From assembly GCF_030817015.1 (NCBI RefSeq), contig NZ_JAUSYS010000001.1, forward strand, positions 1,364,001-1,428,000: a DNA stretch of 64,000 bases, written 5' to 3'. This document shows, piece by piece, positions 1 through 64,000 of the stretch; positions within the stretch are counted from its first letter, which is position 1; every line of letters starts with the position of its first letter. The stretch is from Arthrobacter sp. V1I7. GTDB lineage: Bacteria > Actinomycetota > Actinomycetes > Actinomycetales > Micrococcaceae. The translations under genes were made by a program, and so were the position numbers. A model generated the notes under the pieces. It was not told the origin of the DNA. It made no database searches and was given only the letters and a program-made list of their open reading frames with translations.

Positions 1-334
1 CGCCGGCGTCGAACTGGCCGTTGGCGACGGCGGCGAGCAGGCCGGAGAAGTCCTGGCCGGTGAAGACGACCTTGTCCACGCCGGCGCGGTGGGCGACGTC
101 CTTGAAGAGCTCCACGTCGAAGCCGGTGAAGTTCCCCGCGGCGTCGGCGAAGGTGTACGGCTTCGAGTCGCCGAGGCTGGCGACCCGGATCGTGCCCGGC
201 TCGATGAGGCCGTAGGGGTTCTCCGCCGGCGAGGACGAGGCGGAGGAGGTGCCCCCGCAGCCGGACAAAGCCAGGACGGCGGCAACGGCAGCGGCGACGA
301 GCACCCCGGGGCGCAGCTTGTTTCGTTTAATCAC
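1..334 (-). CDS. ABC transporter substrate-binding lipoprotein, family 3 (partial)
   Basis: Only the first 111 codons are present; the gene runs off the left edge. The reverse strand opens with GTG at 334-332 and encodes a basic N-terminus, a hydrophobic Ala/Val/Leu stretch and an LSGC lipobox (Cys about residue 26). A Ser-rich linker follows, then the opening of a periplasmic-binding fold of the SBP_bac_3 type (GTIRVASLGDSKPYTF, then FTGFDVELFKDVA). Family members bind amino acids or similar small polar ligands outside the membrane and deliver them to an ABC permease, which would lie to the left. It is divergent from the LacI regulator, with a paired operator between them, so LacI control is likely. 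The ligand cannot be read from this fragment. Confidence 0.85.
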   Translation of the reverse strand, partial: MIKRNKLRPGVLVAAAVAAVLALSGCGGTSSASSSPAENPYGLIEPGTIRVASLGDSKPYTFADAAGNFTGFDVELFKDVAHRAGVDKVVFTGQDFSGLLAAVANGQFDAG

Positions 335-420
335 AGCGTTATTCCAATCGAGGAGGGACGAGGAGGGGCAGGCGGCCGGTGATACCGCCCGATCTGAAGG
401 GCCGTCGAGGGGGCTCTTGC

Positions 421-459
421 TGAGTCCGGTCTCAGTCCCTAGGATTGAGACCGGACTCA
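421..459. promoter_or_regulatory. Paired LacI-type operators
   Basis: Positions 421-434 (TGAGTCCGGTCTCA) and 446-459 (TGAGACCGGACTCA) are perfect reverse complements. Each is itself a near-palindrome centred on CG, as in LacI-family operators. The centres are 25 bp apart. They sit between the divergent binding-protein gene and the LacI-family gene, so they are probable binding sites for that regulator. As one structure they would also form a 14-bp stem, but no T-run follows on either side. Confidence 0.7.
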
Positions 460-524
460 CATCGATTGATAGAAATGTAATCGAAGCCACATCGGGCGTC
501 AAGGGTCTGCTAAGAAAGGTCGTA

Positions 525-1613
525 ATGAGTAGCGATGCCTCCCGGCGCCGCGACATCACTGTCGCCGACGTCGCCAAAGCCGCCCAGGTTTCCAAGGCCC
601 AGGCCGCCCGCGCCCTCGGCAACTACGGCGCCGTCAGCGAGGACGTGCGCGAACGCGTGCTGGCGGCCGCCGAGGAGCTTCGGTACCGGCCCAACGAACT
701 CGCGCGCAGCATGAATACGGGAAAGTCGCACACCATCGGGGTGGTGGTCGGCGACATCGAGAACCCCCATTTCGGTCTGGCCACGCGGGGCATCACGGAC
801 ACGGCGAAGAAGAGCGGGTTCAACGTCATCCTGATCAACACCGACGAGGACACGGCCGCGGAAGTCGACGCCGTCCGGGTGCTCCTGGACAAGCGGGTGG
901 ACGGCCTGATCGTGGCGCCGGCGTCGTCGGTGGACACGGCTCACCTGCGCAGCGTCCACGAGTCCGGCCGTCCGCTGGTGCTGCTGGACCGCAAGGCGCC
1001 GGGCCTGGCTGTGGACACCGTGGCGGTCGACATGGAGGGGATCTCCTACGAATCCACCAGCTACCTGATCCAGTCCGGGCACCGGCGGATCGCGTTCATC
1101 TCCACGCTCAAGACGGAGGACGACTACCGCGACGGCATGCCGCTGGACTCCTCGCAGATCGCGGACCGCCGGGACGGTCTGAAACGGGCCTTCGCGGAGG
1201 CAGGGCTGGACCAGCCGGACGATCTGGTCCGGCTCAATGCCGGCGATGCCGAGTCGGTCAAGAAAATTACCCGGGAGCTGTTGCAGCGCCCGGACCCGGC
1301 GACGGCGATCATCGCCTCGGACGGCCTCATCGGCCTCAGCGTCGTGGAAGCCATCCATGAGCTGGGGCTGTCGATCCCGGAGGATGTCTCGTTCCTGATG
1401 TACGACGACTTTGCCTGGACCCGCCTCACGACGCCCCCGCTGACCGTCATCGCGCAGCCTGTCTATGACATGGGCGTCGCGGCCGCGGCTGCGCTGATCC
1501 GGCAGATCGAGGGCCGGAAAGCATCGGCGGCAGCACCGGAATTCACCGCGACGCTGATCCGGCGGGGCTCGGTCAGCGCGCCCGGCAACCGGAGCGGGCG
1601 CCCTAAACCGTAA
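525..1613 (+). CDS. LacI family transcriptional regulator
   Basis: A 362-residue DNA-binding repressor or activator of the LacI/GalR family. Residues 11-31 (ITVADVAKAAQVSKAQAARAL) form the helix-turn-helix and YRPNELARSM at 54-63 is the hinge helix. The remainder is a periplasmic-binding-like effector domain starting at TIGVVVGDIENPHFG. ATG at 525 is chosen because AAGAAAGG lies 6 bases upstream and the HTH begins 10 residues in; the frame is open further upstream, but that stretch covers the operators. The effector is probably a sugar or small metabolite that cannot be predicted. Divergence from the binding-protein gene suggests local control of that transporter. Confidence 0.92.
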   Translation: MSSDASRRRDITVADVAKAAQVSKAQAARALGNYGAVSEDVRERVLAAAEELRYRPNELARSMNTGKSHTIGVVVGDIENPHFGLATRGITDTAKKSGFNVILINTDEDTAAEVDAVRVLLDKRVDGLIVAPASSVDTAHLRSVHESGRPLVLLDRKAPGLAVDTVAVDMEGISYESTSYLIQSGHRRIAFISTLKTEDDYRDGMPLDSSQIADRRDGLKRAFAEAGLDQPDDLVRLNAGDAESVKKITRELLQRPDPATAIIASDGLIGLSVVEAIHELGLSIPEDVSFLMYDDFAWTRLTTPPLTVIAQPVYDMGVAAAAALIRQIEGRKASAAAPEFTATLIRRGSVSAPGNRSGRPKP

Positions 1614-1642
1614 CGGCACGCCTCCCGCCGGCCCGGCCGCGG

Positions 1643-4600
1643 CTAGTGGGAGCCGGTCGGCAGGGGGAGCTCCTCGGCATCGGCGTCCCTCTCGGAGCCG
1701 GCTTCCGCGTCGGGCGGGGTGGGCTTGGCCCGGCGGCCGCGCGTGGCCGGGACGGGCGGCGCGGCATCCGCCTTCAGCAGCGCCCGCTTCTCCCGCCGGC
1801 CTTCCACCAGCCGGTAGAGCACGGGCACCAGCACCAGCGTCAGGGCCGTGGAGGAGATCAGCCCGCCGATCACCACGATCGCGAGCGGCTGCGAGATGAA
1901 GCCGCCGCCGCCGGTCAGGCCCAGCGCCATCGGCGCCAGCGCGAACACGGTGGCCAGGGCGGTCATCAGGATCGGCCGGAGCCGCTGCCGGGCGCCGTGG
2001 GTGATGGCCTCGGCCACGCTCATCCCCGGCTCGCCGTTCCGCGGCTTGCGGTACTGGTTGATGAGGTCGATCAGCACGATCGCGTTGGTCACCACGATGC
2101 CCACGAGCATCAGCATGCCGATCAGCGACGGCAGGCCCAGCGGCACCCCGGTCACCAGCAGCAGGGCGATGGCCCCGGTGGCGGCGAACGGGACGGAGAC
2201 CAGCAGGATGAGCGGCTGCACGAGGGACTTGAACGCGGCCACCATGATCACGTAGACGATCGCGATGGCCGCCAGCAGTGCCAGTCCCAGCTGGCTGAAG
2301 GACTCCGCCTGCTGCGTCGTCGCGCCGCCGATCGTGGCCGTGACGCCGGGCGGCAGGTCGACGGTCTTCAGCCGGGCCTGGACTTCGGTGCTCACGGCGC
2401 CGAGGTTGGAGCCCGACGGCGTGACGGAGACGCGCGCGGTCCGCTGGCCGTTGCTTGCGGTGATGGAGACGGGAACATCCACCTGTTCCACGGCGGCGAT
2501 GCTGCCCAGCGTCACCGCTCCGGCCGCGGTGGGCAGCGGGATGTTCCGGACCGCGCCGATGCTGGTGAAGCGGGTGCCTTCGCCGATCCGGACCGGGAAA
2601 TCATTCGTGTCGATGCGGACGGTCCCGGCCGGGACCGGGCTGATGGTGGTCGCCAGCACCGCGGCTACCTGTTCCTCCGTCAGGCCCGCCGCGACGGCTT
2701 TGGCGCGGTCCACTTTCACCTGGACGACCGGCTGGCTGGCGGCCAGGTTGGTGGCGACCTCGCTGCTGCCGGGAACCCCGTCGAGGGCCTGGACCAGCGC
2801 ATCGCTGGCCGTGCGGAGGTCGGGAGTGGTGCCGGCCTTGAGGGTGATGTCGACGGTCGAGGACGTGCCGAAGCCGCCCTGCTGGGAGCCGACGGTGATC
2901 GTGCCGGCACCGGGGACGTTGGCGAGCTCGCGGCGGACGGTGTCCTGGAGCCTGCCCTGGTTGGCTTTTTCGTCGGTGACCACGGTGAAGCTGGAATTGG
3001 AGGCGCCGGCGGAGAGCAGCGCCGGGAAGCCGGTCTGGGCGTTTCCGGTGGTGACCTGGACATCCCTGATGCCGTCAATGTCCCGCAGCACGGTCTCGAC
3101 CTGGATGGCGGCGGCACTGGCCTCGGTCAGGCTGGTGCCGGCCGGCAGGGCCTGCCGAACGGTCATGCTGTTTTGGCCGGAGCGTCCGAGCAGGTCGGTG
3201 GCCAGCAGCGGGGTCATTGCGGCGGTGCCCCCGAGCACCAGCACGGCCGCGATCAAGGTCGCCACCGGATGTTGCTGGGTCTTGCGGAGGACCGGGAGGT
3301 AGCCGCGCTGCAGCAGCGTGCGCTGCTCGGCCTCGTGGGCCTTGGCCGCAACCTCCCGCGCGGAGATTCCCTGGGCGCCGGCTTTTTCGGCCGGGTTCCG
3401 CAGGAGCCAGTAGGCCAGGACCGGGACGATCGTGAGCGAGACGAGCAGCGAGGACAGCAGCGCGATGGTCACGGTGAGCGCGAAGGGGCCGGAAGAGTTC
3501 CCCGGCGAGGCCGGCGACGAAGGCGATCGGCAGGAACACGGCCACGGTGGTCAGGGTGGACGCCGTGATGGCTCCGGCGACTTCCCGGATGGAGGTCAGG
3601 ATGGCGGTGATCTTCTGCTCGCCGTAGCTGAGGTGGCGCTTGATGTTCTCGATCACCACAATCGAGTCGTCCACGACCCGGCCGATCGCGATCGTGAGCG
3701 CCCCGAGGGTCAGGATGTTCAGCGAGTAGCCGGTGGCCGAGAGCCCGATGAACGTGATCAGCAGGGACAGCGGGATGGACACCGCTGTCACGAGCGTGGA
3801 GCGGACGGACATCAGGAACACCAGGATCACCGCGACGGCGAAGCCCAGTCCCAGCAGGCCCTCGGTGGTGAGGTCCTTGATCGACTTCTCGATGAACGGC
3901 GCCTGGTCGAAGATCGGCGTGAACGTGGCGTTGGAGCCCAGTTCGGCCTCGAGCTGGGGGATGGAATCCTGCACCGCGTGGGAGATGCCCACCGTGTCGC
4001 CCTCGGGCTTCTTGGTGACGGACAGGGCGAGGGTTTCCTTGCCGTTGGTGCGGGTGATCGACGTGCGCGCGTCTTCGGTGATGCTGACGTCCGCCACGCT
4101 GCCGATGGTCGCGGCGCTCTTGGTGCCGCCCAGCGGGAGGGCCTTGACCGCGTCGAGCGAGTCGACGGGGCTGCCGATCTGAAGCGAAAGTGTCCTGCCC
4201 TGCTCCTCGATGGTTCCGGCCGGGACCAGGGCGCCGCTGTTCCGGAGCGCATTGCTGATCGACGCCAGGGTCGCCCCGGACGCTGCCATGGCGTCGGCGC
4301 GGGGGAGGATCCTGATGTGCTGGCTGGCGCCGCCGGTCACTTCGGCGCCGCGGACGCCGTCGAGCTTCTGCAGCCGGGGCACGCTGAGCCTGGCGAGGTC
4401 GGCGTTCAGTTCGCTGAGCGGCTTGTCGGAGGAGACGGCCAGGAACACGATCGGGAAATCGCTGATGCTGCCGGCGATGGCCTGCGGCTGGGCGTCGTCC
4501 GGCAGGGAGCGTTTGGCGTTGGAGATGGCCCGGTCGATCTGGTTCCGCGCACGGTCGAGGTTCGATCCGTACGTGAACAGCATGCTGATTTGGGAGACGC

Positions 4601-4862
4601 CGTTGCGCGAGGTGGACGACGTCGACTCCAGGCCCTCGACGCCGTTAAGCGCCGTCTCCAGCGGAGCGCTGATCTGCTGGTCCACGACTTCCGGCGACGC
4701 TCCCGGCATCGAGGTGATGACCGTGATCTGCGGGAACTCGACGGACGGGATGAGCTCCTGCTTGAGCGAGGTCATCGTGATCACGCCGAAGACCGACGCG
4801 AACACGGTGACCAACGCAATCAGTGCCCGGTTTGCCAGGGACAGCCTTGCGAGCCGGAACAT
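1643..4862 (-). pseudogene. RND family efflux permease (AcrB/MMPL-like), frameshifted
   Basis: An inner-membrane multidrug or metabolite exporter of the RND superfamily, about 1072 residues if restored. The N-terminal half (4862 down to about 3490) starts MFRLARLSLANRALIALV, has the porter region SVEFPQITVITSMPGASPE, then transmembrane segments with the family motif GRVVDDSIVVIENIKRH. The C-terminal half, in another frame, runs from FALTVTIALLSS to the stop at 1643 and contains the second porter domain and TM7-12. The frame changes in a run of four C on the coding strand (plus 3485-3488). Removing one C gives GELFRPFALTVT, which restores the family sequence. ATG at 4862 has an AGGAGA site. 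The shift is a true lesion or a homopolymer error. Confidence 0.88.
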
Positions 4863-4943
4863 CTCATGGTCTCCTGATGGGTCGACGGAGGTACTTCGAA
4901 GGGTGAGATCAAAGCACTGGCGTGCCGCGACCCGGAGAGGGGG

Positions 4944-6449
4944 TCAGCTTCGTGCGGCGCTGATCGGTTCGAGCTGCAGGGCCCTGGCCGTCTCGGCTTC
5001 CAGCCGGGCGGCGAGCTCCGGGTTCTCGTTGAGCTTGACGCCGTAGCCGGGCATCATCTCCTTGAACTTGGACTGCCAGCCCTTGAAGTTCTTCGGGAAG
5101 GATTTCCGGAGCAGCTCGATCATGATCGGCACCGCGGTCGAGGCGCCCGGGGATGCTCCGAGCAGGGCGCCGATGGTCCCGTCGCGTCCGGCGATGACCT
5201 CGGTGCCGAACTGCAGCACGCCCCCCTTCTTCGGATCCTTTTTGATGATCTGAACCCGCTGGCCGGCCGTGATGAGTTCCCAGTCGCCGTCTTTGGCTTC
5301 CGGGTAGTACTCGCGGAGCGCCTCGACCTTGGCACCGCGGCGCTTGGCGACTTCCTTGACCAGATACGCGGTGAGGTCCATGTTGTCCTTGGCGACGGCC
5401 AGCATCGGGATGATGTTGGAGGGCCGGATGGACAGCGGCAGGTCCAGGTAGGAGCCGTTCTTGAGGAAGTTTGTGGAGAAGCCGGCGTACGGGCCGAACA
5501 GCAGGGAGCGCTTGCCGTTGACGTAGCGGGTGTCGAGGTGGGGTACGGACATCGGCGGGGCTCCCACGGACGCCTGGCCGTAGACCTTGGCGCTGTGCTG
5601 GGCTGCCACGTTCTCGTCGGTGCAGCGGAAGAACTGTCCGGACACGGGGAACCCGCCGTAACCCTTGCTTTCCGGGATGCCGGAGGCCTGCAGCAGGTGC
5701 AGCGCACCGCCGCCGGCCCCCACGAAGACGAACTTCGCGTGGATCGAGCCGTGCTCACCGGAGCGCGGGTGCTTGAGCGAAAGGTGCCAGCCACCGTCGG
5801 AGGCGCGCTTTATTCCACAGACGTCGTGGCCGTAGTTGATTTCCGCACCCTTATCGCCCAGGTACCCGGTCAGCTCGCGGGTCAGGGCGCCGAAGTCGAC
5901 GTCGGTCCCTTCCGCCGCCCGGGTTGCCGCGATGCGCTGTTGCGGGTCGCGGCCCTGAACGATCAGGGGGGCCCACTTGGCGATCTGGCCGTGGTCCTCG
6001 GAGTACTCCATGGAGCGGAACAGCGGGTTCGGCTTGAGCGCCTCGTAGCGGTTGCGCAGGAACTGGGCGTTGGCATCGCCGATCACGAAGCTCATGTGCG
6101 GGACCGTGTTAATGAAGCCCTTGGGCGAGCCGATCATCCCGTTGCTGACCAGGTGGGACCAGAACTGGCGGGAGAGCTGGAACTGTTCGTTGATGAGGAG
6201 CGCCTTGGAAGGATCCACCGAGCCGTCTTTGGCTGCGGGGGTGTAGTTGAGCTCACACAGTGCGGCGTGCCCGGTTCCGGCGTTGTTCCATGGCCCGGAG
6301 CTTTCCAGACCCGGTTCGTCCAGCTTCTCGAACAGGGAGATGGTCCAGTCCGGCTCGAGCTGCTTCAGGAAAGCGCCGAGCGTGGCGCTCATGATGCCGC
6401 CGCCAATCAGGACGACGTCGGCATGTTGGGTCTTGGAAATGAAAGTCAC
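4944..6449 (-). CDS. mqo: Malate:quinone oxidoreductase
   Basis: A 501-residue FAD-dependent, membrane-associated enzyme that oxidises L-malate to oxaloacetate and passes electrons to quinone, replacing or supplementing NAD malate dehydrogenase in the TCA cycle. The N-terminal [14 protein letters not shown] is the FAD dinucleotide-binding glycine motif (residues 12-25). [19 protein letters not shown] and the C-terminal [17 protein letters not shown] are characteristic Mqo blocks, and the length is typical. GTG at 6449-6447 is chosen, with CGGAGA upstream. It is transcribed toward the RND gene but separated by about 80 bp, so a common operon is not evident. Confidence 0.96.
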
Positions 6450-6527
6450 AATCAGTCTCCGATAGCAGCGGGTCTGGCTGTCACAGAATATCCCGCACCG
6501 CCCACTAACTGAAATTGGGCCCGTCCG

Positions 6528-8216
6528 TCAAGGCTTTAGTTCGACCTTGGTGAAAACTTCGTTCAGGACCGGTGATGCCGGGTACCTGAGAACACGGTCG
6601 GACAGCGCCAGCGCGGAGATCGGGAAGGCAATCGGGACGGCGGGAACGGTCGCCGCGATCTGCGCATTGATGGTCTGGTATTGCTCGGTGCGTTCCTCGC
6701 CGTCGGGCAGGCTGCGCGCCCGGGCAATCTTGGAGAAGACCTGGGGGTCCTGGTAGCCGAATTCACCGGACTTCTCGCCGAAGAGCGGACCCACGAAGTT
6801 GTCCGGGTCCGCGTACGAACCGTTCCAGCCCAACAGGTGGAGGGCATGGTCGCCGGGGGAGGTGACCTTCTGCAGATACCCCTCGGACCAGTCCACGGGT
6901 ACCGGCTTGACGTTCAGTCCGACGGCGATCAGTTGCCGGCTGATCTCCGCGTAGACCTTTTCCGGCGTCGGGAGGTAGGGGCGGGTGACGTTCAGGGGGT
7001 AGTAGAACTTCAGTTCCTCGCCCTGATAGCCGGCTTCGGCGAGCAGCGCCTTGGCCTCGTCCGGGTTGTGGCCCAGGGACGGGGCGTTGTTGTTGAAGCC
7101 GCTGAGCTTCGGCGGGACGAACTGGGTGGCCTGGGCGGTGTTGTCGATGAAGAACCGGCGGATCAGGGTGTCCTTGTCCAGGGCCATTTCGATCGCCTGC
7201 CGCACCTTGAGGTTCTGCAGGATCGGGACTTCCTGGTTCATGCCCAGGTACATCACGGAGAAGGGGTCCCGCTGGATGATCTGTTGGCCGCGCTTGACCA
7301 GTTGGTCGAAGTTGCCCACCGTGACGGTGTCATAGCCATCGATCTTGCCGTCCAGCAGGGCCTGCATCCGTGTCTGCGGATGATCGTAGGTGACGAAGTG
7401 AATGGTGCCGATCTGTCCCTTGTCGGCCCAGTAGTCCTTGTTGCTGGACAGCGTGACGTCGCCGTCGTTCCAGGAGCTGAAGACATAGGGCCCGGTGCCC
7501 ACCGGGTGCAGCCCGTAGGCGGACACGGCCTGGCCGTCGCGGCTCTGGTTCAGGACGTCGGCGCTTTGGGCGGTGAGGGCCTGGGGCGAGGAGATGGCGA
7601 AGGCCGGGAGGGTGAGGGCCTGCAGGAATCCGGTGAAGGGCTGGGTGAGCTCGATCCGGACGTTGTCCTGGGCCAGGGCGGTACAGCCTTTGTAGATGGA
7701 GAGCGCGGCCTGGTCGGCGTGCGCCTTGAAGACGCCGTTGAAGCTGGTCCCGGTGGCCTGCTGGCGGAGCGCCTCGGGAAAATTGAACCAGCGGTTGAAG
7801 TTGCTGCAGACGGATGCCGCGTCGAACGGGGACCCGTCGTGGAAGGTCACCTGGTCGCGGAGCTTGAAGGTGTAGGCCCTGCCGTCATCGGCGGCCTGCC
7901 ATTCGGTGGCGAGCAGCGGCGTGGGCTGGCCCGTTGTCTGGTCAACCCCGACGAGTCCTTCCAGTACCTGGCGGGTGATCCGGTAGGACTCCACGTCCGA
8001 AACGAGGGCCGGATCGAGGCCGAGCGGCTGCGAGGCCGTGCCGAACGTGAACACCGCGGTGGGGTCGGCGCCGGCGGTGGTTGTTGCAACAGCCGTCGGG
8101 GCCGGGCCCGGCGTCGGGGCGCCGGTGCAGGAAGCGAGTGGAAGCAGAAGTAGGACAGCTCCGATACCGGCTGAAATGCGGCGCCAGGCACTGCTGGCCA
8201 CTGGACTGCTGGGCAC
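6528..8216 (-). CDS. ABC transporter substrate-binding lipoprotein, family 5 (peptide type)
   Basis: A 562-residue extracellular binding protein of the SBP_bac_5 class, which captures oligopeptides, nickel chelates or glycosides for an ABC importer. The N-terminus has a signal helix ending LASC (lipid-modified Cys30), then a Pro/Ala/Thr linker. Family blocks follow: YRITRQVLEGLVGVDQTTG, YTFKLRDQVTFHDGSPFDA, and near the C-terminus ADPDNFVGPLFGEKSGEFGYQDP. GTG at 8216 has an AGAGGTG site about 8 bases upstream. No permease or ATPase gene lies beside it, so it is an orphan component working with a remote transporter. Confidence 0.92.
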   Translation of the reverse strand: MPSSPVASSAWRRISAGIGAVLLLLPLASCTGAPTPGPAPTAVATTTAGADPTAVFTFGTASQPLGLDPALVSDVESYRITRQVLEGLVGVDQTTGQPTPLLATEWQAADDGRAYTFKLRDQVTFHDGSPFDAASVCSNFNRWFNFPEALRQQATGTSFNGVFKAHADQAALSIYKGCTALAQDNVRIELTQPFTGFLQALTLPAFAISSPQALTAQSADVLNQSRDGQAVSAYGLHPVGTGPYVFSSWNDGDVTLSSNKDYWADKGQIGTIHFVTYDHPQTRMQALLDGKIDGYDTVTVGNFDQLVKRGQQIIQRDPFSVMYLGMNQEVPILQNLKVRQAIEMALDKDTLIRRFFIDNTAQATQFVPPKLSGFNNNAPSLGHNPDEAKALLAEAGYQGEELKFYYPLNVTRPYLPTPEKVYAEISRQLIAVGLNVKPVPVDWSEGYLQKVTSPGDHALHLLGWNGSYADPDNFVGPLFGEKSGEFGYQDPQVFSKIARARSLPDGEERTEQYQTINAQIAATVPAVPIAFPISALALSDRVLRYPASPVLNEVFTKVELKP

Positions 8217-8320
8217 TCGTGAATCACCTCTGGGAAACTGGATGGCCCGCCGGCTGCGGACCCGCCCCAGTCTAATTGACGGCCGGGTACCTCAGCTGTC
8301 GGACGGCTCCGGGTTACAAA

Positions 8321-8352
8321 CGAAGGCCCGCACCTCCCGGTGCGGGCCTTCG
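8321..8352. terminator. Rho-independent terminator, fasciclin gene
   Basis: A perfect 14-bp stem (CGAAGGCCCGCACC with its complement) closes a TCCC loop. It lies between the fasciclin gene and the downstream binding-protein gene on the minus strand. T-rich bases flank it on both strands, so it could stop transcription from either side. Confidence 0.8.
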
Positions 8353-8411
8353 TTTCTCCCGGTTGGTCCAGGGAGTCAAGCTGGAACCGCTGCAGGAGCG
8401 CTCGGTGCTGC

Positions 8412-9089
8412 TTACTTGGGCATCAGAACGGAGTCGACCATGTAAACAGTGGCGTTGGCAGTCTTCACGCCGCCGCAGATGACGCTGGCATCGTCAACCT
8501 TGAGGGCGTCCTTGGTGCCGGTGACCGTCACGGAACCGCCCTGGACCGTCTTGTGCGTGCCCACGATCTTGTCCGGGGTGATCTGGCCGGGCACAACGTG
8601 GTAGGTCAGGATCTTGCTGAGCAGGGCATCGTCTGTCTTCAGCGTTTCGATAGTGGCGGCGTCGATCTTCTTGAAGGCGTCATCGACCGGGGCGAAGACC
8701 GTGAACTCACTGCCGTTCAGGGTGTCCACCAGGTTGACCTTCGGGTTGAGCTTGCCGGACACGGCCGCGGTCAGGGTGGTGAGGATCGGGTTGTTCGAGG
8801 CCGCCACGGCTACCGGGTCGAGAGCCATGCCGGAGACGGAGCCGGCACCGCTGGGGACCTGGGCGGCGTAGGCCGCGCAGCCGGCACCGACAAGGTCGGC
8901 GGCCGGGTCCATGGCTGCCGGGGAGGAGCTCACGGACGGCGACGGCGCCATGCTGGCGGCCGACGGCGTGGACGCCGGCGCCGGGGTGGTGGAAGCAGGG
9001 GTGCTGGAACCGCCACAGGCAGTGAGGCTGAGCATGGCTGCAGCAGCGATACCTGCAACGGCGAAAGTCGTGCGCTTGATGGCCTGCAT
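8412..9089 (-). CDS. Fasciclin (FAS1) domain lipoprotein
   Basis: A 225-residue secreted lipoprotein related to mycobacterial MPT70/MPB70. A signal peptide ends SLTAC (Cys25); a Ser/Pro/Ala linker to about residue 60 follows, then one FAS1 domain. Landmarks are [25 protein letters not shown] and the terminal [13 protein letters not shown], the conserved H1/H2 and YH motifs of the fold. FAS1 domains mediate adhesion or matrix contact; the partner is unknown. ATG at 9089 has a strong AAAGGAGA site. It is monocistronic, bounded by a terminator downstream. Confidence 0.93.
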
Positions 9090-9314
9090 TTTGGTTTCTC
9101 CTTTATTGTGCCGAGCGTTGCCTGCGGCGGACTTTGCCGCTGTGGCCCTTTTCCGACTGGTCGGGCACCGACCCTTGGTTGGTGTCTCAATGGGTATTCG
9201 CGGGGTCGGAGGAATCGGATGGGTGGGGGAGTGAAGTTATTTTTCCGGCGCGGGAAAATCCGCTTGGATCCGTGCCGCGGGGCGGCTCCGGCCGGCGGGA
9301 GGGGCTGGTTAAAC

Positions 9315-9350
9315 AGCAGGATCCCGGACCTGGGGGTCCGGGATCCTGCT
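9315..9350. terminator. Stem-loop terminator downstream of tRNA-Leu
   Basis: A 16-bp perfect stem (AGCAGGATCCCGGACC and complement) around a TGGG loop, 24 bp beyond the 3' end of the minus-strand tRNA-Leu. Bases after the stem on the minus strand read TGTTTAACC, a short T-tract. Confidence 0.75.
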
Positions 9351-9373
9351 GGTTGGTGCTGTAATGCCTGCTG

Positions 9374-9455
9374 TGCGCAAGGGGGGACTTGAACCCCCAC
9401 GCCCGAAGGCACAGGAACCTAAATCCTGCGTGTCTGCCAATTTCACCACTCGCGC
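9374..9455 (-). tRNA. tRNA-Leu (TAG)
   Basis: Read on the minus strand, an 82-nt class II tRNA. The acceptor stem GCGCGAG pairs with CTTGCGC (one G-U), with discriminator A. The anticodon stem CAGGA/TCCTG encloses loop TTTAGGT, giving anticodon TAG. A variable arm and a GGTTCAAGT T-loop are present. CCA is not encoded. A TACAAT box lies about 50 bp upstream (plus 9507-9512), without a convincing -35. Confidence 0.95.
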
Positions 9456-9553
9456 TCGGCGCCGCCGTCCTGGTGCGAGGACCGTCGACAGCGGATGCCA
9501 GCCTCCATTGTACATTTTGACCGCCCGCCCGGGACGACGCAGGGGTGGTCGGC

Positions 9554-10030
9554 TTAGGCGTCCACTTTCAGGTCCCGGCGCAGCTTGGCGACGTGGCCGG
9601 TGGCGCGGACGTTGTACTGCGCCGCGGTCACTTTGCCGTCCGGGTCGACGACGACGGTGGACCGGATGAGCCCTTCGTAGCTGCGGCCGTAGTTCTTCTT
9701 CTCGCCCCAGGCGGCGTAGGCCTCGGCAACGGCGTGGTCCTCGTCAGAGAGCAGGGGGAAGTTCAGGCCCTCGGCGGCGGCGAATTTCGCGAGCTTGCCT
9801 ACGGGGTCGGGGGAGATCCCCACCACCTCGTAGCCGGCCTGCTGCAGGGACGCGAGGGAATCCCGGAAGTCGCAGGCCTGCTTCGTGCAGCCCGGGGTGG
9901 ATGCTGCCGGGTAGAAGTAGATCACCGTGCTGCGCCCCCGGAAGTTCCGCAAGCTGACGTCCTCCCCGGTAGAATTTTTCAGGGTGAAGTCCGGCGCCGG
10001 GGCTCCGGGAATGAGTCGTTCAGGCAACAT
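9554..10030 (-). CDS. bcp: Peroxiredoxin, Bcp/PrxQ type
   Basis: A 158-residue cytoplasmic thiol peroxidase that reduces hydrogen peroxide and organic peroxides using thioredoxin. The active-site block is YFYPAASTPGCTKQACDFRD: peroxidatic Cys48 in the P-x3-T-x2-C signature, with resolving Cys53 five residues later, the atypical 2-Cys arrangement of PrxQ. Conserved VVGISPD follows. ATG at 10030 has AAGGAGA. It is divergent from the MarR gene 82 bp away; that regulator lacks an obvious redox cysteine, so coregulation is only a possibility. Confidence 0.95.
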   Translation of the reverse strand: MLPERLIPGAPAPDFTLKNSTGEDVSLRNFRGRSTVIYFYPAASTPGCTKQACDFRDSLASLQQAGYEVVGISPDPVGKLAKFAAAEGLNFPLLSDEDHAVAEAYAAWGEKKNYGRSYEGLIRSTVVVDPDGKVTAAQYNVRATGHVAKLRRDLKVDA

Positions 10031-10112
10031 ATTCTCCTTATGCAGGTGGGGTGTCCCAGCCTAATGAGCCTTGGTGCGGGCGACGAATCCGGCGCTCGCT
10101 ATACTCATTGGT

Positions 10113-10604
10113 ATGCCTGATATGGATCGCTGGCCCACTGGGCGCCTATTGTCCACGGCGGCACGCCTTGTTGAACACTCCTGGAACGAAAAACTGGGGG
10201 CCATCGGGCTGACACACGCCGGGGTCATCGCCATGGAGGTCCTCTCGGTTAATGGACCGATGACGCAGGCCCAACTGGCGCAACTCGTTCGGGTTCAGGC
10301 GCAAACCATGGGGAAGACGCTCAGCCGTCTGGAAGCGCATGGACACATCTCCCGGCAGCGCAGCACGTCCGACCGGCGCAGCCACGTGGTCACCCTGACG
10401 GACCGGGGACGCGAGGCCGTTAGCGCTGCCGCGGACATGGAGCGTTCCGTGCTCGCCGCAGCCTCGATTGACCCCGACGTCCTGCGGCAGGAACTGCAGG
10501 CGGTTGTCAGGGAGCTGGCCACCCGGATCTCCTCGCCGGATGCCAAGGCCGTGGTCACGGCCGCTGATCCGGCCATTGCCGTCGAGGCCACCCACCTCGG
10601 CTGA
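10113..10604 (+). CDS. MarR family transcriptional regulator
   Basis: A 163-residue winged-helix regulator. The recognition region is MTQAQLAQLVRVQAQTMGKTLSRLEAHGHI and the wing has RSTSDRRSHVVTLTDRGRE, the DxRxxxxxLT signature of MarR proteins. ATG at 10113 is preferred over the upstream in-frame start at 10071 because TATACT (10100-10105) sits 7 bases before it and no ribosome-binding site is visible, consistent with leaderless translation. It lies divergent from bcp. There is no N-terminal cysteine of OhrR type, so the ligand is unknown. Confidence 0.9.
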   Translation: MPDMDRWPTGRLLSTAARLVEHSWNEKLGAIGLTHAGVIAMEVLSVNGPMTQAQLAQLVRVQAQTMGKTLSRLEAHGHISRQRSTSDRRSHVVTLTDRGREAVSAAADMERSVLAAASIDPDVLRQELQAVVRELATRISSPDAKAVVTAADPAIAVEATHLG

Positions 10605-10753
10605 CGCCCCGCTGCGACTGACGCCCCGCGGCAACTGCGCCGGCTGGTGAATACCACCGGCCCTCCCCACACGCGGAAACGCCCCCGCCAGCCCGTCTGT
10701 TCGGCAGCAGCGTGGGAAGCGGAGGGCGCCCGGTGGCCTGAAAGCCGATGCCC

Positions 10754-11686
10754 TTACTGCCCGGTGTTACCGGCCGCCAGGTTCGGCGGAATCGTTCCCG
10801 GTCCCTTGTCCGACTTCTCTTCGCGTTCGGCGGCGCTGCGGGTGTCGCTGGCGGCGGTACCGTCTGAATCCCCTTCGACGTCCACGAGACCGTTGGTCTG
10901 GTCGAAGGGATGCGTGGCGGCGCGGTCGGCGAGCGGTTCGCCCGCGGTGACAGTCGTTCCCGAAGCCATCCCGGCCGGCGGGAAGGCACTTCCTGAGGTT
11001 CCGGTCGGCGGCAGTTGCCCCGAGCCTACCGCGCCCGTCCGCGTGGCCTCCCCAGTGTCCTGGACCGGGCTGGTGTCGTCGGTCTCCTTGCCGCGCGTGG
11101 CTGCTGCGGCGCCGACGGCAGCGGCAGCGGCCACGCCGACTCCGGCAGCGAGTTTGCCCGACACTCCGGCCTTGCCGGAATCACCGCGGGAGGCGGCGGC
11201 GTCGTCGACTCCGGGCGTGCCTACCGATCCCTCAGTGCCTACCCTGCCCCGCCACGCTCCCGAAGCGTAGCCCTCATCTTCAATAAAGCTTTTGAACCGT
11301 TCGAGGTCCTTCTCAGCCTGCCGCTCGACAACATTGAGTTTGTCGCCGACACTTTCCACGAGGCCCTCGGGCTCATACTCGAGGACCAGAACTACGGACG
11401 TCTGCCCGCCGCCGAGGTCCTCGAAGGTTACTGAGCCGGCGTTGGTGGCCCCCGATGTGGCCGCCCAGGCCACCTTCCGGTCCGGGATCTGCTCGAGGAT
11501 CCTGGCTTCCCATTGGCGCCTGACACCGGCGATTTCGGCTACCCACTCGAGACGGTCGTCACTGAGCTGCTTGACGCTCTTCACCCCGCCCATGAAATGC
11601 GGGAATTCCTCGAACTGTGTCCACTGGTTGTAGGCCGTGTTGACTGGCACGCTAACCTGGATGCGCTTTTCAACCTTGGTGTTCAC
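10754..11686 (-). CDS. SRPBCC (polyketide cyclase/dehydrase-like) family protein
   Basis: A 310-residue protein with an N-terminal START/SRPBCC hydrophobic-ligand fold at about residues 1-150 (VEKRIQVSVPVNTAYNQWTQFEEFPHFMGGV, later FEDLGGGQTSVVLVLEYEPEG). A long Ala/Gly/Thr-rich low-complexity tail follows, with no recognisable domain. Start GTG at 11686 is chosen because GGAGGAGA lies just upstream; the frame is open further but that part is not family-like. Similar proteins in actinobacteria are annotated as cyclase/dehydrase or membrane oligoketide cyclase, with unproven function. Confidence 0.85.
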   Translation of the reverse strand: MNTKVEKRIQVSVPVNTAYNQWTQFEEFPHFMGGVKSVKQLSDDRLEWVAEIAGVRRQWEARILEQIPDRKVAWAATSGATNAGSVTFEDLGGGQTSVVLVLEYEPEGLVESVGDKLNVVERQAEKDLERFKSFIEDEGYASGAWRGRVGTEGSVGTPGVDDAAASRGDSGKAGVSGKLAAGVGVAAAAAVGAAAATRGKETDDTSPVQDTGEATRTGAVGSGQLPPTGTSGSAFPPAGMASGTTVTAGEPLADRAATHPFDQTNGLVDVEGDSDGTAASDTRSAAEREEKSDKGPGTIPPNLAAGNTGQ

Positions 11687-11794
11687 AACGTCTCTCCTCC
11701 GAGTCGATCTATGACCTGGCGAACGATACAAATTCGTCAGTAGGCTTACTATAACCGCCTGATCGATGTGGAACCAGAACGGCCAAAGGTTCAT

Positions 11795-12139
11795 CGGACT
11801 ACGTGCTCCGCCACGCGGTCTCCGCGTGTCAGGTCTCAGCCGGGGGACGCTCCCGATAAGGTCGTTTCATGGATTCGTCGCCACCTCTGGAGCTGGAAGG
11901 GCAACGCTCCATCAACGAGCTGCTCGACGAGCCAATCGGGGACCGTCCCATCCAGCTCGAGCTGCCGATCCCGGGGCGCCTCCGGCCGGCAGTCCGACGG
12001 GTTGGCCGGGCGACCGTGAGCAGCGGTCGAGGACGTTAGCAGCCCTCCTCGCGCTGTCAGCCCAGCGCATGACCTCACTCGTTTTCCCCACCGTGGGGCC
12101 ACCGAGCATCAAAGCGGTCACGGCAGGGGGTTCCCTGAC
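11795..12139. other. Gene-less, decayed stretch downstream of the GH32/PfkB remnant
   Basis: No convincing gene. Short open frames exist on both strands but none has a family pattern or ribosome site. A minus-strand stretch around 11,880-11,980 reads DGTVPDWLVEQLVDG, which looks protein-like but is too short to name. The region probably holds debris of genes that once followed the GH32 hydrolase. Confidence 0.4.
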
Positions 12140-12330
12140 GCTCAAGGTCGAAGTCCTATGAGGCCGAGCCGTCGGCAGCGAGGGTGGCGGGGTGGCGGAG
12201 GCTGTGCGGTCCGCTGACTTTGAGCCAGGGAGGAGCTCGACGCCGGCACTGCGGAGGTGGGCTTCGATCGCTGCACCCCGGGGGTCATCCCCGAGTGACG
12301 TGAGCAGGGCAGTGGGCACCCCAGGCGTCG
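12140..12330 (-). pseudogene. PfkB-family sugar kinase (fructokinase-like) remnant
   Basis: About 60 codons of a ribokinase-family kinase with neither start nor end. The minus strand reads GVPTALLTSLGDDPRG, then SAGVELLPGSKSADRTASAT, the N-terminal pattern of PfkB sugar kinases. An 8-bp tandem duplication (CGCCACCC) then shifts the frame. In the corrected frame the text continues ATLAADGSAS, a TAG in place of the expected Tyr codon, then DFDLE. Its upstream end is fused to the GH32 gene. A kinase after a fructan or sucrose hydrolase would have phosphorylated released fructose. Confidence 0.75.
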
Positions 12331-13882
12331 TCACCGGACAGCCTGCGGACAACGTTGCCATCTACCAGGAGCTGGGCTTCGAGGAGCTGACCGGAGCCTG
12401 CGGCCCGGTGTCCACCGCCCACCAGCATGCTCATGAAGTTCAGGGACACCGTGAACGACGGCGACGTCATGGTCCCCTGCCTGTCGTCACCGGGTGCGCC
12501 ACCCGTTTCGAACGTGTTGATCCGCTTGGCGCCTATATGGAAGTCGCCGCCGGAGGTGGCGGGCTGGTACTGAGGTGCCAGATCGCCGGTCCCAGACCAG
12601 CCCGCGTCGGCCATTGAAGTTCCGTCAGGAACCTCGAAACCATCAAACAGCAACTCGCCGGAGGGCGGAGTGTTGTCCAGCTTGTCCGAGGTGCGGGGGT
12701 GCTGGCCACCGCCCACCAGGAAGTTGAGGTAGTCGCTCGCGACCGTGAAAGCGGGGGATTCCGTCGTGCCCAGCGGCCAGTCGCCGTCGTTGAAAGAGTT
12801 GATCAGTCCCGGGCCGGTAAAGCCGGTGACGATGTTCTGTCCCGGAAGTGTGCCCGCCGACGGGACGTCGCCGAATGGTCCGTTCTTCCAGTTGCCAGGC
12901 TCGTTGTTCACCGTCCAGCCGTTGTAGGTTCCGTCGTTGAAGCCGGCCAGCGGCGTCCCGGCCGGCAGGGCGTCGCTGGCCTCGGTGGACTCGGAAGTGA
13001 AGGTGGTGCCGTCGAAGTCGCCCACGAAGTACTGGCCCGCCGATCCGCCGGCCACGCCGCCGGGGTTGATGCTGACCACCATGACCCACTTGGTGTTTGC
13101 GGGGTCTCCGTCCACCGCGAGGGGGAACAGATCCGGGCATTCCCAGAGGCCGCCCGTCGCGTTGGCCGGCCCGAACTCGCTCAGGAGCGACCAGTCCTTG
13201 AGGTTCCCGGACTTGTAAAGCAGCACTTTGTGGTCGACGGCCTCGACGACGGCCATCACCCAGTAGCCTCCGCCGCCCGGCGAGTCGTACCAGAAGACCT
13301 TAGGGTCCCGGAAGTTTGCAGAGTTCCGGTTAGGACCGGATTGGCATCGTATTTCGTCCATGTCTGACCGTCATCCAGGCTGTAGGCGAGCGACTGTGCC
13401 TGGAGGCCCCGGTGGGGCGAGGCGTCCTTGTAGGCGCTTGTGAAAACCGCCACCAGCGGCGGGTTCCCGGCCGTCCCGAAACCGGAGGTATTGTCCTTGT
13501 CCACCACCACGCTGCCGGAAAAGATGTCCTGCTGGTCATCGGTGGGGATGGCCAGCGGCTGCTCCTTCCAGTGCGTCAGGTCCTTGGACGTGGCGTGGCC
13601 CCAGGACATGTTTCCCCACGTGTTTCCGGAGGGGTTGTGCTGGTAGTACAGGTGGTAGACGCCCTTGTGGAAGACCATCCCGTTGGGATCGTTCAGCCAG
13701 TTCTGTTCCGGCGTGTAATGGATTGCCGGCCGGTATTGTTCTTCGCCGACGGTGGCCGCAGCCTGCGCCTGCGCGGCGCCTGCCAGTGCCGCCGACAGGC
13801 TGAGCCCGGCCAGGGTGAGCGCAGAACACACCCGGATTTTTTTGGATTTGGTGGTCAACATATTTTGGAGGTCGCCCTTCAT
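12285..13882 (-). pseudogene. Glycoside hydrolase family 32 (levanase/invertase-like), frameshifted and 3'-truncated
   Basis: A secreted fructan or sucrose hydrolase. The N-terminal frame (13882 to about 13330) has a signal peptide ending near AQAQAAA and the nucleophile motif WLNDPNG (Asp65). The second frame carries FRDPKVFW (transition-state Asp) and WECPDLFPL (acid/base Glu), so all three catalytic blocks exist but in two frames. One base is missing near 13330; adding it gives NPVL then NRNSANFRDP. The beta-sandwich tail ends at VDGNVVRRLSGDD, where the sequence switches to a PfkB-like frame, so the 3' end is lost. A LacI-type palindrome precedes it. MLTT at 13861 is an alternative start. 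Confidence 0.88.
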
Positions 13883-13901
13883 CGCGCGTGCCTAGTAAAT
13901 A

Positions 13902-13913
13902 GACAACGTTGTC
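13902..13913. promoter_or_regulatory. LacI-type operator upstream of GH32 gene
   Basis: A perfect 12-bp palindrome GACAACGTTGTC lies 20 bp before the GH32 start, within TGACAACGTTGTCT on the coding strand. The central CG and AACGTT core are typical of sugar-responsive LacI-family operators, such as those for sucrose and fructan genes. The cognate regulator is not adjacent. Confidence 0.7.
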
Positions 13914-14141
13914 AGTGACAGGAACGGTAAGTTATGTCCACAAGACAAGTCAACGAAAGGGGGGCCGGGGCGCGACCGAGCCCCTCGGCGGCCAGAATGG
14001 CGGCGTTAGCCCGCATGATCTACATGCAGAGCGAGCAGATGAACAGCTCGTGAGCCGGCGATCTCGGCCGGCTTCCGGAGCCGGAGGGTCTGCCGGAATA
14101 GCTAGCGCGTAAATGTCCCTTTGAGGGAATTGGGCAAAAGA

Positions 14142-14185
14142 AAACCCCGTCCTCACCGGCCGCCAGGCCAGTAAAGACGGGGTTT
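14142..14185 (-). terminator. Orphaned native terminator of tRNA-Lys
   Basis: AAACCCCGTC and GACGGGGTTT form a 10-bp stem, followed on the minus strand by TTTTCTTTT. It lies just outside attL, facing the duplicated tRNA-Lys 3' end, and so is probably the chromosomal terminator separated from its tRNA by insertion of the element. Confidence 0.7.
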
Positions 14186-14189
14186 CCGT

Positions 14190-14228
14190 TGGTGCACCCC
14201 CCGGGACTCGAACCCGGAACCCATTGAT
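14190..14228. other. attL: duplicated 3' end of tRNA-Lys
   Basis: These 39 bases are identical to 21718-21756, the CCA end, acceptor 3' strand, T-arm and variable region of tRNA-Lys. Here they are followed by unrelated DNA instead of the anticodon arm, so this is not a tRNA gene but the attachment-site remnant of an integrated element. Confidence 0.92.
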
Positions 14229-14389
14229 CCCGAATAGGGGCAAGTCTTGCATACCCCACACGACCCGCGTATCATCCACAGGCCCCCATGTGAGAACCGC
14301 GGAATCTAGGGGTTTTTGCCATATTTTGGCCCATTAAATCCACGGTCACCCCACCGCAATCCCTATGCCCCCATAGGTCACCACGGATT

Positions 14390-14412
14390 AAAAGACGACT
14401 AAACGACGAGTA
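14390..14412 (+). repeat. 23-bp direct repeat, left copy (candidate integrase arm site)
   Basis: Identical in 23 of 23 bases and orientation to 21625-21647. It contains two related half-units, GACGACTAA and ACGACGAGTA. It lies 161 bp inside attL, while its partner lies 70 bp inside attR. Location on both arms of the presumed attP suggests arm-type binding sites for the element's tyrosine recombinase. Confidence 0.6.
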
Positions 14413-14426
14413 AATAGGCCCATCCG

Positions 14427-14459
14427 TTGACAGTAGCCAAGTGTCAACCTAGGGTTGAC
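14427..14459 (+). promoter_or_regulatory. Promoter with overlapping operator for the small HTH gene
   Basis: TTGACA (14427-14432), a 17-bp spacer and TAGGGT (14450-14455) make a good housekeeping promoter; transcription would start about 14462, at the ATG. The palindrome GTCAACCTAGGGTTGAC (14443-14459, 7-bp arms) covers the -10, and TGTCAA (14442-14447) also pairs with the -35 TTGACA. Binding of the encoded HTH protein here would repress its own synthesis. Confidence 0.65.
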
Positions 14460-14462
14460 GTT

Positions 14463-14654
14463 ATGGATGCGAAGAAGAAGCAAGACTCACTGGAAGCTAT
14501 CCGCTGGCCACTCGAAGCACTCAAGCAGGAGGAGGCTCGCCTGCACGGCTATGTCAAAGTGGCCCGCATAGACGGCGCATCATGGACCGAGATCGGCAAG
14601 ATCCTAGGCGTCACCCGGCAAGCGGCGCAGAAGCGCTTCGGCAAGCCCTCCTAG
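14463..14654 (+). CDS. Small helix-turn-helix protein
   Basis: A 63-residue protein made of an N-terminal amphipathic helix (DSLEAIRWPLEALKQEEARLHGYV) and a C-terminal helix-turn-helix (GASWTEIGKILGVTRQAAQKRFG). It is probably a DNA-binding regulator. ATG at 14463 coincides with the predicted transcription start, so translation is likely leaderless; the open frame upstream overlaps the promoter. It is the first gene inside attL. No pathway can be assigned; self-repression is inferred from the palindrome over its -10 box. Confidence 0.75.
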   Translation: MDAKKKQDSLEAIRWPLEALKQEEARLHGYVKVARIDGASWTEIGKILGVTRQAAQKRFGKPS

Positions 14655-14738
14655 CCAAGGCTTCGGACTCCGCTGCGGACGCGCTCGTTTAGGTGGGTAG
14701 TATGCTCGGTGATCTTTACTTCTATTTGGGGGTTTCTC

Positions 14739-15110
14739 TTGAAACGCATTCTCGCGCCGATCGCCATCATCGCCACGCTGCTCCTCGCTGGTTGCAGTGG
14801 CCCCAGTAAGGATGCCGACTACAAGGACGTAAACGACTTGGCTACCGCATATAAGCAGGCGGTCGGCGGCGGTATGGACTGCTTCGAAACGAAGAACGAC
14901 ATTCACGACCATGATTGGGTTCAGACGACCTGCGGCCCAACAGCGATCGTGATGATGTTTACATCCGACGCTATCCGCGAAGAGGTCAAGAAGAAGAACC
15001 CCCTAGAATCCGGACGGCGCTTTATCCAGGGTAAGAACTGGCTCATCGAGGGTGACCAGTATGAGATCGAGAAAGCGCATGAAGTTCTGGGTGGGGAACT
15101 ACTCAAGTAG
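14739..15110 (+). CDS. Small lipoprotein, unknown function
   Basis: About 123 residues from TTG at 14739, preceded by GGGGG 6 bases upstream; GTG at 14709 is an alternative. The signal peptide KRILAPIAIIATLLLAGC carries an LAGC lipobox. The mature part has two cysteines (MDCFET and TTCGPTAIVMMF) that could form a disulfide, and ends HEVLGGELLK. No family is recognised. It lies within the tRNA-Lys element; similar short lipoproteins with a paired-Cys core are common in actinobacterial prophages and islands. Confidence 0.7.
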   Translation: MKRILAPIAIIATLLLAGCSGPSKDADYKDVNDLATAYKQAVGGGMDCFETKNDIHDHDWVQTTCGPTAIVMMFTSDAIREEVKKKNPLESGRRFIQGKNWLIEGDQYEIEKAHEVLGGELLK

Positions 15111-15153
15111 CGACGCCGCCGCGGCCGACGCGCTGGGCTGACACTCACACCTC

Positions 15154-15184
15154 AAGGCCCTGCACCCTCCCGGTGCGAGGCCTT
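15154..15184 (+). terminator. Terminator after the lipoprotein gene
   Basis: AAGGCC and GGCCTT, with inner CACC and GGTG, form an interrupted stem 43 bp after the lipoprotein stop. The T-tract is short (TTACC), so strength is uncertain. Confidence 0.5.
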
Positions 15185-15335
15185 ACCCATGCCCCCAGAA
15201 ACTCGCCGCCGCCCTAGCCGGGCCTCCCAGCACCGGCATCTGCGCCCGTCGTCTCGGCGATTCCGGAGCGGCATGTCCCACCAACGAAAAAGCCGGCCCC
15301 ACCCAGTGAAGGTTGGCGGGGCGCTTTGGGCTTAC

Positions 15336-15436
15336 TCACTTGGTCGCTCGAGGGGTGTCGGTCGTCAGGTGGTGATCAGGATTGACGGTAGGAACCTGGC
15401 TGCCGGCTTCGTATTTGCCGGTGTAGCTCGGGCGTC
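15336..15436 (-). pseudogene. 3' remnant of a second holin-like gene
   Basis: The minus strand reads YTGKYEAGSQVPTVNPDHHLTTDTPRATK and stop, matching the C-terminus of the holin-like gene at 19381-19719 (YQGKHEDGSQVPNV, then NTEQHLTAD). Only about 32 codons survive and the membrane-spanning part is gone. A weak stem-loop follows at about 15289-15325, as one does after the intact copy, so a gene-plus-terminator unit was duplicated and then lost. Confidence 0.7.
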
Positions 15437-15530
15437 TTAGTTTGCGAGCATGCAGAACAACTCAACTCGCCGGTACGAGTGCCCGTCCGGGTGACCTGCT
15501 AGGGTTTCGAAACCAGCTAGAGGAGACCCT

Positions 15531-16331
15531 GTGATTATTTTCGAAGTGACGAAACCGGGTACTTGGCTTCAAGGGATCGAAGACAGCCAAGTGAAACGTG
15601 ACGTCGAAGCGTTGCTAGACCTACTGCTCCAATGCCTGGCAGACGCCGCTGTCTCCCTCTCCCTGTTTGAGACAGCTCGAGCGCAATATCCGAGGCCCGG
15701 CGCGTTCACTGAGGAACAGCGGAGAAAAGAGTCGGCCCAGGTGCAGCGCCATCTTGATCGACTGTTGCGCGATTTGCCGCCCGGGTTGGACGGCGCGGAT
15801 CGATTCGATGCCCGAAACCGACTCAGCGACCTAGCGCGGGTCGAGGCGAAGAAGCAGCGGTGGTTAGACGGGGAAGTGCCTATGGCCTATCGCAGTCGGC
15901 TATCCGTCATACATGCGAAGTCATGCCTCTATGCATTCGACACTCTGCAGAAGACGCTGGGCCTCCTTCAGAAGATGCCCGGGGCGCCGACCGAAATCGC
16001 AGAGGCTGTCTCCGACTTTGAAGCCGGCTTCCCCGGCCTAGTCCACGTGAGGGACTCAGCGCATCATGCCGAAGATAGGGCACAAGGCAAGAGACGGAAA
16101 TCTCGGATTGATCTCCAACCTGTTTCGAACGACCTAATCAATGCCCCCAGCGGCGGTGCTCTGATACACAATGTTTTTATTGGCAATCGGTTCGGCAGCA
16201 CACTGGGAGATGGAAGTTACGGCGAAGTCGAAATAAGCGCTGAATCTGTCGGTCGCTGCCAAAGTGTCGTGCAGTCCGTTTACGACTCCTACCAGTGGTC
16301 AGGGCCCACGGAGCATAAGCCGAGCTCTTAG
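15531..16331 (+). CDS. Hypothetical protein, element cargo
   Basis: A 266-residue soluble protein of unknown family. GTG at 15531 has an AGAGGAGA site 6 bases upstream, and a TAGGGT -10 candidate lies at 15500-15505. The first 150 residues look mostly helical with charged heptads (VKRDVEALLDLLLQCL, QVQRHLDRLLRDLP, RNRLSDLARVEAKKQRW). The C-terminal part is Gly/Ser/Asn-rich (GALIHNVFIGNRFGST, GDGSYGEVEISAESV) and may be beta-rich. No signal peptide or membrane segment. The coding frame looks intact, unlike most neighbours. It overlaps the convergent pseudogene by 4 bp. Confidence 0.75.
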   Translation: MIIFEVTKPGTWLQGIEDSQVKRDVEALLDLLLQCLADAAVSLSLFETARAQYPRPGAFTEEQRRKESAQVQRHLDRLLRDLPPGLDGADRFDARNRLSDLARVEAKKQRWLDGEVPMAYRSRLSVIHAKSCLYAFDTLQKTLGLLQKMPGAPTEIAEAVSDFEAGFPGLVHVRDSAHHAEDRAQGKRRKSRIDLQPVSNDLINAPSGGALIHNVFIGNRFGSTLGDGSYGEVEISAESVGRCQSVVQSVYDSYQWSGPTEHKPSS

Positions 16332-16685
16332 GCCGACAGGAAGCCGGGCAATCTCTCACCCCACCTGACGCCGCGCAGGTTATCTGGACAGCGGCGGTAC
16401 TCTTCGATGTCCCACTCCGAGTCCGTGACGCGGCGAACGTTCCCAGCGGGGATCCAAGCCCAGTGAGCGTGGCTCTCATCGTCGCCCCAGGACACGAGGA
16501 TATGGGACGGGTTCCAGCGCTCCGCGACGGCGTAGACATCGACCGTTCCGCCGCCGGCAAGTGGCACGGCGGCCCTGATCTTCGGGTAGTTCCCGTAAGT
16601 CCAGGACTTAGCTTTCTTCCGGTGGGCGGTCCGGATCCGGTTTCAGGTATTCGTACGTTTCCCCGCCGAGGGTGAAGGATGCCAT
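16328..16685 (-). pseudogene. Frameshifted hypothetical gene, copy 1
   Basis: ATG at 16685 begins MASFTLGGETYEYLKPDPDRPPEE, then meets TAA. In another frame it continues KSWTYGNYPKIRAAVPLAGGG, with WNPSHILVSW, HWAWIPAGNVRRVTDSEWD and the end LPGFLSA at 16328. The two parts join near 16620-16626, so the gene has lost its frame. A near-identical arrangement at 17429-17792 shows this was one protein of about 115 residues. Function is unknown. The Trp-rich core suggests a small compact domain, and similar short proteins occur in actinophages. Confidence 0.75.
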
Positions 16686-16936
16686 GGGGCCATGCTACCC
16701 AAACACCAAAACGACCCCGCAGGCCGCGTGCTGCGTGCAGGGTCGTTCCGGTAGAACGTCCTGCCACCATTGGGTGTACGACACAACCTGCTCAGCCTAG
16801 GGGGCAGGGTGGTGCTGGTCAACGGTATTGCCGGGATGACGAACTATGACTAGCGTGTGCTTTCAGAAGTGGCCCGGAGTACCCAATTGGGGGGTGGGCC
16901 AACTCTGCGGCCTCTCATTGAGGCAATGACGGAACT

Positions 16937-16968
16937 GCCCCGGCACCTGTCGTTGGTCCGGGGCTTTT
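16937..16968 (+). terminator. Rho-independent terminator-like stem-loop
   Basis: GCCCCGG and CCGGGGC arms around a 14-base loop, followed by TTTTCT on the plus strand. No intact plus-strand gene precedes it closely, so it is probably left from a lost gene. Confidence 0.55.
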
Positions 16969-17076
16969 CTGTGCCGTGAAGGGTTGGGCCAGAGCCCCGA
17001 CCAAGGAAATGTACAGGTCCGGCAAATAGTTTCGACGCAGGAATCATCTTCCCCCTAGGTTCGATGGTTCTCACAA

Positions 17077-17115
17077 GGGGCTGGCTCCATCGTCGCGAAC
17101 AATGGAGCCAGCCCC
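17077..17115. repeat. Perfect 14-bp inverted repeat
   Basis: GGGGCTGGCTCCAT and ATGGAGCCAGCCCC flank an 11-base loop. It could be a terminator stem or a protein site; no T-run follows on either strand. Confidence 0.6.
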
Positions 17116-17428
17116 GCCCCATGTTACGTACGTGTCCAAAAGTGGACACCTGAGCCAATCGCCCCAGTGCAGGGTTCGACACATTCTCGGCAAATGCCGA
17201 GTTTGCCTTGATATCTGCCGGCTGACGCGCTCCAGCTTGCTGGGCCACCACTTCTAGCGCTGGAATCTATGGCATGGGCGGGTGCCTGGCCTGACCCAAA
17301 GCGCCCCCGCCCCGTCTCGGTCTCAAGAAGTCGCGGCGGGGGCGTTCCGGGTGAACCGTCCTGCCGCTATGGGGGTTGCGAGAGAACTCGGTAAACATAA
17401 GTCGCCGAGGTTATGCAAGTCAAGTGAA

Positions 17429-17792
17429 TCAGCTACGCCGGGCAGGAAGCCTGGCAGACGGTCTCCCCATCGGATTCCGCGCAAGTGTTCCGGGCACTTC
17501 GGACATTTGTCCGATGTCCCACTCTGAATCTGTCACGCGCCGGACGTTCCCGGAGGGTATCCACGCCCAGTGCACGTGCCGCTCGTCGTCGAGCCAGTTG
17601 GCCAGGATGTGGGAGGGGTTCCAGCGGTCCGCGTGAGCGTATACGTCGATGGTCCCCGCCCGCTGCTAGAGGAAGGCTTGCCATGACCTTTGGACGCTGC
17701 CCGTATGTCCACGACTGGGCGTCTTCCGGTGGGTGGCCGGGATCGGGCATGAGGTACTCGTAGGTGGTCCCGTCCAGGGCGAAGCTCCGCAT
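17429..17792 (-). pseudogene. Frameshifted hypothetical gene, copy 2
   Basis: ATG at 17792 begins MRSFALDGTTYEYLMPDPGHPPED, then WTYGQRPKVMASLPLAAGG. At a G-run (plus 17654-17657) the frame shifts; removing one G continues TIDVYAHADRWNPSHILANW, HWAWIPSGNVRRVTDSEWD, to TGA at 17429. About two thirds of residues match copy 1 over the core, with different ends. Its lesion is at another place from that of copy 1, so the two copies were disabled independently. Confidence 0.75.
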
Positions 17793-17905
17793 AGACACAA
17801 GCGTAGGGGGGTAACGGCGAAACTCAACGTTGGGCTGGCAAAGGCCAAGAGCGTCCCAGCCCGATGGGGCTGTGACGCTCTTCTACATGCAGCCATTCTG
17901 GGCAG

Positions 17906-18115
17906 CTACCGGCGCAGACCCAAGATCGCAAAACATCCCAGCAGCGTCGGTGGTATCAGGATCCAAGGCTCAGTACCCCGCAAACCGATTCCGACCAAGC
18001 CGATCGCAAGCGCCACGATGGCGAGAAACAGCACTACAAGGCTTACAAGATCAATCCGCCAGGTCCTGTTCTGGCGTGGACGAATCTCCTGATGATGGTG
18101 TCGTATTGTCATCAT
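17906..18115 (-). CDS. Small membrane protein, unknown
   Basis: A 69-residue protein with a basic His/Arg-rich N-terminus and two membrane segments (LVSLVVLFLAIVALAIGLVG at about 23-42 and WILIPPTLLGCFAILGL near the end). It overlaps the last 65 bases of the preceding 322-residue gene in another frame, which suggests translational coupling. A start further in cannot be excluded. No family is recognised; the hydrophobic pattern is the main evidence that it is real. Confidence 0.55.
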   Translation of the reverse strand: MMTIRHHHQEIRPRQNRTWRIDLVSLVVLFLAIVALAIGLVGIGLRGTEPWILIPPTLLGCFAILGLRR

Positions 18116-19019
18116 CTTCTCCTCGCCGTTTACGTGTCGCCTTGATTACCGACCATACCTTCGAGGTGCGACTGTTCTTGGTCGTCTGCACTTCGCGAAT
18201 AGTGACATCGAATATGTCATTCTTGTGGAGGGCCATTCCGCGGTCGAGCTGGAGAAGGAACTCCTCGTCCTCCATGATAACGCTGCGAGTCCCGTGCAGA
18301 GTCTTGATCCGCCATTTTTCTCCGGGCTTGAAATCAATGCTCCGCAGCTGCGCTTCAGCCTCAAATTCATTTACCCACTCGGAGACATCATCACTCTGAT
18401 GTACGGCCGCGCGATAGTCATCCCTGCCTGCAACAACGTCCGGCGGCGTCTCCAGGATTTCGCTGGTCGTCTCGCTGCCGCTACCGTCACGAATCTCAAG
18501 CATGTCGGCTTCGTCACCGAGAGGCGCCATGATCCGGGAGAGGGCCTTGCGGGTCTGCCTCTTCGACTTCTGCAGCTCCTTCCATACCCCCGCCGGAACC
18601 TGAGACGGTGTGGAGCCATCCTTCCACTTCAACTTCACGTCACCGTTGTTGAGTTCATCCCAGTCTTCTACCACGCCGCCGCGGGTGACCTTGATCCCCA
18701 CATTGATTGCCTGCGTAAGCAGACCGCCGGCGGTTGTGGCCATCGTCAGCGCTCCCTCTGGATTCGCCGCTGACCACTGCAGGATGGCCTCAATAATGAA
18801 CGAGCCCTTTTCGGGGGGCCTTACGCGGACCTCCGGAGGTACTCCTTCTCCATACAGCCCGGCTCTCGCCATTTGCCCGTTGAGTTCAACAAGGCCCAAC
18901 AGAGACTCCGCCATCTCGGCCGCGTTGATGTCGGTGATGCTTCCCGCTTCGTCGGAAAATCGCAGCTGCACCAACCCGCCCAGCAGATCGTCACGCTTTT
19001 TACTGAGCTGCTCGCTCAT
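18051..19019 (-). CDS. Hypothetical protein with central hydrophobic segment
   Basis: A 322-residue protein from ATG at 19019, with GAGGGGGAG just upstream. Residues 1-60 (LVQLRFSDEAGSITDINAAEMAESLLGLVELN) precede a conserved-looking VRPPEKGSFIIEAILQW. A hydrophobic helix (GALTMATTAGGLLTQAINVGIKV, about 92-114) may contact a membrane. The C-terminal third has a beta-rich segment (IDFKPGEKWRIKTLHGTRSVIMEDEEFL) and a charged tail (RKRRGEDDDNTTPSSGDSS). I do not recognise the family; a similar layout is seen in prophage and island genes. It forms a pair with the small membrane protein after it. Confidence 0.75.
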   Translation of the reverse strand: MSEQLSKKRDDLLGGLVQLRFSDEAGSITDINAAEMAESLLGLVELNGQMARAGLYGEGVPPEVRVRPPEKGSFIIEAILQWSAANPEGALTMATTAGGLLTQAINVGIKVTRGGVVEDWDELNNGDVKLKWKDGSTPSQVPAGVWKELQKSKRQTRKALSRIMAPLGDEADMLEIRDGSGSETTSEILETPPDVVAGRDDYRAAVHQSDDVSEWVNEFEAEAQLRSIDFKPGEKWRIKTLHGTRSVIMEDEEFLLQLDRGMALHKNDIFDVTIREVQTTKNSRTSKVWSVIKATRKRRGEDDDNTTPSSGDSSTPEQDLAD

Positions 19020-19197
19020 GCTCCCCCTCGTTCTCTGAGCCGCATGCAGTTTCAGCAGGGCTGTTGGAGCCATGTTTGCCGCACACGACCCGGTACCTCA
19101 GGGTAGCGGGCCGCAGACGGTCATTTGTCCAGAATCCGGCGTGGCGCCACTGGAATTTCCCGGTTTGTACATTCTGGAACTCCCACCAAACCTGCAT
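19000..19197 (-). CDS. Possible short protein upstream of the 322-residue gene
   Basis: A 65-residue frame starting MQVWWEFQNVQTGKFQWRH and overlapping the next start by 20 bases. It has the feel of a phage-type small protein (Trp-rich N-terminus, FWTNDRLRPATLRYRVVCGKHGS), but the ribosome site is weak and no family is known. It may be spurious. Confidence 0.25.
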   Translation of the reverse strand: MQVWWEFQNVQTGKFQWRHAGFWTNDRLRPATLRYRVVCGKHGSNSPAETACGSENEGEHERAAQ

Positions 19198-19343
19198 AAC
19201 TCTGATCAAGGCAAGAAGGAAACGGCCCCTACGTTCCTTGCAAATAGAGGGAAGCAAAGCCGCCGGATCAGTCGCGGGGACCATCTCTTCTTGATTGTGG
19301 CTAGAGATGGGTGGTGTAACTGACGAACTCCCACCAAAAGCTG

Positions 19344-19377
19344 AAGCGCCCGCCCACCGAAGTGGGACGGGCGCTTT
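19344..19377. terminator. Terminator after the holin-like gene
   Basis: GCGCCCG and CGGGCGC with inner CCAC and GTGG arms around a CGAA loop, just beyond the holin-like stop. GCTTTTGC on the plus side and CAGCTTTTGG on the minus side allow either direction. Confidence 0.7.
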
Positions 19378-19380
19378 TGC

Positions 19381-19719
19381 TTACTCTCTGAGCCGTTCTC
19401 GCGTGTCGGCCGTGAGGTGCTGTTCAGTGTTGACGTTCGGAACCTGGCTGCCGTCTTCGTGTTTGCCCTGATAGGTCGGCGTCTGTGCGGAGCCGAGTAC
19501 AGCCCGGGTAAACCAGTCCGGCAGGCGCGGTTCCAGCCAGCGCCAGAAGGCGTACCAGGCGCCGATGATGACCGCGGTAAGGATGGGCAGGATGATGTCC
19601 GCGACGCCCAGCAGGTGCGCCTCAAGAGGGGCCAGCAGCGGGGCCACGCCCAGCAGCCAGGCTACGAGGCTGCCCCACAGTGCCGGGACGAGGGTCCGGA
19701 GAATGGAGGTCAGCAGCAT
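19381..19719 (-). CDS. Holin-like small membrane protein
   Basis: 112 residues. ATG at 19719-19717 overlaps the TAA of a short upstream frame (TAATG), a coupling typical of phage lysis cassettes. Two hydrophobic helices occupy about residues 5-27 (ILRTLVPALWGSLVAWLLGV) and 40-60 (DIILPILTAVIIGAWYAFWRW); a charged soluble tail ends TADTRERLRE. Size and topology fit class II holins, which make pores for lysin release, but no lysin gene is present. The short preceding frame (about 19721-19800, ending EEAFKAHQEAEAK) has no clear start and is probably a fragment. A 3' remnant of a second copy lies at 15336-15436. Confidence 0.6.
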   Translation of the reverse strand: MLLTSILRTLVPALWGSLVAWLLGVAPLLAPLEAHLLGVADIILPILTAVIIGAWYAFWRWLEPRLPDWFTRAVLGSAQTPTYQGKHEDGSQVPNVNTEQHLTADTRERLRE

Positions 19720-19844
19720 TACTTGGCCTCCGCTTCCTGGTGCGCCTTGAACGCTTCCTCGACCTGATCCCGGGTGACGACGTGGCGTTTCTCGTGTCCG
19801 GCACCTGGAAGCTGGACTCCGGGCAGGCAAAAGGCCCGGGGACG

Positions 19845-19878
19845 CAAACAAAAAGGCCCCGGTCCAGGGACCGGGGCC
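19845..19878 (-). terminator. Strong Rho-independent terminator
   Basis: An 11-bp perfect stem GGCCCCGGTCC with its complement and a 2-base turn, followed on the minus strand by TTTTTGTTTG. It would stop transcripts coming from the ATP-grasp/XRE side before the holin-like gene, so the long open frame spanning it is unlikely to be one gene. Confidence 0.8.
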
Positions 19879-20109
19879 GAACGCGGAGACGGGGGAGTGA
19901 CCCCCGCGGGACGCTCAATAGGCCGCTCTTCTGCCCCGGAATCCCCGGGGTTTCGGTGTTCTGTGGTGTCTCGAAGGAGCAGGACTTTGCATGCTTGGCT
20001 GACAATATCAGCCAGGGTCATGCCGGGGGGGGCTACCGGGTCGTAACCCGTGGGGTGGGGGAGCGTACCGTGCGTTTCAGGCTCCCCGGCGGCGGGGGCC
20101 ATTTGCCGT

Positions 20110-20287
20110 CTTTCATCCTATTAAAGGCGGCGAGTATGAGCTCTGCCAGGTCCTCCCGCACCGCCCCGCACCTCGCCTCGAGGTCGTTGCACGTAAAGGG
20201 GTCTCATCGCAGCCGCTTGCCCAGGTAGCTGCGCGACAAGCCGGAGCATTGGGCCAGCAGCACTGCGCTGCCTCGGTGCCGGCCCAT
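20110..20287 (-). pseudogene. XRE-type helix-turn-helix protein with in-frame stop
   Basis: ATG at 20287 gives SGLSRSYLGKRLR, then TGA at 20206-20204; without it the frame continues DPFTCNDLEARCGAVREDLAELI. The joined text has the XRE/Cro-repressor pattern (SRSYLGKRLR, PFTxNDLE, then LAELI). This looks like a phage-type repressor inactivated by a nonsense mutation. It begins 18 bp after the ATP-grasp gene on the same strand. Confidence 0.7.
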
Positions 20288-20305
20288 CACGCTACGGCAC
20301 CCGGT

Positions 20306-21349
20306 CTACTCCGAGAGGCGGATCATTTCGTCTACCAGCGCCTTGCCCACGTTGACCGCATCACCGTAGGCGGGCCGATGGTGAACGGTAATGTTGGCGG
20401 AAGTGTTCGCTTCCAGGACTACGGCGCCGTCCGCGGACTCGAGCGACCGGACCATCAAGTCGATGCCTGCTGCTCCGAGCCCTGGGATGGCGCGAGCCGC
20501 ACGCACAGCCAGATCCTTGAGGTCGTCCGAAATGGACTGGGTGACATCGACGTTCTCGCCGCCCTGGTGAAGATTCGCCGTTTCATTCAAGAGCGCTACG
20601 GCTCCATGCTCGGGGATGGTCGTCATGCTGTGTCCAACACGCGCAAGGTGGTCCGCATCCACCACGAGTGGGAATTTTGCCAAGTACGCGTTCTTTGCCC
20701 GCTCGGCCAACTTGGCCTCGATCAGCTCTGCAATGGTGTGTCGCCCGTCCCCCACAACGTGAGCGGGGAGTCGCGTCGCGGCCGCAACGACTCGATTGCC
20801 CACCACGTAGGCCCGGATGTCGAGGCCGACTATTTGCTCCTCGATCATGATCGAAGAGGATAATAGCCCAGCCGAGGCCCGCAACCAGGCCTCACGGAAC
20901 TCGTCATTTCCGGAGACGCTGCACGTGACGCCATCGCCGGCGGAACCGGCGCTGGGCTTTACGACGAGCAAGCCGGTTGCCGATTCAAGATAGGACAGGC
21001 CCCGCTCTAGTTCTGAAGTCTTCAAAACGATACCGGCAGGCGTCGCTACTCCTGCGGCTTCCAAAAGTTCCTTCGTGGCTTCCTTGGACCGGCAAACGGA
21101 GACCGCGATGCTGCTGACGAGGCTTGTCACCATCTTTTGCGTGCCTCCGATCAATCGACCTTCACGGTAGAAGCAACGCCCCGTCCCGAAGTCGCGGACC
21201 TCCAAGCCTCGGGCCTTCGCACCCTGGGCTATGTAGGCCGTGTGCCAGGTGACGCCACGGTAGGACCGGAAGCTTCCCTCGGTAATCGCCGGGAAAGTCT
21301 GGATGAAGTTGCTGATCAGATCGAGGCTCGTGAATAGTCCCAGCTGCAT
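20306..21349 (-). CDS. ATP-grasp ligase, cyanophycin-synthetase-like domain
   Basis: A 347-residue cytosolic enzyme with a full ATP-grasp fold. SKEATKELLEAAGVATPAG opens the domain; LLVVKPSAGSAGDGVT is the ATP-binding loop; EEQIVGLDIRAYVVGNRVVAA and HVVGDGRHTIAELIE match the CphA/GshF subgroup; GIDLM and VLEANTSANITVHHRP provide the metal-binding acidic and Asn residues. Such enzymes join a carboxylate to an amine through an acyl-phosphate. The N-terminal 80 residues resemble no known substrate domain, and the Mur-ligase half of CphA is absent, so cyanophycin synthesis is unlikely. GGGGG lies before the ATG. It is intact cargo of the decayed element; its substrate is unknown. Confidence 0.8.
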   Translation of the reverse strand: MQLGLFTSLDLISNFIQTFPAITEGSFRSYRGVTWHTAYIAQGAKARGLEVRDFGTGRCFYREGRLIGGTQKMVTSLVSSIAVSVCRSKEATKELLEAAGVATPAGIVLKTSELERGLSYLESATGLLVVKPSAGSAGDGVTCSVSGNDEFREAWLRASAGLLSSSIMIEEQIVGLDIRAYVVGNRVVAAATRLPAHVVGDGRHTIAELIEAKLAERAKNAYLAKFPLVVDADHLARVGHSMTTIPEHGAVALLNETANLHQGGENVDVTQSISDDLKDLAVRAARAIPGLGAAGIDLMVRSLESADGAVVLEANTSANITVHHRPAYGDAVNVGKALVDEMIRLSE

Positions 21350-21389
21350 GTTCCCCCACTAGTGAAAAGACTGGTTGGGCCCGGTGTGA

Positions 21390-21602
21390 ACCCTAAGTGA
21401 GGGTACCAGCGACCGAAGTGCCGAAACGTCAGCGACTGCCACGCTGATCGAGCGGGAGAGCGGATCCCTCATCGCATCCAGGCAGCTAGGGCATAGCTCG
21501 GACGCGATCACGAAAAAGCACTACATCGAGCGCAACCGGAACGCGCCGGACTCATCCCTGATCTTGGAGCAGATGAACAGTCGGGTCACGCTGGTCCACT
21601 AG
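21390..21602 (+). pseudogene. Tyrosine recombinase (integrase), C-terminal fragment
   Basis: The frame ending at TAG 21600-21602 reads TLIERESGSLIASRQLGHSSDAITKKHYIERN. This holds the second-His motif LGHSS and the catalytic Tyr (KKHYIE) of the XerC/phage-integrase family. The conserved HxxR box and everything upstream are missing; the frame is closed at 21387. It sits 116 bp from attR, the usual place for int. The fragment cannot be active. Confidence 0.85.
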
Positions 21603-21624
21603 CCGCCATGATCGGCCAGCGTTC

Positions 21625-21647
21625 AAAAGACGACTAAACGACGAGTA
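21625..21647 (+). repeat. 23-bp direct repeat, right copy (candidate integrase arm site)
   Basis: Exact copy of 14390-14412, placed between the integrase end and attR, 70 bp from the core. Confidence 0.6.
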
Positions 21648-21673
21648 GCCCTGTTTTTGGGCAACGAAAAAAA

Positions 21674-21708
21674 CGCTCCAACACCCGACTTTCGCCAGTG
21701 TTGGAGCG
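21674..21708. terminator. Element-supplied terminator for tRNA-Lys
   Basis: CGCTCCAACAC and GTGTTGGAGCG form an 11-bp stem. On the minus strand it is followed by TTTTTTT, 10 bp beyond the tRNA-Lys CCA end. It lies inside the element and replaces the tRNA's own terminator, now at 14142-14185. A T-run on the plus strand would also end the integrase transcript. Confidence 0.8.
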
Positions 21709-21717
21709 GTTTTTCTG

Positions 21718-21756
21718 TGGTGCACCCCCCGGGACTCGAACCCGGAACCCATTGAT
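21718..21756. other. attR within tRNA-Lys
   Basis: The 39 bases identical to 14190-14228. The match stops inside the 3' anticodon stem, a common crossover limit for tRNA-targeting integrases. Confidence 0.92.
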
Positions 21757-21793
21757 TAAGAGTCAATTGCTCTGCCAGTTGAGCTAGAGGTGC
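21718..21793 (-). tRNA. tRNA-Lys (CTT), CCA encoded
   Basis: Minus strand. Acceptor GCACCTC pairs with GGGGTGC (one T-G), discriminator A, then encoded CCA. D-arm, anticodon stem ATTGA/TCAAT with loop CTCTTAA (anticodon CTT) and GGTTCGAGT T-loop are all regular. Its 3' 39 bases are the attR half of the integrated element, so the gene remains functional after insertion. Confidence 0.97.
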
Positions 21794-21910
21794 AGCTGTT
21801 GTTTTCGTTCATCGGGGGCTTTTTGTTTCCCTCGTTGTTCTCCGCAACGACATGAAACTCTACACGAGATTCGGTGGAGTGTGAAATCGGCGGGTGCGGC
21901 CGGCCTGGCA

Positions 21911-23053
21911 TCAACCGGGAAGGGCCAAAACCAGCACGAAATCAGGGTTTTGGTTGTTGCTGAGGACCCACAGGTGACCATCAGGAGCCAGTGAAATGTC
22001 CCGGATCCTGCCGTAGGTCCGAGTGAAATAGCCCACAGGATCAGTGGCGGATTCTCCGCGGAGGGGCACGGCCCAGACGCGCTGCCCGCGGAGGGCTCCC
22101 AGGTACGCCGTGTCAGCGACTATTTCGAGCCCGCTGGGGGAGGAGTCCGCCGTCGAAGGCCAGACGACCTTGGCGTCGAGGAAACCGGTCCGGCCCGGAG
22201 CGCCGGTCACCTCGGGCCAGCCGTAGTTGCCGCCGGGCAGAATCAGGTTGAGCTCGTCGTCGACGGTGGGACCGAATTCGCTGGACCACAGCCGGCCGGC
22301 GCTGTCCCAGGCCAGTCCCTGGACGTTGCGGTGCCCGAGGCTGTAGACAGGGTTGTCTCCGAACGGGTTTCCCGGCGCCGGACGGCCCTCGGGGGTGAGC
22401 CGCAGGATCTTGCCGCCCAGCGCCCTCGGATCCTGCGGTTGCTCACGGCGTTGCGAATCCCCGGTCCCCACATAGAGATACCCGTCCGGGCCGAAGCGGA
22501 TCCTGCCGCCGTTGTGCGTCGAGGCTTTCGGGATCCCGGTGAAGATGACCTCGGGGGCGCCGAGCTGCAGCCCACCACCGCCGTCGTCGACCCGCAGGCG
22601 GACGATCCGGTTGTCCCGGGCAGCCGTGAAGTAGGCGTACAGGTAGCGGTCGGCGGTGAAGTTTGGGGAGAGGGCCAGTCCCAGCAGCCCGCCTTCGCCG
22701 CCGGGCACGACGTCGGGCACCTTGCCCAGAGTTCCGGCCGTCCCGGAACCGCCGCTGACGATTCTCAGCAGGGCGGTGTCGCGTTCGGAAATGATGGCCG
22801 TGCGGTCGGGCAGGAAGACCGTGGACCAGGGCACCTGAAGCCCGGCCTCTATCCGGCCGGCGACGGTCGGAGCGCCGGCCGGAGCAGGCGCGGAGCTGTT
22901 GCCGCCGGGGTTTCCGCCGGCCGGCGTGCTGGCTGCCGGCACATAGGGCGGCGGTCCGCTGTCTCCGTCCGCGGTGCAGGCTGAAAGGGCGCAGACAGAA
23001 AGCAGGATCCCGGCGGCGGCCGCAGGGGCCCTCAGGATGTGCCTTGCAGCCAT
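21911..23053 (-). CDS. PQQ-dependent sugar dehydrogenase-like lipoprotein
   Basis: A 380-residue exported protein of the glucose/sorbosone dehydrogenase family (soluble six-bladed beta-propeller, Gdh-B type). A signal peptide ends LSAC (lipobox), then a Pro/Gly/Ser linker. Propeller blocks include LQVPWSTVFLPD, GEGGLLGLALSPNF, THNGGRIRFGPDGYLYVGTGD (catalytic-site His), SLGHRNVQGLAWD and SEFGPTVDDELNLI. Members oxidise aldose sugars outside the membrane with PQQ, though several homologues have unknown substrates. ATG at 23053 is chosen over the longer frame because the signal peptide begins there. Confidence 0.9.
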   Translation of the reverse strand: MAARHILRAPAAAAGILLSVCALSACTADGDSGPPPYVPAASTPAGGNPGGNSSAPAPAGAPTVAGRIEAGLQVPWSTVFLPDRTAIISERDTALLRIVSGGSGTAGTLGKVPDVVPGGEGGLLGLALSPNFTADRYLYAYFTAARDNRIVRLRVDDGGGGLQLGAPEVIFTGIPKASTHNGGRIRFGPDGYLYVGTGDSQRREQPQDPRALGGKILRLTPEGRPAPGNPFGDNPVYSLGHRNVQGLAWDSAGRLWSSEFGPTVDDELNLILPGGNYGWPEVTGAPGRTGFLDAKVVWPSTADSSPSGLEIVADTAYLGALRGQRVWAVPLRGESATDPVGYFTRTYGRIRDISLAPDGHLWVLSNNQNPDFVLVLALPG

Positions 23054-23111
23054 CGTCGGTTCTGCTCCCTTGCCTTGCCTTTGGTGTCCGCAACGATCCT
23101 GGAGCGGGCGC

Positions 23112-24071
23112 CTACAGCCGGGAGCGGCGGGGCGGCCGGAAACCGGCGGCTTCCGCGTGGGCGATTGACACGAACCAGACCTCGGCAGGTGTCTCCTCAT
23201 AGGACGGGCTGTTTTCGTCGTGATAGGTCATCGAGGAGGCAATGCCTTTGACGGTAAAGCCCTCGGGACCGCTGCCGTCGGCCGCGGGTGCCGCCGATCC
23301 TTCACCATAGGGCTGGTCCAGGGCGAGGTGGCCGGACGGTTCCGCCGTGTGGCTGGCGAGTCCTTCGGCGGCGGCTGCCTTGGACGCTGTCTGCAGCGCC
23401 TCGGACTCCGCCCGGGGTTCCCGGGGTGCCGCGGGAGCGGAGGTGTCCTCTTCTTCCAAGGCAGCAGCCTCGGCAGCGGCTGATTCCGCGCCGGGAAGGG
23501 TGGGGGCGTGCGTTTTTGTGTATTCGGGGTGATGCACCGGCGCGTTTTCTGCCGCGCGAGCATCCGCCCCTGCCGGTGTGGTGCGCTCGCCCTGGATGGC
23601 GTCCGCTCCGTGTGGCGGCTCGTGGTGGGCGGGGGCGTGCGGCTCGGCCGGCGGGGTTTCCGACCACTGGGTTTCCCACTCCGACGGCGAGGACTGTGCG
23701 GCGGACTCCTGCCCGGTGGCGGGCTCCTGCACGGCGGCCGACTCCTCCGGCGCGGTGGTGCGGGTCACCGGCTCTGCGTTGCCGAACCCGGCGGCGGAAG
23801 GCATGCCGGTCGTGGCGGCAGCCGCGGCCGATGCCGCGGCGCTACCGCCGGACAACGCGCCGTCGGGAGTGCCCCTGCTCGGCGCAGCCTGCGGGGACGC
23901 ATCGGCACCGGTCCCCGTCCCGGCCCCGGCGTCGGTCCCTGTCTGAGTGCCGACATCCGTTCCCGTGCCGGCGCCCGAAGCGCCCGCTCCGCTACGGGAG
24001 TTGCGGTTCAACAGCCACCAGATGATGGCGACAATCGCCACGATGACGATGAGCCAGATAATCCAATCCAT
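23112..24071 (-). CDS. Membrane-anchored Ala/Pro-rich protein with C-terminal sunset-type domain
   Basis: 319 residues. ATG at 24071 has AAGGG 7 bases upstream. It opens with one transmembrane helix (MDWIIWLIVIVAIVAIIWWLL), then about 230 residues of low-complexity Ala/Gly/Pro/Glu/Thr sequence. The compact C-terminus (EGFTVKGIASSMTYHD, then SPSYEETPAEVWFVSIAHAEAAGF) is the pattern of actinobacterial sunset domains. Function is unknown; the layout suggests a domain displayed on a flexible stalk. It precedes the PQQ enzyme on the same strand with a 58-bp gap and is divergent from the LysR gene. Confidence 0.82.
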   Translation of the reverse strand: MDWIIWLIVIVAIVAIIWWLLNRNSRSGAGASGAGTGTDVGTQTGTDAGAGTGTGADASPQAAPSRGTPDGALSGGSAAASAAAAATTGMPSAAGFGNAEPVTRTTAPEESAAVQEPATGQESAAQSSPSEWETQWSETPPAEPHAPAHHEPPHGADAIQGERTTPAGADARAAENAPVHHPEYTKTHAPTLPGAESAAAEAAALEEEDTSAPAAPREPRAESEALQTASKAAAAEGLASHTAEPSGHLALDQPYGEGSAAPAADGSGPEGFTVKGIASSMTYHDENSPSYEETPAEVWFVSIAHAEAAGFRPPRRSRL

Positions 24072-24175
24072 AGCAGAGCCCTTCTGTCCATGAGGCAAGG
24101 TTGCCGTTGCTTGACCGTACGTCCGCCTCGAGGCGGCTGTCCACCCTCCCGGCACCCTCCCTGTAGCCTCTCATC

Positions 24176-25114
24176 ATGGATTTCAAGAGACTGCGGATTC
24201 TCCGGGAGCTCGCCGACCGCGGCACCGTCGGGGCCACCGCCGAGGCCATGAACGTGACGCCCTCCGCTGTCTCCCAGCAGCTCAAGACCCTGCAGGAGGA
24301 ACTGGGGGTCGTCCTGGTGGAGAAATCCGGCAGGGGAGTGCGCCTGACCGAGGCGGGGCTGGCCATGGCCTCGGCCGCAGCCGAGGTGTCTACGGCAATG
24401 GCCCGCGCCGAGGCCACCATCGATACCTACCGGCTGGGTTGGCAGACGCAGGTCAAGGCCGCCTTCTTCCCCAGCGCCGCCGAGATGTTCCTGCCGGGGC
24501 TGCTGCACCGGGTCAAGGCGATCGACGGGCTGCGCTTCGAGGCCCACTTCGAAGATCCGAATGTCGCCGGGTTCGCGGCGCTGACCGCCGACTATGACAT
24601 CGTCCTGGCCCACAGCGTCGACGGGCCGGACGTCTTCGCCCGGCTGGGCCTCGTGGTGGAGCCGTTGCTGGACGAACCGCTCGACGTCGCCATGCCGGCA
24701 GGCCATGTCCTCGCGGGCAAAGACACACTCTGCGCCCGGGATGTGATCGGCTATCCCTGGATGGGCGTGCCCGACGGCTTCCCCTTCGACACCGTCCTCC
24801 GGCAGATCGAGGTGCAGGCCGATTCACCGGCGGTCCGCGCCCAGCTCTACCCCGACCTGCGCGTCCTGGAAGCGCTCGTCAGTGCCGGGCACGGGCTCAG
24901 CCTGCTGCCCCGCTACACCGCGCTGAAGAACCAGGGCCGTGGCTTCGTCCTGCGCCCGCTCGCCGGCGTCAAGGCGAGCCGGAGCATCGTGGCCCTGGCC
25001 CGCCCCGACGTCGCCGCCCGGACCACCATCCAGCAGGTGCTCGCGCTGCTGAAGGCCGAGGCGCGGGCCGTCGCGGAAGCCCCCGAACTGCGGAACGCAG
25101 CCCGTCTCAGCTGA
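24176..25114 (+). CDS. LysR family transcriptional regulator
   Basis: 312 residues. The winged HTH occupies residues 1-60 (FKRLRILRELADRGTVGATAEAMNVTPSAVSQQLKTLQEELGVVLVEK), followed by a periplasmic-binding-like effector domain. It is divergent from the sunset-domain gene and 128 bp upstream of ilvD on the same strand. Which neighbour it controls is not clear; ilvD is possible, because LysR proteins often regulate amino-acid genes, but no TN11A site is obvious. Confidence 0.93.
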   Translation: MDFKRLRILRELADRGTVGATAEAMNVTPSAVSQQLKTLQEELGVVLVEKSGRGVRLTEAGLAMASAAAEVSTAMARAEATIDTYRLGWQTQVKAAFFPSAAEMFLPGLLHRVKAIDGLRFEAHFEDPNVAGFAALTADYDIVLAHSVDGPDVFARLGLVVEPLLDEPLDVAMPAGHVLAGKDTLCARDVIGYPWMGVPDGFPFDTVLRQIEVQADSPAVRAQLYPDLRVLEALVSAGHGLSLLPRYTALKNQGRGFVLRPLAGVKASRSIVALARPDVAARTTIQQVLALLKAEARAVAEAPELRNAARLS

Positions 25115-25242
25115 CCCGGCGGCGGGCCGCATGCCATCAGGCGAGATGAGAGTCCACTATTTGATCGAAATATTCCCGGTTTTCCGCTTAATGCTCCAGC
25201 CCGGGTCGTTGCCCTCCCCCGGGGCACCCTAGACTTTGAGCC

Positions 25243-26964
25243 ATGAGTGAGGACACCGCAACAGCAACAGACACCAAACCGGACATCAAACCCCGCAGCC
25301 GGGTCGTTACCGACGGAATCCACGCCGCCCCGGCGCGCGGGATGTTCCGGGCGGTCGGCATGGGCGATGACGACTTCGCCAAACCACAGATCGGCGTCGC
25401 CAGTTCGTGGAATGAAATCACTCCCTGCAACCTTTCCCTGAACCGGCTCGCCCAGGGCGCCAAGGAAGGTGTCCACGCGGGCGGCGGGTTCCCGATGCAG
25501 TTCGGTACCATCTCGGTTTCCGACGGCATCTCGATGGGCCACGAGGGCATGCACTTCTCCCTCGTTTCCCGCGAAGTGATCGCCGACTCGGTCGAGACCG
25601 TGATGCAGGCCGAGCGGATCGACGGTTCCGTGCTGCTGGCCGGCTGCGACAAATCCCTCCCCGGCATGCTGATGGCGGCGGCCCGGCTGGACCTGGCCAG
25701 CGTCTTCCTCTACGCCGGTTCGATCATGCCCGGCTGGGTCAAGCTCGAGGACGGCTCGGAAAAGGAAGTCACCCTGATCGATGCCTTCGAGGCCGTAGGC
25801 GCGTGCGCCGCCGGCAAGATGAGCCTCGGCGACCTGGACCGGATTGAACGCGCCATCTGCCCGGGCGAAGGCGCCTGCGGCGGCATGTACACGGCCAACA
25901 CCATGGCCTGCATCGGCGAGGCCCTGGGCATGTCCCTTCCCGGCTCGGCCGCCCCGCCCTCCGCGGACCGCCGGCGCGACGAGTTCGCCCGGAAGTCCGG
26001 CGAAGCCGTCGTCAACCTGCTGCGCCTCGGCATCACGTCCCGCGACATCATGACCAAGAAGGCGTTTGAAAACGCCATCGCCGTCACCATGGCCTTCGGC
26101 GGTTCCACCAACGCGGTGCTCCACCTGCTCGCCATCGCCCGTGAGGCCGAGGTCGAGCTGAGCCTGGACGACTTCAACCGGATCGGCGACAAGATTCCGC
26201 ACCTGGGCGACCTGAAGCCCTTCGGCCGCTATGTCATGACCGACGTCGACAAGATCGGCGGCGTTCCGGTCATCATGAAGGCACTGCTCGACGCCGGACT
26301 GCTGCACGGCGACTGCCTCACCGTCACCGGCAAGACCGTGGCCGAGAACCTGTCCGCGATCAACCCGCCGGACCTGGACGGTAAGATCCTGCGCGCGCTG
26401 GACAACCCGATCCACAAGACCGGCGGCATCACCATCCTGCACGGAAGCATGGCCCCCGAAGGCGCCGTCGTGAAGAGCGCCGGCTTCGACGCCGACGTCT
26501 TTGAGGGCAGCGCGCGCGTCTTCGAGCGCGAACAGGGTGCCCTCGATGCGCTGGACCGGGGTGAGATCCACAAGGGCGACGTCGTCGTCATCCGCTACGA
26601 AGGCCCCAAGGGCGGCCCCGGAATGCGCGAGATGCTTGCCATCACCGGCGCCATCAAGGGCGCGGGCCTCGGCAAGGACGTGCTGCTGCTGACCGACGGC
26701 CGCTTCTCCGGCGGAACCACCGGCCTGTGCATCGGGCACGTCGCCCCCGAAGCGGTCGACGGCGGCCCCATCGCCTTCGTTCAGGACGGCGACCGGATCC
26801 GCGTCGACATCGCTGCCCGCTCGTTCGACCTCCTGGTCGACGAGGCGGAGCTCGAAGGGCGCAAGCTCGACTGGGAGCCGCTGCCGGCCAAGTTCACCAA
26901 GGGTGTGCTGGCCAAGTACGCCAAGCTCGTCCACAGCGCCTCCACCGGCGCCTACTGCGGGTGA
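25243..26964 (+). CDS. ilvD: Dihydroxy-acid dehydratase
   Basis: A 573-residue Fe-S enzyme that dehydrates 2,3-dihydroxy-isovalerate and -methylvalerate to the 2-oxo acids, the third step of Val/Ile synthesis, also feeding Leu and CoA. Diagnostic blocks are [17 protein letters not shown] (cluster Cys), [28 protein letters not shown] and near the end [19 protein letters not shown] (catalytic Ser region). ATG at 25243 gives the family length. It is separated from the ilvB leader by 200 bp and a stem-loop, so it is probably transcribed separately. Confidence 0.97.
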
Positions 26965-26980
26965 TACCAAAGTAGCCCAA

Positions 26981-27010
26981 GCCTCCAGCGGCGACATGAC
27001 CGCTGGAGGC
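26981..27010. terminator. Stem-loop after ilvD
   Basis: An 11-bp perfect stem (GCCTCCAGCGG) with an 8-base loop, 16 bp after the ilvD stop. No T-run follows, so termination would be weak or of another type. Confidence 0.55.
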
Positions 27011-27106
27011 GGCAGGGTTTAATAAGGGCTGATCCGAGGGGCCCCGGGCGGACCGCGCCCGCGCCGGGAGTTCGGGGGAGGATCAACTTGTGGACAGCGT
27101 TGTCCA

Positions 27107-27147
27107 GATAGTGAGACAGGGGCCGGGCCCGTTGACACCCGTCTCAC
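27107..27147 (+). promoter_or_regulatory. Candidate LtbR-type operator upstream of the ilvBNC leader
   Basis: GATAGTGAGACAG (27107-27119) matches motifs before leuB (38310-38322) and between ltbR and leuC (50223-50235, minus). GTGAGAC recurs inverted as GTCTCAC at 27141-27147. GATAGT could also act as a -10 box. A TTGACA at 27132 lacks a properly spaced -10. Confidence 0.5.
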
Positions 27148-27167
27148 TAAGAGGGAAAACTGAACGC

Positions 27168-27227
27168 ATGATCGAGATCGTTACCGCCGGCGTAGTCGTC
27201 GTCCTTACCAAGCGCGTGGCTCCATAG
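27168..27227 (+). CDS. ilvBNC attenuator leader peptide
   Basis: A 19-residue peptide [19 protein letters not shown]. Seven of 19 codons are Ile, Val or Leu, including a run of four Val followed by Leu. GAGGG lies 12 bases upstream. A Rho-independent attenuator follows 28 bp after its stop. Ribosome stalling at the Val/Leu codons under starvation would favour an antiterminator and let transcription enter ilvB, as known for actinobacterial ilvB operons. Confidence 0.85.
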
Positions 27228-27255
27228 CCCGACTGGTAACGAACCCGTCACGCGC

Positions 27256-27292
27256 AACCCCTCGAAAAGCCGCCAGGCTGAGGGGTTTTTTT
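27256..27292 (+). terminator. ilvBNC transcription attenuator
   Basis: AACCCCTC and GAGGGGTT form an 8-bp stem with an internal GCC..GGC hairpin, then a 7-base T-run (27286-27292). It lies between the leader peptide and ilvB, the classical arrangement for amino-acid attenuation. Confidence 0.85.
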
Positions 27293-27394
27293 ATTTCCGC
27301 ACCGCCAGCACCACCAGCACCGCCGCACCACGCACGACCAGCACTCCCACGATCACAGAAGATCACCCCAGCAGATCCCCAAAGGAAGAGTCCG

Positions 27395-29293
27395 ATGAGC
27401 AAAGGATCGCCGATCAGCCCCTCGCTGATGGCCACGAAGTCCGCTGGAGCCCCCAAGGCTCCGGAACGCGTCGAACGCCCGGCAGACGCCGTCGTCGACA
27501 TTGCTGCCGTCTCTCCTGTCCTTGGGCCGAACAACGTCGTACCCCCGACGGTGATGACCGGCTCGCAAGCAATTGTCCGCTCGCTCGAAGAACTCGGCGT
27601 GGACGATATTTTTGGTTTGCCCGGTGGCGCGATCCTGCCCACCTATGACCCCTTGATGGCTTCCCGAATGAACCACGTTCTGGTCCGTCACGAACAGGGA
27701 GCCGGCCACGCCGCGCAAGGCTACGCCATGGTCACCGGACGGGTGGGTGTGTGCATCGCCACCTCGGGTCCGGGTGCCACCAACCTCGTTACCGCCATCA
27801 TGGACGCCCACATGGATTCCGTGCCGCTCGTTGCCATCACCGGCCAGGTCTCCAGCGCCGTGATCGGCACGGATGCGTTCCAGGAAGCGGACATCGTCGG
27901 CATCACCATGCCGATCACGAAACACTCCTTCCTGGTCACCAACGCCCAGGATATTCCGCACGTGATGGCCGAGGCTTTCCATCTCGCCTCGTCCGGCCGC
28001 CCGGGCCCGGTGCTGGTGGACGTTGCCAAGGATGCCCAGCAGGGGCAGATGACCTTCTCCTGGCCGCCGAAAATCGATCTCCCCGGATACCGGCCGGTCA
28101 CCCGCGGCCACAACAAGCAGGTCCGCGAAGCCGCCAAACTCATTGCCGCAGCCAGCAAGCCTGTCCTGTATGTCGGCGGCGGCGTCGTCAAGGCGCATGC
28201 CTCTGCTGAGCTCCGCGAGCTGGCCGAACTGACCGGCGCCCCCGTGGTCACCACCCTGACAGCACGTGGCGTCTTCCCCGACTCGCACCCGCAGCACGTC
28301 GGCATGCCCGGCATGCACGGCGCCGTCTCGGCGGTCACGGCGCTGCAGCAGTCCGACCTGCTGATCACCCTCGGAGCGCGCTTCGATGACCGGGTGACCG
28401 GCATCCTGAAGTCCTTCGCCCCGAATGCCAAGGTCATCCACGCCGACATCGACCCGGCGGAAATCTCCAAGAACCGCACCGCCGACGTCCCGATCGTGGG
28501 CTCGGTCAAGGAGATCATTCCGGAACTCACCGAGGCCGTGCGCCTTCAGTTCGAGGTATCCGGCACCCCCGACCTGACCACCTGGTGGGCCTTCCTGAAC
28601 AACCTCAAGGAAACCTACCCGCTGGGCTGGACGGAACCCGAGGACGGCCTCAGCGCCCCGCAGCGGGTGATTGAACGCATCGGCGCCCTCACCGGCCCCG
28701 AGGGCGTGTATGTCGCGGGCGTGGGCCAGCACCAGATGTGGGCTTCGCAGTTCATCAAATACGAACGCCCGCACGCCTGGCTCAACTCCGGCGGCGCCGG
28801 CACCATGGGCTACGCCATACCGGCGGCCATGGGCGCCAAGGTCGGCGAGCCGGACCGTGTGGTCTGGGCGATCGACGGTGACGGCTGTTTCCAGATGACC
28901 AACCAGGAACTGGCTACCTGCGCGATCAACAAGATCCCGATCAAGGTCGCCATCATCAACAACTCCTCGCTGGGCATGGTGCGGCAGTGGCAGACGCTGT
29001 TCTACGAGGGCCGGTATTCCAATACGGACCTTAACACCGGCCACGACACCGTCCGGATCCCGGACTTCGTCAAACTCGCCGACGCCTACGGCTGCGCCGC
29101 GTTCCGCTGCGAGCGCGACGAGGATATCGACGCCACGATCCAGCAGGCCCTGGCCATCAACGACCGCCCCGTGGTCATCGATTTCGTCGTGAGCCCCAAC
29201 TCCATGGTGTGGCCGATGGTCCCCGCCGGAGTCAGCAACGACCAGATCCAGGTTGCCCGCAACATGACCCCGGAATGGGAAGAGGAGGACTGA
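27395..29293 (+). CDS. ilvB: Acetolactate synthase, large subunit
   Basis: A 632-residue ThDP/FAD enzyme that condenses two pyruvates (Val/Leu) or pyruvate with 2-oxobutyrate (Ile). [16 protein letters not shown] and [15 protein letters not shown] carry the catalytic Glu that activates Th[14 protein letters not shown] and GDGCFQM, then [13 protein letters not shown], form the ThDP/Mg site. The first 50 residues are a variable extension typical of actinobacterial IlvB. AAAGGAAG precedes the ATG. It is first gene of ilvBNC, controlled by the leader attenuator; ilvN starts 2 bp after its stop. Confidence 0.97.
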
Positions 29294-29295
29294 AC

Positions 29296-30926
<1,631 letters not shown>

Positions 30927-30936
30927 GCACTGACCG

Positions 30937-30983
30937 GCAGGGGAGCCGGACACCATACCTGGAATCCGGCTTCCCTGCGTTTT
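30937..30983 (+). terminator. Terminator of ilvBNC
   Basis: GCAGGGGAGCCGGA and TCCGGCTTCCCTGC make a 14-bp stem (one G-T pair), followed by GTTTTTGC, 10 bp after the ilvC stop. Confidence 0.88.
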
Positions 30984-31042
30984 TGCACCAGACGTTGCAC
31001 CAAAATCCCCACCTGATTACAAGAGAGCTAAAGAGGTCACCG

Positions 31043-32638
31043 GTGACAAGCACCAAACCTGTAGTACTCCTCGCTGAGGAACTTTCGCCCGCCACGATCG
31101 AGGCCCTCGGCCCGGACTTCGAAATCCGGCAGACCGACGGCGCCGACCGTTCCCAGCTGCTCTCTGCGATCGCCGACGTCGACGCGATCCTCGTCCGCTC
31201 CGCCACCCAGCTGGATGCCGAGGCCATCGCCGCCGCGAAGAACCTCAAGGTCATCGCCCGTGCCGGCGTCGGCCTCGACAACGTCGACATCAAGGCCGCC
31301 ACCCAGGCCGGCGTCATGGTGGTCAACGCGCCTACCTCCAACATCGTCTCCGCCGCCGAACTCACCGTCGGCCACATCCTCAGCCTCGCCCGGCACATCC
31401 CGCAGGCCAGCGCCGCGCTCAAGGACGGTGAATGGAAGCGTTCCAAGTACACCGGGATCGAACTGTTCGAGAAGAAAATCGGCATCATCGGCCTGGGCCG
31501 GATCGGTGCCCTCGTCGCCGCCCGCCTGAAGGGCTTTGACACCAAGATCCTCGCCTACGACCCCTACATCACCTCCGCCCGCGCCGCGCAGCTCGGCGTG
31601 CAGCTGGTGACCCTGGACGAACTGCTCGCGCAGTCGGACTTCATCACGATCCACATGCCCAAGACCCCGGAGACCGTCGGCATGCTCGGCGCCGACGCCT
31701 TCAAGAAAATGAAGAGCACGGCCTACGTCGTCAACGTTGCCCGCGGCGGCCTCGTGGACGAGGAAGCCCTTTACACGGCCCTCGAGGCCGGCGACATCGC
31801 CGGAGCCGCCGTCGACGTCTTTGTCAAGGAGCCCAGCACCGACCTGCCCTTCTTCAAGCTCGACAACGTGGTGGTGACCCCGCACCTCGGCGCTTCCACC
31901 GATGAGGCGCAGGAGAAGGCCGGCGTCTCGGTGGCCAAGTCCGTCCGCCTGGCCCTGGCCGGCGAGCTGGTGCCCGACGCGGTCAACGTCGCCGGCGGCG
32001 TCATCGCCCCGGATGTCCGCCCCGGCATCCCGCTGGTGGAGAAGCTGGGCCGCATCTTCACCGCACTGACCCACGCATCGCTCACCCAGTTCGACGTCGA
32101 GGTCGCCGGGGAGATCTCCTCGCTCGACGTCAAGGTGCTCGAACTCGCCGCGCTCAAGGGCATCTTCGCCGACGTCGTGACCGAGCAGGTCTCCTACGTC
32201 AACGCCCCGGTGATCGCCGAACAGCGCGGCATCAACGTCCGCCTCATCACGACGCCGGACACCGAGTCCTACCGCAACGTCCTGACGCTGCGCGGCGCCC
32301 TCAGCGACGGCAGCCAGATCTCCGTCGCCGGAACCCTGACCGGGCCCAAGCAGATCCAGAAACTGGTCGGCGTCAACGGCTACGAGGTGGAGATCCCGAT
32401 CAGCGAACACCTCGTGGTGGTCGCCTACGCGGACCGCCCCGGCGTGATCGGCACCATCGGCCACATCCTCGGCATGAACAACATCAACATCGCCGGCATG
32501 CAGGTTGCGCGCCAGACGGAAGGTGGCCAGGTGCTGGCCCTCCTGACGATCGACAGCTCGGTTCCGCAGCAGGTCCTTGATGCGATCAAGGCCGGAATCG
32601 GCGCTGACATGGTGCGCGAGGTCGATCTCGAGGACTGA
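31043..32638 (+). CDS. serA: D-3-phosphoglycerate dehydrogenase
   Basis: A 531-residue NAD enzyme for the first step of serine synthesis from 3-phosphoglycerate. The NAD fold has IGIIGLGRIGALVAARLK; catalytic Arg/Glu/His occur in the NVARGGLVDEEALY and VVVTPHLGASTDEAQ regions. An allosteric-substrate domain and a C-terminal ACT domain (HLVVVAYADRPGVIGTIGHILGMNNINIAGMQV) place it in the long actinobacterial type with serine inhibition. GTG at 31043 follows AGAGG; the longer frame upstream covers the terminator side. It has its own transcription unit. Confidence 0.96.
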   Translation: MTSTKPVVLLAEELSPATIEALGPDFEIRQTDGADRSQLLSAIADVDAILVRSATQLDAEAIAAAKNLKVIARAGVGLDNVDIKAATQAGVMVVNAPTSNIVSAAELTVGHILSLARHIPQASAALKDGEWKRSKYTGIELFEKKIGIIGLGRIGALVAARLKGFDTKILAYDPYITSARAAQLGVQLVTLDELLAQSDFITIHMPKTPETVGMLGADAFKKMKSTAYVVNVARGGLVDEEALYTALEAGDIAGAAVDVFVKEPSTDLPFFKLDNVVVTPHLGASTDEAQEKAGVSVAKSVRLALAGELVPDAVNVAGGVIAPDVRPGIPLVEKLGRIFTALTHASLTQFDVEVAGEISSLDVKVLELAALKGIFADVVTEQVSYVNAPVIAEQRGINVRLITTPDTESYRNVLTLRGALSDGSQISVAGTLTGPKQIQKLVGVNGYEVEIPISEHLVVVAYADRPGVIGTIGHILGMNNINIAGMQVARQTEGGQVLALLTIDSSVPQQVLDAIKAGIGADMVREVDLED

Positions 32639-32650
32639 GGCCCTCCGTTC

Positions 32651-32683
32651 GGACGCCGGCGGCGGGTTGGACCCCGCCGGCGT
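32651..32683. terminator. Stem-loop after serA
   Basis: GACGCCGGCGG and CCGCCGGCGTC-type arms with a TTGGA turn, 12 bp past the serA stop. It is very GC-rich with no T-run; a probable but weak terminator. Confidence 0.5.
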
Positions 32684-32707
32684 CCGCGAAGGCATGGCCG
32701 GTCTGCG

Positions 32708-32764
32708 TACAATGGCTAGGTCCGTTTTTTCGGATCCGGCCGGCAGTCCGGCCTTTACTTTTGC
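32708..32764 (+). promoter_or_regulatory. -10 box and leader stem-loop before the ABC exporter genes
   Basis: TACAAT (32708-32713) is a good -10 without a clear -35. About 20 bp further on, GGCCGG-CAGT-CCGGCC (32738-32753) is followed by TTTACTTTT. If transcription starts near 32720, the hairpin would be a short attenuator inside the 5' leader; alternatively it ends serA transcripts. Confidence 0.4.
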
Positions 32765-32842
32765 ACACCCGGCAGGGGACGCCTTCAATTCCCAATGGAA
32801 TGAACTGCGGTGTGCACACGCAATCCAGCTTTCAGGAGCCCA

Positions 32843-35632
32843 ATGAACGCCGTCCAGAGGTTCATCAGAAGCCGAGTGCTTCTGCTGACCGCGTCCATTT
32901 TGATCGTGGCCATGTGCCTTTCGGTCCTCGTTCAGGGGCAGTCCCAGGCTGCGCTGAACCGGACCGTTGACCAGAACTCCCGGGGCCTGTACGACGTGCT
33001 CGTCCAGGCCAAGGCCGACGACAACGGCGGGCTGATGCAGCCGGAAATCGCCACCGGCCAGGGCGGCGTCAGCTTCGAGCAGCTCGATGGCATCCGTAAG
33101 CTGTCCGGCACGTCCGTGGCGGCCCCGATCAGCCTGGTCTCGCGCGTCATCCAGAACCTGGAGTCCCCGCGCCTGGAAGCCACCGACTACCTCGGCTTCA
33201 ACGCCGGACTGGCCGGCACCGCCGGAGATCCGACCGCCACCGACCCGGCCAAATGGCCCGCCCCCGAGTCGGTCCTTTCCGATGCCGCCAAGAAGTACCG
33301 CCTGACCGCCAGCGCCGTCAGCTCGGACGGGCACTCGGAGCAGACGCTCTTCAAGACGATGGCCGAGGGCTCACTCGGCAAGGCCCAGCTCGTCGAAGAG
33401 CAGGTAGCCGGCGGGAACAACGTCCGGATCGAGGGACCGGCGGGGGAAACCGGCATCAAGTTCCCGGCCCCGGCCGGAGGATCCGAGCACAACCTCTTCA
33501 ACCTCTCGGTGTCGCTGCCGCAGGCGCCCCAGGTGACCGAATCCGTCGTCGCCGTCGATCCCGCCTCCGAACGCGCCCTGCTCGGCGCGGCGGGTGACTT
33601 CCTGGCGCCGCTGGAGAAGGCACCGCCGGCGGACGCCCGCAACGCGGGAGCGATCGGACGCCACTTCGAGAGCCTTTTCGCCACCGGCATCGGGATGGAC
33701 GAACTGAAGGAAGGCCCCGACTTCCTCGGCGTCAAGCTCAAGTACTGGGCCCCGTTGATGACGCAGTACCAGCAGGCGAAGCGCAGCGGCCAATTGACCG
33801 CCGACTCGCAGGCCATCCCGCTGATTGTCCGCTCCGGCACCACGCTTGACCTGAAGTACTCGGTCAAGATCGAGGAGATCGACGGCTCCGGCAACGTCAC
33901 CAAGGACGTCGGCACCGTGACCCGGTCGCTGGACAAGGACTACCTCCCGTTCGTCTCCAAGTCCCCGTTCTCGCTGGCCTGGCCGGGCTCCACCGACCTG
34001 ACGCAGCTGATGGGCGACACCGGCAGCTTCAGCCAGGGCCTCTACAACCCGGCCACCTGGAGCACCAACTTCGCCGCCGCCCCCAAGTACACCGACGGCG
34101 ACACCGCCGGCAACGGAGCCGTGGACAAGAGCGCCAACCCGGGCGAATGGGTCACCGTAAACCGTCTCCCCGAGAAGGCCGCCAACGGCGACGCCGTCGA
34201 CCAGACGCAGCGCGAGCCGGTCGACGAACGGTCCTACCGGGAGAACCTCGAGACGGGCAAGAAGCTCGCCACCCCGCTCGCCATGGTCTACGGCACCTTC
34301 GACGCGGACCAGGTCAAGGAGGCCGCCGGCGACGTCAACCGCCTGCCCCTGGGCGGCTATGATCCGACGCCGTTCACGCTGGCCAAGGACGCCGCCGGCA
34401 AGGACGTGCAGAACACCGAACTCAAGCCGTCCCTGAGCGCCACCGGCCTGGCAAGCCAGTCCGCCGGCGCCATCACCGACTACTACGGCCTGGCCGCAGC
34501 CCGCGGCTTCGAAGCGAACGCCAACGTGATCGATGCCGTGCGGGTCCGGGCCAAGGTGCCCGGCAGCTGGAAAGAGGCACAGCCCGAGGTGGAAAAGCTG
34601 GCCAGCGAAATCCGCGACATGGGCCTGCAGGCCACCGTCGTCGCCGGTTCCGCCCGCGAGGACGCCAGCATCTTCGTTCCCGGCTACGCCAAGGACGACG
34701 CCGGCAAGGAATCGCCGCTCGGCAGCGTGCAGCAGTCCTGGGTCCGCCAGGACGCCGCCGACGCCGTGTCCGCATCCCTGACCGCAACCAACCTGACCCT
34801 GCTGTTCATCACCCTCTGCGGCGCTGCGCTGCTGACCGGCGCCTCGACCGTGAGCTACGTCCGCAAACGCCGCAGCGAGGCCGGGACACTCCGTGCCATG
34901 GGCTGGACACAGCGCAGGATCCGCTCCTGGGTGCTGGCCGAATTCGGCGTGGGCGCGGCCCTGCTGGCCATCGCCGGAACCGTCCTCAGCCTGGTCAGCT
35001 GGAACCCGGCAACGGCGATCGTCTCGGCCTCTGTCGTGGCGCTCTACGTAGGCGCCGCCTTCTTCGCCGCTCAGCAGCTGCGGCACCGTGAGGTCATCGA
35101 CCAGGAACCGCAGCACGACGAGCGCCTCATCGCCGTCGACTCGCCGCTCACCTTTGCCAACCGGCAGCTGAGCACCAACAAGTTCAACTCGATCTCGCTG
35201 GCCGTCGCGGTCGGCGTTTTTGGGGCGGCGGCCGGCGGACTGACCGCGCTGCTGATCGACATTCCCCGTGCCGCCGGAGCCAGCGCACTGAGCGGTCTGG
35301 CCGCGGCCAGCATTGCCCTGCCGAGCATCGTCCTGGGACTCTCGGGCGTGGCCGTCGGACTGCTGCTGACCATGGTCACCGGCCGGTTCGAGCTGCAGGC
35401 CAAGCGCCAGTACCTCGGCACCCTGCAGGCGATGGGCTGGAACCCCGACATGCTCGGCCAGGTCCGGTTCTTCGAAAACGCCATGGTGGGTGCTGTCGCA
35501 CTGCCGCTGGGCGTTGTCGGCGCCCTCGGCGTCGGACTGCTCCTCGCCCCCTATGCCGCGCTCTGGGCCGCCGTCGCCGGGCTCGTGGCCGTACTCTGCT
35601 GGATTCCCATTGCAACGAAAGTGGTCCGATGA
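32843..35632 (+). CDS. FtsX-like ABC transporter permease
   Basis: A 929-residue integral membrane protein. One N-terminal helix (VLLLTASILIVAMCLSVLVQG) is followed by a very large extracellular region (about residues 35-640). A three-helix FtsX core (LTLLFITLCGAALLTGASTVSYV ending VRKRRSEAGTLRAMGWTQRRI), and a second set (LAVAVGVFGAAAGGLTALL, then VLGLSGVAVGLLLTMV ending LQAMGWNPDMLGQVRFFENA), follow. The R..E.G.L.A.G cytoplasmic signature marks MacB/FtsX-type permeases that couple ATP hydrolysis to extracytoplasmic movement or lipoprotein/peptide export. ATG at 32843 follows CAGGAG. It overlaps the ATPase gene by 4 bp. Confidence 0.9.
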   Translation: MNAVQRFIRSRVLLLTASILIVAMCLSVLVQGQSQAALNRTVDQNSRGLYDVLVQAKADDNGGLMQPEIATGQGGVSFEQLDGIRKLSGTSVAAPISLVSRVIQNLESPRLEATDYLGFNAGLAGTAGDPTATDPAKWPAPESVLSDAAKKYRLTASAVSSDGHSEQTLFKTMAEGSLGKAQLVEEQVAGGNNVRIEGPAGETGIKFPAPAGGSEHNLFNLSVSLPQAPQVTESVVAVDPASERALLGAAGDFLAPLEKAPPADARNAGAIGRHFESLFATGIGMDELKEGPDFLGVKLKYWAPLMTQYQQAKRSGQLTADSQAIPLIVRSGTTLDLKYSVKIEEIDGSGNVTKDVGTVTRSLDKDYLPFVSKSPFSLAWPGSTDLTQLMGDTGSFSQGLYNPATWSTNFAAAPKYTDGDTAGNGAVDKSANPGEWVTVNRLPEKAANGDAVDQTQREPVDERSYRENLETGKKLATPLAMVYGTFDADQVKEAAGDVNRLPLGGYDPTPFTLAKDAAGKDVQNTELKPSLSATGLASQSAGAITDYYGLAAARGFEANANVIDAVRVRAKVPGSWKEAQPEVEKLASEIRDMGLQATVVAGSAREDASIFVPGYAKDDAGKESPLGSVQQSWVRQDAADAVSASLTATNLTLLFITLCGAALLTGASTVSYVRKRRSEAGTLRAMGWTQRRIRSWVLAEFGVGAALLAIAGTVLSLVSWNPATAIVSASVVALYVGAAFFAAQQLRHREVIDQEPQHDERLIAVDSPLTFANRQLSTNKFNSISLAVAVGVFGAAAGGLTALLIDIPRAAGASALSGLAAASIALPSIVLGLSGVAVGLLLTMVTGRFELQAKRQYLGTLQAMGWNPDMLGQVRFFENAMVGAVALPLGVVGALGVGLLLAPYAALWAAVAGLVAVLCWIPIATKVVR

Positions 35633-36396
35633 ACAACGATCTGAACCTTGACCGGGCGGCTCACGACAGGATGACGCAGAGCACCCGCCGGGGCGGCCAC
35701 AAGACCCGCGCCAACACGATCGTGAAGGCGGCAGACCACGCCACGCCGCTGGAACTGAGCAACATCACCATCCACTACGGCGGTGGCAAGGGCGGTGCCG
35801 AAGCCGTCAACGTCGTGGATGATTTCAACATGACGCTGCATGCCGGTGAGATGCACTGCATCGCCGGCCGCAGCGGTTCCGGCAAGACCAGCATCCTGAC
35901 CGTCGGCGCGGGCCTGACCCTGCCGACGTCGGGCCGGGTGTTCTGGGAAGGCGACTCGCTCGAAAGCATGGGCGACGACGAAATCGCCGACCGCCGCCGG
36001 GCCCTGATCGGCTACGTCGACCAGGGCGGCGCCCTGATTGACGGGATGAGCGCCCTGGAGAACGTCTTGCTCCCCGCCGTTCCCGACGGCGAAGTGGACA
36101 AGCGCCGCGACATGGCCAAGGATCTGCTGGACCTCGTGGGGCTGGGCCGGCGGATGCGCCACCGCCCGGCGCAGCTCTCCGGCGGTGAGCGCCAGCGTGT
36201 GGCGATCGCCCGGGCGCTGATCCTGGGCACGCGCGTGCTCGTGGTGGACGAACCCACCGCCAGCCTGGACCGCTCCGCGGCCAACCGCATCATCAGCATC
36301 CTCAAGGACACCACCTCGGACGGCATCGCGGTGCTGGTCGCTTCACATGACCACGAACTTGTCCGCCAGAGCGATACCCTGACCGAACTGATCTAG
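35629..36396 (+). CDS. ABC transporter ATP-binding protein
   Basis: A 255-residue ATPase partner of the preceding permease. Walker A is AGRSGSGKTSIL, the signature LSGGERQRVAIARAL, Walker B VLVVDEPTASLDRS, with the H-loop at VLVASHDHEL. The first 45 residues are an unusual charged extension before the usual start of the domain. The ATGA overlap implies translational coupling. This is a LolD/MacB-type exporter subunit, not an importer. Confidence 0.94.
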   Translation: MNNDLNLDRAAHDRMTQSTRRGGHKTRANTIVKAADHATPLELSNITIHYGGGKGGAEAVNVVDDFNMTLHAGEMHCIAGRSGSGKTSILTVGAGLTLPTSGRVFWEGDSLESMGDDEIADRRRALIGYVDQGGALIDGMSALENVLLPAVPDGEVDKRRDMAKDLLDLVGLGRRMRHRPAQLSGGERQRVAIARALILGTRVLVVDEPTASLDRSAANRIISILKDTTSDGIAVLVASHDHELVRQSDTLTELI

Positions 36397-36405
36397 GTTT
36401 AAACA

Positions 36406-37965
36406 GTGACTTCAACCGAAAAGACCCCGTTCTACATCACCACGGCCATCAGTTACCCCAACGGCGTGCCGCACATCGGCCACGCCTATGAGGTCATCGC
36501 GACGGATGCGATGGCGCGCTTCAAGCGGCTGGACGGCTATGACGTCTTCTTCATGACGGGCACGGACGAGCACGGCCTCAAGATGCAGCAGACCGCGGAG
36601 AAGGAAGGCATCCCGGTCAAGGAACTCGCCGACCGCAACTCGGCCGCGTTCCGCCAGATGAGCGATGACCTGGGCATTTCCCTCAGCCGCTTCATCCGCA
36701 CCACCGACCCGGACCACTACGAGGCGGCCAAGGCCCTCTGGGAGCGGATGGAAGCGAACGGGGACATCTACCTGTCCAAGTACGCCGGCTGGTACTCCGT
36801 CCGGGACGAGCGGTACTTCGTCGAGGACGAGACCGAGGTGCAGGCCGACGGCCTGCGCTACGCGACCGAAACCGGCACCGAGGTCAGCTGGACCGAAGAG
36901 GAAAGCTATTTCTTCAGACTCGCCTCCTACCAGGACCGGCTGCTGGCCCTCTATGCGGACCACCCCGGCTTCGGCGCGCCCCACAACCGCTTCAACGAAG
37001 TCGTCAGCTTCGTCAAGGGCGGCCTGGAGGACCTGTCCATCAGCCGCACCTCCTTCAAATGGGGCGTCCCGGTCCCGGGCAACCCGGACCACGTCATGTA
37101 CGTCTGGGTGGACGCGCTGACCAACTACCTGACCGGCGTCGGCTTCCCCGACACCGGGTCCGAGGCCTTCAAGAAGTACTGGCCGGCGGACGTCCATGTG
37201 ATCGGCAAGGACATTTCGCGCTTCCACGCGGTCTACTGGCCCGCCTTCCTGATGTCCGCCGGGCTGGAACTGCCCAAGCGCGTGATGATCCACGGCTTCC
37301 TGCACAACCAGGGCGTCAAGATGTCCAAGTCGCTGGGCAACGTGGTGGCGCCCGCTGACTGGGTCGCCCAGTACGGCCTGGACCAGGTCCGCTTCTTCCT
37401 GCTCCGTGAAGTGCCCTTCGGCGCCGACGGTTCCTACAGCCACGATGCGATCGTGGGCCGGATGAACGCCGACCTCGCCAACAACTTCGGCAACCTGGCC
37501 CAGCGTTCGCTGTCCATGGTGGCCAAGAACTGCGAGGGCCGCGTCCCCGTTCCGGCCGGGTTCACTGCCGAGGACACCGCGCTGCTGGCCCAGGCCAACG
37601 GGCTGCTGGACCTCTCCCGTGCCGCGTTCGAGAAACAGGAGTTCAGCCGCGCCCTCGAAGCGATCTGGGGCATCCTGGGCGACACCAACGCCTACTTCGC
37701 CGAGCAGGCCCCCTGGGTGCTGCGGAAGACCGACGTCGAGCGCATGAACACGGTTCTGTACGTCACCCTCGAGGTGCTCCGGATCGTCGCGATCCTCGCC
37801 CAGCCGGTCATGCCGACGGCGACGGCGGCGATCCTGGAAACGCTCGGCCAGCCCGAGGGGGAGGCGCGCGTATTCGCCGCCATCGCCGAACCGATCGTGG
37901 CGGGCACGGCCCTGCCCGCCCCCGCCCCGGTCTTCCCCAAGTACGAGGAACCCGCCGACGCGTAG
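36406..37965 (+). CDS. metG: Methionyl-tRNA synthetase
   Basis: A 519-residue class Ia aminoacyl-tRNA synthetase that charges tRNA-Met. The HIGH motif is in [15 protein letters not shown], the KMSKS motif in [12 protein letters not shown], and the anticodon-binding helical domain is at the end ([26 protein letters not shown]). It lacks a C-terminal dimerisation domain and the four-Cys zinc knuckle, as in mycobacterial-type MetG. GTG at 36406 is used, 9 bp after the ABC ATPase stop. Confidence 0.97.
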
Positions 37966-38000
37966 GCCGCCCCGCTTCTCCCGACGCTCCCGTCCCATCC

Positions 38001-38224
38001 GACGCTCCCTCAGGTCCTGCAGCGGTTCGGGTGACGCTCCCTCAGGTCGTGCCGCGGTTCGAGGAACGCTCCCGCAGGTCCTGCAGTGATTCGGGGGACG
38101 CTCCCGCAGGTCCTGCAGTGATTCGGGGGACGCTCCCGCAGGTCGTGCAGTGGTTCGCCCGACGCTCCCGCAGGTCCTGCAGTGGTTCGGGTGACGCTCC
38201 CGCAGGTCGTGCAGCGGTTCGAGG
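38001..38224. repeat. Seven tandem 32-bp repeat units after metG
   Basis: Seven adjacent units of exactly 32 bp start GACGCTCCC and run through CAGGTCSTGCAG to GTTCG (starts 38001, 38033, 38065, 38097, 38129, 38161, 38193). Differences are few and mostly alternate (CCTGCAG or CGTGCAG; GTGATTC or GCGGTTC). A partial unit precedes at 37983, and inverted relatives (GGGAGCGTCC) follow at 38254-38296. No spacer variation, so it is not CRISPR. The reading frames across it are low-complexity artefacts. Confidence 0.9.
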
Positions 38225-38227
38225 GAA

Positions 38228-38260
38228 GCTCCCGCACCTCCGCATCGGAGGTGCGGGAGC
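38228..38260. terminator. 15-bp hairpin closing the repeat array
   Basis: GCTCCCGCACCTCCG and CGGAGGTGCGGGAGC form a perfect stem with a CAT loop. It shares its GCTCCCGCA arm with the repeat units and is followed by GTCCCGTTTCTT. It may serve as the metG terminator. Confidence 0.65.
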
Positions 38261-38309
38261 GTCCCGTTTCTTCCTGCCGGAGGTGAGGGAGCGTCCACAG
38301 GGTGGACCG

Positions 38310-38354
38310 GATGATGAGACGACTTGACCAGTATGTGGATGACTTGGCTACGCT
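38310..38354 (+). promoter_or_regulatory. leuB promoter with LtbR-like motif
   Basis: GATGATGAGACGA (38310-38322) abuts TTGACC (38324-38329); TACGCT (38349-38354) lies 19 bp on, and the leuB ATG is 7 bases later with no ribosome site, so the mRNA may be leaderless. The motif matches those at ilvB and leuC/ltbR. Confidence 0.5.
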
Positions 38355-38360
38355 GAAAAC

Positions 38361-39413
38361 ATGAGCGCATCCACGATTGATCTGGCCGTTATTCCCGGCG
38401 ACGGCATTGGCCCCGAGGTCACGGCCGAAGCCCTGAAGGTCCTGGCGAAGGCCGCCGCGGCGGAGGGGATCGTGCTGCAGCAGACCCACTACAAGCTCGG
38501 TGCACAGCACTGGCTCGAAACGGGGGAGACGCTGCCGGCGGAGACCCTCGCGGACCTCCGCACCCGCGACGCCATTCTTTTCGGCGCCGTCGGGGCGGCC
38601 CCCGGCGACACCCGGATCCCTTCCGGCATCATCGAACGCGAACTGCTCCTGAAACTGAGGTTCAGCCTCGACCACTTCGTCAACCTCCGGCCTTCACGCC
38701 TATACCCGGGGGTCGGCAGCCCGCTCGCCAACCCCGGGAACATCGACTTCATCGTGGTCCGCGAAGGCACCGAAGGCCCCTACGTGGGCAACGGGGGCAC
38801 GCTGCGCGCCGGCACCCCGCATGAGGTTGCCACCGAAGTCTCGCTCAACACCGCGCACGGCGTGGAACGCGTGGTCCGGGACGCCTTCCGCCGGGCCAAC
38901 GACCGGCCGCGCAAGAAACTGACCCTCGTACACAAGCACAACGTGCTGGTGTTCGCCGGGCACCTCTGGAAGCGCACCGTGGAGGCCGTGGCCCAGGAGT
39001 TCCCCGAGGTCAGCCACGACTACCTGCACATCGACGCCGCCACGATCTTTATGGTGACGGACCCGGCCCGCTTCGACGTGATCGTCACGGACAATCTTTT
39101 CGGCGACATCATCACCGACCTCGCCGCCGCCGTGACCGGGGGCATCGGCCTCGCTGCCTCCGGCAACATCAACATGGAACGCACGGCGCCGTCCATGTTC
39201 GAGCCCGTGCACGGTTCGGCGCCGGACATCGCCGGGCAGCAGAAGGCCGATCCCACGGCAGCCATCCTCTCCGCCGCGCTGCTGCTGGACCACCTCGGCT
39301 ACGCCGCCGCGGCCCGCAAGATCGAGGCGGCCGTCGTCGCCGACGTCGCCGGTCGTGGCACTGCGGTCCGCAGCACCAGCGCGATCGGCGATGCCATCGC
39401 CGCCGCCCTGTAG
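38361..39413 (+). CDS. leuB: 3-isopropylmalate dehydrogenase
   Basis: A 350-residue NAD enzyme of leucine synthesis that oxidises and decarboxylates 3-isopropylmalate. [18 protein letters not shown] is the N-terminal family motif; [14 protein letters not shown] and the [28 protein letters not shown] region bind substrate and metal, followed by [14 protein letters not shown] (NAD). ATG at 38361 is chosen from the family start. It lies apart from leuCD, with its own promoter. Confidence 0.97.
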
Positions 39414-39541
39414 GAACGGCCCGGCGGGCCCAGCCGGAAGCCCCCGGCATCGGGCGTAAGCTTGTTTCGAATCACCAACATGCTGCCGTGGTCCGACGAT
39501 GAACCACGTCCACACACCAGGCAGCCGACCGTGGAGGAACC

Positions 39542-40654
39542 ATGACTCAGACTGCCCATGGCGTCGAATTCACCCAGCATCTTTCGGCAACCCCGAAGTC
39601 CGCTGAAGAACGTGCTGCCATCCTGGCGAACCCGGGTTTCGGCAACTATTTCACCGACCACACCGCGATCGTCGACTACAGCGCCGACGCCGAGGGCAAG
39701 GGCGGCTGGCATGATGCGCGCGTCGAGGCCTACGGACCGATCTCGCTGGATCCTTCCGCCGCGGTGCTGCACTACGGCCAGGAAATCTTCGAAGGACTCA
39801 AGGCCTACCGCCACGCCGACGGTTCGATCTGGACTTTCCGCCCCGAAGCCAACGCCGCCCGGCTGAACCGGTCCGCCCGCCGACTGGCCCTCCCCGAGTT
39901 GCCGGAGGAGTACTTCCTGGGCGCCATCCGCGAACTCGTCGCGGCGGACAAGGAATGGGTCCCCGCCGGCGACGGCGAAGCCCTCTACCTGCGCCCCTTC
40001 ATGATCGCCACCGAGGCGTTCCTCGGGGTCCGCGCCGCCCGCGAGGTGTCCTTCCGCGTGATCGCGTCCCCGGTCGGCAACTACTTCGGCGGCGAACTCA
40101 AGCCCGTCTCCATCTGGATCTCCCGCGAATACGCCCGCGCCGGCCGCGGCGGAACCGGCGCCGCCAAGTGCGGCGGCAACTACGCAGCCTCGCTCATTGC
40201 CCAGCAGGAGGCCGAGGCCCACGGCTGCAAGCAGGTCCTGTTCCTGGACTACTTCAACGACAACGCCGTTGAAGAACTCGGCGGCATGAACGTGTTCTTC
40301 GTGATGAAGGACGGCTCACTGGTCACCCCCGCGCTCAGCGGGACCATCCTGGAGGGCGTCACCCGGATGTCCGTCATCCAGGTCGCCAAGGACATGGGCC
40401 GTGAGGTCACCGAACGCAAGATCACCCTGGCTGAATGGCGGGACGGCGTGGCCTCCGGCGACATCGCCGAAGTCTTCGCCTGCGGCACCGCGGCCGTCAT
40501 CACCCCCATCGGCGTGCTCAAGGACGACACCGAATTCATCGGCTCCGAGGACGCGACCGCGGGGGAGACCACCATGGCCATCCGCGGGAAGCTGCTGGGC
40601 ATCCAGACCGGCACCGTCGAGGACACTCACGGCTGGCTGACCCGCCTCGCCTAA
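39542..40654 (+). CDS. ilvE: Branched-chain amino acid aminotransferase
   Basis: A 370-residue PLP enzyme (fold type IV) for the last step of Ile, Val and Leu synthesis. [40 protein letters not shown] and the lysine region [21 protein letters not shown] (Schiff-base Lys) fit BCAT class 2; [20 protein letters not shown] closes the active site. A GTGGAGGA site precedes the ATG. It is followed by a strong hairpin. Confidence 0.97.
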
Positions 40655-40670
40655 GCGGCCAACGGATTGA

Positions 40671-40714
40671 ACGACGGCGGCGCCGCACCGAACGTGCGGG
40701 GCCGCCGTCGTTAT
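40671..40714 (+). terminator. Terminator of ilvE
   Basis: ACGACGGCGGC and GCCGCCGTCGT, with inner GCCGCAC/GTGCGG, form a long stem, then TT. It lies 17 bp after the ilvE stop. Confidence 0.75.
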
Positions 40715-40795
40715 GTCCGCCTCGTGGCGACCGGCCGGAAGGCCCTGGCCGCTCGGCCGCTCGTGTGGCTGCCGGTTCGGTGGGAAGATGGAACT

Positions 40796-41593
40796 GTGAT
40801 CCCCGAAGACTCCCGCGACGTTGTCCGCAGCACGGCGCTGACGCGTTTCCGGCTTGCCCCGAATCCGGGGCCGATGAGCCTGCACGGCACCAATTCCTAT
40901 GTCATCGCGGCGCCCGGAGCTGCCGGCACGGTCGTCGTGGACCCCGGCCCGCCGGATGAGCAGCACCTGCAGGAACTGGCCCAGGCCGGCGTCGTCGAGC
41001 TCATCCTGCTGACGCACCGGCATGCGGACCACACGGCCGCCGCCGCCCGGTTCGCCGAACTGACCGGGGCACCCGTGCGCGCCGCCGATCCCGCCCACTG
41101 CTATGGGGGAAGCCCCCTGGTGGACGGCGAAGTCATCCACGCCGCCGGGGCGGAGATCAGGGTCCTCGCGACGCCGGGCCACACCTCGGACTCGGTCTGC
41201 TTCCACCTCCCGGGCGACGGCGCCCACGGCTCGGTCCTCACCGGCGACACCATCCTGGGCCTGGGAACGACGGTCCTGGACTACCCCGACGGCACCCTGG
41301 GCGACTACCTGACGTCACTGGACCGGCTGGAACAACTGGGCCCGGCGACCGTCCTGCCGGCCCACGGCCCGATGCTGCCCGCCCTGGACAAGATCGTCCG
41401 CGCCTACCGGGACCACCGCGAGGACCGCCTCGCCCAGATCCGCTCCGCCCTCGCGGACCTCGGCTCCGGGGCCGAGGTGACCGACGTGGCCGACGCCGTC
41501 TACGCCGCCGTCGATCCCGATGTGCGGCCGGCCGCGGAACTCTCCGTCGCCGCCCAGCTGCACTACCTTCGCTCCGGCGGCAGCATGCCCTAG
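40796..41593 (+). CDS. MBL-fold metallo-hydrolase (LACTB2-like)
   Basis: About 265 residues. The metal-binding HxHxDH motif is LTHRHADHTAA; further ligands are in LATPGHTSDS, LTGDTILG and LPAHGP. The C-terminal helical segment (YRDHREDRLAQIRSAL) matches the beta-lactamase-like LACTB2 group, often acting on RNA or thioesters. GTG at 40796 is chosen; the open frame to 40667 crosses the ilvE terminator and is not family-like. The substrate is unknown. Confidence 0.88.
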   Translation: MIPEDSRDVVRSTALTRFRLAPNPGPMSLHGTNSYVIAAPGAAGTVVVDPGPPDEQHLQELAQAGVVELILLTHRHADHTAAAARFAELTGAPVRAADPAHCYGGSPLVDGEVIHAAGAEIRVLATPGHTSDSVCFHLPGDGAHGSVLTGDTILGLGTTVLDYPDGTLGDYLTSLDRLEQLGPATVLPAHGPMLPALDKIVRAYRDHREDRLAQIRSALADLGSGAEVTDVADAVYAAVDPDVRPAAELSVAAQLHYLRSGGSMP

Positions 41594-41614
41594 CGAGACG
41601 GTACGCTTGGACCC

Positions 41615-42391
41615 ATGCGTATCGCCCGGTTTGTAGTCGATTCTGATCCCCTCTACGGCATTGTTGAAGGTGAGTCCGGCCGTGAGGAAGTCACCGTCAT
41701 CCACGGCGACCCTTTCTTCCACGGCGTGGAGCGGACTGCCGTCAAGCACAAACTGGAAGACGTGCGCCTGCTGGCCCCGATCATTCCGCGCAGCAAGGTG
41801 GTCGGCGTCGGCCGGAATTTCGCCGACCACGCCCAGGAACTCGGCAACGAGGTCCCGAAGCAGCCGCTGCTTTTCCTGAAGCCGAACACCTCGGTGATCG
41901 GCCCCAACGACCCGATCATCCTGCCGGAGTTCTCCGAGGAAGTGTCCTTCGAAGCCGAGCTCTGCGTCGTGATCGGCCGGATCTGCAAGGACGTCCCCGA
42001 AGACCGGGTCGACGACGTCATTTTCGGCTACACCTGCGGCAACGACCTCACGGCCCGCGACGTCCAGAAGACCGACCTGCAGTGGGCACGGGCCAAGGGC
42101 TTCGATACCTCCGCGCCGCTGGGGCCGTGGATCGAGACCGAACTGGACACCGAAGACCTGCAGATCCAGGGCCGGCTCAACGGCGAACTGCGCCAGGACG
42201 GCAGCACCAGCCAGATGATCCGCAGCGTCCGCGAGCTGGTTTCCGTCGTCTCCCAGGCCTTCACCCTGCTGCCCGGCGACGTCATCATGACCGGCACCCC
42301 GGCCGGTGTCGGCCTGGTCCAGGCGGGCGACCGCTTCGAGGTGGAGATCGAGGGCATCGGCCGTCTCTCCAACCCGGTCGTCCGCCGCTAA
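41615..42391 (+). CDS. Fumarylacetoacetate hydrolase family protein
   Basis: A 258-residue FAH-superfamily hydrolase or decarboxylase. VVGVGRNFADHAQELG, LFLKPNTSVIGPNDPI, FEAELCVVIGR (metal Glu pair), TCGNDLTARDVQ and GDVIMTGTPAGVG are the family blocks. Members cleave C-C bonds of 2,4-dioxo acids or decarboxylate oxaloacetate-like compounds; the exact substrate is not evident. It starts 21 bp after the MBL gene, in a probable run toward gltX. Confidence 0.93.
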   Translation: MRIARFVVDSDPLYGIVEGESGREEVTVIHGDPFFHGVERTAVKHKLEDVRLLAPIIPRSKVVGVGRNFADHAQELGNEVPKQPLLFLKPNTSVIGPNDPIILPEFSEEVSFEAELCVVIGRICKDVPEDRVDDVIFGYTCGNDLTARDVQKTDLQWARAKGFDTSAPLGPWIETELDTEDLQIQGRLNGELRQDGSTSQMIRSVRELVSVVSQAFTLLPGDVIMTGTPAGVGLVQAGDRFEVEIEGIGRLSNPVVRR

Positions 42392-42407
42392 GCAGGGCGC
42401 GGAAACC

Positions 42408-42644
42408 ATGAATGCCGGCGGATGGCGAAGGGTCCCGCTGCGGTCCCGGCGCCGGAACTCCTTCCTGTTCTACGCCCTCGGGTCCATCGGCACCTTCGCG
42501 ATGGCGGCGCGGGTTGTCCAGTGGCTCGACGGCCCGCAATGGCTGGGCCTGGCCTTTATTGGGGTCGGTCTGACCCTGGGCCTCTATTACCTTGGGCGGG
42601 CGCTGCTTCGCTGGCGGACCAAGCGCGGGGCAGTCCGCCGCTGA
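42408..42644 (+). CDS. Small two-helix membrane protein
   Basis: 78 residues: Arg-rich N-terminus ([11 protein letters not shown]), helix [20 protein letters not shown], helix [23 protein letters not shown], basic tail. The frame lies between FAH and gltX on the same strand, 16 bp after the FAH stop. No family is recognised; the regular hydrophobic pattern supports a real gene. Confidence 0.65.
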
Positions 42645-42678
42645 AGCGCGCCGGGCAGGCGGTAAAGTTGGAGTCACT

Positions 42679-44238
42679 ATGACTACTCCTGCCGCGCCCG
42701 ACGCCGTCTCCAGCTCCGCCCCGTTTGAAGTGACCAGTGAAGTGACCGGTGACGTGACCCGCGAGGTCACCCCCGACACCCCGGTCCGTGTCCGGTTCTG
42801 CCCTTCGCCGACCGGCACCCCGCACGTGGGCCTGATCCGCACGGCCCTCTTCAACTGGGCCCACGCCCGCCACACCAAGGGCACCTTCGTGTTCCGCATC
42901 GAGGACACGGACGCGGCGCGCGACTCGGAGGAGAGCTACCAGCAGCTGCTCGAGGCCCTCAAATGGCTCGGCATCACCTGGGAGGAAGGCGTGGAAGTCG
43001 GCGGCCCGCATGAGCCGTACCGGCAGTCGCAGCGCCTGGACCTCTACAAGGACGTCGTCGCCAAGCTGCTTGACGCCGGCCACGCCTACGAGGCCTACTC
43101 CACGCCGGAGGAAGTCGAGGCCCGCCACCGGGCCGCGGGACGCGACCCCAAACTCGGCTACGACAACTTCGACCGGGACCTCTCGGCAGACCAGATTGCC
43201 GCGTTCCGGGCCGAGGGCCGCCAGCCCGTGCTCCGCGTGCGGATGCCGGACGAGGATGTCACCTTCATGGACATGGTCCGCGGCGATATCACGTTCAAGG
43301 CCGGCAGCATTCCGGACTACGTGATTGTCCGCGCGGACGGTTCACCGCTGTACACCCTGGTCAACCCGGTCGACGACGCCCTGATGGAAATCACCCACGT
43401 GCTCCGCGGCGAGGACCTGCTCTCCTCCACCCCGCGCCAGGTGGTGCTGATCCGCGCGCTGATGGACATCGGCGTCGCGAGCTACCTGCCCGTCTTCGGA
43501 CACCTGCCCTACGTCATGGGCGAGGGCAACAAGAAGCTCTCCAAGCGCGACCCGGAGTCCAACCTGTTCCTGCTCCGCGACCGCGGCTTCATCCCCGAGG
43601 GCCTGCTGAACTACCTCTCGCTGCTGGGCTGGAGCCTCTCCGCCGACGAGGACATCTTCACCGTCGAGCAGCTGATCGAGCACTTCGACGTCAACGACGT
43701 GCTCGCCAACCCGGCCCGCTTCGACATCAAGAAGGCCGAGGCCATCAACGGCACGCACATCCGGATGCTCGATCCGGAGGACTTCCGTGCCCGGCTCGTT
43801 CCGTACCTGCGCACGGCCGGGCTTGTCGGGGAAAGCCTCACCGCCCGCCAGGAGGAGATCCTGGCCGAGGCGGCACCGCTGATCCAGGAACGGATCTCGC
43901 TGCTGGGTGAAGCACCCGAGATGCTCGCCTTCCTGTTCAAGAACGACGCCGGGATCGACGTCGCGGACGACGCCCGCAAGGGGCTGCCGGAGAACCTCAC
44001 GGAGGTCCTCGACGCCGCCCTCGCCGCGCTGGAGCCGATTGAGGACTGGACCGCGGAGAACATCCAGACCGCTCTGAAAGAGGCGCTCGTGGAGGGCCTC
44101 GGCGTCAAGCCACGGCTCGCCTTCGGCCCGGTCCGCACCGCCATCTCCGGCCGCCGTATTTCCCCGCCGCTGTTCGAATCCATGGTCATCCTCGGCAAGG
44201 ATTCCTCGCTGGCCCGCCTCCGGGCCTTCCGCGGCTGA
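42679..44238 (+). CDS. gltX: Glutamyl-tRNA synthetase
   Basis: 519 residues, class Ib. The HIGH-type motif is [20 protein letters not shown], the second motif [29 protein letters not shown]. Catalysis: glutamate activation and transfer to tRNA-Glu (and to tRNA-Gln when GatCAB is used). The first 35 residues ([15 protein letters not shown]) are a Val/Thr-rich extension. ATG at 42679 fits family start plus extension. The HAD gene overlaps by one base, and tRNA-Gln and tRNA-Glu lie 0.9 kb downstream. Confidence 0.97.
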
Positions 44239-45059
44239 TGGACACCTCAGAGGCCGGAAGCGGCGTCCTGGCGCGGGGCCTGGGCGTCGTCCGCGGGGTC
44301 CTGTTCGATATCGACGACACCCTGGTGGACCTCGAATTCGCGATGACGGCCGCCCTGCGCGACGTCAGCGAGCATCTTCTCCCCGAGCTGGACCAGTCCG
44401 GGTGGGAGAAATTCGGGCGGATTTTCACCCGCGAAACAACGCATTTCTACGACCGCTACCTCGCCGGGGAGCTGAGCTTCAACGAGCAGCGCCTGCTGCG
44501 CGGCCGGGCGGCCCTGGGCCACTTCGGCGTCGAACTGGACGAGGGCGAGCAAGCCCACCACTGGGTCAGCTCCTATGCGAGCCGGCAGCACGGCTACATC
44601 CGGGCCTTCGACGACGTTCCGCCACTGCTGGACGCCCTGGACGCGGCCGGTATCCCGTACGGTGCCGTGAGCAACAATGTGCACGACTACCAGCGGGTCA
44701 AGCTGGATGCCGCCGGACTGGAACGGATCGGGGTGCTCGTCGGGACGGACACGCTCGGCGTGCCGAAACCGGACCCGGCCATCTATCTGGAGGGCGTCCG
44801 CCGGCTCGGAACCGGGGTGGGCGAAACGCTGTACGTCGGCGACAACCGGCTGGTCGACGCGGAGGGCTCGACGGCGGCAGGACTGCTGGGCGTCTGGCTG
44901 AACCGCGGCGGGGCGCCGGCTCCGGATTACACCGGGCCCGAAGTCGGCTCGCTGCGGGAGCTTCGCGAAAGGCTCGGGCTGCTCCCGCCCGGCGTGAAGT
45001 GGGCCACTTTCGGGCCGAATCGGCGAGGCCGATTTGTGCGCGGGGAAACTCTCGGGTAA
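44238..45059 (+). CDS. HAD-superfamily hydrolase
   Basis: 273 residues. Motif I is LFDIDDTLVD (nucleophile and acid Asp), motif II GAVSNNVH, motif III KPDPAIYL and motif IV VGDNRLVDAEGSTAAGL, with a helical cap between. Such enzymes dephosphorylate small metabolites. ATG shares its A with the gltX TGA (TGATG), so translation is coupled. The tRNA-Gln promoter overlaps its stop. Substrate unknown. Confidence 0.92.
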   Translation: MDTSEAGSGVLARGLGVVRGVLFDIDDTLVDLEFAMTAALRDVSEHLLPELDQSGWEKFGRIFTRETTHFYDRYLAGELSFNEQRLLRGRAALGHFGVELDEGEQAHHWVSSYASRQHGYIRAFDDVPPLLDALDAAGIPYGAVSNNVHDYQRVKLDAAGLERIGVLVGTDTLGVPKPDPAIYLEGVRRLGTGVGETLYVGDNRLVDAEGSTAAGLLGVWLNRGGAPAPDYTGPEVGSLRELRERLGLLPPGVKWATFGPNRRGRFVRGETLG

Positions 45060-45062
45060 AGT
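45034..45062 (+). promoter_or_regulatory. Promoter of the tRNA-Gln/tRNA-Glu unit
   Basis: TTGTGC, 17-bp spacer, TAAAGT; the -10 overlaps the HAD stop codon. Initiation near 45069 leaves about 60 bases before mature tRNA-Gln. Confidence 0.7.
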
Positions 45063-45127
45063 AATTACTCGTGCTGAGGCGCTGGGAGCGCGGGTTTGAA
45101 CCCGCAAAACCGGCCCGAAAGTTCCAT

Positions 45128-45199
45128 TGGGATATGGTGTAATTGGCAACACTACGGTTTCTGGTACCGTCATTCTAGGTTCGAGTCCTGGTATCCCAG
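45128..45199 (+). tRNA. tRNA-Gln (CTG)
   Basis: 72 nt. Acceptor TGGGATA/TATCCCA with discriminator G; anticodon stem ACGGT/ACCGT around loop TTCTGGT gives CTG; T-loop GGTTCGAGT. CCA is not encoded. The U1-A72 pair is usual for bacterial tRNA-Gln. Confidence 0.96.
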
Positions 45200-45330
45200 C
45201 TCTGAAGAATCCGCGGATTTCCGCGGTGGATCAGGGGTTTTGAAGCGGCCTGGCCAATTTGAAACACTTGCTGAGTGTATGAAACAATCACTTAGCGCGA
45301 ACGGCAGGAATGCCGTTCCGGAGAGTACAC

Positions 45331-45403
45331 GGCCCCATCGTATAGCGGCCTAGTACGCTGCCCTCTCACGGCGGTAACGCGGGTTCGAATCCCGCTGGGG
45401 TCA
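45331..45403 (+). tRNA. tRNA-Glu (CTC)
   Basis: 73 nt. Acceptor GGCCCCA/TGGGGTC (one G-T) with discriminator A; anticodon loop CTCTCAC gives CTC; T-loop GGTTCGAAT. CCA is not encoded. It lies 131 bp after tRNA-Gln, probably in one transcript. Confidence 0.96.
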
Positions 45404-45410
45404 CAGATGA

Positions 45411-45443
45411 AACGGTCCCGGGCACCAGCCCGGGGCCGTTTTT
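45411..45443 (+). terminator. Terminator of the tRNA unit
   Basis: AACGG-CCCGGGC with GCCCGGG-CCGTT arms around ACCA, followed by TTTTT, 8 bp after tRNA-Glu. Confidence 0.88.
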
Positions 45444-45462
45444 CGTCTCCCGGATACTCAAG

Positions 45463-47265
45463 GTGAACTGGCATGATGATGCTGTGAGCTCCGAAGAAAC
45501 CCCCGGTGACCCCGGAAGCCCGACACCGCCGGCACGGCCGGGCGGCGCCGTCGAGCTGCTGGAGGCCGTCCGCGGCGAGCTTGCCGCAACGGCCCTGCCC
45601 CTGGCCCTGCCCGACGCGGAGCACGCCCGGCAGGACATCCGCAATGCCCTGGCGCAGCTGGATGACTACATTCTGCCCCGGTACCGCAGCCTGGACGCGC
45701 CCCTGCTCGCCGTGGTGGGCGGTTCCACCGGCGCCGGGAAATCGACCCTGGTGAACGGGCTGGTGGGACACGGCGTCACCCGTGCCGGCGCCATCCGGCC
45801 CACGACGCGCCAACCGATCCTGCTGCACCACCCCTCGGACGCCGCCTGGTTCGAGGACCAGCGGGTCCTGCCGAGCCTCAGCCGGATCCGCGGCACGCTC
45901 GCGAGCGGACCCTTGCCCGCCACCCAGGCCGGGCCCGCTCCTGACGCCGCCGCGATTTCCTCCCTGGTGCTGGTCTCCGACGGTGCCGTGCCGCAGGGGG
46001 TCGCGTTGCTGGACGCTCCCGACGTCGACTCCATCTCAGATGACAACCGCAAGCTCGCCGGCCAACTGCTCGCCGCCGCCGACCTGTGGGTGTTCGTCAC
46101 CACGGCCAACCGCTACGCCGACGCCGTCCCCTGGCGGCTGCTCCTGGACGCCGCGTCCCGGGACATTCTGGTGGCCGTGGTGCTGGACCGCGTGCCGCCG
46201 GCCGCCGAGGCAGAGGTCCGCGCCGACCTTCAGGCCATGCTCAGCCGGGAGGGGCTGGGCGAAGCGCGGCTATTCGTGGTGCCGGAGGCTGCCCTGGACG
46301 CGATGGGAATGCTGCCGGCCGATGCCGTGGATCCGCTCCGGACCTGGCTCCGGGAACTCGCCGCGGACGCGGCAGGCCGGGCCGAGATCGCACGGCGCAC
46401 GCTCAACGGAACCGTCAAGGCGCTCGGCATGCGGGTCGAGGCGGTGGCGCAGGCCGCTCAGGCCCAGCAGCATGCGGCCGAGGTGCTCGCAGCGGATGCC
46501 CGCGGGGCGTACCGGGACGCCGTGGGACGCATCCTCGAGGCAACCCGCGACGGGGCGCTGCTGCGCGGCGAAGTCCTGGCACGCTGGCAGGACTTCGTCG
46601 GCACCGGCGAGTTCTTCCGGGCCATGGAGCAGAACATCGGCCGGTTCCGGGACCGGATGGGCGCCTTCTTCCGCGGCGAGCCTGCCCCGGCGGTCCGGGT
46701 CGAGACGGCGATCGAAACCGGGCTGCAGGCCGTCATCATCGATGAAGCCGCCAACGCCGCCGAGGATGCGGACCAGCGCTGGCGGTCCGACCCGGCCGGC
46801 CGCCAGCTGCTCGGCAGCGACGATCTCTCCGGCACATCCGAGGGCTTCGCCGACACGGTGGCCGCCGAAATCCGGGCATGGCAGGGGAGCCTGATGGAGC
46901 TCATCCGGACCGAAGGCCAAGGCAAGCGCACCCAGGCCCGCTGGTTGTCCTTCGGCATCAACGGCCTCGGTGCGGCCCTGATGATCGTGGTCTTTTCGAT
47001 GACCGCCGGCCTGACCGGACTCGAAGTCGGCATCGCCGGCGGCACCGCCGTCGCCGGGCAGCGGCTCCTCGAAGCTGTGTTCGGCGAGGACGCCGTCCGC
47101 CGGCTCGCCCGGACGGCACGCGAGGACCTGCACAAACGTTGCCAAAAGCTGCTCCAGGACGAACAGCAGCGGTTCCTGTCCCGGCTGGACGCCCAGCAGG
47201 GAGCAGACCGGGACGTCCTGGCCAGCCATGCCGCCGCGCTGCGCCGCCTGGCGGCTGCCGCATGA
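45463..47265 (+). CDS. Dynamin-like GTPase, first of a pair
   Basis: A 600-residue large GTPase. The P-loop is VVGGSTGAGKSTLVNGL (residues 84-100), G2 Thr likely in RPTTRQPI, G3 in LLDAPDVDSISDDN, G4-like region VAVVLDRVP. A helical middle follows, with a hydrophobic hairpin near 505-540 (FGINGLGAALMIVVFSMTAGL, LEVGIAGGTAVAGQRLLEAVFG) that could insert in the membrane. Layout matches bacterial dynamin-like proteins that act in membrane remodelling, such as Streptomyces DynA/DynB at division septa. GTG at 45463 sits just after a GATACT box; GTG at 45484 is an alternative. ATGA overlap with the next GTPase. Confidence 0.85.
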   Translation: MNWHDDAVSSEETPGDPGSPTPPARPGGAVELLEAVRGELAATALPLALPDAEHARQDIRNALAQLDDYILPRYRSLDAPLLAVVGGSTGAGKSTLVNGLVGHGVTRAGAIRPTTRQPILLHHPSDAAWFEDQRVLPSLSRIRGTLASGPLPATQAGPAPDAAAISSLVLVSDGAVPQGVALLDAPDVDSISDDNRKLAGQLLAAADLWVFVTTANRYADAVPWRLLLDAASRDILVAVVLDRVPPAAEAEVRADLQAMLSREGLGEARLFVVPEAALDAMGMLPADAVDPLRTWLRELAADAAGRAEIARRTLNGTVKALGMRVEAVAQAAQAQQHAAEVLAADARGAYRDAVGRILEATRDGALLRGEVLARWQDFVGTGEFFRAMEQNIGRFRDRMGAFFRGEPAPAVRVETAIETGLQAVIIDEAANAAEDADQRWRSDPAGRQLLGSDDLSGTSEGFADTVAAEIRAWQGSLMELIRTEGQGKRTQARWLSFGINGLGAALMIVVFSMTAGLTGLEVGIAGGTAVAGQRLLEAVFGEDAVRRLARTAREDLHKRCQKLLQDEQQRFLSRLDAQQGADRDVLASHAAALRRLAAAA

Positions 47266-48878
47266 GCGGCTATGGCGCCGCCCGCGAAGCCTCCCAACTG
47301 CAGCGGCGGCTCGACGCGCTCAACGAGGCGCACGGGCTGGCCGCCGGCGCGCTTCCGGAGGAAACCCTGCAGGAAGCCCGCCAGATCATCGAGCGTGCCG
47401 GCTCGCGGCGGTCGCTGTCCGCCGAGCACACCGTAGTGGGTTTCTTCGGGGCGACCGGTAGCGGAAAGTCCTCCCTTTTTAACGCAGTCAGCGGGGCGGA
47501 AATTGCGACGGCGGCAGTCCGCCGGCCCACGACCTCGGAACCGCTCGCCGGCATCTGGGGAGCAGACGGGAGCGAGCCGCTGCTGGACTGGCTCGACGTC
47601 CGGAACCGGCACCACGCGGTGCCGGTGGCTGGTTTTGCCGACGAAAGCACGGGCCTGGTTCTGCTGGACCTGCCCGACTTCGACTCGACCCGCGCAGCGA
47701 ACCGCGAGATCGTACAACGGATGGTGGGGCTGGTCGACGTTCTCGTCTGGGTGCTCGATCCCCAGAAATATGCCGACGCTGCAGTGCACAACGACTTCCT
47801 GGCGCCCCTCGCCTCCCACCGCGCCGTCACCCTCGTGGTGCTCAACCAGATCGACCGGCTGCCGGAGCGCGATGTGCACCCGGTGCTGGAATCCCTTCAG
47901 GGCATCCTGGCGCGGGACGGCCTGGGCAAGGTGCAGGTCCTGGGCGCCTCCGCCGTGACCGGCACCGGAGTGGACAAGGTCCGGGCTGCCATCCGCCACG
48001 TGGCCGTGCAGCGGCAGGCGCTCTCCCAGCGGCTGGCCGCGGATGTCACGCGCGCCTCGGCCTGGCTGGCGGAGGCCTCCGGCGAGGGGGAGCCGGCCGG
48101 GGTGAAGGCGGACTCCCGAACCCGGCTGGCGGAGGAGTTGGCTATCGCGGCCAACGTCCCGCTCGTCGTGGAGGCTGTCGTCCGTTCCTACCGGCAGGAA
48201 GCCGCCCGCCGCACCGGCTGGCCGGTGACGCGCTGGCTGGTCCGGTTCCGGCCGGACCCGCTGCGACGGCTCAACCTGCGCGCCGACGGCGTCCGTCCGG
48301 AGCTGAACCGGACCTCGCTGCCGCCGTCAGGTGCTCCGGAGCGGGCCCGGACCGACGCCGCCGTCCGGGAGTTCGCCGACGCGGCATCCGACGGCGCTCC
48401 GGGACCGTGGCGCGCTGTTCTCCGCGGCGCGGCACGGGAAGGCCGGGAACGGCTCCCGGACGCCCTGGACCAGGCCATCGCGTCCACCGATCTGAAAGCA
48501 GGCAGGAAGTCCTGGTGGTGGACGGTCTTCAACGTCATCCAGTGGCTGGCTTTGCTGACAGCGCTGGGCGGGTTCGCCTGGCTGGGCGTCCTTGCCGCGC
48601 TGGGATATCTGCAGCTGCCCGTGCCCGATGTCGCCAGGGTGGAGGGATGGCCGGTGCCCACCGTGATGATCGCCGGGGGAGCCCTGCTGGGCATTGTGCT
48701 GGCGATCGCGGCGAAGTTCATTGCGGGGGCGGTCGCACGGGCCCGCGGCGCGGCAGCGAGGAGATGGCTCAAGGCCGCCGTCGAGTCCGTCGCGGGGAAG
48801 CTCGTGGTGGAACCAGTGGAGGCCGAAGTGGGCCGGCTGCGTTCCTTCCGGAAGGCGCTGCAGGCAGCGGCACGGTAG
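47262..48878 (+). CDS. YfjP-like GTPase, second of the dynamin-like pair
   Basis: 538 residues. The P-loop is VVGFFGATGSGKSSLFNAV (63-71), G2 RPTTSEPL, G3 LLDLPDFDSTR and G4 LVVLNQIDRL, giving a complete GTPase domain. C-terminal transmembrane segments are WWTVFNVIQWLALLTALGGFAWLGVL and VMIAGGALLGIVLAIAAKFIAGA. ATG at 47262 overlaps the first GTPase by 4 bp. A hetero-oligomeric pair in which both subunits contact the membrane is the likely arrangement. Confidence 0.86.
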   Translation: MSGYGAAREASQLQRRLDALNEAHGLAAGALPEETLQEARQIIERAGSRRSLSAEHTVVGFFGATGSGKSSLFNAVSGAEIATAAVRRPTTSEPLAGIWGADGSEPLLDWLDVRNRHHAVPVAGFADESTGLVLLDLPDFDSTRAANREIVQRMVGLVDVLVWVLDPQKYADAAVHNDFLAPLASHRAVTLVVLNQIDRLPERDVHPVLESLQGILARDGLGKVQVLGASAVTGTGVDKVRAAIRHVAVQRQALSQRLAADVTRASAWLAEASGEGEPAGVKADSRTRLAEELAIAANVPLVVEAVVRSYRQEAARRTGWPVTRWLVRFRPDPLRRLNLRADGVRPELNRTSLPPSGAPERARTDAAVREFADAASDGAPGPWRAVLRGAAREGRERLPDALDQAIASTDLKAGRKSWWWTVFNVIQWLALLTALGGFAWLGVLAALGYLQLPVPDVARVEGWPVPTVMIAGGALLGIVLAIAAKFIAGAVARARGAAARRWLKAAVESVAGKLVVEPVEAEVGRLRSFRKALQAAAR

Positions 48879-48889
48879 GACCCGCCGCG

Positions 48890-49435
48890 TTAGCCCCCGG
48901 ACAGTGACGCCGCGGTGTCGCGGACCTTGATCATGGTCCGCAGGTTCCGGGTGGTGGTGGACGCCTTGTATTTCGGCTTCGAGGACAGCTTGCTGAACGG
49001 GCTGTCCAGGGTGCCGCCGGCGGGAGCAAGCCAGGCCAGGGCTTCCGGTCCCAACCGGGTCAGCTCGGCCCCGTCCAGGGCGGTTCCGGCGGCGTAGAGT
49101 TCCGTGAGTGCCTGGGGGTCCGAGGCGAGGGTCAGGTAGGTATGCGTGGAGGCATCGTCCGCGGGGTAGGGGCAGGCCGCCACCAGCTCCGCGACGCGTC
49201 CGGCGTCCAGCACCACCACCCACGCGTCGTAGCCGAACGTTTCACGCAGGCAGGCCTCGAACTCGGCCTTGACCTTAACCGGCGGCAGTTCGCTGGCCAG
49301 CACCACGTTACCGCTGGCGAGGAGCGTCCTGACTCCGGAAAAGGGCCGGGACTTCAGGGCTTCCTTCAGCTCGGCCATCTTGATATTGATCCCGCCCACG
49401 TTGATCCCGCGCAGGAACACCGCATAGCTGTTCAT
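48890..49435 (-). CDS. DUF1697 family protein
   Basis: A 181-residue protein of unknown function. AVFLRGINVGGINIKMAELKEAL and TLLASGNVVLASE are the family signatures, and the C-terminal KYKASTTTRNLRTMIKV closes the domain. ATG at 49435; a GTG two codons upstream is also possible and no ribosome site is clear. It is convergent with the GTPase gene, 11 bp apart. Confidence 0.93.
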   Translation of the reverse strand: MNSYAVFLRGINVGGINIKMAELKEALKSRPFSGVRTLLASGNVVLASELPPVKVKAEFEACLRETFGYDAWVVVLDAGRVAELVAACPYPADDASTHTYLTLASDPQALTELYAAGTALDGAELTRLGPEALAWLAPAGGTLDSPFSKLSSKPKYKASTTTRNLRTMIKVRDTAASLSGG

Positions 49436-49490
49436 GCGCACAGCCTATGCGCTCCGCCGTACGGCGGCCCTGACGTCCGCCGTGCGGCGG

Positions 49491-50210
49491 TCAGTCGCTG
49501 GTCTTGCGCAGGGCTTCGGTCAGGATGCGGGCGGCATTGCAGACGACTTCGGCATGAAGCCGCCCGGGCTGGCGGGTCAGGCGCTCGATCGGTCCGGAAA
49601 TCGACACGGCGGCGATCACGCGGCCGGACGGGCCGCGGACCGGAGCGGACACGGAGGCGACCCCCGGCTCGCGTTCGCCGAGGCTCTGTCCCCAGCCCCG
49701 GCGTCGGACTCCGGCCAGGACGGTAGGGGTGAAGCGGGCGGCCTGCAGCCCCTCCAGGAGGCGGTCATGGTCCTCCCAGGCCAGCAACACCTGGGCGGCG
49801 GAGCCGGCCTTCATGGACAGCTGCGTGCCGACCGGAATGGTGTCGCGCAGCCCGATCGGGCGTTCGGCGGAGGCGACGCAGACGCGCCAGTCGCCCTGCC
49901 GGCGGAAGATCTGGGCGCTCTCGCCGGTGGCGTCCCGCAGTTGCATGAGCACGGGCCCAGCCGAGGCGATCAGGCGGTCCTCGCCGGCCGCGGAGGCCAG
50001 CTCCACGAGGCGGCTGCCGAGGACGAACCGGCCCTGGATGTCGCGGCTGACGAGCCGGTGATGGACCAGCGCCAGGGCCAGCCGGTGCACGGTGGGCCGG
50101 GCCAGCCCGGTGGCAGCGACAAGCTGCGCCAGGGTGGTGGGGCCGGCCTCAAGTGCGTCAAGCACATGGGCCGCTTTATCGATGACACCGACTCCACTAG
50201 AATTGTCCAT
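49491..50210 (-). CDS. ltbR: IclR family regulator of leuCD (LtbR type)
   Basis: 239 residues. N-terminal winged HTH (VIDKAAHVLDALEAGPTTLAQLVAATGLARPTVHRLALALVHHRLV) and a C-terminal IclR effector domain (GTQLSMKAGSAAQVLLAW, then VASVSAPVRGPSGRVIAAVSISGP). It is divergent from leuC, the conserved position of LtbR in Corynebacterium and relatives, where it represses leuB and leuCD. ATG at 50210 has no ribosome site; TATCAT just upstream may be a -10, so the message may be leaderless. The name rests on context and family, not on experiment. Confidence 0.85.
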   Translation of the reverse strand: MDNSSGVGVIDKAAHVLDALEAGPTTLAQLVAATGLARPTVHRLALALVHHRLVSRDIQGRFVLGSRLVELASAAGEDRLIASAGPVLMQLRDATGESAQIFRRQGDWRVCVASAERPIGLRDTIPVGTQLSMKAGSAAQVLLAWEDHDRLLEGLQAARFTPTVLAGVRRRGWGQSLGEREPGVASVSAPVRGPSGRVIAAVSISGPIERLTRQPGRLHAEVVCNAARILTEALRKTSD

Positions 50211-50222
50211 GTGATGATATTG

Positions 50223-50240
50223 CCGTCTCATTATCTGAGA
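50223..50240. promoter_or_regulatory. Probable LtbR operator between ltbR and leuC
   Basis: TCTCA-TTATC-TGAGA (50226-50240) is a palindrome, and on the minus strand it extends to GATAATGAGACGG, matching the motifs at ilvB and leuB. It lies 16 bp before the ltbR start and 109 bp before leuC, where it could control both. Confidence 0.65.
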
Positions 50241-50348
50241 TGCAAGTCGTTGCACTGGCGTTGCGCGGGGGACTGCTGATTGTCTGGACATAATCAGTCC
50301 GTACTAAGAAACATTCATCAATAAACACTGCAGTGAAGGGAGAAGGCC

Positions 50349-51803
50349 GTGGCAAAGACACTGGCCGAGAAAGTCTGGGACGCGCATGTGGTGCGCAAGG
50401 GGGACGGCGAAGGAGCCAACGCCCAGCCCGACCTTCTCTTCATCGACCTTCACCTGGTACATGAGGTGACGTCCCCGCAGGCGTTCGAGGGGCTGCGGCT
50501 CGCTGGCCGCCCCCTGCGCCGGCCGGACCTCACCATCGCCACCGAGGACCACAACACGCCCACGTTGGACATCGACAAGCCGATCGCCGACCTGACCAGC
50601 CGGACCCAGATCCAGACCCTGCGCAACAACTGCCAGGAGTTCGGTGTCCGCCTGCACTCCCTGGGCGACGCCGAGCAGGGGATCGTCCATGTGGTCGGGC
50701 CGCAGCTGGGCCTCACCCAGCCGGGCATGACCGTGGTCTGCGGCGACTCGCACACCTCCACGCACGGCGCGTTCGGCGCGCTGGCCATGGGCATCGGCAC
50801 GTCCGAGGTCGAGCACGTCATGGCCACCCAGACGCTGTCCCTGAAGCCGTTCAAGACCATGGCCATCAACGTCGAGGGCACCCTGCGTCCGGGCGTGTCC
50901 GCCAAGGACATCATCCTGGCCGTCATCGCCAAGATCGGCACCGGCGGGGGCCAGGGCTATGTGCTCGAGTACCGCGGCTCCGCGATCCGGGCGCTGTCGA
51001 TGGAGGCCCGGATGACCATCTGCAACATGTCCATCGAAGCCGGCGCCCGCGCCGGGCTCGTTGCGCCGGACCAGATCACGTACGACTACATGGAAGGCCG
51101 CCCGCACGCGCCCCAGGGCGCCGAATGGGACGAAGCCGTTGAGTACTGGAACACCCTGCGGACCGACGACGACGCCACCTTTGACGTCGAAGTGGACCTC
51201 GACGCCGACACCCTGGAACCGTTCGTGACCTGGGGGACCAACCCGGGCCAGGGCGTGTCGCTCTCGGCCAAGGTGCCCTCGCCCGAGGACTTCGGTGACG
51301 AGAACGCCAAGGCCGCCGCGGAACGCGCGCTGCAGTACATGGGGCTCGAGGCCGGCACTCCGATGAAGGAGATCCGGGTGGACACGGTCTTCCTAGGCTC
51401 CTGCACCAACTCCCGGATGGAGGACCTCCGGGCCGCCGCCGACATCGTCCGCGGCCGCACCAAGGATCCCAACATCCGGATGCTCGTGGTTCCCGGCTCC
51501 GCCCGGGTGCGCCTCGAGGCCGAGGCCGAGGGCCTGGACCGGGTATTCAAGGACTTCGGCGCCGAATGGCGCTTCGCCGGTTGCTCGATGTGCCTGGGCA
51601 TGAACCCGGACCAGTTGGAAGTGGGGGAGCGCTGCGCGTCCACGTCCAACCGCAACTTCGAGGGTCGCCAGGGCAAGGGCGGACGCACGCACCTGGTTTC
51701 CCCGGTGGTGGCTGCAGCCACGGCCGTGCGCGGCACCCTGAGCTCGCCGTCGGACCTGGATCCCGTTCCGGAGTCCGCCGCCGCCCGTATCGACGCAGCG
51801 TAG
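50349..51803 (+). CDS. leuC: 3-isopropylmalate dehydratase, large subunit
   Basis: A 484-residue aconitase-family subunit that, with LeuD, isomerises 2- to 3-isopropylmalate. The [4Fe-4S] ligands are in [14 protein letters not shown] and [43 protein letters not shown] is the substrate region. GTG at 50349 follows GAAGGGAGAAGG. It is first of leuCD, 40 bp before leuD. Confidence 0.97.
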
Positions 51804-51843
51804 CTGCCGACAGTCCCGATCCCCACAGCCCGAAGGATCCGCC

Positions 51844-52447
51844 ATGGAAAAGTTCACCACCCACACCGGGATCGGTGTCCCGCTGCGCCAGAGCAACGTC
51901 GACACGGACCAGATCATCCCGGCCGTCTACCTCAAGCGCATCACGCGCACCGGTTTTGAGGACGCCCTCTTCGCCGCGTGGCGCAAGGAACCCGGCCTTC
52001 ATCCTGAACCAGGAGCCCTTCAGCGCCGGCTCCGTGCTGGTTGCCGGACCCGACTTCGGGACCGGTTCGTCGCGGGAACATGCCGTCTGGGCACTCAAGG
52101 ACTACGGGTTCAAGACTGTGCTGTCCTCGCGCTTTGCGGACATATTCCGCGGGAACTCCGGCAAGCAGGGCCTGTTGGCCGCCGAACTGGCCCAAGATGA
52201 CATTGAACTCATCTGGAAGGAGCTGGAAAACGCTCCCGGCACCCAGGTCACCGTGGACCTTGTCTCCAAGACCGTCCAGTGCGGCAACATCGTGGCGCCG
52301 TTCGAAATCGATGATTACACCCGCTGGCGCCTGCTTGAGGGCCTGGACGACATCGGGCTGACGCTCCAGCACGAGGAAGACATCACGGCCTACGAGGCGA
52401 CGCGGCCCGCCTTCAAGCCCAAGACGCTGCCGGCCAGGCTATCCTGA
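51844..52447 (+). pseudogene. leuD: 3-isopropylmalate dehydratase, small subunit, one-base frameshift
   Basis: The first 50 codons read [50 protein letters not shown]. The frame then fails at CCC (51991-51993). Removing one C continues [39 protein letters not shown] to the proper end at 52447, a 200-residue protein of family length. All swivel-domain motifs ([16 protein letters not shown]) are present. Leucine prototrophy needs this gene, so the extra C is more likely a sequence error than a true loss, unless a second copy exists. Confidence 0.9.
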
Positions 52448-52552
52448 TCCTGTCTTGACCCTGCGAACGGGCACGGCCGGCCTGACACCGTTTGACGGAC
52501 CTCTCCGGCCGCCGGTGCCGCCCCGGTCCGGCCCCCACCGGCCCGATTTATA

Positions 52553-52620
52553 GAAGTGCCGCTGTCGAGTTCGACGGCGGCACTTCTGTGCGTTAAGCGG
52601 TGGCACTTCTGTGCGTTAAG
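52553..52620. repeat. Hairpin followed by a 19-bp direct repeat
   Basis: GAAGTGCCGC and GCGGCACTTC (52553-52562, 52577-52586) with inner GTCGA/TCGAC form a hairpin, a possible leuCD or HNH-gene terminator. GGCACTTCTGTGCGTTAAG occurs at 52579-52597 and again at 52602-52620, so the hairpin's 3' arm was duplicated. The HNH gene's nominal stop falls inside the repeat. Confidence 0.7.
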
Positions 52621-54353
52621 AAGCATCTCGCCCTGTGTGGCCGGATCAGGCAGCTGGCTGGTTCAGCGGGCGTGATCGTTTCCGTGCCTTCACCCGGCGC
52701 ATGAGTTCGGTTCTGCCGCGTCTGGCGGCAGGATCTACCTCGGCGGGATATTCGACCGCGTTTTGAATCATGACTGTGCCGGGCAGCGGTGGAGTGGTAG
52801 CTGTGGCCGGTGGGGGTGGTGAGTTCGAGGCCGTGCCTGTGCTTGTTGGTGCCGGCGGGCCCGGGTCGTGGGCGGCTTGTCCAGCCGGGGGTTTCCTTGG
52901 TGTAGTTGCAGGCTTCGCAGCGCCCGGCACCGTTGGCTGAGGTGGTCGGTCCGCCGTGCTTCCACGCAATGATGTGGTCCAGATGGCGGATCGGGGCGTC
53001 GCAGTAGGGCGTGCGGCAGGTGTCGTCGCGGGCCTGGAGGAAGCGTCGGAGCCCGACGGGGAAGAGCCGGGCCCGGGAGTCCATTGCGACCAGTTCCCCG
53101 GTGCCGGGGGCGGTGTAGAGCCGCCGCAGCCAGGTCTGCAGCTGGCGGTGGTCGCCGTCGTCGCCATGACCGGCGGCGCCGCGGGTTTCCGCACTGCCGG
53201 CCCAGTTTCCGGCGGCGCCGGCGTCGCTGTCGCTGCCGCCTCCACTGCCTTTGCCTCCGGCTCCCGGGCGGCCCGAATCGCCGGTGCCGGGCGCTGCGCC
53301 GGCGTTTTTGATCAGTTCGCGGGCCCAGCCGGCGGGGACGATGGCGTAGCCGGGGAGCCGGGCGGGTTCGCTGTCGCCCTGGAACAGGGTCCGGTCGGTC
53401 AGGATGAGCTGGATTTCGATGCCGGTGATCCCGCCGGGGGTGCCGGTGAGGCGTTCGATGAGCCCGTCGGCCATGAGCTGCCCGCGGCCCCGGGGGTCCC
53501 CGCCGGCGCGGAGCGAATCGGCTTGCCGGGACAGGGCGGCGTAGGCGGCGACGCCGGCGGAGACCGGGAGCAGCGCGGTCAGGTAGGTCATGGTGTCCGG
53601 GGCGGGGCGGAGGCTGACGTGCCGGTCACCGGCGGCGTGGCTGGCCCGCTCCGTGACCGAGCGCGGGTCCCGCCGGTAGGCGCAGGCCCGGGCCGCGGCA
53701 ACCATGGCCCGGTCGCCCGCGCCGGTGAAGGAACCGGTGTCGGTGGCGAGTTCGTCGTCGACGGCGCAGCGGTCCGCGGCGGACGGGCATGCGGTTTCCT
53801 TGACCAGGAGGGTGGCGCGCCATTCGTTGAGCTGCCCGCTCTCGAGCGCGGCGAGGGTGTGCGGCATTTCGGTCACGAGGGCTTTGGCCAGGCCCAGGAG
53901 CCGGCCGCCGCGGGCCGGGGATTCGCGCCGGGCGAGGGCGATCTGCGCCGCGACCCCGGCGCCGAGCTCGGCCGCGGGCATCCCCGCGGCACGCCGGGTC
54001 CGGCGCTGGGCGACATCGAAGGCGACCGCGATCCTGGCCTGCAGCGCGGCCGCGGCGGACTTCAGATCCTCGAGCTCCCGGAGCTGGTCAATCAGCCCGG
54101 CCCCGGCATCGCCGGCCAGCCCGGCCCCGGCATCGCCGGCCAGCCCGGCCCCAGCATCGCCGCGGCCGGCACCGACGGCACCGACGGCCCCGCGGCCGGG
54201 ACCGACGGCATCGAGGTCCCCGCCGTCGTCGTCGTCGCCGAAATGGGAAACACGGACCGTGGCGAGCAGGCGGGCGACATCCGGGACCGTCGCGCCGCGT
54301 CCGGCGCCGCCCCATCCTGCCCGAGCCACTTCGGGCTCCTGATTGCCGTCCAT
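52593..54353 (-). CDS. DUF222 domain HNH endonuclease
   Basis: About 586 residues from ATG 54353. The N-terminal DUF222 region is helical ([27 protein letters not shown]). The HNH nuclease is [25 protein letters not shown] then [15 protein letters not shown] Gly/Ser/Asp linker lies near residues 345-385, and three copies of GDAGAGL near residue 70 come from 21-bp DNA repeats. The family is multi-copy in actinobacteria and of unclear role. Past the HNH motif, at 52784-52795, the natural C-terminus ([21 protein letters not shown], ending at 52646) lies in another frame, so the listed end is probably a frameshift read-through. Confidence 0.85.
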
Positions 54354-54365
54354 GGAAACAGTCAA

Positions 54366-54777
54366 CCAGCGACCTCCGACTTTTAAGGGCCCTCGGTTCG
54401 AGCTGAGGTCGCACTTCCAACCTAAAAGTGCCGCCAGCGAAATCTGTCGACTGCAGACTCGGCGTTGCGCAGACGGCGATGTACCGCCGTCCGCGCGGAA
54501 AAGGTTTGTCTATCCCACCACGGCGCATCTTGCTGCCGAGGTTTTGGTGGCGGCGGTAAACCTTTGCCGGTCCCGTGACTCGACGTTGAGGGTGGCACGG
54601 TCAAACGACCGCAGGTTCTGCGCCCGCGGACGGCGAACCTCGCGACTCCAACCGGGGACAGGCCCCACGCTATCGCCGAAGGGTCAACATCACTCCGTGA
54701 CGCCGTCGGACTGCTGTTCCGGCAGGGGTCACAGACGATTGGAGGGCGTGAACCGGACCCCTCCAACGGACCGACAT
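54366..54777. other. Intergenic region upstream of murA
   Basis: About 410 bp with no gene I can support. Short frames on both strands lack family features. Slightly lower GC and irregular codon pattern suggest non-coding DNA or the remains of a gene 5' to the HNH protein. Confidence 0.5.
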
Positions 54778-54806
54778 TTCAGATCGGTAACGCAAGCTCC
54801 TATGCT
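54778..54806 (+). promoter_or_regulatory. Candidate murA promoter
   Basis: TTCAGA (54778-54783), 17-bp spacer, TATGCT (54801-54806). Initiation near 54813 gives a 48-base leader. Confidence 0.5.
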
Positions 54807-54860
54807 TAGCAGGAGCCTTTGTAAGGATTTGGGGGCGAGTAGTCGTGAGGAAACCGGTAA

Positions 54861-56186
54861 ATGAGTAGTGTTCTGACAATCCGCGGAGGCGTCCCGCTGA
54901 CTGGCCGCGTCACCGTCCGAGGGGCCAAAAATCTTGTCCCCAAGGCAATGGTCGCCGCCCTGCTGGGCAATGAGCCGTCCGTGCTGCGCAACGTGCCGGA
55001 AATCAAAGACGTCGAGGTTGTCACCAGCCTGCTCCAGCTCCACGGTGTCACCGTTGAGAAGGACCCCGTCACGGGGGACCTGACCCTCGACCCGAAGGGT
55101 GCCAAGACGGCATCCAGCACGGCCATTGATGCCCACGCCGGCGATTCCCGCATTCCGATCCTGCTGTGCGGGCCCTTGATCCATGCCATTGGCGAAGCTT
55201 TCATCCCTGACCTCGGCGGCTGCAAGATCGGTGACCGTCCGATCGACTACCACCTGAACGTTCTTCGTCAATTCGGCGCCGTCGTGGAAAAGCGGCCCGG
55301 CGGGATCCACATTTCGGCGCCCAACGGTCTCAAGGGCACCAAGATTGCCCTGCCGTACCCCTCCGTTGGTGCGACGGAACAGGTGCTGCTCAGCGCTACC
55401 CGCGCCGAAGGCATCACCGAACTCATGGGTGCCGCCACCGAGCCCGAGATCGTGGACCTCATCGCCGTGCTGCAGAAGATGGGCGCGATCATCAGCGTCC
55501 AGACGGACCGTACGATTCGGATCGAAGGCGTCCGTGACCTCGGCGGCTACAACCACCGCGCGCTATCGGACCGCAACGAGTCCGCCTCCTGGGCATCCGC
55601 TGCCCTCGTCACCCGCGGCGACATCTTCGTTGAGGGCGCCACCCAGCGCGACATGATGACCTTCCTCAACACCTACCGCAAGGTCGGCGGCGGCATGGAC
55701 ATCCAGGACGATGGCATCCGCTTCTACCACCGCGGCGGCAAGCTCAATCCGCTGGTCCTCGAAACAGATGTGCACCCGGGTTTCATGACGGACTGGCAGC
55801 AGCCGCTGATCGTCGCCCTGACACAGGCCGAGGGTGTCTCGATCGTCCACGAGACCGTCTACGAAAACCGGTTTGGTTTCACTGACGCGCTGATCCGGAT
55901 GGGAGCTAACATCCAGGTGCACCGGGAATGCCTGGGCAGCGTGCCGTGCCGTTTCGGCCAGCGCAACTTCCTGCATTCAGCCGTCATCTCGGGGCCAACG
56001 CAGCTCTCCGGCACCGACATCGACGTGCCGGATCTGCGTGGCGGTTTCAGCCACCTGATCGCGGCCCTCGCGGCCACCGGCACCTCCCGGGTCACCGGAA
56101 TCGACATCATCAACCGTGGCTATGAGCGCTTCACCGAAAAGCTCGCCGGGCTTGGCGCCGACTTTGACATCAGTTCAGCCGAGTAG
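54861..56186 (+). CDS. murA: UDP-N-acetylglucosamine 1-carboxyvinyltransferase
   Basis: 441 residues, first committed step of peptidoglycan synthesis: enolpyruvyl transfer from PEP to UDP-GlcNAc. RGAKNLVPKAMVAALL is the N-terminal signature (Lys of the active site). DLGGCKIGDRPIDYH carries the loop Cys that is the fosfomycin target, so the enzyme should be fosfomycin-sensitive, unlike the Asp variant of mycobacteria. DWQQPLIVALTQAEG holds the catalytic Asp region. It begins an envelope gene run with plsC, gpsA and ddl. Confidence 0.97.
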   Translation: MSSVLTIRGGVPLTGRVTVRGAKNLVPKAMVAALLGNEPSVLRNVPEIKDVEVVTSLLQLHGVTVEKDPVTGDLTLDPKGAKTASSTAIDAHAGDSRIPILLCGPLIHAIGEAFIPDLGGCKIGDRPIDYHLNVLRQFGAVVEKRPGGIHISAPNGLKGTKIALPYPSVGATEQVLLSATRAEGITELMGAATEPEIVDLIAVLQKMGAIISVQTDRTIRIEGVRDLGGYNHRALSDRNESASWASAALVTRGDIFVEGATQRDMMTFLNTYRKVGGGMDIQDDGIRFYHRGGKLNPLVLETDVHPGFMTDWQQPLIVALTQAEGVSIVHETVYENRFGFTDALIRMGANIQVHRECLGSVPCRFGQRNFLHSAVISGPTQLSGTDIDVPDLRGGFSHLIAALAATGTSRVTGIDIINRGYERFTEKLAGLGADFDISSAE

Positions 56187-56195
56187 CGGCGACCT

Positions 56196-57005
56196 GTGAA
56201 GGAATCCGCGAAAAGCCACATCACCTTCGTCCTTGTCGCCGGCATCGTCCGGCCCGTGATGAACCTCCTGATGAGGAAGCAATGGGAAGGCGTCGAGAAG
56301 CTCCCGGCAGGGGGCTTTATTGCCGCACCCAACCACACCACTGAAATCGATCCGCTGGTGTTCGGGCACATGCTCTACAACCAGAAACGGATGCCGCACT
56401 TTCTTGCCAAGGCCGGGCTCTTCAAGGTCCCGGTCGTCGGCGCGGTGTTGCGCAACACCAAACAGATCCCGGTGGAACGCTCGTCGTCGGGCGCGAACCG
56501 CTCGCTGCAGATCGCCAAAGAGGTAGTTGACGAGGGCGGTGCCATCATCATCTATCCCGAGGGGACACTGACCCGCGATCCGGAGCTGTGGCCGATGAGG
56601 GGCCACACCGGCGCAGCCCGGATGGCGCTGGAGAGCGGCATCCCCGTGGTGCCGATGGCCCACTGGGGCGCCCACGAGGTTTTCCCCCGCTACGCCAAGC
56701 GCTTCCACATCTTTCCGCGGAAGACCTCACGCCTGATCGTCGGTGCGCCGGTGGACTTGAGCGCCTTCGCCGGACGACCGCTGGACAAAGCAACGCTCTC
56801 CGAAGCGACGAACCTCATCATGGACGCCATCACCGGGCTGGTCGCCACACTTCGTGGAGAAAAGTCGCCGGCTGTACGCTGGGATCCGTCCGCGCACAGC
56901 CAGTCCACTCATGGCCGCTTCATCGAACGTGGCGAGACCGGCCCGGGCAAGGCCACCCGGAACGGCGGCGCGTCGAACGAGAATATTGGGGACAGTACCG
57001 AATGA
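56196..57005 (+). CDS. plsC: 1-acylglycerol-3-phosphate acyltransferase
   Basis: A 269-residue membrane-associated enzyme that forms phosphatidate. Motif I is NHTTEIDPLVFGHM (NHx4D catalytic pair, with an inserted Glu-Ile variant), motif II region KQIPVERSS, and motif III IIYPEGTLTRDPELWPMRGHTGAARMAL. GTG at 56196, 9 bp after murA; gpsA overlaps its end by 4 bp. Pairing with gpsA supplies glycerol-3-phosphate and acylates it for phospholipids. Confidence 0.93.
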   Translation: MKESAKSHITFVLVAGIVRPVMNLLMRKQWEGVEKLPAGGFIAAPNHTTEIDPLVFGHMLYNQKRMPHFLAKAGLFKVPVVGAVLRNTKQIPVERSSSGANRSLQIAKEVVDEGGAIIIYPEGTLTRDPELWPMRGHTGAARMALESGIPVVPMAHWGAHEVFPRYAKRFHIFPRKTSRLIVGAPVDLSAFAGRPLDKATLSEATNLIMDAITGLVATLRGEKSPAVRWDPSAHSQSTHGRFIERGETGPGKATRNGGASNENIGDSTE

Positions 57006-58054
57006 CCGCCGACTTCCCCGCGACGGACACCGCCCGGACCGTCGCCGTCCTCGGGGCAGGCTCCTGGGGAACCACCTTCGCGAAGATCGTCGCTGACGGT
57101 GCGATCGCGTCCGGCGTTGAACGAAGGATCCGCCTCTGGGGCCGGCGCGCCGAAGTGGTGGACCAGATCAACATCCTGCACAAAAACGAGCAGTACCTCA
57201 AGGACATCGTCCTGCCGTCCAGCATCACCGCATCGACCGACGTCGCGGAGGTCTTCGACGGCGCCGAGCTGGTAATTCTCGCGGTCCCGGCGCAGACCCT
57301 GAGGCCCCAGCTGCGCGAATGGAAGCACCTCGTGCCGCCCGGTGCTTTCGTTGTTTCCCTCATGAAGGGCCTTGAGCTCCACTCGGATGCACGGATGAGT
57401 GAAGTCATCAGTGAAGAGCTCGGCATCCCCGCGGAACGGATCGCTGTCGTTTCAGGACCCAACCTGGCCATGGAGATCGCGCGTGAGGAGCCAACTGCTT
57501 CTGTTGTGGCCTCGACCGATTCCGAGGCCGCCGGCTGGATCGCCCGCAGCTGCACCGCACCCTACTTCCGCCCGTACACCACCACCGATGTGATCGGCGT
57601 CGAAATCGGCGGCATCGTCAAGAACGTCATCGCCCTGGCCGTCGGAATCTGCGAAGGCAAGCGGATGGGCGACAACACCAAGGCCTCGGTCATCACCCGA
57701 GGGCTTGCCGAAACCTCCCGCCTGACACTCGCGCTGGGCGGGGAAGCCCGGACCATGGCCGGGCTCGCCGGACTGGGTGACCTGGTGGCAACGTGCTCCT
57801 CCCCGTTGTCCCGGAACCACACCGCCGGCCGGCTGCTGGGCAAGGGCCTCACCCTCGAGCAGGTCACGGCCGAAATGAACCAGACGGCCGAAGGCATCAA
57901 GTCCAGCCAGGCAGTCCACGAGCTTGCCGGAAAGCTCGACGTCGACATGCCCATTACAGCGGCCGTCGTCGCCGTGCTGGCCGGCAAACTGTCCATAGAC
58001 GATCTGGGACCGCTCCTGCTGTCCCGGGAATTGAAGCCCGAAGGCGAATACTAA
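57002..58054 (+). CDS. gpsA: Glycerol-3-phosphate dehydrogenase [NAD(P)+]
   Basis: A 350-residue cytosolic enzyme that reduces dihydroxyacetone phosphate to sn-glycerol-3-phosphate. VAVLGAGSWGTTFAKIVADG is the NAD(P) motif; SGPNLAMEIAREEPTA and GVEIGGIVKNVIALAVGICEGKRMGDNTKASVITRGLAE hold the active-site Lys. ATG at 57002 overlaps the plsC TGA. Confidence 0.96.
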   Translation: MTADFPATDTARTVAVLGAGSWGTTFAKIVADGAIASGVERRIRLWGRRAEVVDQINILHKNEQYLKDIVLPSSITASTDVAEVFDGAELVILAVPAQTLRPQLREWKHLVPPGAFVVSLMKGLELHSDARMSEVISEELGIPAERIAVVSGPNLAMEIAREEPTASVVASTDSEAAGWIARSCTAPYFRPYTTTDVIGVEIGGIVKNVIALAVGICEGKRMGDNTKASVITRGLAETSRLTLALGGEARTMAGLAGLGDLVATCSSPLSRNHTAGRLLGKGLTLEQVTAEMNQTAEGIKSSQAVHELAGKLDVDMPITAAVVAVLAGKLSIDDLGPLLLSRELKPEGEY

Positions 58055-58070
58055 ATTGTCCGAAGAGATC

Positions 58071-59204
58071 ATGAACCCAGACGTCAGTTCCACCCGCTCG
58101 CGGCCCCGCGTGGCGGTGCTGTTCGGTGGACGCTCCAGCGAACACGCCGTGAGTTGCGTCACCGCGGCGGGTGTCCTCGGCGCGATTGACCAGACCAAGT
58201 ACGAGGTCATCCCCATCGGCATCGCCAAGACGGGCCAATGGGTCCTGGTTTCCGGCGATACGCACGAGTGGTCCCTGTCTGCTTCCTCGCTGCCCGAGGT
58301 CGCTCCCTCGGAGCAGACCGTGACGCTGGCCGAGATCAGTGGGGAACATCAGCTGATTGTGGCTTCCCCGAACGAGGTCCCGCAGGAACTGGGTTCCGTG
58401 GACGTGGTTTTCCCGCTGCTGCACGGGCCGTTCGGCGAGGACGGCACGATCCAGGGTCTGCTGGAGCTGTCCGACACGCGTTACGTTGGCGCCGGCGTGC
58501 TGGCGTCCGCCGTCGGGATGGATAAACACTTCATGAAGGTGGTGTTTGAATCTGCCGGGCTACGGGTCGGGCCCTACGTCGCCGTAACTGACCGGCAGTG
58601 GCGCAACGATCCGGAGACGGTCCGCAAGCGCGTGGACCAGCTCGGCTTCCCTGTGTTCGTGAAGCCGGCCCGGGCGGGATCCTCCATGGGCATCTCCAAG
58701 GTCGACTCGCTGGAAGGCCTGGACGCCGCGATCGAGGCGGCCCGGAAGCACGATCCAAAGCTCGTCATCGAGGCAGGCATCGTGGGCCGGGAGATCGAGT
58801 GCGCGGTCCTGGAAGGCCGGGGGACCGACGCTCCGCGTACGTCCATGCCCGGGGAGATCTCCGTCGCGGGCGGCGGACACGAGTTCTATGACTTCAACGC
58901 CAAATACGTGGAGGACGACGCCGCCGCGCTCAGCTGCCCGGCAGACCTTACCGAAGAGGCCATCACCCGGGTCCGCGAACTTGCCGCCGTCGCGTTTGAC
59001 GCCGTCGGCGCCGAAGGGCTGAGCCGGGTCGACTTTTTCTATACTCCTGACGGCGAACTGATCATCAACGAGATCAACACCATGCCGGGGTTCACTCCCA
59101 AGAGCATGTACCCGCAGATGTGGAAGGCCTCGGGCCTGAGCTACGCGGAGCTGATCGACGAACTGATTTACCTGGCCCTGCACCGCAGGACCGGGCTGCG
59201 CTAG
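58071..59204 (+). CDS. ddl: D-alanine--D-alanine ligase
   Basis: A 377-residue ATP-grasp enzyme that makes the D-Ala-D-Ala dipeptide of peptidoglycan. VAVLFGGRSSEHAVSCVTAAGVL is the N-terminal motif with the catalytic Glu; PVFVKPARAGSSMGISKV is the ATP loop; RVDFFYTPDGELIINEINTMPGFTPKSMYP binds metal and substrate. ATG at 58071 is chosen; a TTG at 58056 is in frame. It follows gpsA by 16 bp. Confidence 0.96.
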   Translation: MNPDVSSTRSRPRVAVLFGGRSSEHAVSCVTAAGVLGAIDQTKYEVIPIGIAKTGQWVLVSGDTHEWSLSASSLPEVAPSEQTVTLAEISGEHQLIVASPNEVPQELGSVDVVFPLLHGPFGEDGTIQGLLELSDTRYVGAGVLASAVGMDKHFMKVVFESAGLRVGPYVAVTDRQWRNDPETVRKRVDQLGFPVFVKPARAGSSMGISKVDSLEGLDAAIEAARKHDPKLVIEAGIVGREIECAVLEGRGTDAPRTSMPGEISVAGGGHEFYDFNAKYVEDDAAALSCPADLTEEAITRVRELAAVAFDAVGAEGLSRVDFFYTPDGELIINEINTMPGFTPKSMYPQMWKASGLSYAELIDELIYLALHRRTGLR

Positions 59205-59249
59205 CACGGCTGCTTTTGTCCCCTAGATCCACATTGTTGGGAAGAACAC

Positions 59250-60311
59250 ATGGCTTTTGATACCGAGCAGCAGACTTCAGACGACAGGCGCCAGCCGAGG
59301 CAGAAGGACCGGAAACGGCGCACCGGTCGAAAGGTGCTGCTGGGCTTCGTGGCGTTCTTCCTCGTCGTGGCTGCCGCAGCGGGACTGTTCGCCTTCAACC
59401 TCGCCCAGAGCTTCGATTCCAAGGCGCAGAAAATCGACAACGCGTTCCCCGACGAATCGTCCCGGCCTGACAAGGTAGAGGCAGCATCGGGACCCAGCGC
59501 CACCAATATGCTGCTGCTCGGAAGCGACAGCCGTGCCGCGGGCGTTGAGGACGCCGAGGCCGGGGCCGGCGCTCCGACCGACCAGCGGTCAGACACCATG
59601 ATGTGGGTCCACATTCCGGCGGACCGGAAGAACATCTACGTCATGTCCATTCTGCGCGACACCTGGGTTGATGTTCCCGGGCACGGTGAGTCCAAGATAA
59701 ACTCCGCGATGGCCTTCGGCGGCATACCCCTGACGGTGCAAACCCTGGAAAACATGTTTGATACCCGGCTGGACAACGTGGCCATCATCGACTTCGAGGG
59801 TTTCAAAGCCATGACTGACGCTTTGGGCGGCGTCGAAGTCAATGTTCCCGTGGCGTTCAATACCCAGCAGTTCTCATTCCCTGCCGGGAAACAGGAGCTG
59901 ACGGGGGAGCAGGCCCTGGCCTTCGTCCGCGAACGCAAGGCATTCAGCGACGGCGACTACCAGCGGGTCAAGAACCAGCAGGTGTTCCTGAAGGCCATTC
60001 TGTCGCGGTTCCTCACGCCCGAAACCCTCACAAATCCCGAAACGCTCAGCACGCTGGTTGACACCGTGTCACCCTACGTCAGCGTGGACGCGACCCTGGA
60101 CGCCGGAAAAGTCGGGGCCCTGGCCGTGGAGCTCCGTGACGTCAGAGCCTTCGATGTCACGAGTTTCACCCTGCCGACGCTGGGGATCGGGACTTCGGCC
60201 GACGGCCAGTCCATTGTCCTCAGGGATGACGCGGCGGTGGCAGAAATCCGGGACGCCCTGAAGAACGACACTCTTGGCAGCTTCCTGCAACAGTCCGGCG
60301 TCGCCAGATAA
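59250..60311 (+). CDS. LytR-CpsA-Psr (LCP) family protein
   Basis: A 353-residue membrane-anchored enzyme expected to attach anionic glycopolymers (teichoic acid or arabinogalactan-like) to peptidoglycan. A basic N-terminus and one TM helix (VLLGFVAFFLVVAAAAGLFAF, 29-49) precede the LCP domain: LLLGSDSR, QRSDTMMWVHIPADRKNIYVMSILRDTWVDVPGHGESKINSAMAFGG and ALAFVRERKAFSDGDYQRVKNQQVFL carry the conserved Asp/Arg residues of the polyprenyl-phosphate site. It stands after ddl in the envelope cluster. Confidence 0.95.
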   Translation: MAFDTEQQTSDDRRQPRQKDRKRRTGRKVLLGFVAFFLVVAAAAGLFAFNLAQSFDSKAQKIDNAFPDESSRPDKVEAASGPSATNMLLLGSDSRAAGVEDAEAGAGAPTDQRSDTMMWVHIPADRKNIYVMSILRDTWVDVPGHGESKINSAMAFGGIPLTVQTLENMFDTRLDNVAIIDFEGFKAMTDALGGVEVNVPVAFNTQQFSFPAGKQELTGEQALAFVRERKAFSDGDYQRVKNQQVFLKAILSRFLTPETLTNPETLSTLVDTVSPYVSVDATLDAGKVGALAVELRDVRAFDVTSFTLPTLGIGTSADGQSIVLRDDAAVAEIRDALKNDTLGSFLQQSGVAR

Positions 60312-60322
60312 GCGCCATGACC

Positions 60323-60823
60323 CTAGTTGCTGGGCGGCAGGTTCTGCAGCTCTTCCTGGCCCACGCAGCCCCGGGTCGACGTAATCTTTGAGGCTGAGGC
60401 GGAAAGATCCGCCAGCACTGTGGCCGAACTGATCTTGTCCGGGTCCATCAGGATCTCAGTGGCCGGTTCGCGTCCGAAAGTGGTCAGCGTCCACACCGGG
60501 TCGCCTTCCTTGATGACCCAGTCGACGCCGTTCACGCTGACGCAACGGTCTGTGGTTGGTCCCGGGACGTTGACGCCGCAGCGCAGGATGACCAACGACG
60601 GTTCGCCCCAGGCAGCCGTTCCCTGGCTGTTTGTCCTACGCAGTTTGGCCTCGCCGATGCTGTCCGGCAGTGCGACCATCATGGGGGCGCAGGCGGCGTT
60701 CGCACTGTCCTTCGCCGGGGTGACGTCCACCACCGGAGCGCAGGCCGTGAAGGCAAGGGCCGCAACAGCGGCCAAGGCCAGGAGATATTGTGGGCGCGCG
60801 GAATCACTGTGGCGGAAAGGCAT
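60323..60823 (-). CDS. DUF3515 family lipoprotein
   Basis: 166 residues. A signal helix (LLALAAVAALAFTAC) with a TAC lipobox and the DUF3515 core (CAPMMVALPDSIGEAKLRRT, AAWGEPSLVILRCGVNVPGPT, WVIKEGDPVWTLTTFGREPATEILMD) are present. The family is actinobacterial, usually beside ddl/thiL, of unknown role; its cysteines probably pair. It is convergent with the LCP gene. Confidence 0.9.
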   Translation of the reverse strand: MPFRHSDSARPQYLLALAAVAALAFTACAPVVDVTPAKDSANAACAPMMVALPDSIGEAKLRRTNSQGTAAWGEPSLVILRCGVNVPGPTTDRCVSVNGVDWVIKEGDPVWTLTTFGREPATEILMDPDKISSATVLADLSASASKITSTRGCVGQEELQNLPPSN

Positions 60824-61035
60824 ATGTCCAGCCTAGCCCGGGTCGGGTGGCGCGCCGGCAGCGGGCCCGGTAGTCCGGGGAGTGCGGGTGCGCAAGCACC
60901 ACGCATACCCTCCTGTGTCCCCCCTTCGAGTAGACTGGGCGGAACGTCCGCCGCTCGGCTCTGCCGGCAACGACGATAGTGACGGCTACAACCGCACCAT
61001 TTTGATCAATTCTCATACTGGGGGAGGGACTGTCG

Positions 61036-61713
61036 ATGACGTCGCGCAGCCTTAAACTAAAGTCAGTACGCGCCGGGTTTGGAGCACTGCTCTTGGCAGG
61101 CTCTGTCATCGGGACAGCTGCCACCGCCCATGCCGAAGACCCCGTGCCCACCGCTCCCGCCGTGGTGACCACCACTCCCGTTCCGGTTCCGACACCTGCT
61201 GACCCTGCGCCCACCACGTCGGCCGCGCCAGAGCCGACTAAACCCCCTGCGACACTGCCGCCTGAGGAAACGCCGGCTCCGCCTGTGGAGACGCCTCCTC
61301 CGGCTCCGCCTGTGGAGACGCCTCCTCCGGCGCCGCCGGTGGAACCTGCGCCCGCTCCGGCCCCGCCCGCTCCCGTCGTCGAGGCACCCGCCGTGGTGGT
61401 ACCGCCGCCCGTGGTTGCTCCCAGGGTCGTTCCACGTGAAGTCGTTGTCCCAGTCCCGGCGGAAGCCCCACCGGCGCCGTCCCCGACTCCTACCCCCGAA
61501 CCGACGAAGGCCGTTGCCCCGGCAATCGTCGCTGGACCGGCCGCCCCGGCCGTCATGAAGTCCCAGGTTCAGGCTGCGGTCGCCGTCGCTACCGGGAGCC
61601 CGTTGGCAGTCCAGGCCATCACGGTGCTGGTTCTGCTGGGCCTTGGCTTCGCCTACTTCTGGTTCATCGGCTCGAAAAAGGTTAGCGGCCTCCCGCGGAC
61701 CGGTAAGTCCTGA
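61036..61713 (+). CDS. Proline-rich secreted protein with C-terminal membrane anchor
   Basis: 225 residues. A signal peptide (ALLLAGSVIGTAATAHA), a 140-residue Pro/Ala/Val/Thr stalk with the repeat APPVETPPP (from 24-bp DNA repeats near 61270-61340), then one helix (AITVLVLLGLGFAYFWFIG) and a short basic tail. It resembles cell-wall-spanning proteins, but the C-terminal LPRTG-like motif (GLPRTGKS) comes after the helix, not before it, so sortase anchoring is unlikely. GGGGGAGGG lies 9 bases before the ATG. It precedes two glycosyltransferases, suggesting a surface-polymer locus. Confidence 0.75.
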   Translation: MTSRSLKLKSVRAGFGALLLAGSVIGTAATAHAEDPVPTAPAVVTTTPVPVPTPADPAPTTSAAPEPTKPPATLPPEETPAPPVETPPPAPPVETPPPAPPVEPAPAPAPPAPVVEAPAVVVPPPVVAPRVVPREVVVPVPAEAPPAPSPTPTPEPTKAVAPAIVAGPAAPAVMKSQVQAAVAVATGSPLAVQAITVLVLLGLGFAYFWFIGSKKVSGLPRTGKS

Positions 61714-61718
61714 CACCC

Positions 61719-62972
61719 ATGCAAAAAGAAGCCTCTCCGGAATTCGTTGCGCCCCGTTCCAAGGGTGACGGATTGCAGATCACGCTGATCACGCACTCCT
61801 ACTGGCCGGAACAGAGCCCTCCCCAGCGGCGCTGGACGGCCATGATCAAGGAGTTTTCCCACTCCGGCTGGGACGTCGACGTCGTGACCCCGGTGGCGCA
61901 CTATCCCTTCGGCAGGCGGGCCCTGCCACCGTGGATGGCGGGAAGGCCGTTCCATCTGCGGAACGGCCAGTTCACCGAAAAAATCCTTCACGTTCCTTAC
62001 CTGCGCCACGGCAACTCCCGTGCCGCACGCCTGCTGGACCAGTGTTTTTCGGCCGCCCTGTCGATCCCGGCCGGGCTGATGGTCCGCAAGCCCGACGTCG
62101 TCATTGTCACTGCCCCGGGCCTGCCCTCGCTCGCCGCCGGCTATATCGTGGCCAAGCTGCGCCGCGTACCGCTGATCGTGGAAATGCGTGACGCCTGGCC
62201 GGACCTCGCCCGCGACGCCCGCCTCGTTCAGGGCAGTGTCAAGAGCGTTGTGGAACATGCGGTGGACTTCGTGCAGCACCGGGCGGATCTCGTTGTCACG
62301 GTGACGGAGGGATTCGCCGCAACGCTGCGATCGCGCGGTATCCGCAGGGTGGCGACGGTCAGCAACGGCGTGCACTTGGACGCCATTCCCGTCGTTGGCC
62401 CTCCTGAAATGGAGCGGGAGGTATTTGAGGCCCTTTACTTGGGAAACCATGGCGAAAGCCAACGGCTGGACGTAGCGATCCGGGCGAGCGCGCTGGTGGG
62501 GGATTCCATGCACCTGCACATGGTGGGCCACGGGACCCAGCGTCCGGTGCTGGAAAAGCTAGCGCGTGAACTGAAAGCTCCCGTCACCTTCCACGCACCC
62601 CTGACCGGGGACGCCATGCTGGAACGTTACGCCTCGGCGGATACCTGCATCGTGTCACTTCGTGATGACTGGAAATCCTTCGAAACCACGGTGCCATCCA
62701 AGACTTATGAAGTCCTGGCGATCGGACGTCACGTCACGGCTGTGGTGCGTGGCGAAGCCGCGCGCATCATCACCGACGCCGAGGCAGGCGACGTCGTCGC
62801 CAGCGACCCGGAACAGCTGGCCGCCTTGTGGCGCGAGCTGGCCGCCGACCGCGGCCGCCTGGTCCGCAACGGCGACAGCCGCCAGTGGGTCAAGGCGAAT
62901 GCCGAGTACGAGCAATTGGCCGGCCGCTACATGGACCTGATCGCCGAGCTTCTCGCGGAAACCCGTTCCTAG
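61719..62972 (+). CDS. Glycosyltransferase family 4
   Basis: A 417-residue GT-B-fold transferase. The N-terminal domain has ITLITHSYWPEQSPPQRRWTAMIKEF and PDVVIVTAPGLPSLAAG, then IVEMRDAWPDL. The C-terminal donor domain has VSNGVHLDAI, ALYLGNHGESQRLDVAIRA and the nucleotide-sugar EX-type region TVPSKTYEVLAIGRHVTAVVRGEAARII. It probably adds a sugar to a surface glycan. It starts 6 bp after the proline-rich gene, and the next glycosyltransferase starts 4 bp after it: one operon. Confidence 0.92.
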   Translation: MQKEASPEFVAPRSKGDGLQITLITHSYWPEQSPPQRRWTAMIKEFSHSGWDVDVVTPVAHYPFGRRALPPWMAGRPFHLRNGQFTEKILHVPYLRHGNSRAARLLDQCFSAALSIPAGLMVRKPDVVIVTAPGLPSLAAGYIVAKLRRVPLIVEMRDAWPDLARDARLVQGSVKSVVEHAVDFVQHRADLVVTVTEGFAATLRSRGIRRVATVSNGVHLDAIPVVGPPEMEREVFEALYLGNHGESQRLDVAIRASALVGDSMHLHMVGHGTQRPVLEKLARELKAPVTFHAPLTGDAMLERYASADTCIVSLRDDWKSFETTVPSKTYEVLAIGRHVTAVVRGEAARIITDAEAGDVVASDPEQLAALWRELAADRGRLVRNGDSRQWVKANAEYEQLAGRYMDLIAELLAETRS

Positions 62973-62975
62973 CCG

Positions 62976-64000
62976 ATGATGCAGCTCCTAAAGAACGTGT
63001 GGCTGACCCAAAGTGTGGTCCGGCAGCACCTCACTGACGATCCCGTGATCCTGTTCCTGCAGCTTTCACGCAGGCTGCCCTCTGCGGTGCTTCCGCTGGC
63101 AGAGCGTCTGTGCCGCCGGGCGCCCAAAAATTCCATTTCGTCGGCCGTGTTGTTCGTCGCACTCGCCGCAGGGGACGACGCCGACGTCGAGAGGCGCCTG
63201 CTGATCGCCGCCGCCGACGGCAGCGTCGGCGGGGAGCGCGCCCGGCGACTGGCCGACCTCGCCCTCGCGGCGAACCTGCCGGCCCTCGCGGACAGCTTCC
63301 TGGCGAAGGCAGGCGCGTCCCGGCACCTCCAGCAGGCCCGGGCACGACGCCTCTGGTATGACGGCGCCATCAGCGAAGCCGTAGAGGCGCTCAAGGGCGC
63401 AGGAGCCGCAGGAATGCGGCAGCAGGCCCGTTTGGCTGCTGAGGCCGCAATACTGGCGGACGCCGTCCCGTCGCTGGAACGCCGTGCGTACGTACCCGTT
63501 CCCGGCCGCATCCTGCATCTTCTGACCAACTCCCTGCCGCACACGGCCAGCGGCTATGCCCAGCGCTCCCACTCCACCCTGCTGGCGCAGCGGGAAGCCG
63601 GATGGGACGTGCTGGCGGTCACCAGGCTGGGTTATCCCGTGCAGGTCGGGAAGGTCTTTGCGAAATCCACGGACACCGTGGACGGAGTCCGTTACCAAAG
63701 GCTTCTTCCCTCGACAATGGCCCGGACCATCGATGCCCGGCTGCAACAGCAGGCGGAGCAGCTGCTCGCCGTGGCCCTCGAGTTCAAGCCGAGCGTGCTT
63801 CACACGACGACGCACTACGTCAACGGGCTGGTGGTCCGGGCCGTGGCTCAGGCGCTCGGGATTCCTTGGGTCTACGAGGTCCGCGGCCAACTGGCCGACA
63901 CCTGGGCCTCCACCCGTGGACCCGAGGCCCGAAACAGCGAGAAGTATCGGGCGTTTCAGCGGCGCGAGGCGGAAGTCATGAAAGGTGCAGACCTCGTGCT
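62976..64000 (+). CDS. Glycosyltransferase family 4, with N-terminal extension (partial)
   Basis: The frame is open from ATG 62976 to the window end (341 codons). An Ala/Arg/Leu-rich helical region of about 165 residues comes first; the GT domain then begins ILHLLTNSLPHTASGYAQRSHSTLLAQREAGWDV, with WVYEVRGQLADTWAS and VMKGADLVL near the edge. The LTNSLPHTxSGYAxRxH motif is typical of GT4 enzymes in capsule or teichuronic loci. The donor site lies outside the window. Confidence 0.9.
   Translation, partial: MMQLLKNVWLTQSVVRQHLTDDPVILFLQLSRRLPSAVLPLAERLCRRAPKNSISSAVLFVALAAGDDADVERRLLIAAADGSVGGERARRLADLALAANLPALADSFLAKAGASRHLQQARARRLWYDGAISEAVEALKGAGAAGMRQQARLAAEAAILADAVPSLERRAYVPVPGRILHLLTNSLPHTASGYAQRSHSTLLAQREAGWDVLAVTRLGYPVQVGKVFAKSTDTVDGVRYQRLLPSTMARTIDARLQQQAEQLLAVALEFKPSVLHTTTHYVNGLVVRAVAQALGIPWVYEVRGQLADTWASTRGPEARNSEKYRAFQRREAEVMKGADLV

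Follow-up and report, generated by a model that had tools for sequence, protein, structure and literature searches.

A putative prophage remnant in tRNA-Lys(CTT) of Arthrobacter sp. V1I7 with apparent homologues of the mycobacteriophage pair MichelleMyBell gp29/gp30

Genes 29 and 30 of mycobacteriophage MichelleMyBell are called viral defence genes in passages of two papers (PMC5559632, PMC11856565). The first of these mentions a comparable pair from the Gordonia phage BaxterFox and the second reports calls of the system, MMB_gp29_gp30, in Clavibacter genomes, so that its occurrence outside mycobacteriophages is already known; the second also terms its mechanism unknown. In the cluster N mycobacteriophages, gp29 is followed by a small hydrophobic protein encoded in an overlapping frame, and both genes occupy an accessory region flanked by the lysis genes and the integrase. 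Pairs of a cytoplasmic and a membrane protein by which prophages exclude other phages have also been described in lambda (RexAB), Sbash (gp30/gp31) and CarolAnn (gp44/gp43), and the published DUF4747 links of such pairs are weak HHpred hits.

Here we describe a 7.5-kb element at positions 14190–21756 of the window, a 64,000-nucleotide stretch of the Arthrobacter sp. V1I7 genome (contig NZ_JAUSYS010000001.1, 1,364,001–1,428,000), that shares the gene arrangement and the accessory position of MMB_gp29_gp30. Judged by its sequence, the element is best explained overall as a gutted temperate tailed phage that most likely still serves its host as an anti-phage module through a gp29/gp30-like pair, a reading to which we assign a probability of about 0.6.

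The attachment site and a related prophage

The initial annotation described a decayed integrative element bounded by a perfect 39-bp repeat of the tRNA-Lys(CTT) 3′ end. The repeat is exact (14190–14228 and 21718–21756) and delimits the 7.5 kb. Its right copy, attR, belongs to an intact tRNA-Lys(CTT) gene (21718–21793, minus strand) called by ARAGORN; none was called at 14190, and the left copy, the attL core (no strand assigned), is therefore the 3′ half of the tRNA alone and not a second gene, the possibility that would have spoken against integration. The attL core is 100% identical to that of a prophage in a same-genus genome, G143 (L070, 6431–6469).

A search of 36 same-genus relatives yielded 29 loci (L004–L032). 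In 13 of these the flanks adjoin without the 7.5 kb: one alignment runs from 14122–14142 through 14228 and the next begins at 21689–21720, at the same locus position (the junction sequence was displayed for seven of the 13). The remaining 16 loci match the tRNA/att part only and speak neither for nor against an empty site. The predicted junction of sequence left of 14190 with the tRNA side thus exists in relatives, and the composition of the element, also proposed as a check, sets it apart. Its GC content is approximately 0.57–0.63 over most of its length (up to 0.67 near 19.5–20.5 kb) against 0.63–0.72 in the flanks, and the GC3 of seven open element ORFs is 0.61–0.80 against 0.80–0.90 for three neighbouring ORFs.

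A terminator lies at each end of the element. The native Rho-independent terminator of the tRNA gene (14137–14189, minus strand; hairpin at 14132–14192, −41.6 kcal/mol, z = −7.15) now lies on the far side of the element, and in empty relatives a similar sequence adjoins the tRNA. A phage-borne replacement (21660–21717, minus strand; hairpin at 21655–21720, −28.2 kcal/mol, z = −4.64) is matched at 94–98% beside the tRNA in G143, G076 and G118. Comparison of empty and occupied relatives shows that attP carried both the tRNA 3′ half and a terminator, and that the tRNA was therefore rebuilt with a new terminator while the native one was left across the element. The att regions of several related elements show that a phage can bring a replacement terminator along with the tRNA 3′ end. 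Inside the terminators lies an arm-type repeat, the 22-bp AAAGACGACTAAACGACGAGTA, of which the window holds two exact copies (14391–14412 and 21626–21647, plus strand) against 0.00 expected from 100 shuffles.

An integrase fragment had been noticed beside attR, and alignment to the whole integrase gene of G143 shows it to be a C-terminal stump of a tyrosine integrase (21438–21602, plus strand) that encodes the last 54 residues and the stop codon; a protein search aligns 61 residues. The stump differs from its G143 counterpart at 16% of DNA positions (84% identity), with 26 synonymous changes and one non-synonymous change. The G143 prophage occupies the same tRNA site and shares with the element (i) the att core, (ii) the arm-type repeats, partly matched at both of its ends, (iii) the terminator, (iv) the integrase C-terminus and (v) a gp33-like piece near attL. 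It differs in its size of about 48 kb, in its structural genes (terminase, portal, major head and tape-measure) and in its complete integrase. With repeats of the tRNA 3′ end on both sides, the tRNA rebuilt on one of them, and an integrase of which only 54 residues are left, the element is a prophage remnant and not a functional prophage. The earlier description thus holds, given the empty sites and the open cargo, and can be made more exact, the integrative element being what remains of a temperate tailed phage. We considered and rejected tRNA-dependent lysogeny as described in PMC10865867, in which the core is about 10 bp, the tRNA is not rebuilt and the phage encodes a tRNA; the core here is 39 bp, the tRNA is rebuilt and ARAGORN called no tRNA inside the element.

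The gp29/gp30-like pair

The larger gene of the pair (18051–19019, minus strand) encodes a 322-residue protein of the LAPAL family that scores 142.5 bits against NF053583 (cut-off 60) and is 41% identical to MichelleMyBell gp29 over 299 aligned residues; by tblastn, it matches MichelleMyBell with an E-value of 6e-36 and 36% identity over 96% of the query. It also matches PDC-S42, a candidate system and the sole entry for the gp29 family in PADLOC. In a structural model, the C-terminal domain is predicted to adopt an SSB-like OB fold, for which the best Foldseek match in the PDB had an E-value of 0.01, none reaching 0.001. Among phage records, matches to this protein occur in Mycobacterium and Gordonia phages only, with none in any Arthrobacter phage record.

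Directly downstream, and overlapping the larger gene by 65 bp, lies a gene for a small, 69-residue membrane protein (17906–18115, minus strand) with a peak hydropathy of 3.15. A hydrophobic overlapping ORF is present in 16 of 17 sequences with a script-found large ORF, MichelleMyBell gp30 among them, a count made without a chance control. As the 69-residue protein shares just 25% identity with MichelleMyBell gp30, matches only three of the loci tested by tblastn (L085, L090, L096) and has no family match in PADLOC, its designation as gp30-like draws largely on position, length and hydrophobicity. Taken together, the two genes appear by sequence to be homologues of the mycobacteriophage pair, from which they differ in this weakly similar partner and in their setting, a largely deleted prophage from a different group of hosts, whose other genes match Arthrobacter phages.

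By description, the layout of a cytoplasmic and a membrane protein also resembles that of RexAB, Sbash gp30/gp31 and CarolAnn gp44/gp43. The membrane partner in those pairs is four-pass, however, whereas two hydrophobic segments were distinguished by eye in the 69-residue protein. A Pfam scan of the candidate RexAB-type cytoplasmic partner returned DUF7946 only, with no match to DUF4747.

Damaged and open genes

Several interior genes have counterparts in Arthrobacter phage Persistence and its relatives, which carry homologues of a membrane protein (gp27) and of gp33 in the order gp27, gp33, integrase; their DNA identity to the element is about 70%, and the 16-kb part examined has no gp29-like match. 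The gp27 homologue, a lysis-region membrane protein of 112 residues (19381–19719, minus strand), has an open frame and is 61% identical to Persistence gp27, 68% to its G157 homologue and 79% to that of G203. A duplicate of its gene survives as a 3′ fragment (15355–15431, minus strand) that repeats 19403–19479 at 81% identity and contains a one-base indel in the alignment. Aligned to the G203 gene, the first of two gp33-like copies (16325–16693, minus strand), which has Arthrobacter phage matches, carries one frameshift, and the second (17433–17798, minus strand) three frame-changing indels, counted by eye. These three pieces and the integrase stump are the visibly damaged parts of the element. 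It had been proposed that nearly all mobility and regulatory genes are broken; decay is evident, but the mobility and structural genes are for the most part absent and not broken.

The ATP-grasp, 322-residue and 266-residue genes, said earlier to keep open frames, are all of full length, and that list omitted the 69-residue and lysis-region genes and two more near the left end. The ATP-grasp ligase (347 residues; 20306–21349, minus strand) is a relative of the ATP-grasp portion of cyanophycin synthetase, its residues 37–343 matching positions 161–471 of TIGR02068; at 188.1 bits against a curated cut-off of 850, and with the rest of the enzyme absent, its identification as a cyanophycin synthetase was rejected. 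The 266-residue protein (15531–16331, plus strand) matches phrog_5322 (1.5e-59; function unassigned), has 22 other homologues and is present in 10 viral contigs. Both are putatively further accessory cargo. Neither gene, nor the LAPAL gene, is found in the G143 prophage by tblastn at 1e-4. The two additional open genes encode a 63-residue HTH protein adjoining attL (14463–14654, plus strand; phrog_686, 1.4e-7), with an 83% DNA match within a second remnant in G076, and a lipoprotein-like ORF of 133 residues from the ORF listing (14709–15110, plus strand), with weak hits only.

The suggestion that selection may be keeping the cargo finds support in the strongly conserved columns, of which 59/60, 69/69 and 49/54 are kept, and in the distribution of lesions, four in 978 bp of damaged pieces against none in 2959 bp of four cargo genes (P = 0.004, assuming that the pieces are equally old; the indel of the second lysis-region fragment is excluded and would lower P). 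When only the single lesion of the first gp33-like copy is counted, the cargo is not significantly poorer in lesions than the rest (P between 0.11 and 0.20, depending on the variant computed). Furthermore, the few changes that separate the stump from the intact G143 gene, nearly all of them synonymous, imply little drift since truncation and hence a young decay. As there may have been too little time for frames to be lost, and as the lysis-region gene, from which the host has no evident benefit, is open as well, open frames alone do not demonstrate selection. We therefore regard selective retention as plausible but unproven, and a recently decayed prophage whose genes survive by chance, with neither selection nor present function, as the most serious competitor of our preferred reading, although the less probable of the two.

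Proposed history and function

We propose the following model. A temperate tailed phage, using the tyrosine integrase that it encoded, would have inserted itself into tRNA-Lys(CTT) at the 3′ half of the gene, giving rise to 14190–21756. Judging from G143, later deletions, in a number that we infer, would have taken about five-sixths of a phage of that size; no head, tail or replication gene can be recognised any longer, and of the integrase only the end is left. That gp33-like and lysis-region pieces occur in duplicate suggests that the site may once have been occupied by two related prophages. The gp29-like protein, through its predicted OB fold, might bind nucleic acid or nucleoprotein of an invading phage and, with its small membrane partner, halt the growth of the infected cell. 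That the family as a whole consists of OB-fold nucleic-acid sensors with two-pass membrane partners encoded by overlapping genes, and that this prophage has been stripped to a fixed defence island still protecting its host, is a more speculative proposal that we put forward with considerable doubt.

It is improbable that the pair is instead a virion or lysis component with no part in defence. NCBIfam names the NF053583 family ‘putative phage structural protein’, a role other than defence and the sole hint of a head or tail family in the 10 element ORFs scanned, and in phages the pair has both lysis and tail genes among its neighbours; it lies there, however, with the lysis genes on one side and the integrase on the other, the family is represented in a phage that carries a tyrosine integrase as well as in a viral contig whose integrase is of the serine type, and the MichelleMyBell genes are named as viral defence genes in the papers cited above. 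Equally unlikely is a non-autonomous yet mobilisable element that a related prophage could excise in trans through its integrase. Both att cores and both arm-type repeats are exact, and related right ends occur elsewhere in the genus, but this genome encodes no close integrase elsewhere (the best of the remaining matches scores 24.7 bits at 26% identity). We know of no circular form of the element. A degenerate integrative and conjugative element, or an island derived from a plasmid, with either of which a tRNA site and an integrase are in themselves compatible, is very improbable, as the 10 ORFs scanned contain no relaxase, translocase or replication family (smaller fragments could escape such a scan), the matches in the 20 plasmid records listed, out of 25 with a match, are to the tRNA region except for two (67–68 bp, HTH gene), and the interior genes match Arthrobacter phages.

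Our preferred reading, a gutted phage retaining an anti-phage pair, adds to the occurrences of MMB_gp29_gp30 a gp29/gp30-like copy in a decayed remnant, together with a testable structural clue in the predicted SSB-like OB fold. If the pair works, a phage-defence module would here have outlived the phage that delivered it.

Insertion at tRNA-Lys(CTT) and exchange of its predicted terminator

The element at 14190–21756 is a prophage remnant, apparently of recent decay, that resides in tRNA-Lys(CTT) (21718–21793, minus strand) and carries intact homologues of two genes reported as a phage-defence pair. The initial annotation had predicted that relatives would carry an empty site. We queried 36 same-genus relatives with the tRNA plus its neighbour on the right and obtained loci for 29, in 13 of which (L004–L008, L010–L012, L014, L024, L025, L029 and L031; junction sequence displayed for seven) the flanks adjoin, with an alignment from 14122–14142 through 14228 meeting one that starts at 21689–21720. 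These junctions confirm the insertion and fix its ends exactly. In the remaining 16 loci, the match is limited to the tRNA part. The GC content is 0.57–0.63 across most of the element, rising to 0.67 near 20 kb, and 0.63–0.72 outside.

In the empty relatives, a predicted hairpin terminator adjoins the tRNA, and its counterpart in the window lies beyond attL, at 14137–14189. The window's tRNA is adjoined by a different hairpin (21660–21717), which is matched at 94–98% in the same place in three other genomes, G143, G076 and G118. This arrangement argues that the phage supplies a putative terminator of its own along with the 3′ half of the tRNA. Right ends of this type were found at an identity of at least 80% in six of 206 genomes of the genus among the matches listed (the window's own, G143, G076, G118, G197 and G202, the last over 97 of 151 bases and without the arm); G126, at 78%, is a seventh among those matches.

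Many of the relatives' loci, which extend only about 1.5 kb beyond the match, match parts of 9372–10574 and then the tRNA-Lys region, with hardly anything between; the segment to the left of the element (10574–14122) is therefore variable in its own right. Just outside the left end, a gene at 12285–13882, which we take to be levanase/GH32-like from a family name read off the sequence, occupies two overlapping frames (12285–13361 and 13256–13882, minus strand) and looks frameshifted as well.

Prophage origin and decay

From attL (14190–14228), the element contains an HTH gene, a lipoprotein-like ORF, a fragment of a second gp27-like gene (15355–15431, minus strand), a 266-aa gene (15531–16331, plus strand), two gp33-like copies (a, 16325–16693; b, 17433–17798), genes for a 69-aa membrane protein (17906–18115) and a 322-aa protein (18051–19019), a gp27-like gene (19381–19719), an ATP-grasp gene (20306–21349; these four on the minus strand), an integrase stump (21438–21602, plus strand) and attR (21718–21756).

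A DNA search of the 206 genomes located the element's right end in G143, at 85% identity, where the att core occurs twice, about 48 kb apart (locus L070, 6431–6469; locus L072, 14289–14325). Between these cores lie genes for a terminase large subunit, a portal, a major head protein, a tape measure, a tail-fibre-like protein, a single-strand-binding protein and a 377-aa integrase (ten proteins were scanned for families, three of them without one). The stump corresponds to the final 54 codons of a G143-type integrase. The arm repeat AAAGACGACTAAACGACGAGTA is present at either end of the element and is partly matched (19–20 of 22 bases aligned) at either end of the G143 prophage. Phage-record DNA matches to the interior come from 156 records (20 listed), 33 of them Arthrobacter phages, whose matches include gp27 of Persistence, a membrane protein gene close to the lysis genes, and gp33, a small gene. 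Considering (i) the G143 prophage, (ii) the integrase stump, (iii) the arm repeats and (iv) the Arthrobacter phage matches, the element is thus a prophage remnant. In G076, the same tRNA holds another remnant of this phage type that is smaller still (locus L073, 8490–12300), with the C-terminal part of an integrase, a gp33 piece and an HTH gene. The G076 stretches retrieved and the G118 stretches searched revealed no second att core.

The duplicated gp33-like and gp27-like pieces are 72–81% identical, which suggests that two related prophages left them. Counted by eye in an alignment, one gp33-like copy has one frameshift and the other three frame-changing indels. Damaged pieces carry four frame lesions in 978 bp, a count that omits one more one-base indel in the gp27-like fragment, whereas the 2959 bp of cargo carry none (P = 0.004 on the assumption of equal age for all).

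This bears on the earlier proposal that selection may be keeping the cargo, which is plausible. The cargo frames are full length compared with homologues, and the window copies keep nearly all strongly conserved columns (gp29-like 322-aa protein, 59/60; ATP-grasp, 69/69; 266-aa, 49/54), within the range of other members (up to 14 per alignment). However, the lysis-region gp27-like gene is likewise open, and the single lesion of copy a taken alone gives P = 0.11 to 0.14, or 0.15 to 0.20 when the stump is included. The stump has barely drifted: useless as an integrase, it differs from the intact G143 gene by 26 synonymous changes and one non-synonymous change, so nearly all of this divergence predates the truncation.

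Cargo genes and the gp29/gp30-like pair

The 347-aa ATP-grasp protein is similar to the corresponding part of cyanophycin synthetase, but at 188 bits it lies far below that family's cut-off of 850. At E 1e-40 or better, its relatives were found in 38 of the 395 genomes sampled from the host's taxonomic family, 30 of them in genus g33, with no common neighbourhood among three examined. A second ATP-grasp homologue lies in the window's own genome, about 16 kb past the window's right end (G000:C1:1444135-1445070). The 266-aa protein, a member of phrog_5322, has no match at 1e-5 in phage records; it was found in ten viral contigs and in four of the 395 genomes (its own, G341 and two weak matches).

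Against NCBIfam NF053583, the 322-aa protein scores 142.5 bits, above the cut-off of 60, and, like 22 of 22 members of its alignment, it matches the PADLOC candidate family PDC-S42. By tblastn it has matches in 37 phage records, some duplicates (33 Mycobacterium and four Gordonia phages), including MichelleMyBell, in which the homologue gp29 is followed by gp30 in an overlapping frame. MichelleMyBell is grouped with abortive-infection-like systems in PMC6426606. In 18 sequences scanned by script, which include several near-identical cluster N phages and leave out L101 and L102, the large ORF was detected in 17 (not in L106), and 16 of these (raw count; none in L091) have a hydrophobic ORF of 66–90 aa that starts 17 to 89 bp upstream of the large-ORF end. 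The window proteins are 41% (gp29-like, 299 aligned residues) and 25% (gp30-like, 61) identical to those of MichelleMyBell; tblastn matches of the small protein at 1e-4 are limited to L085, L090 and L096. Together, the family match, the overlapping hydrophobic ORF and these identities argue that the window pair is a homologue of MichelleMyBell gp29/gp30.

A metagenomic gp29 homologue, P0071, runs on into gp30-like sequence, as if two overlapping genes had been fused by a change of frame, either in nature or through an error in sequencing. Among the 395 genomes, the gp29-like gene occurs in two, the window's own and one with a weak match. The viral contig L096 (3514–7505) encodes a gp29-like protein of 76% identity together with its gp30-like partner, and a serine-type integrase lies close by; the pair is thus associated with more than one kind of integration system.
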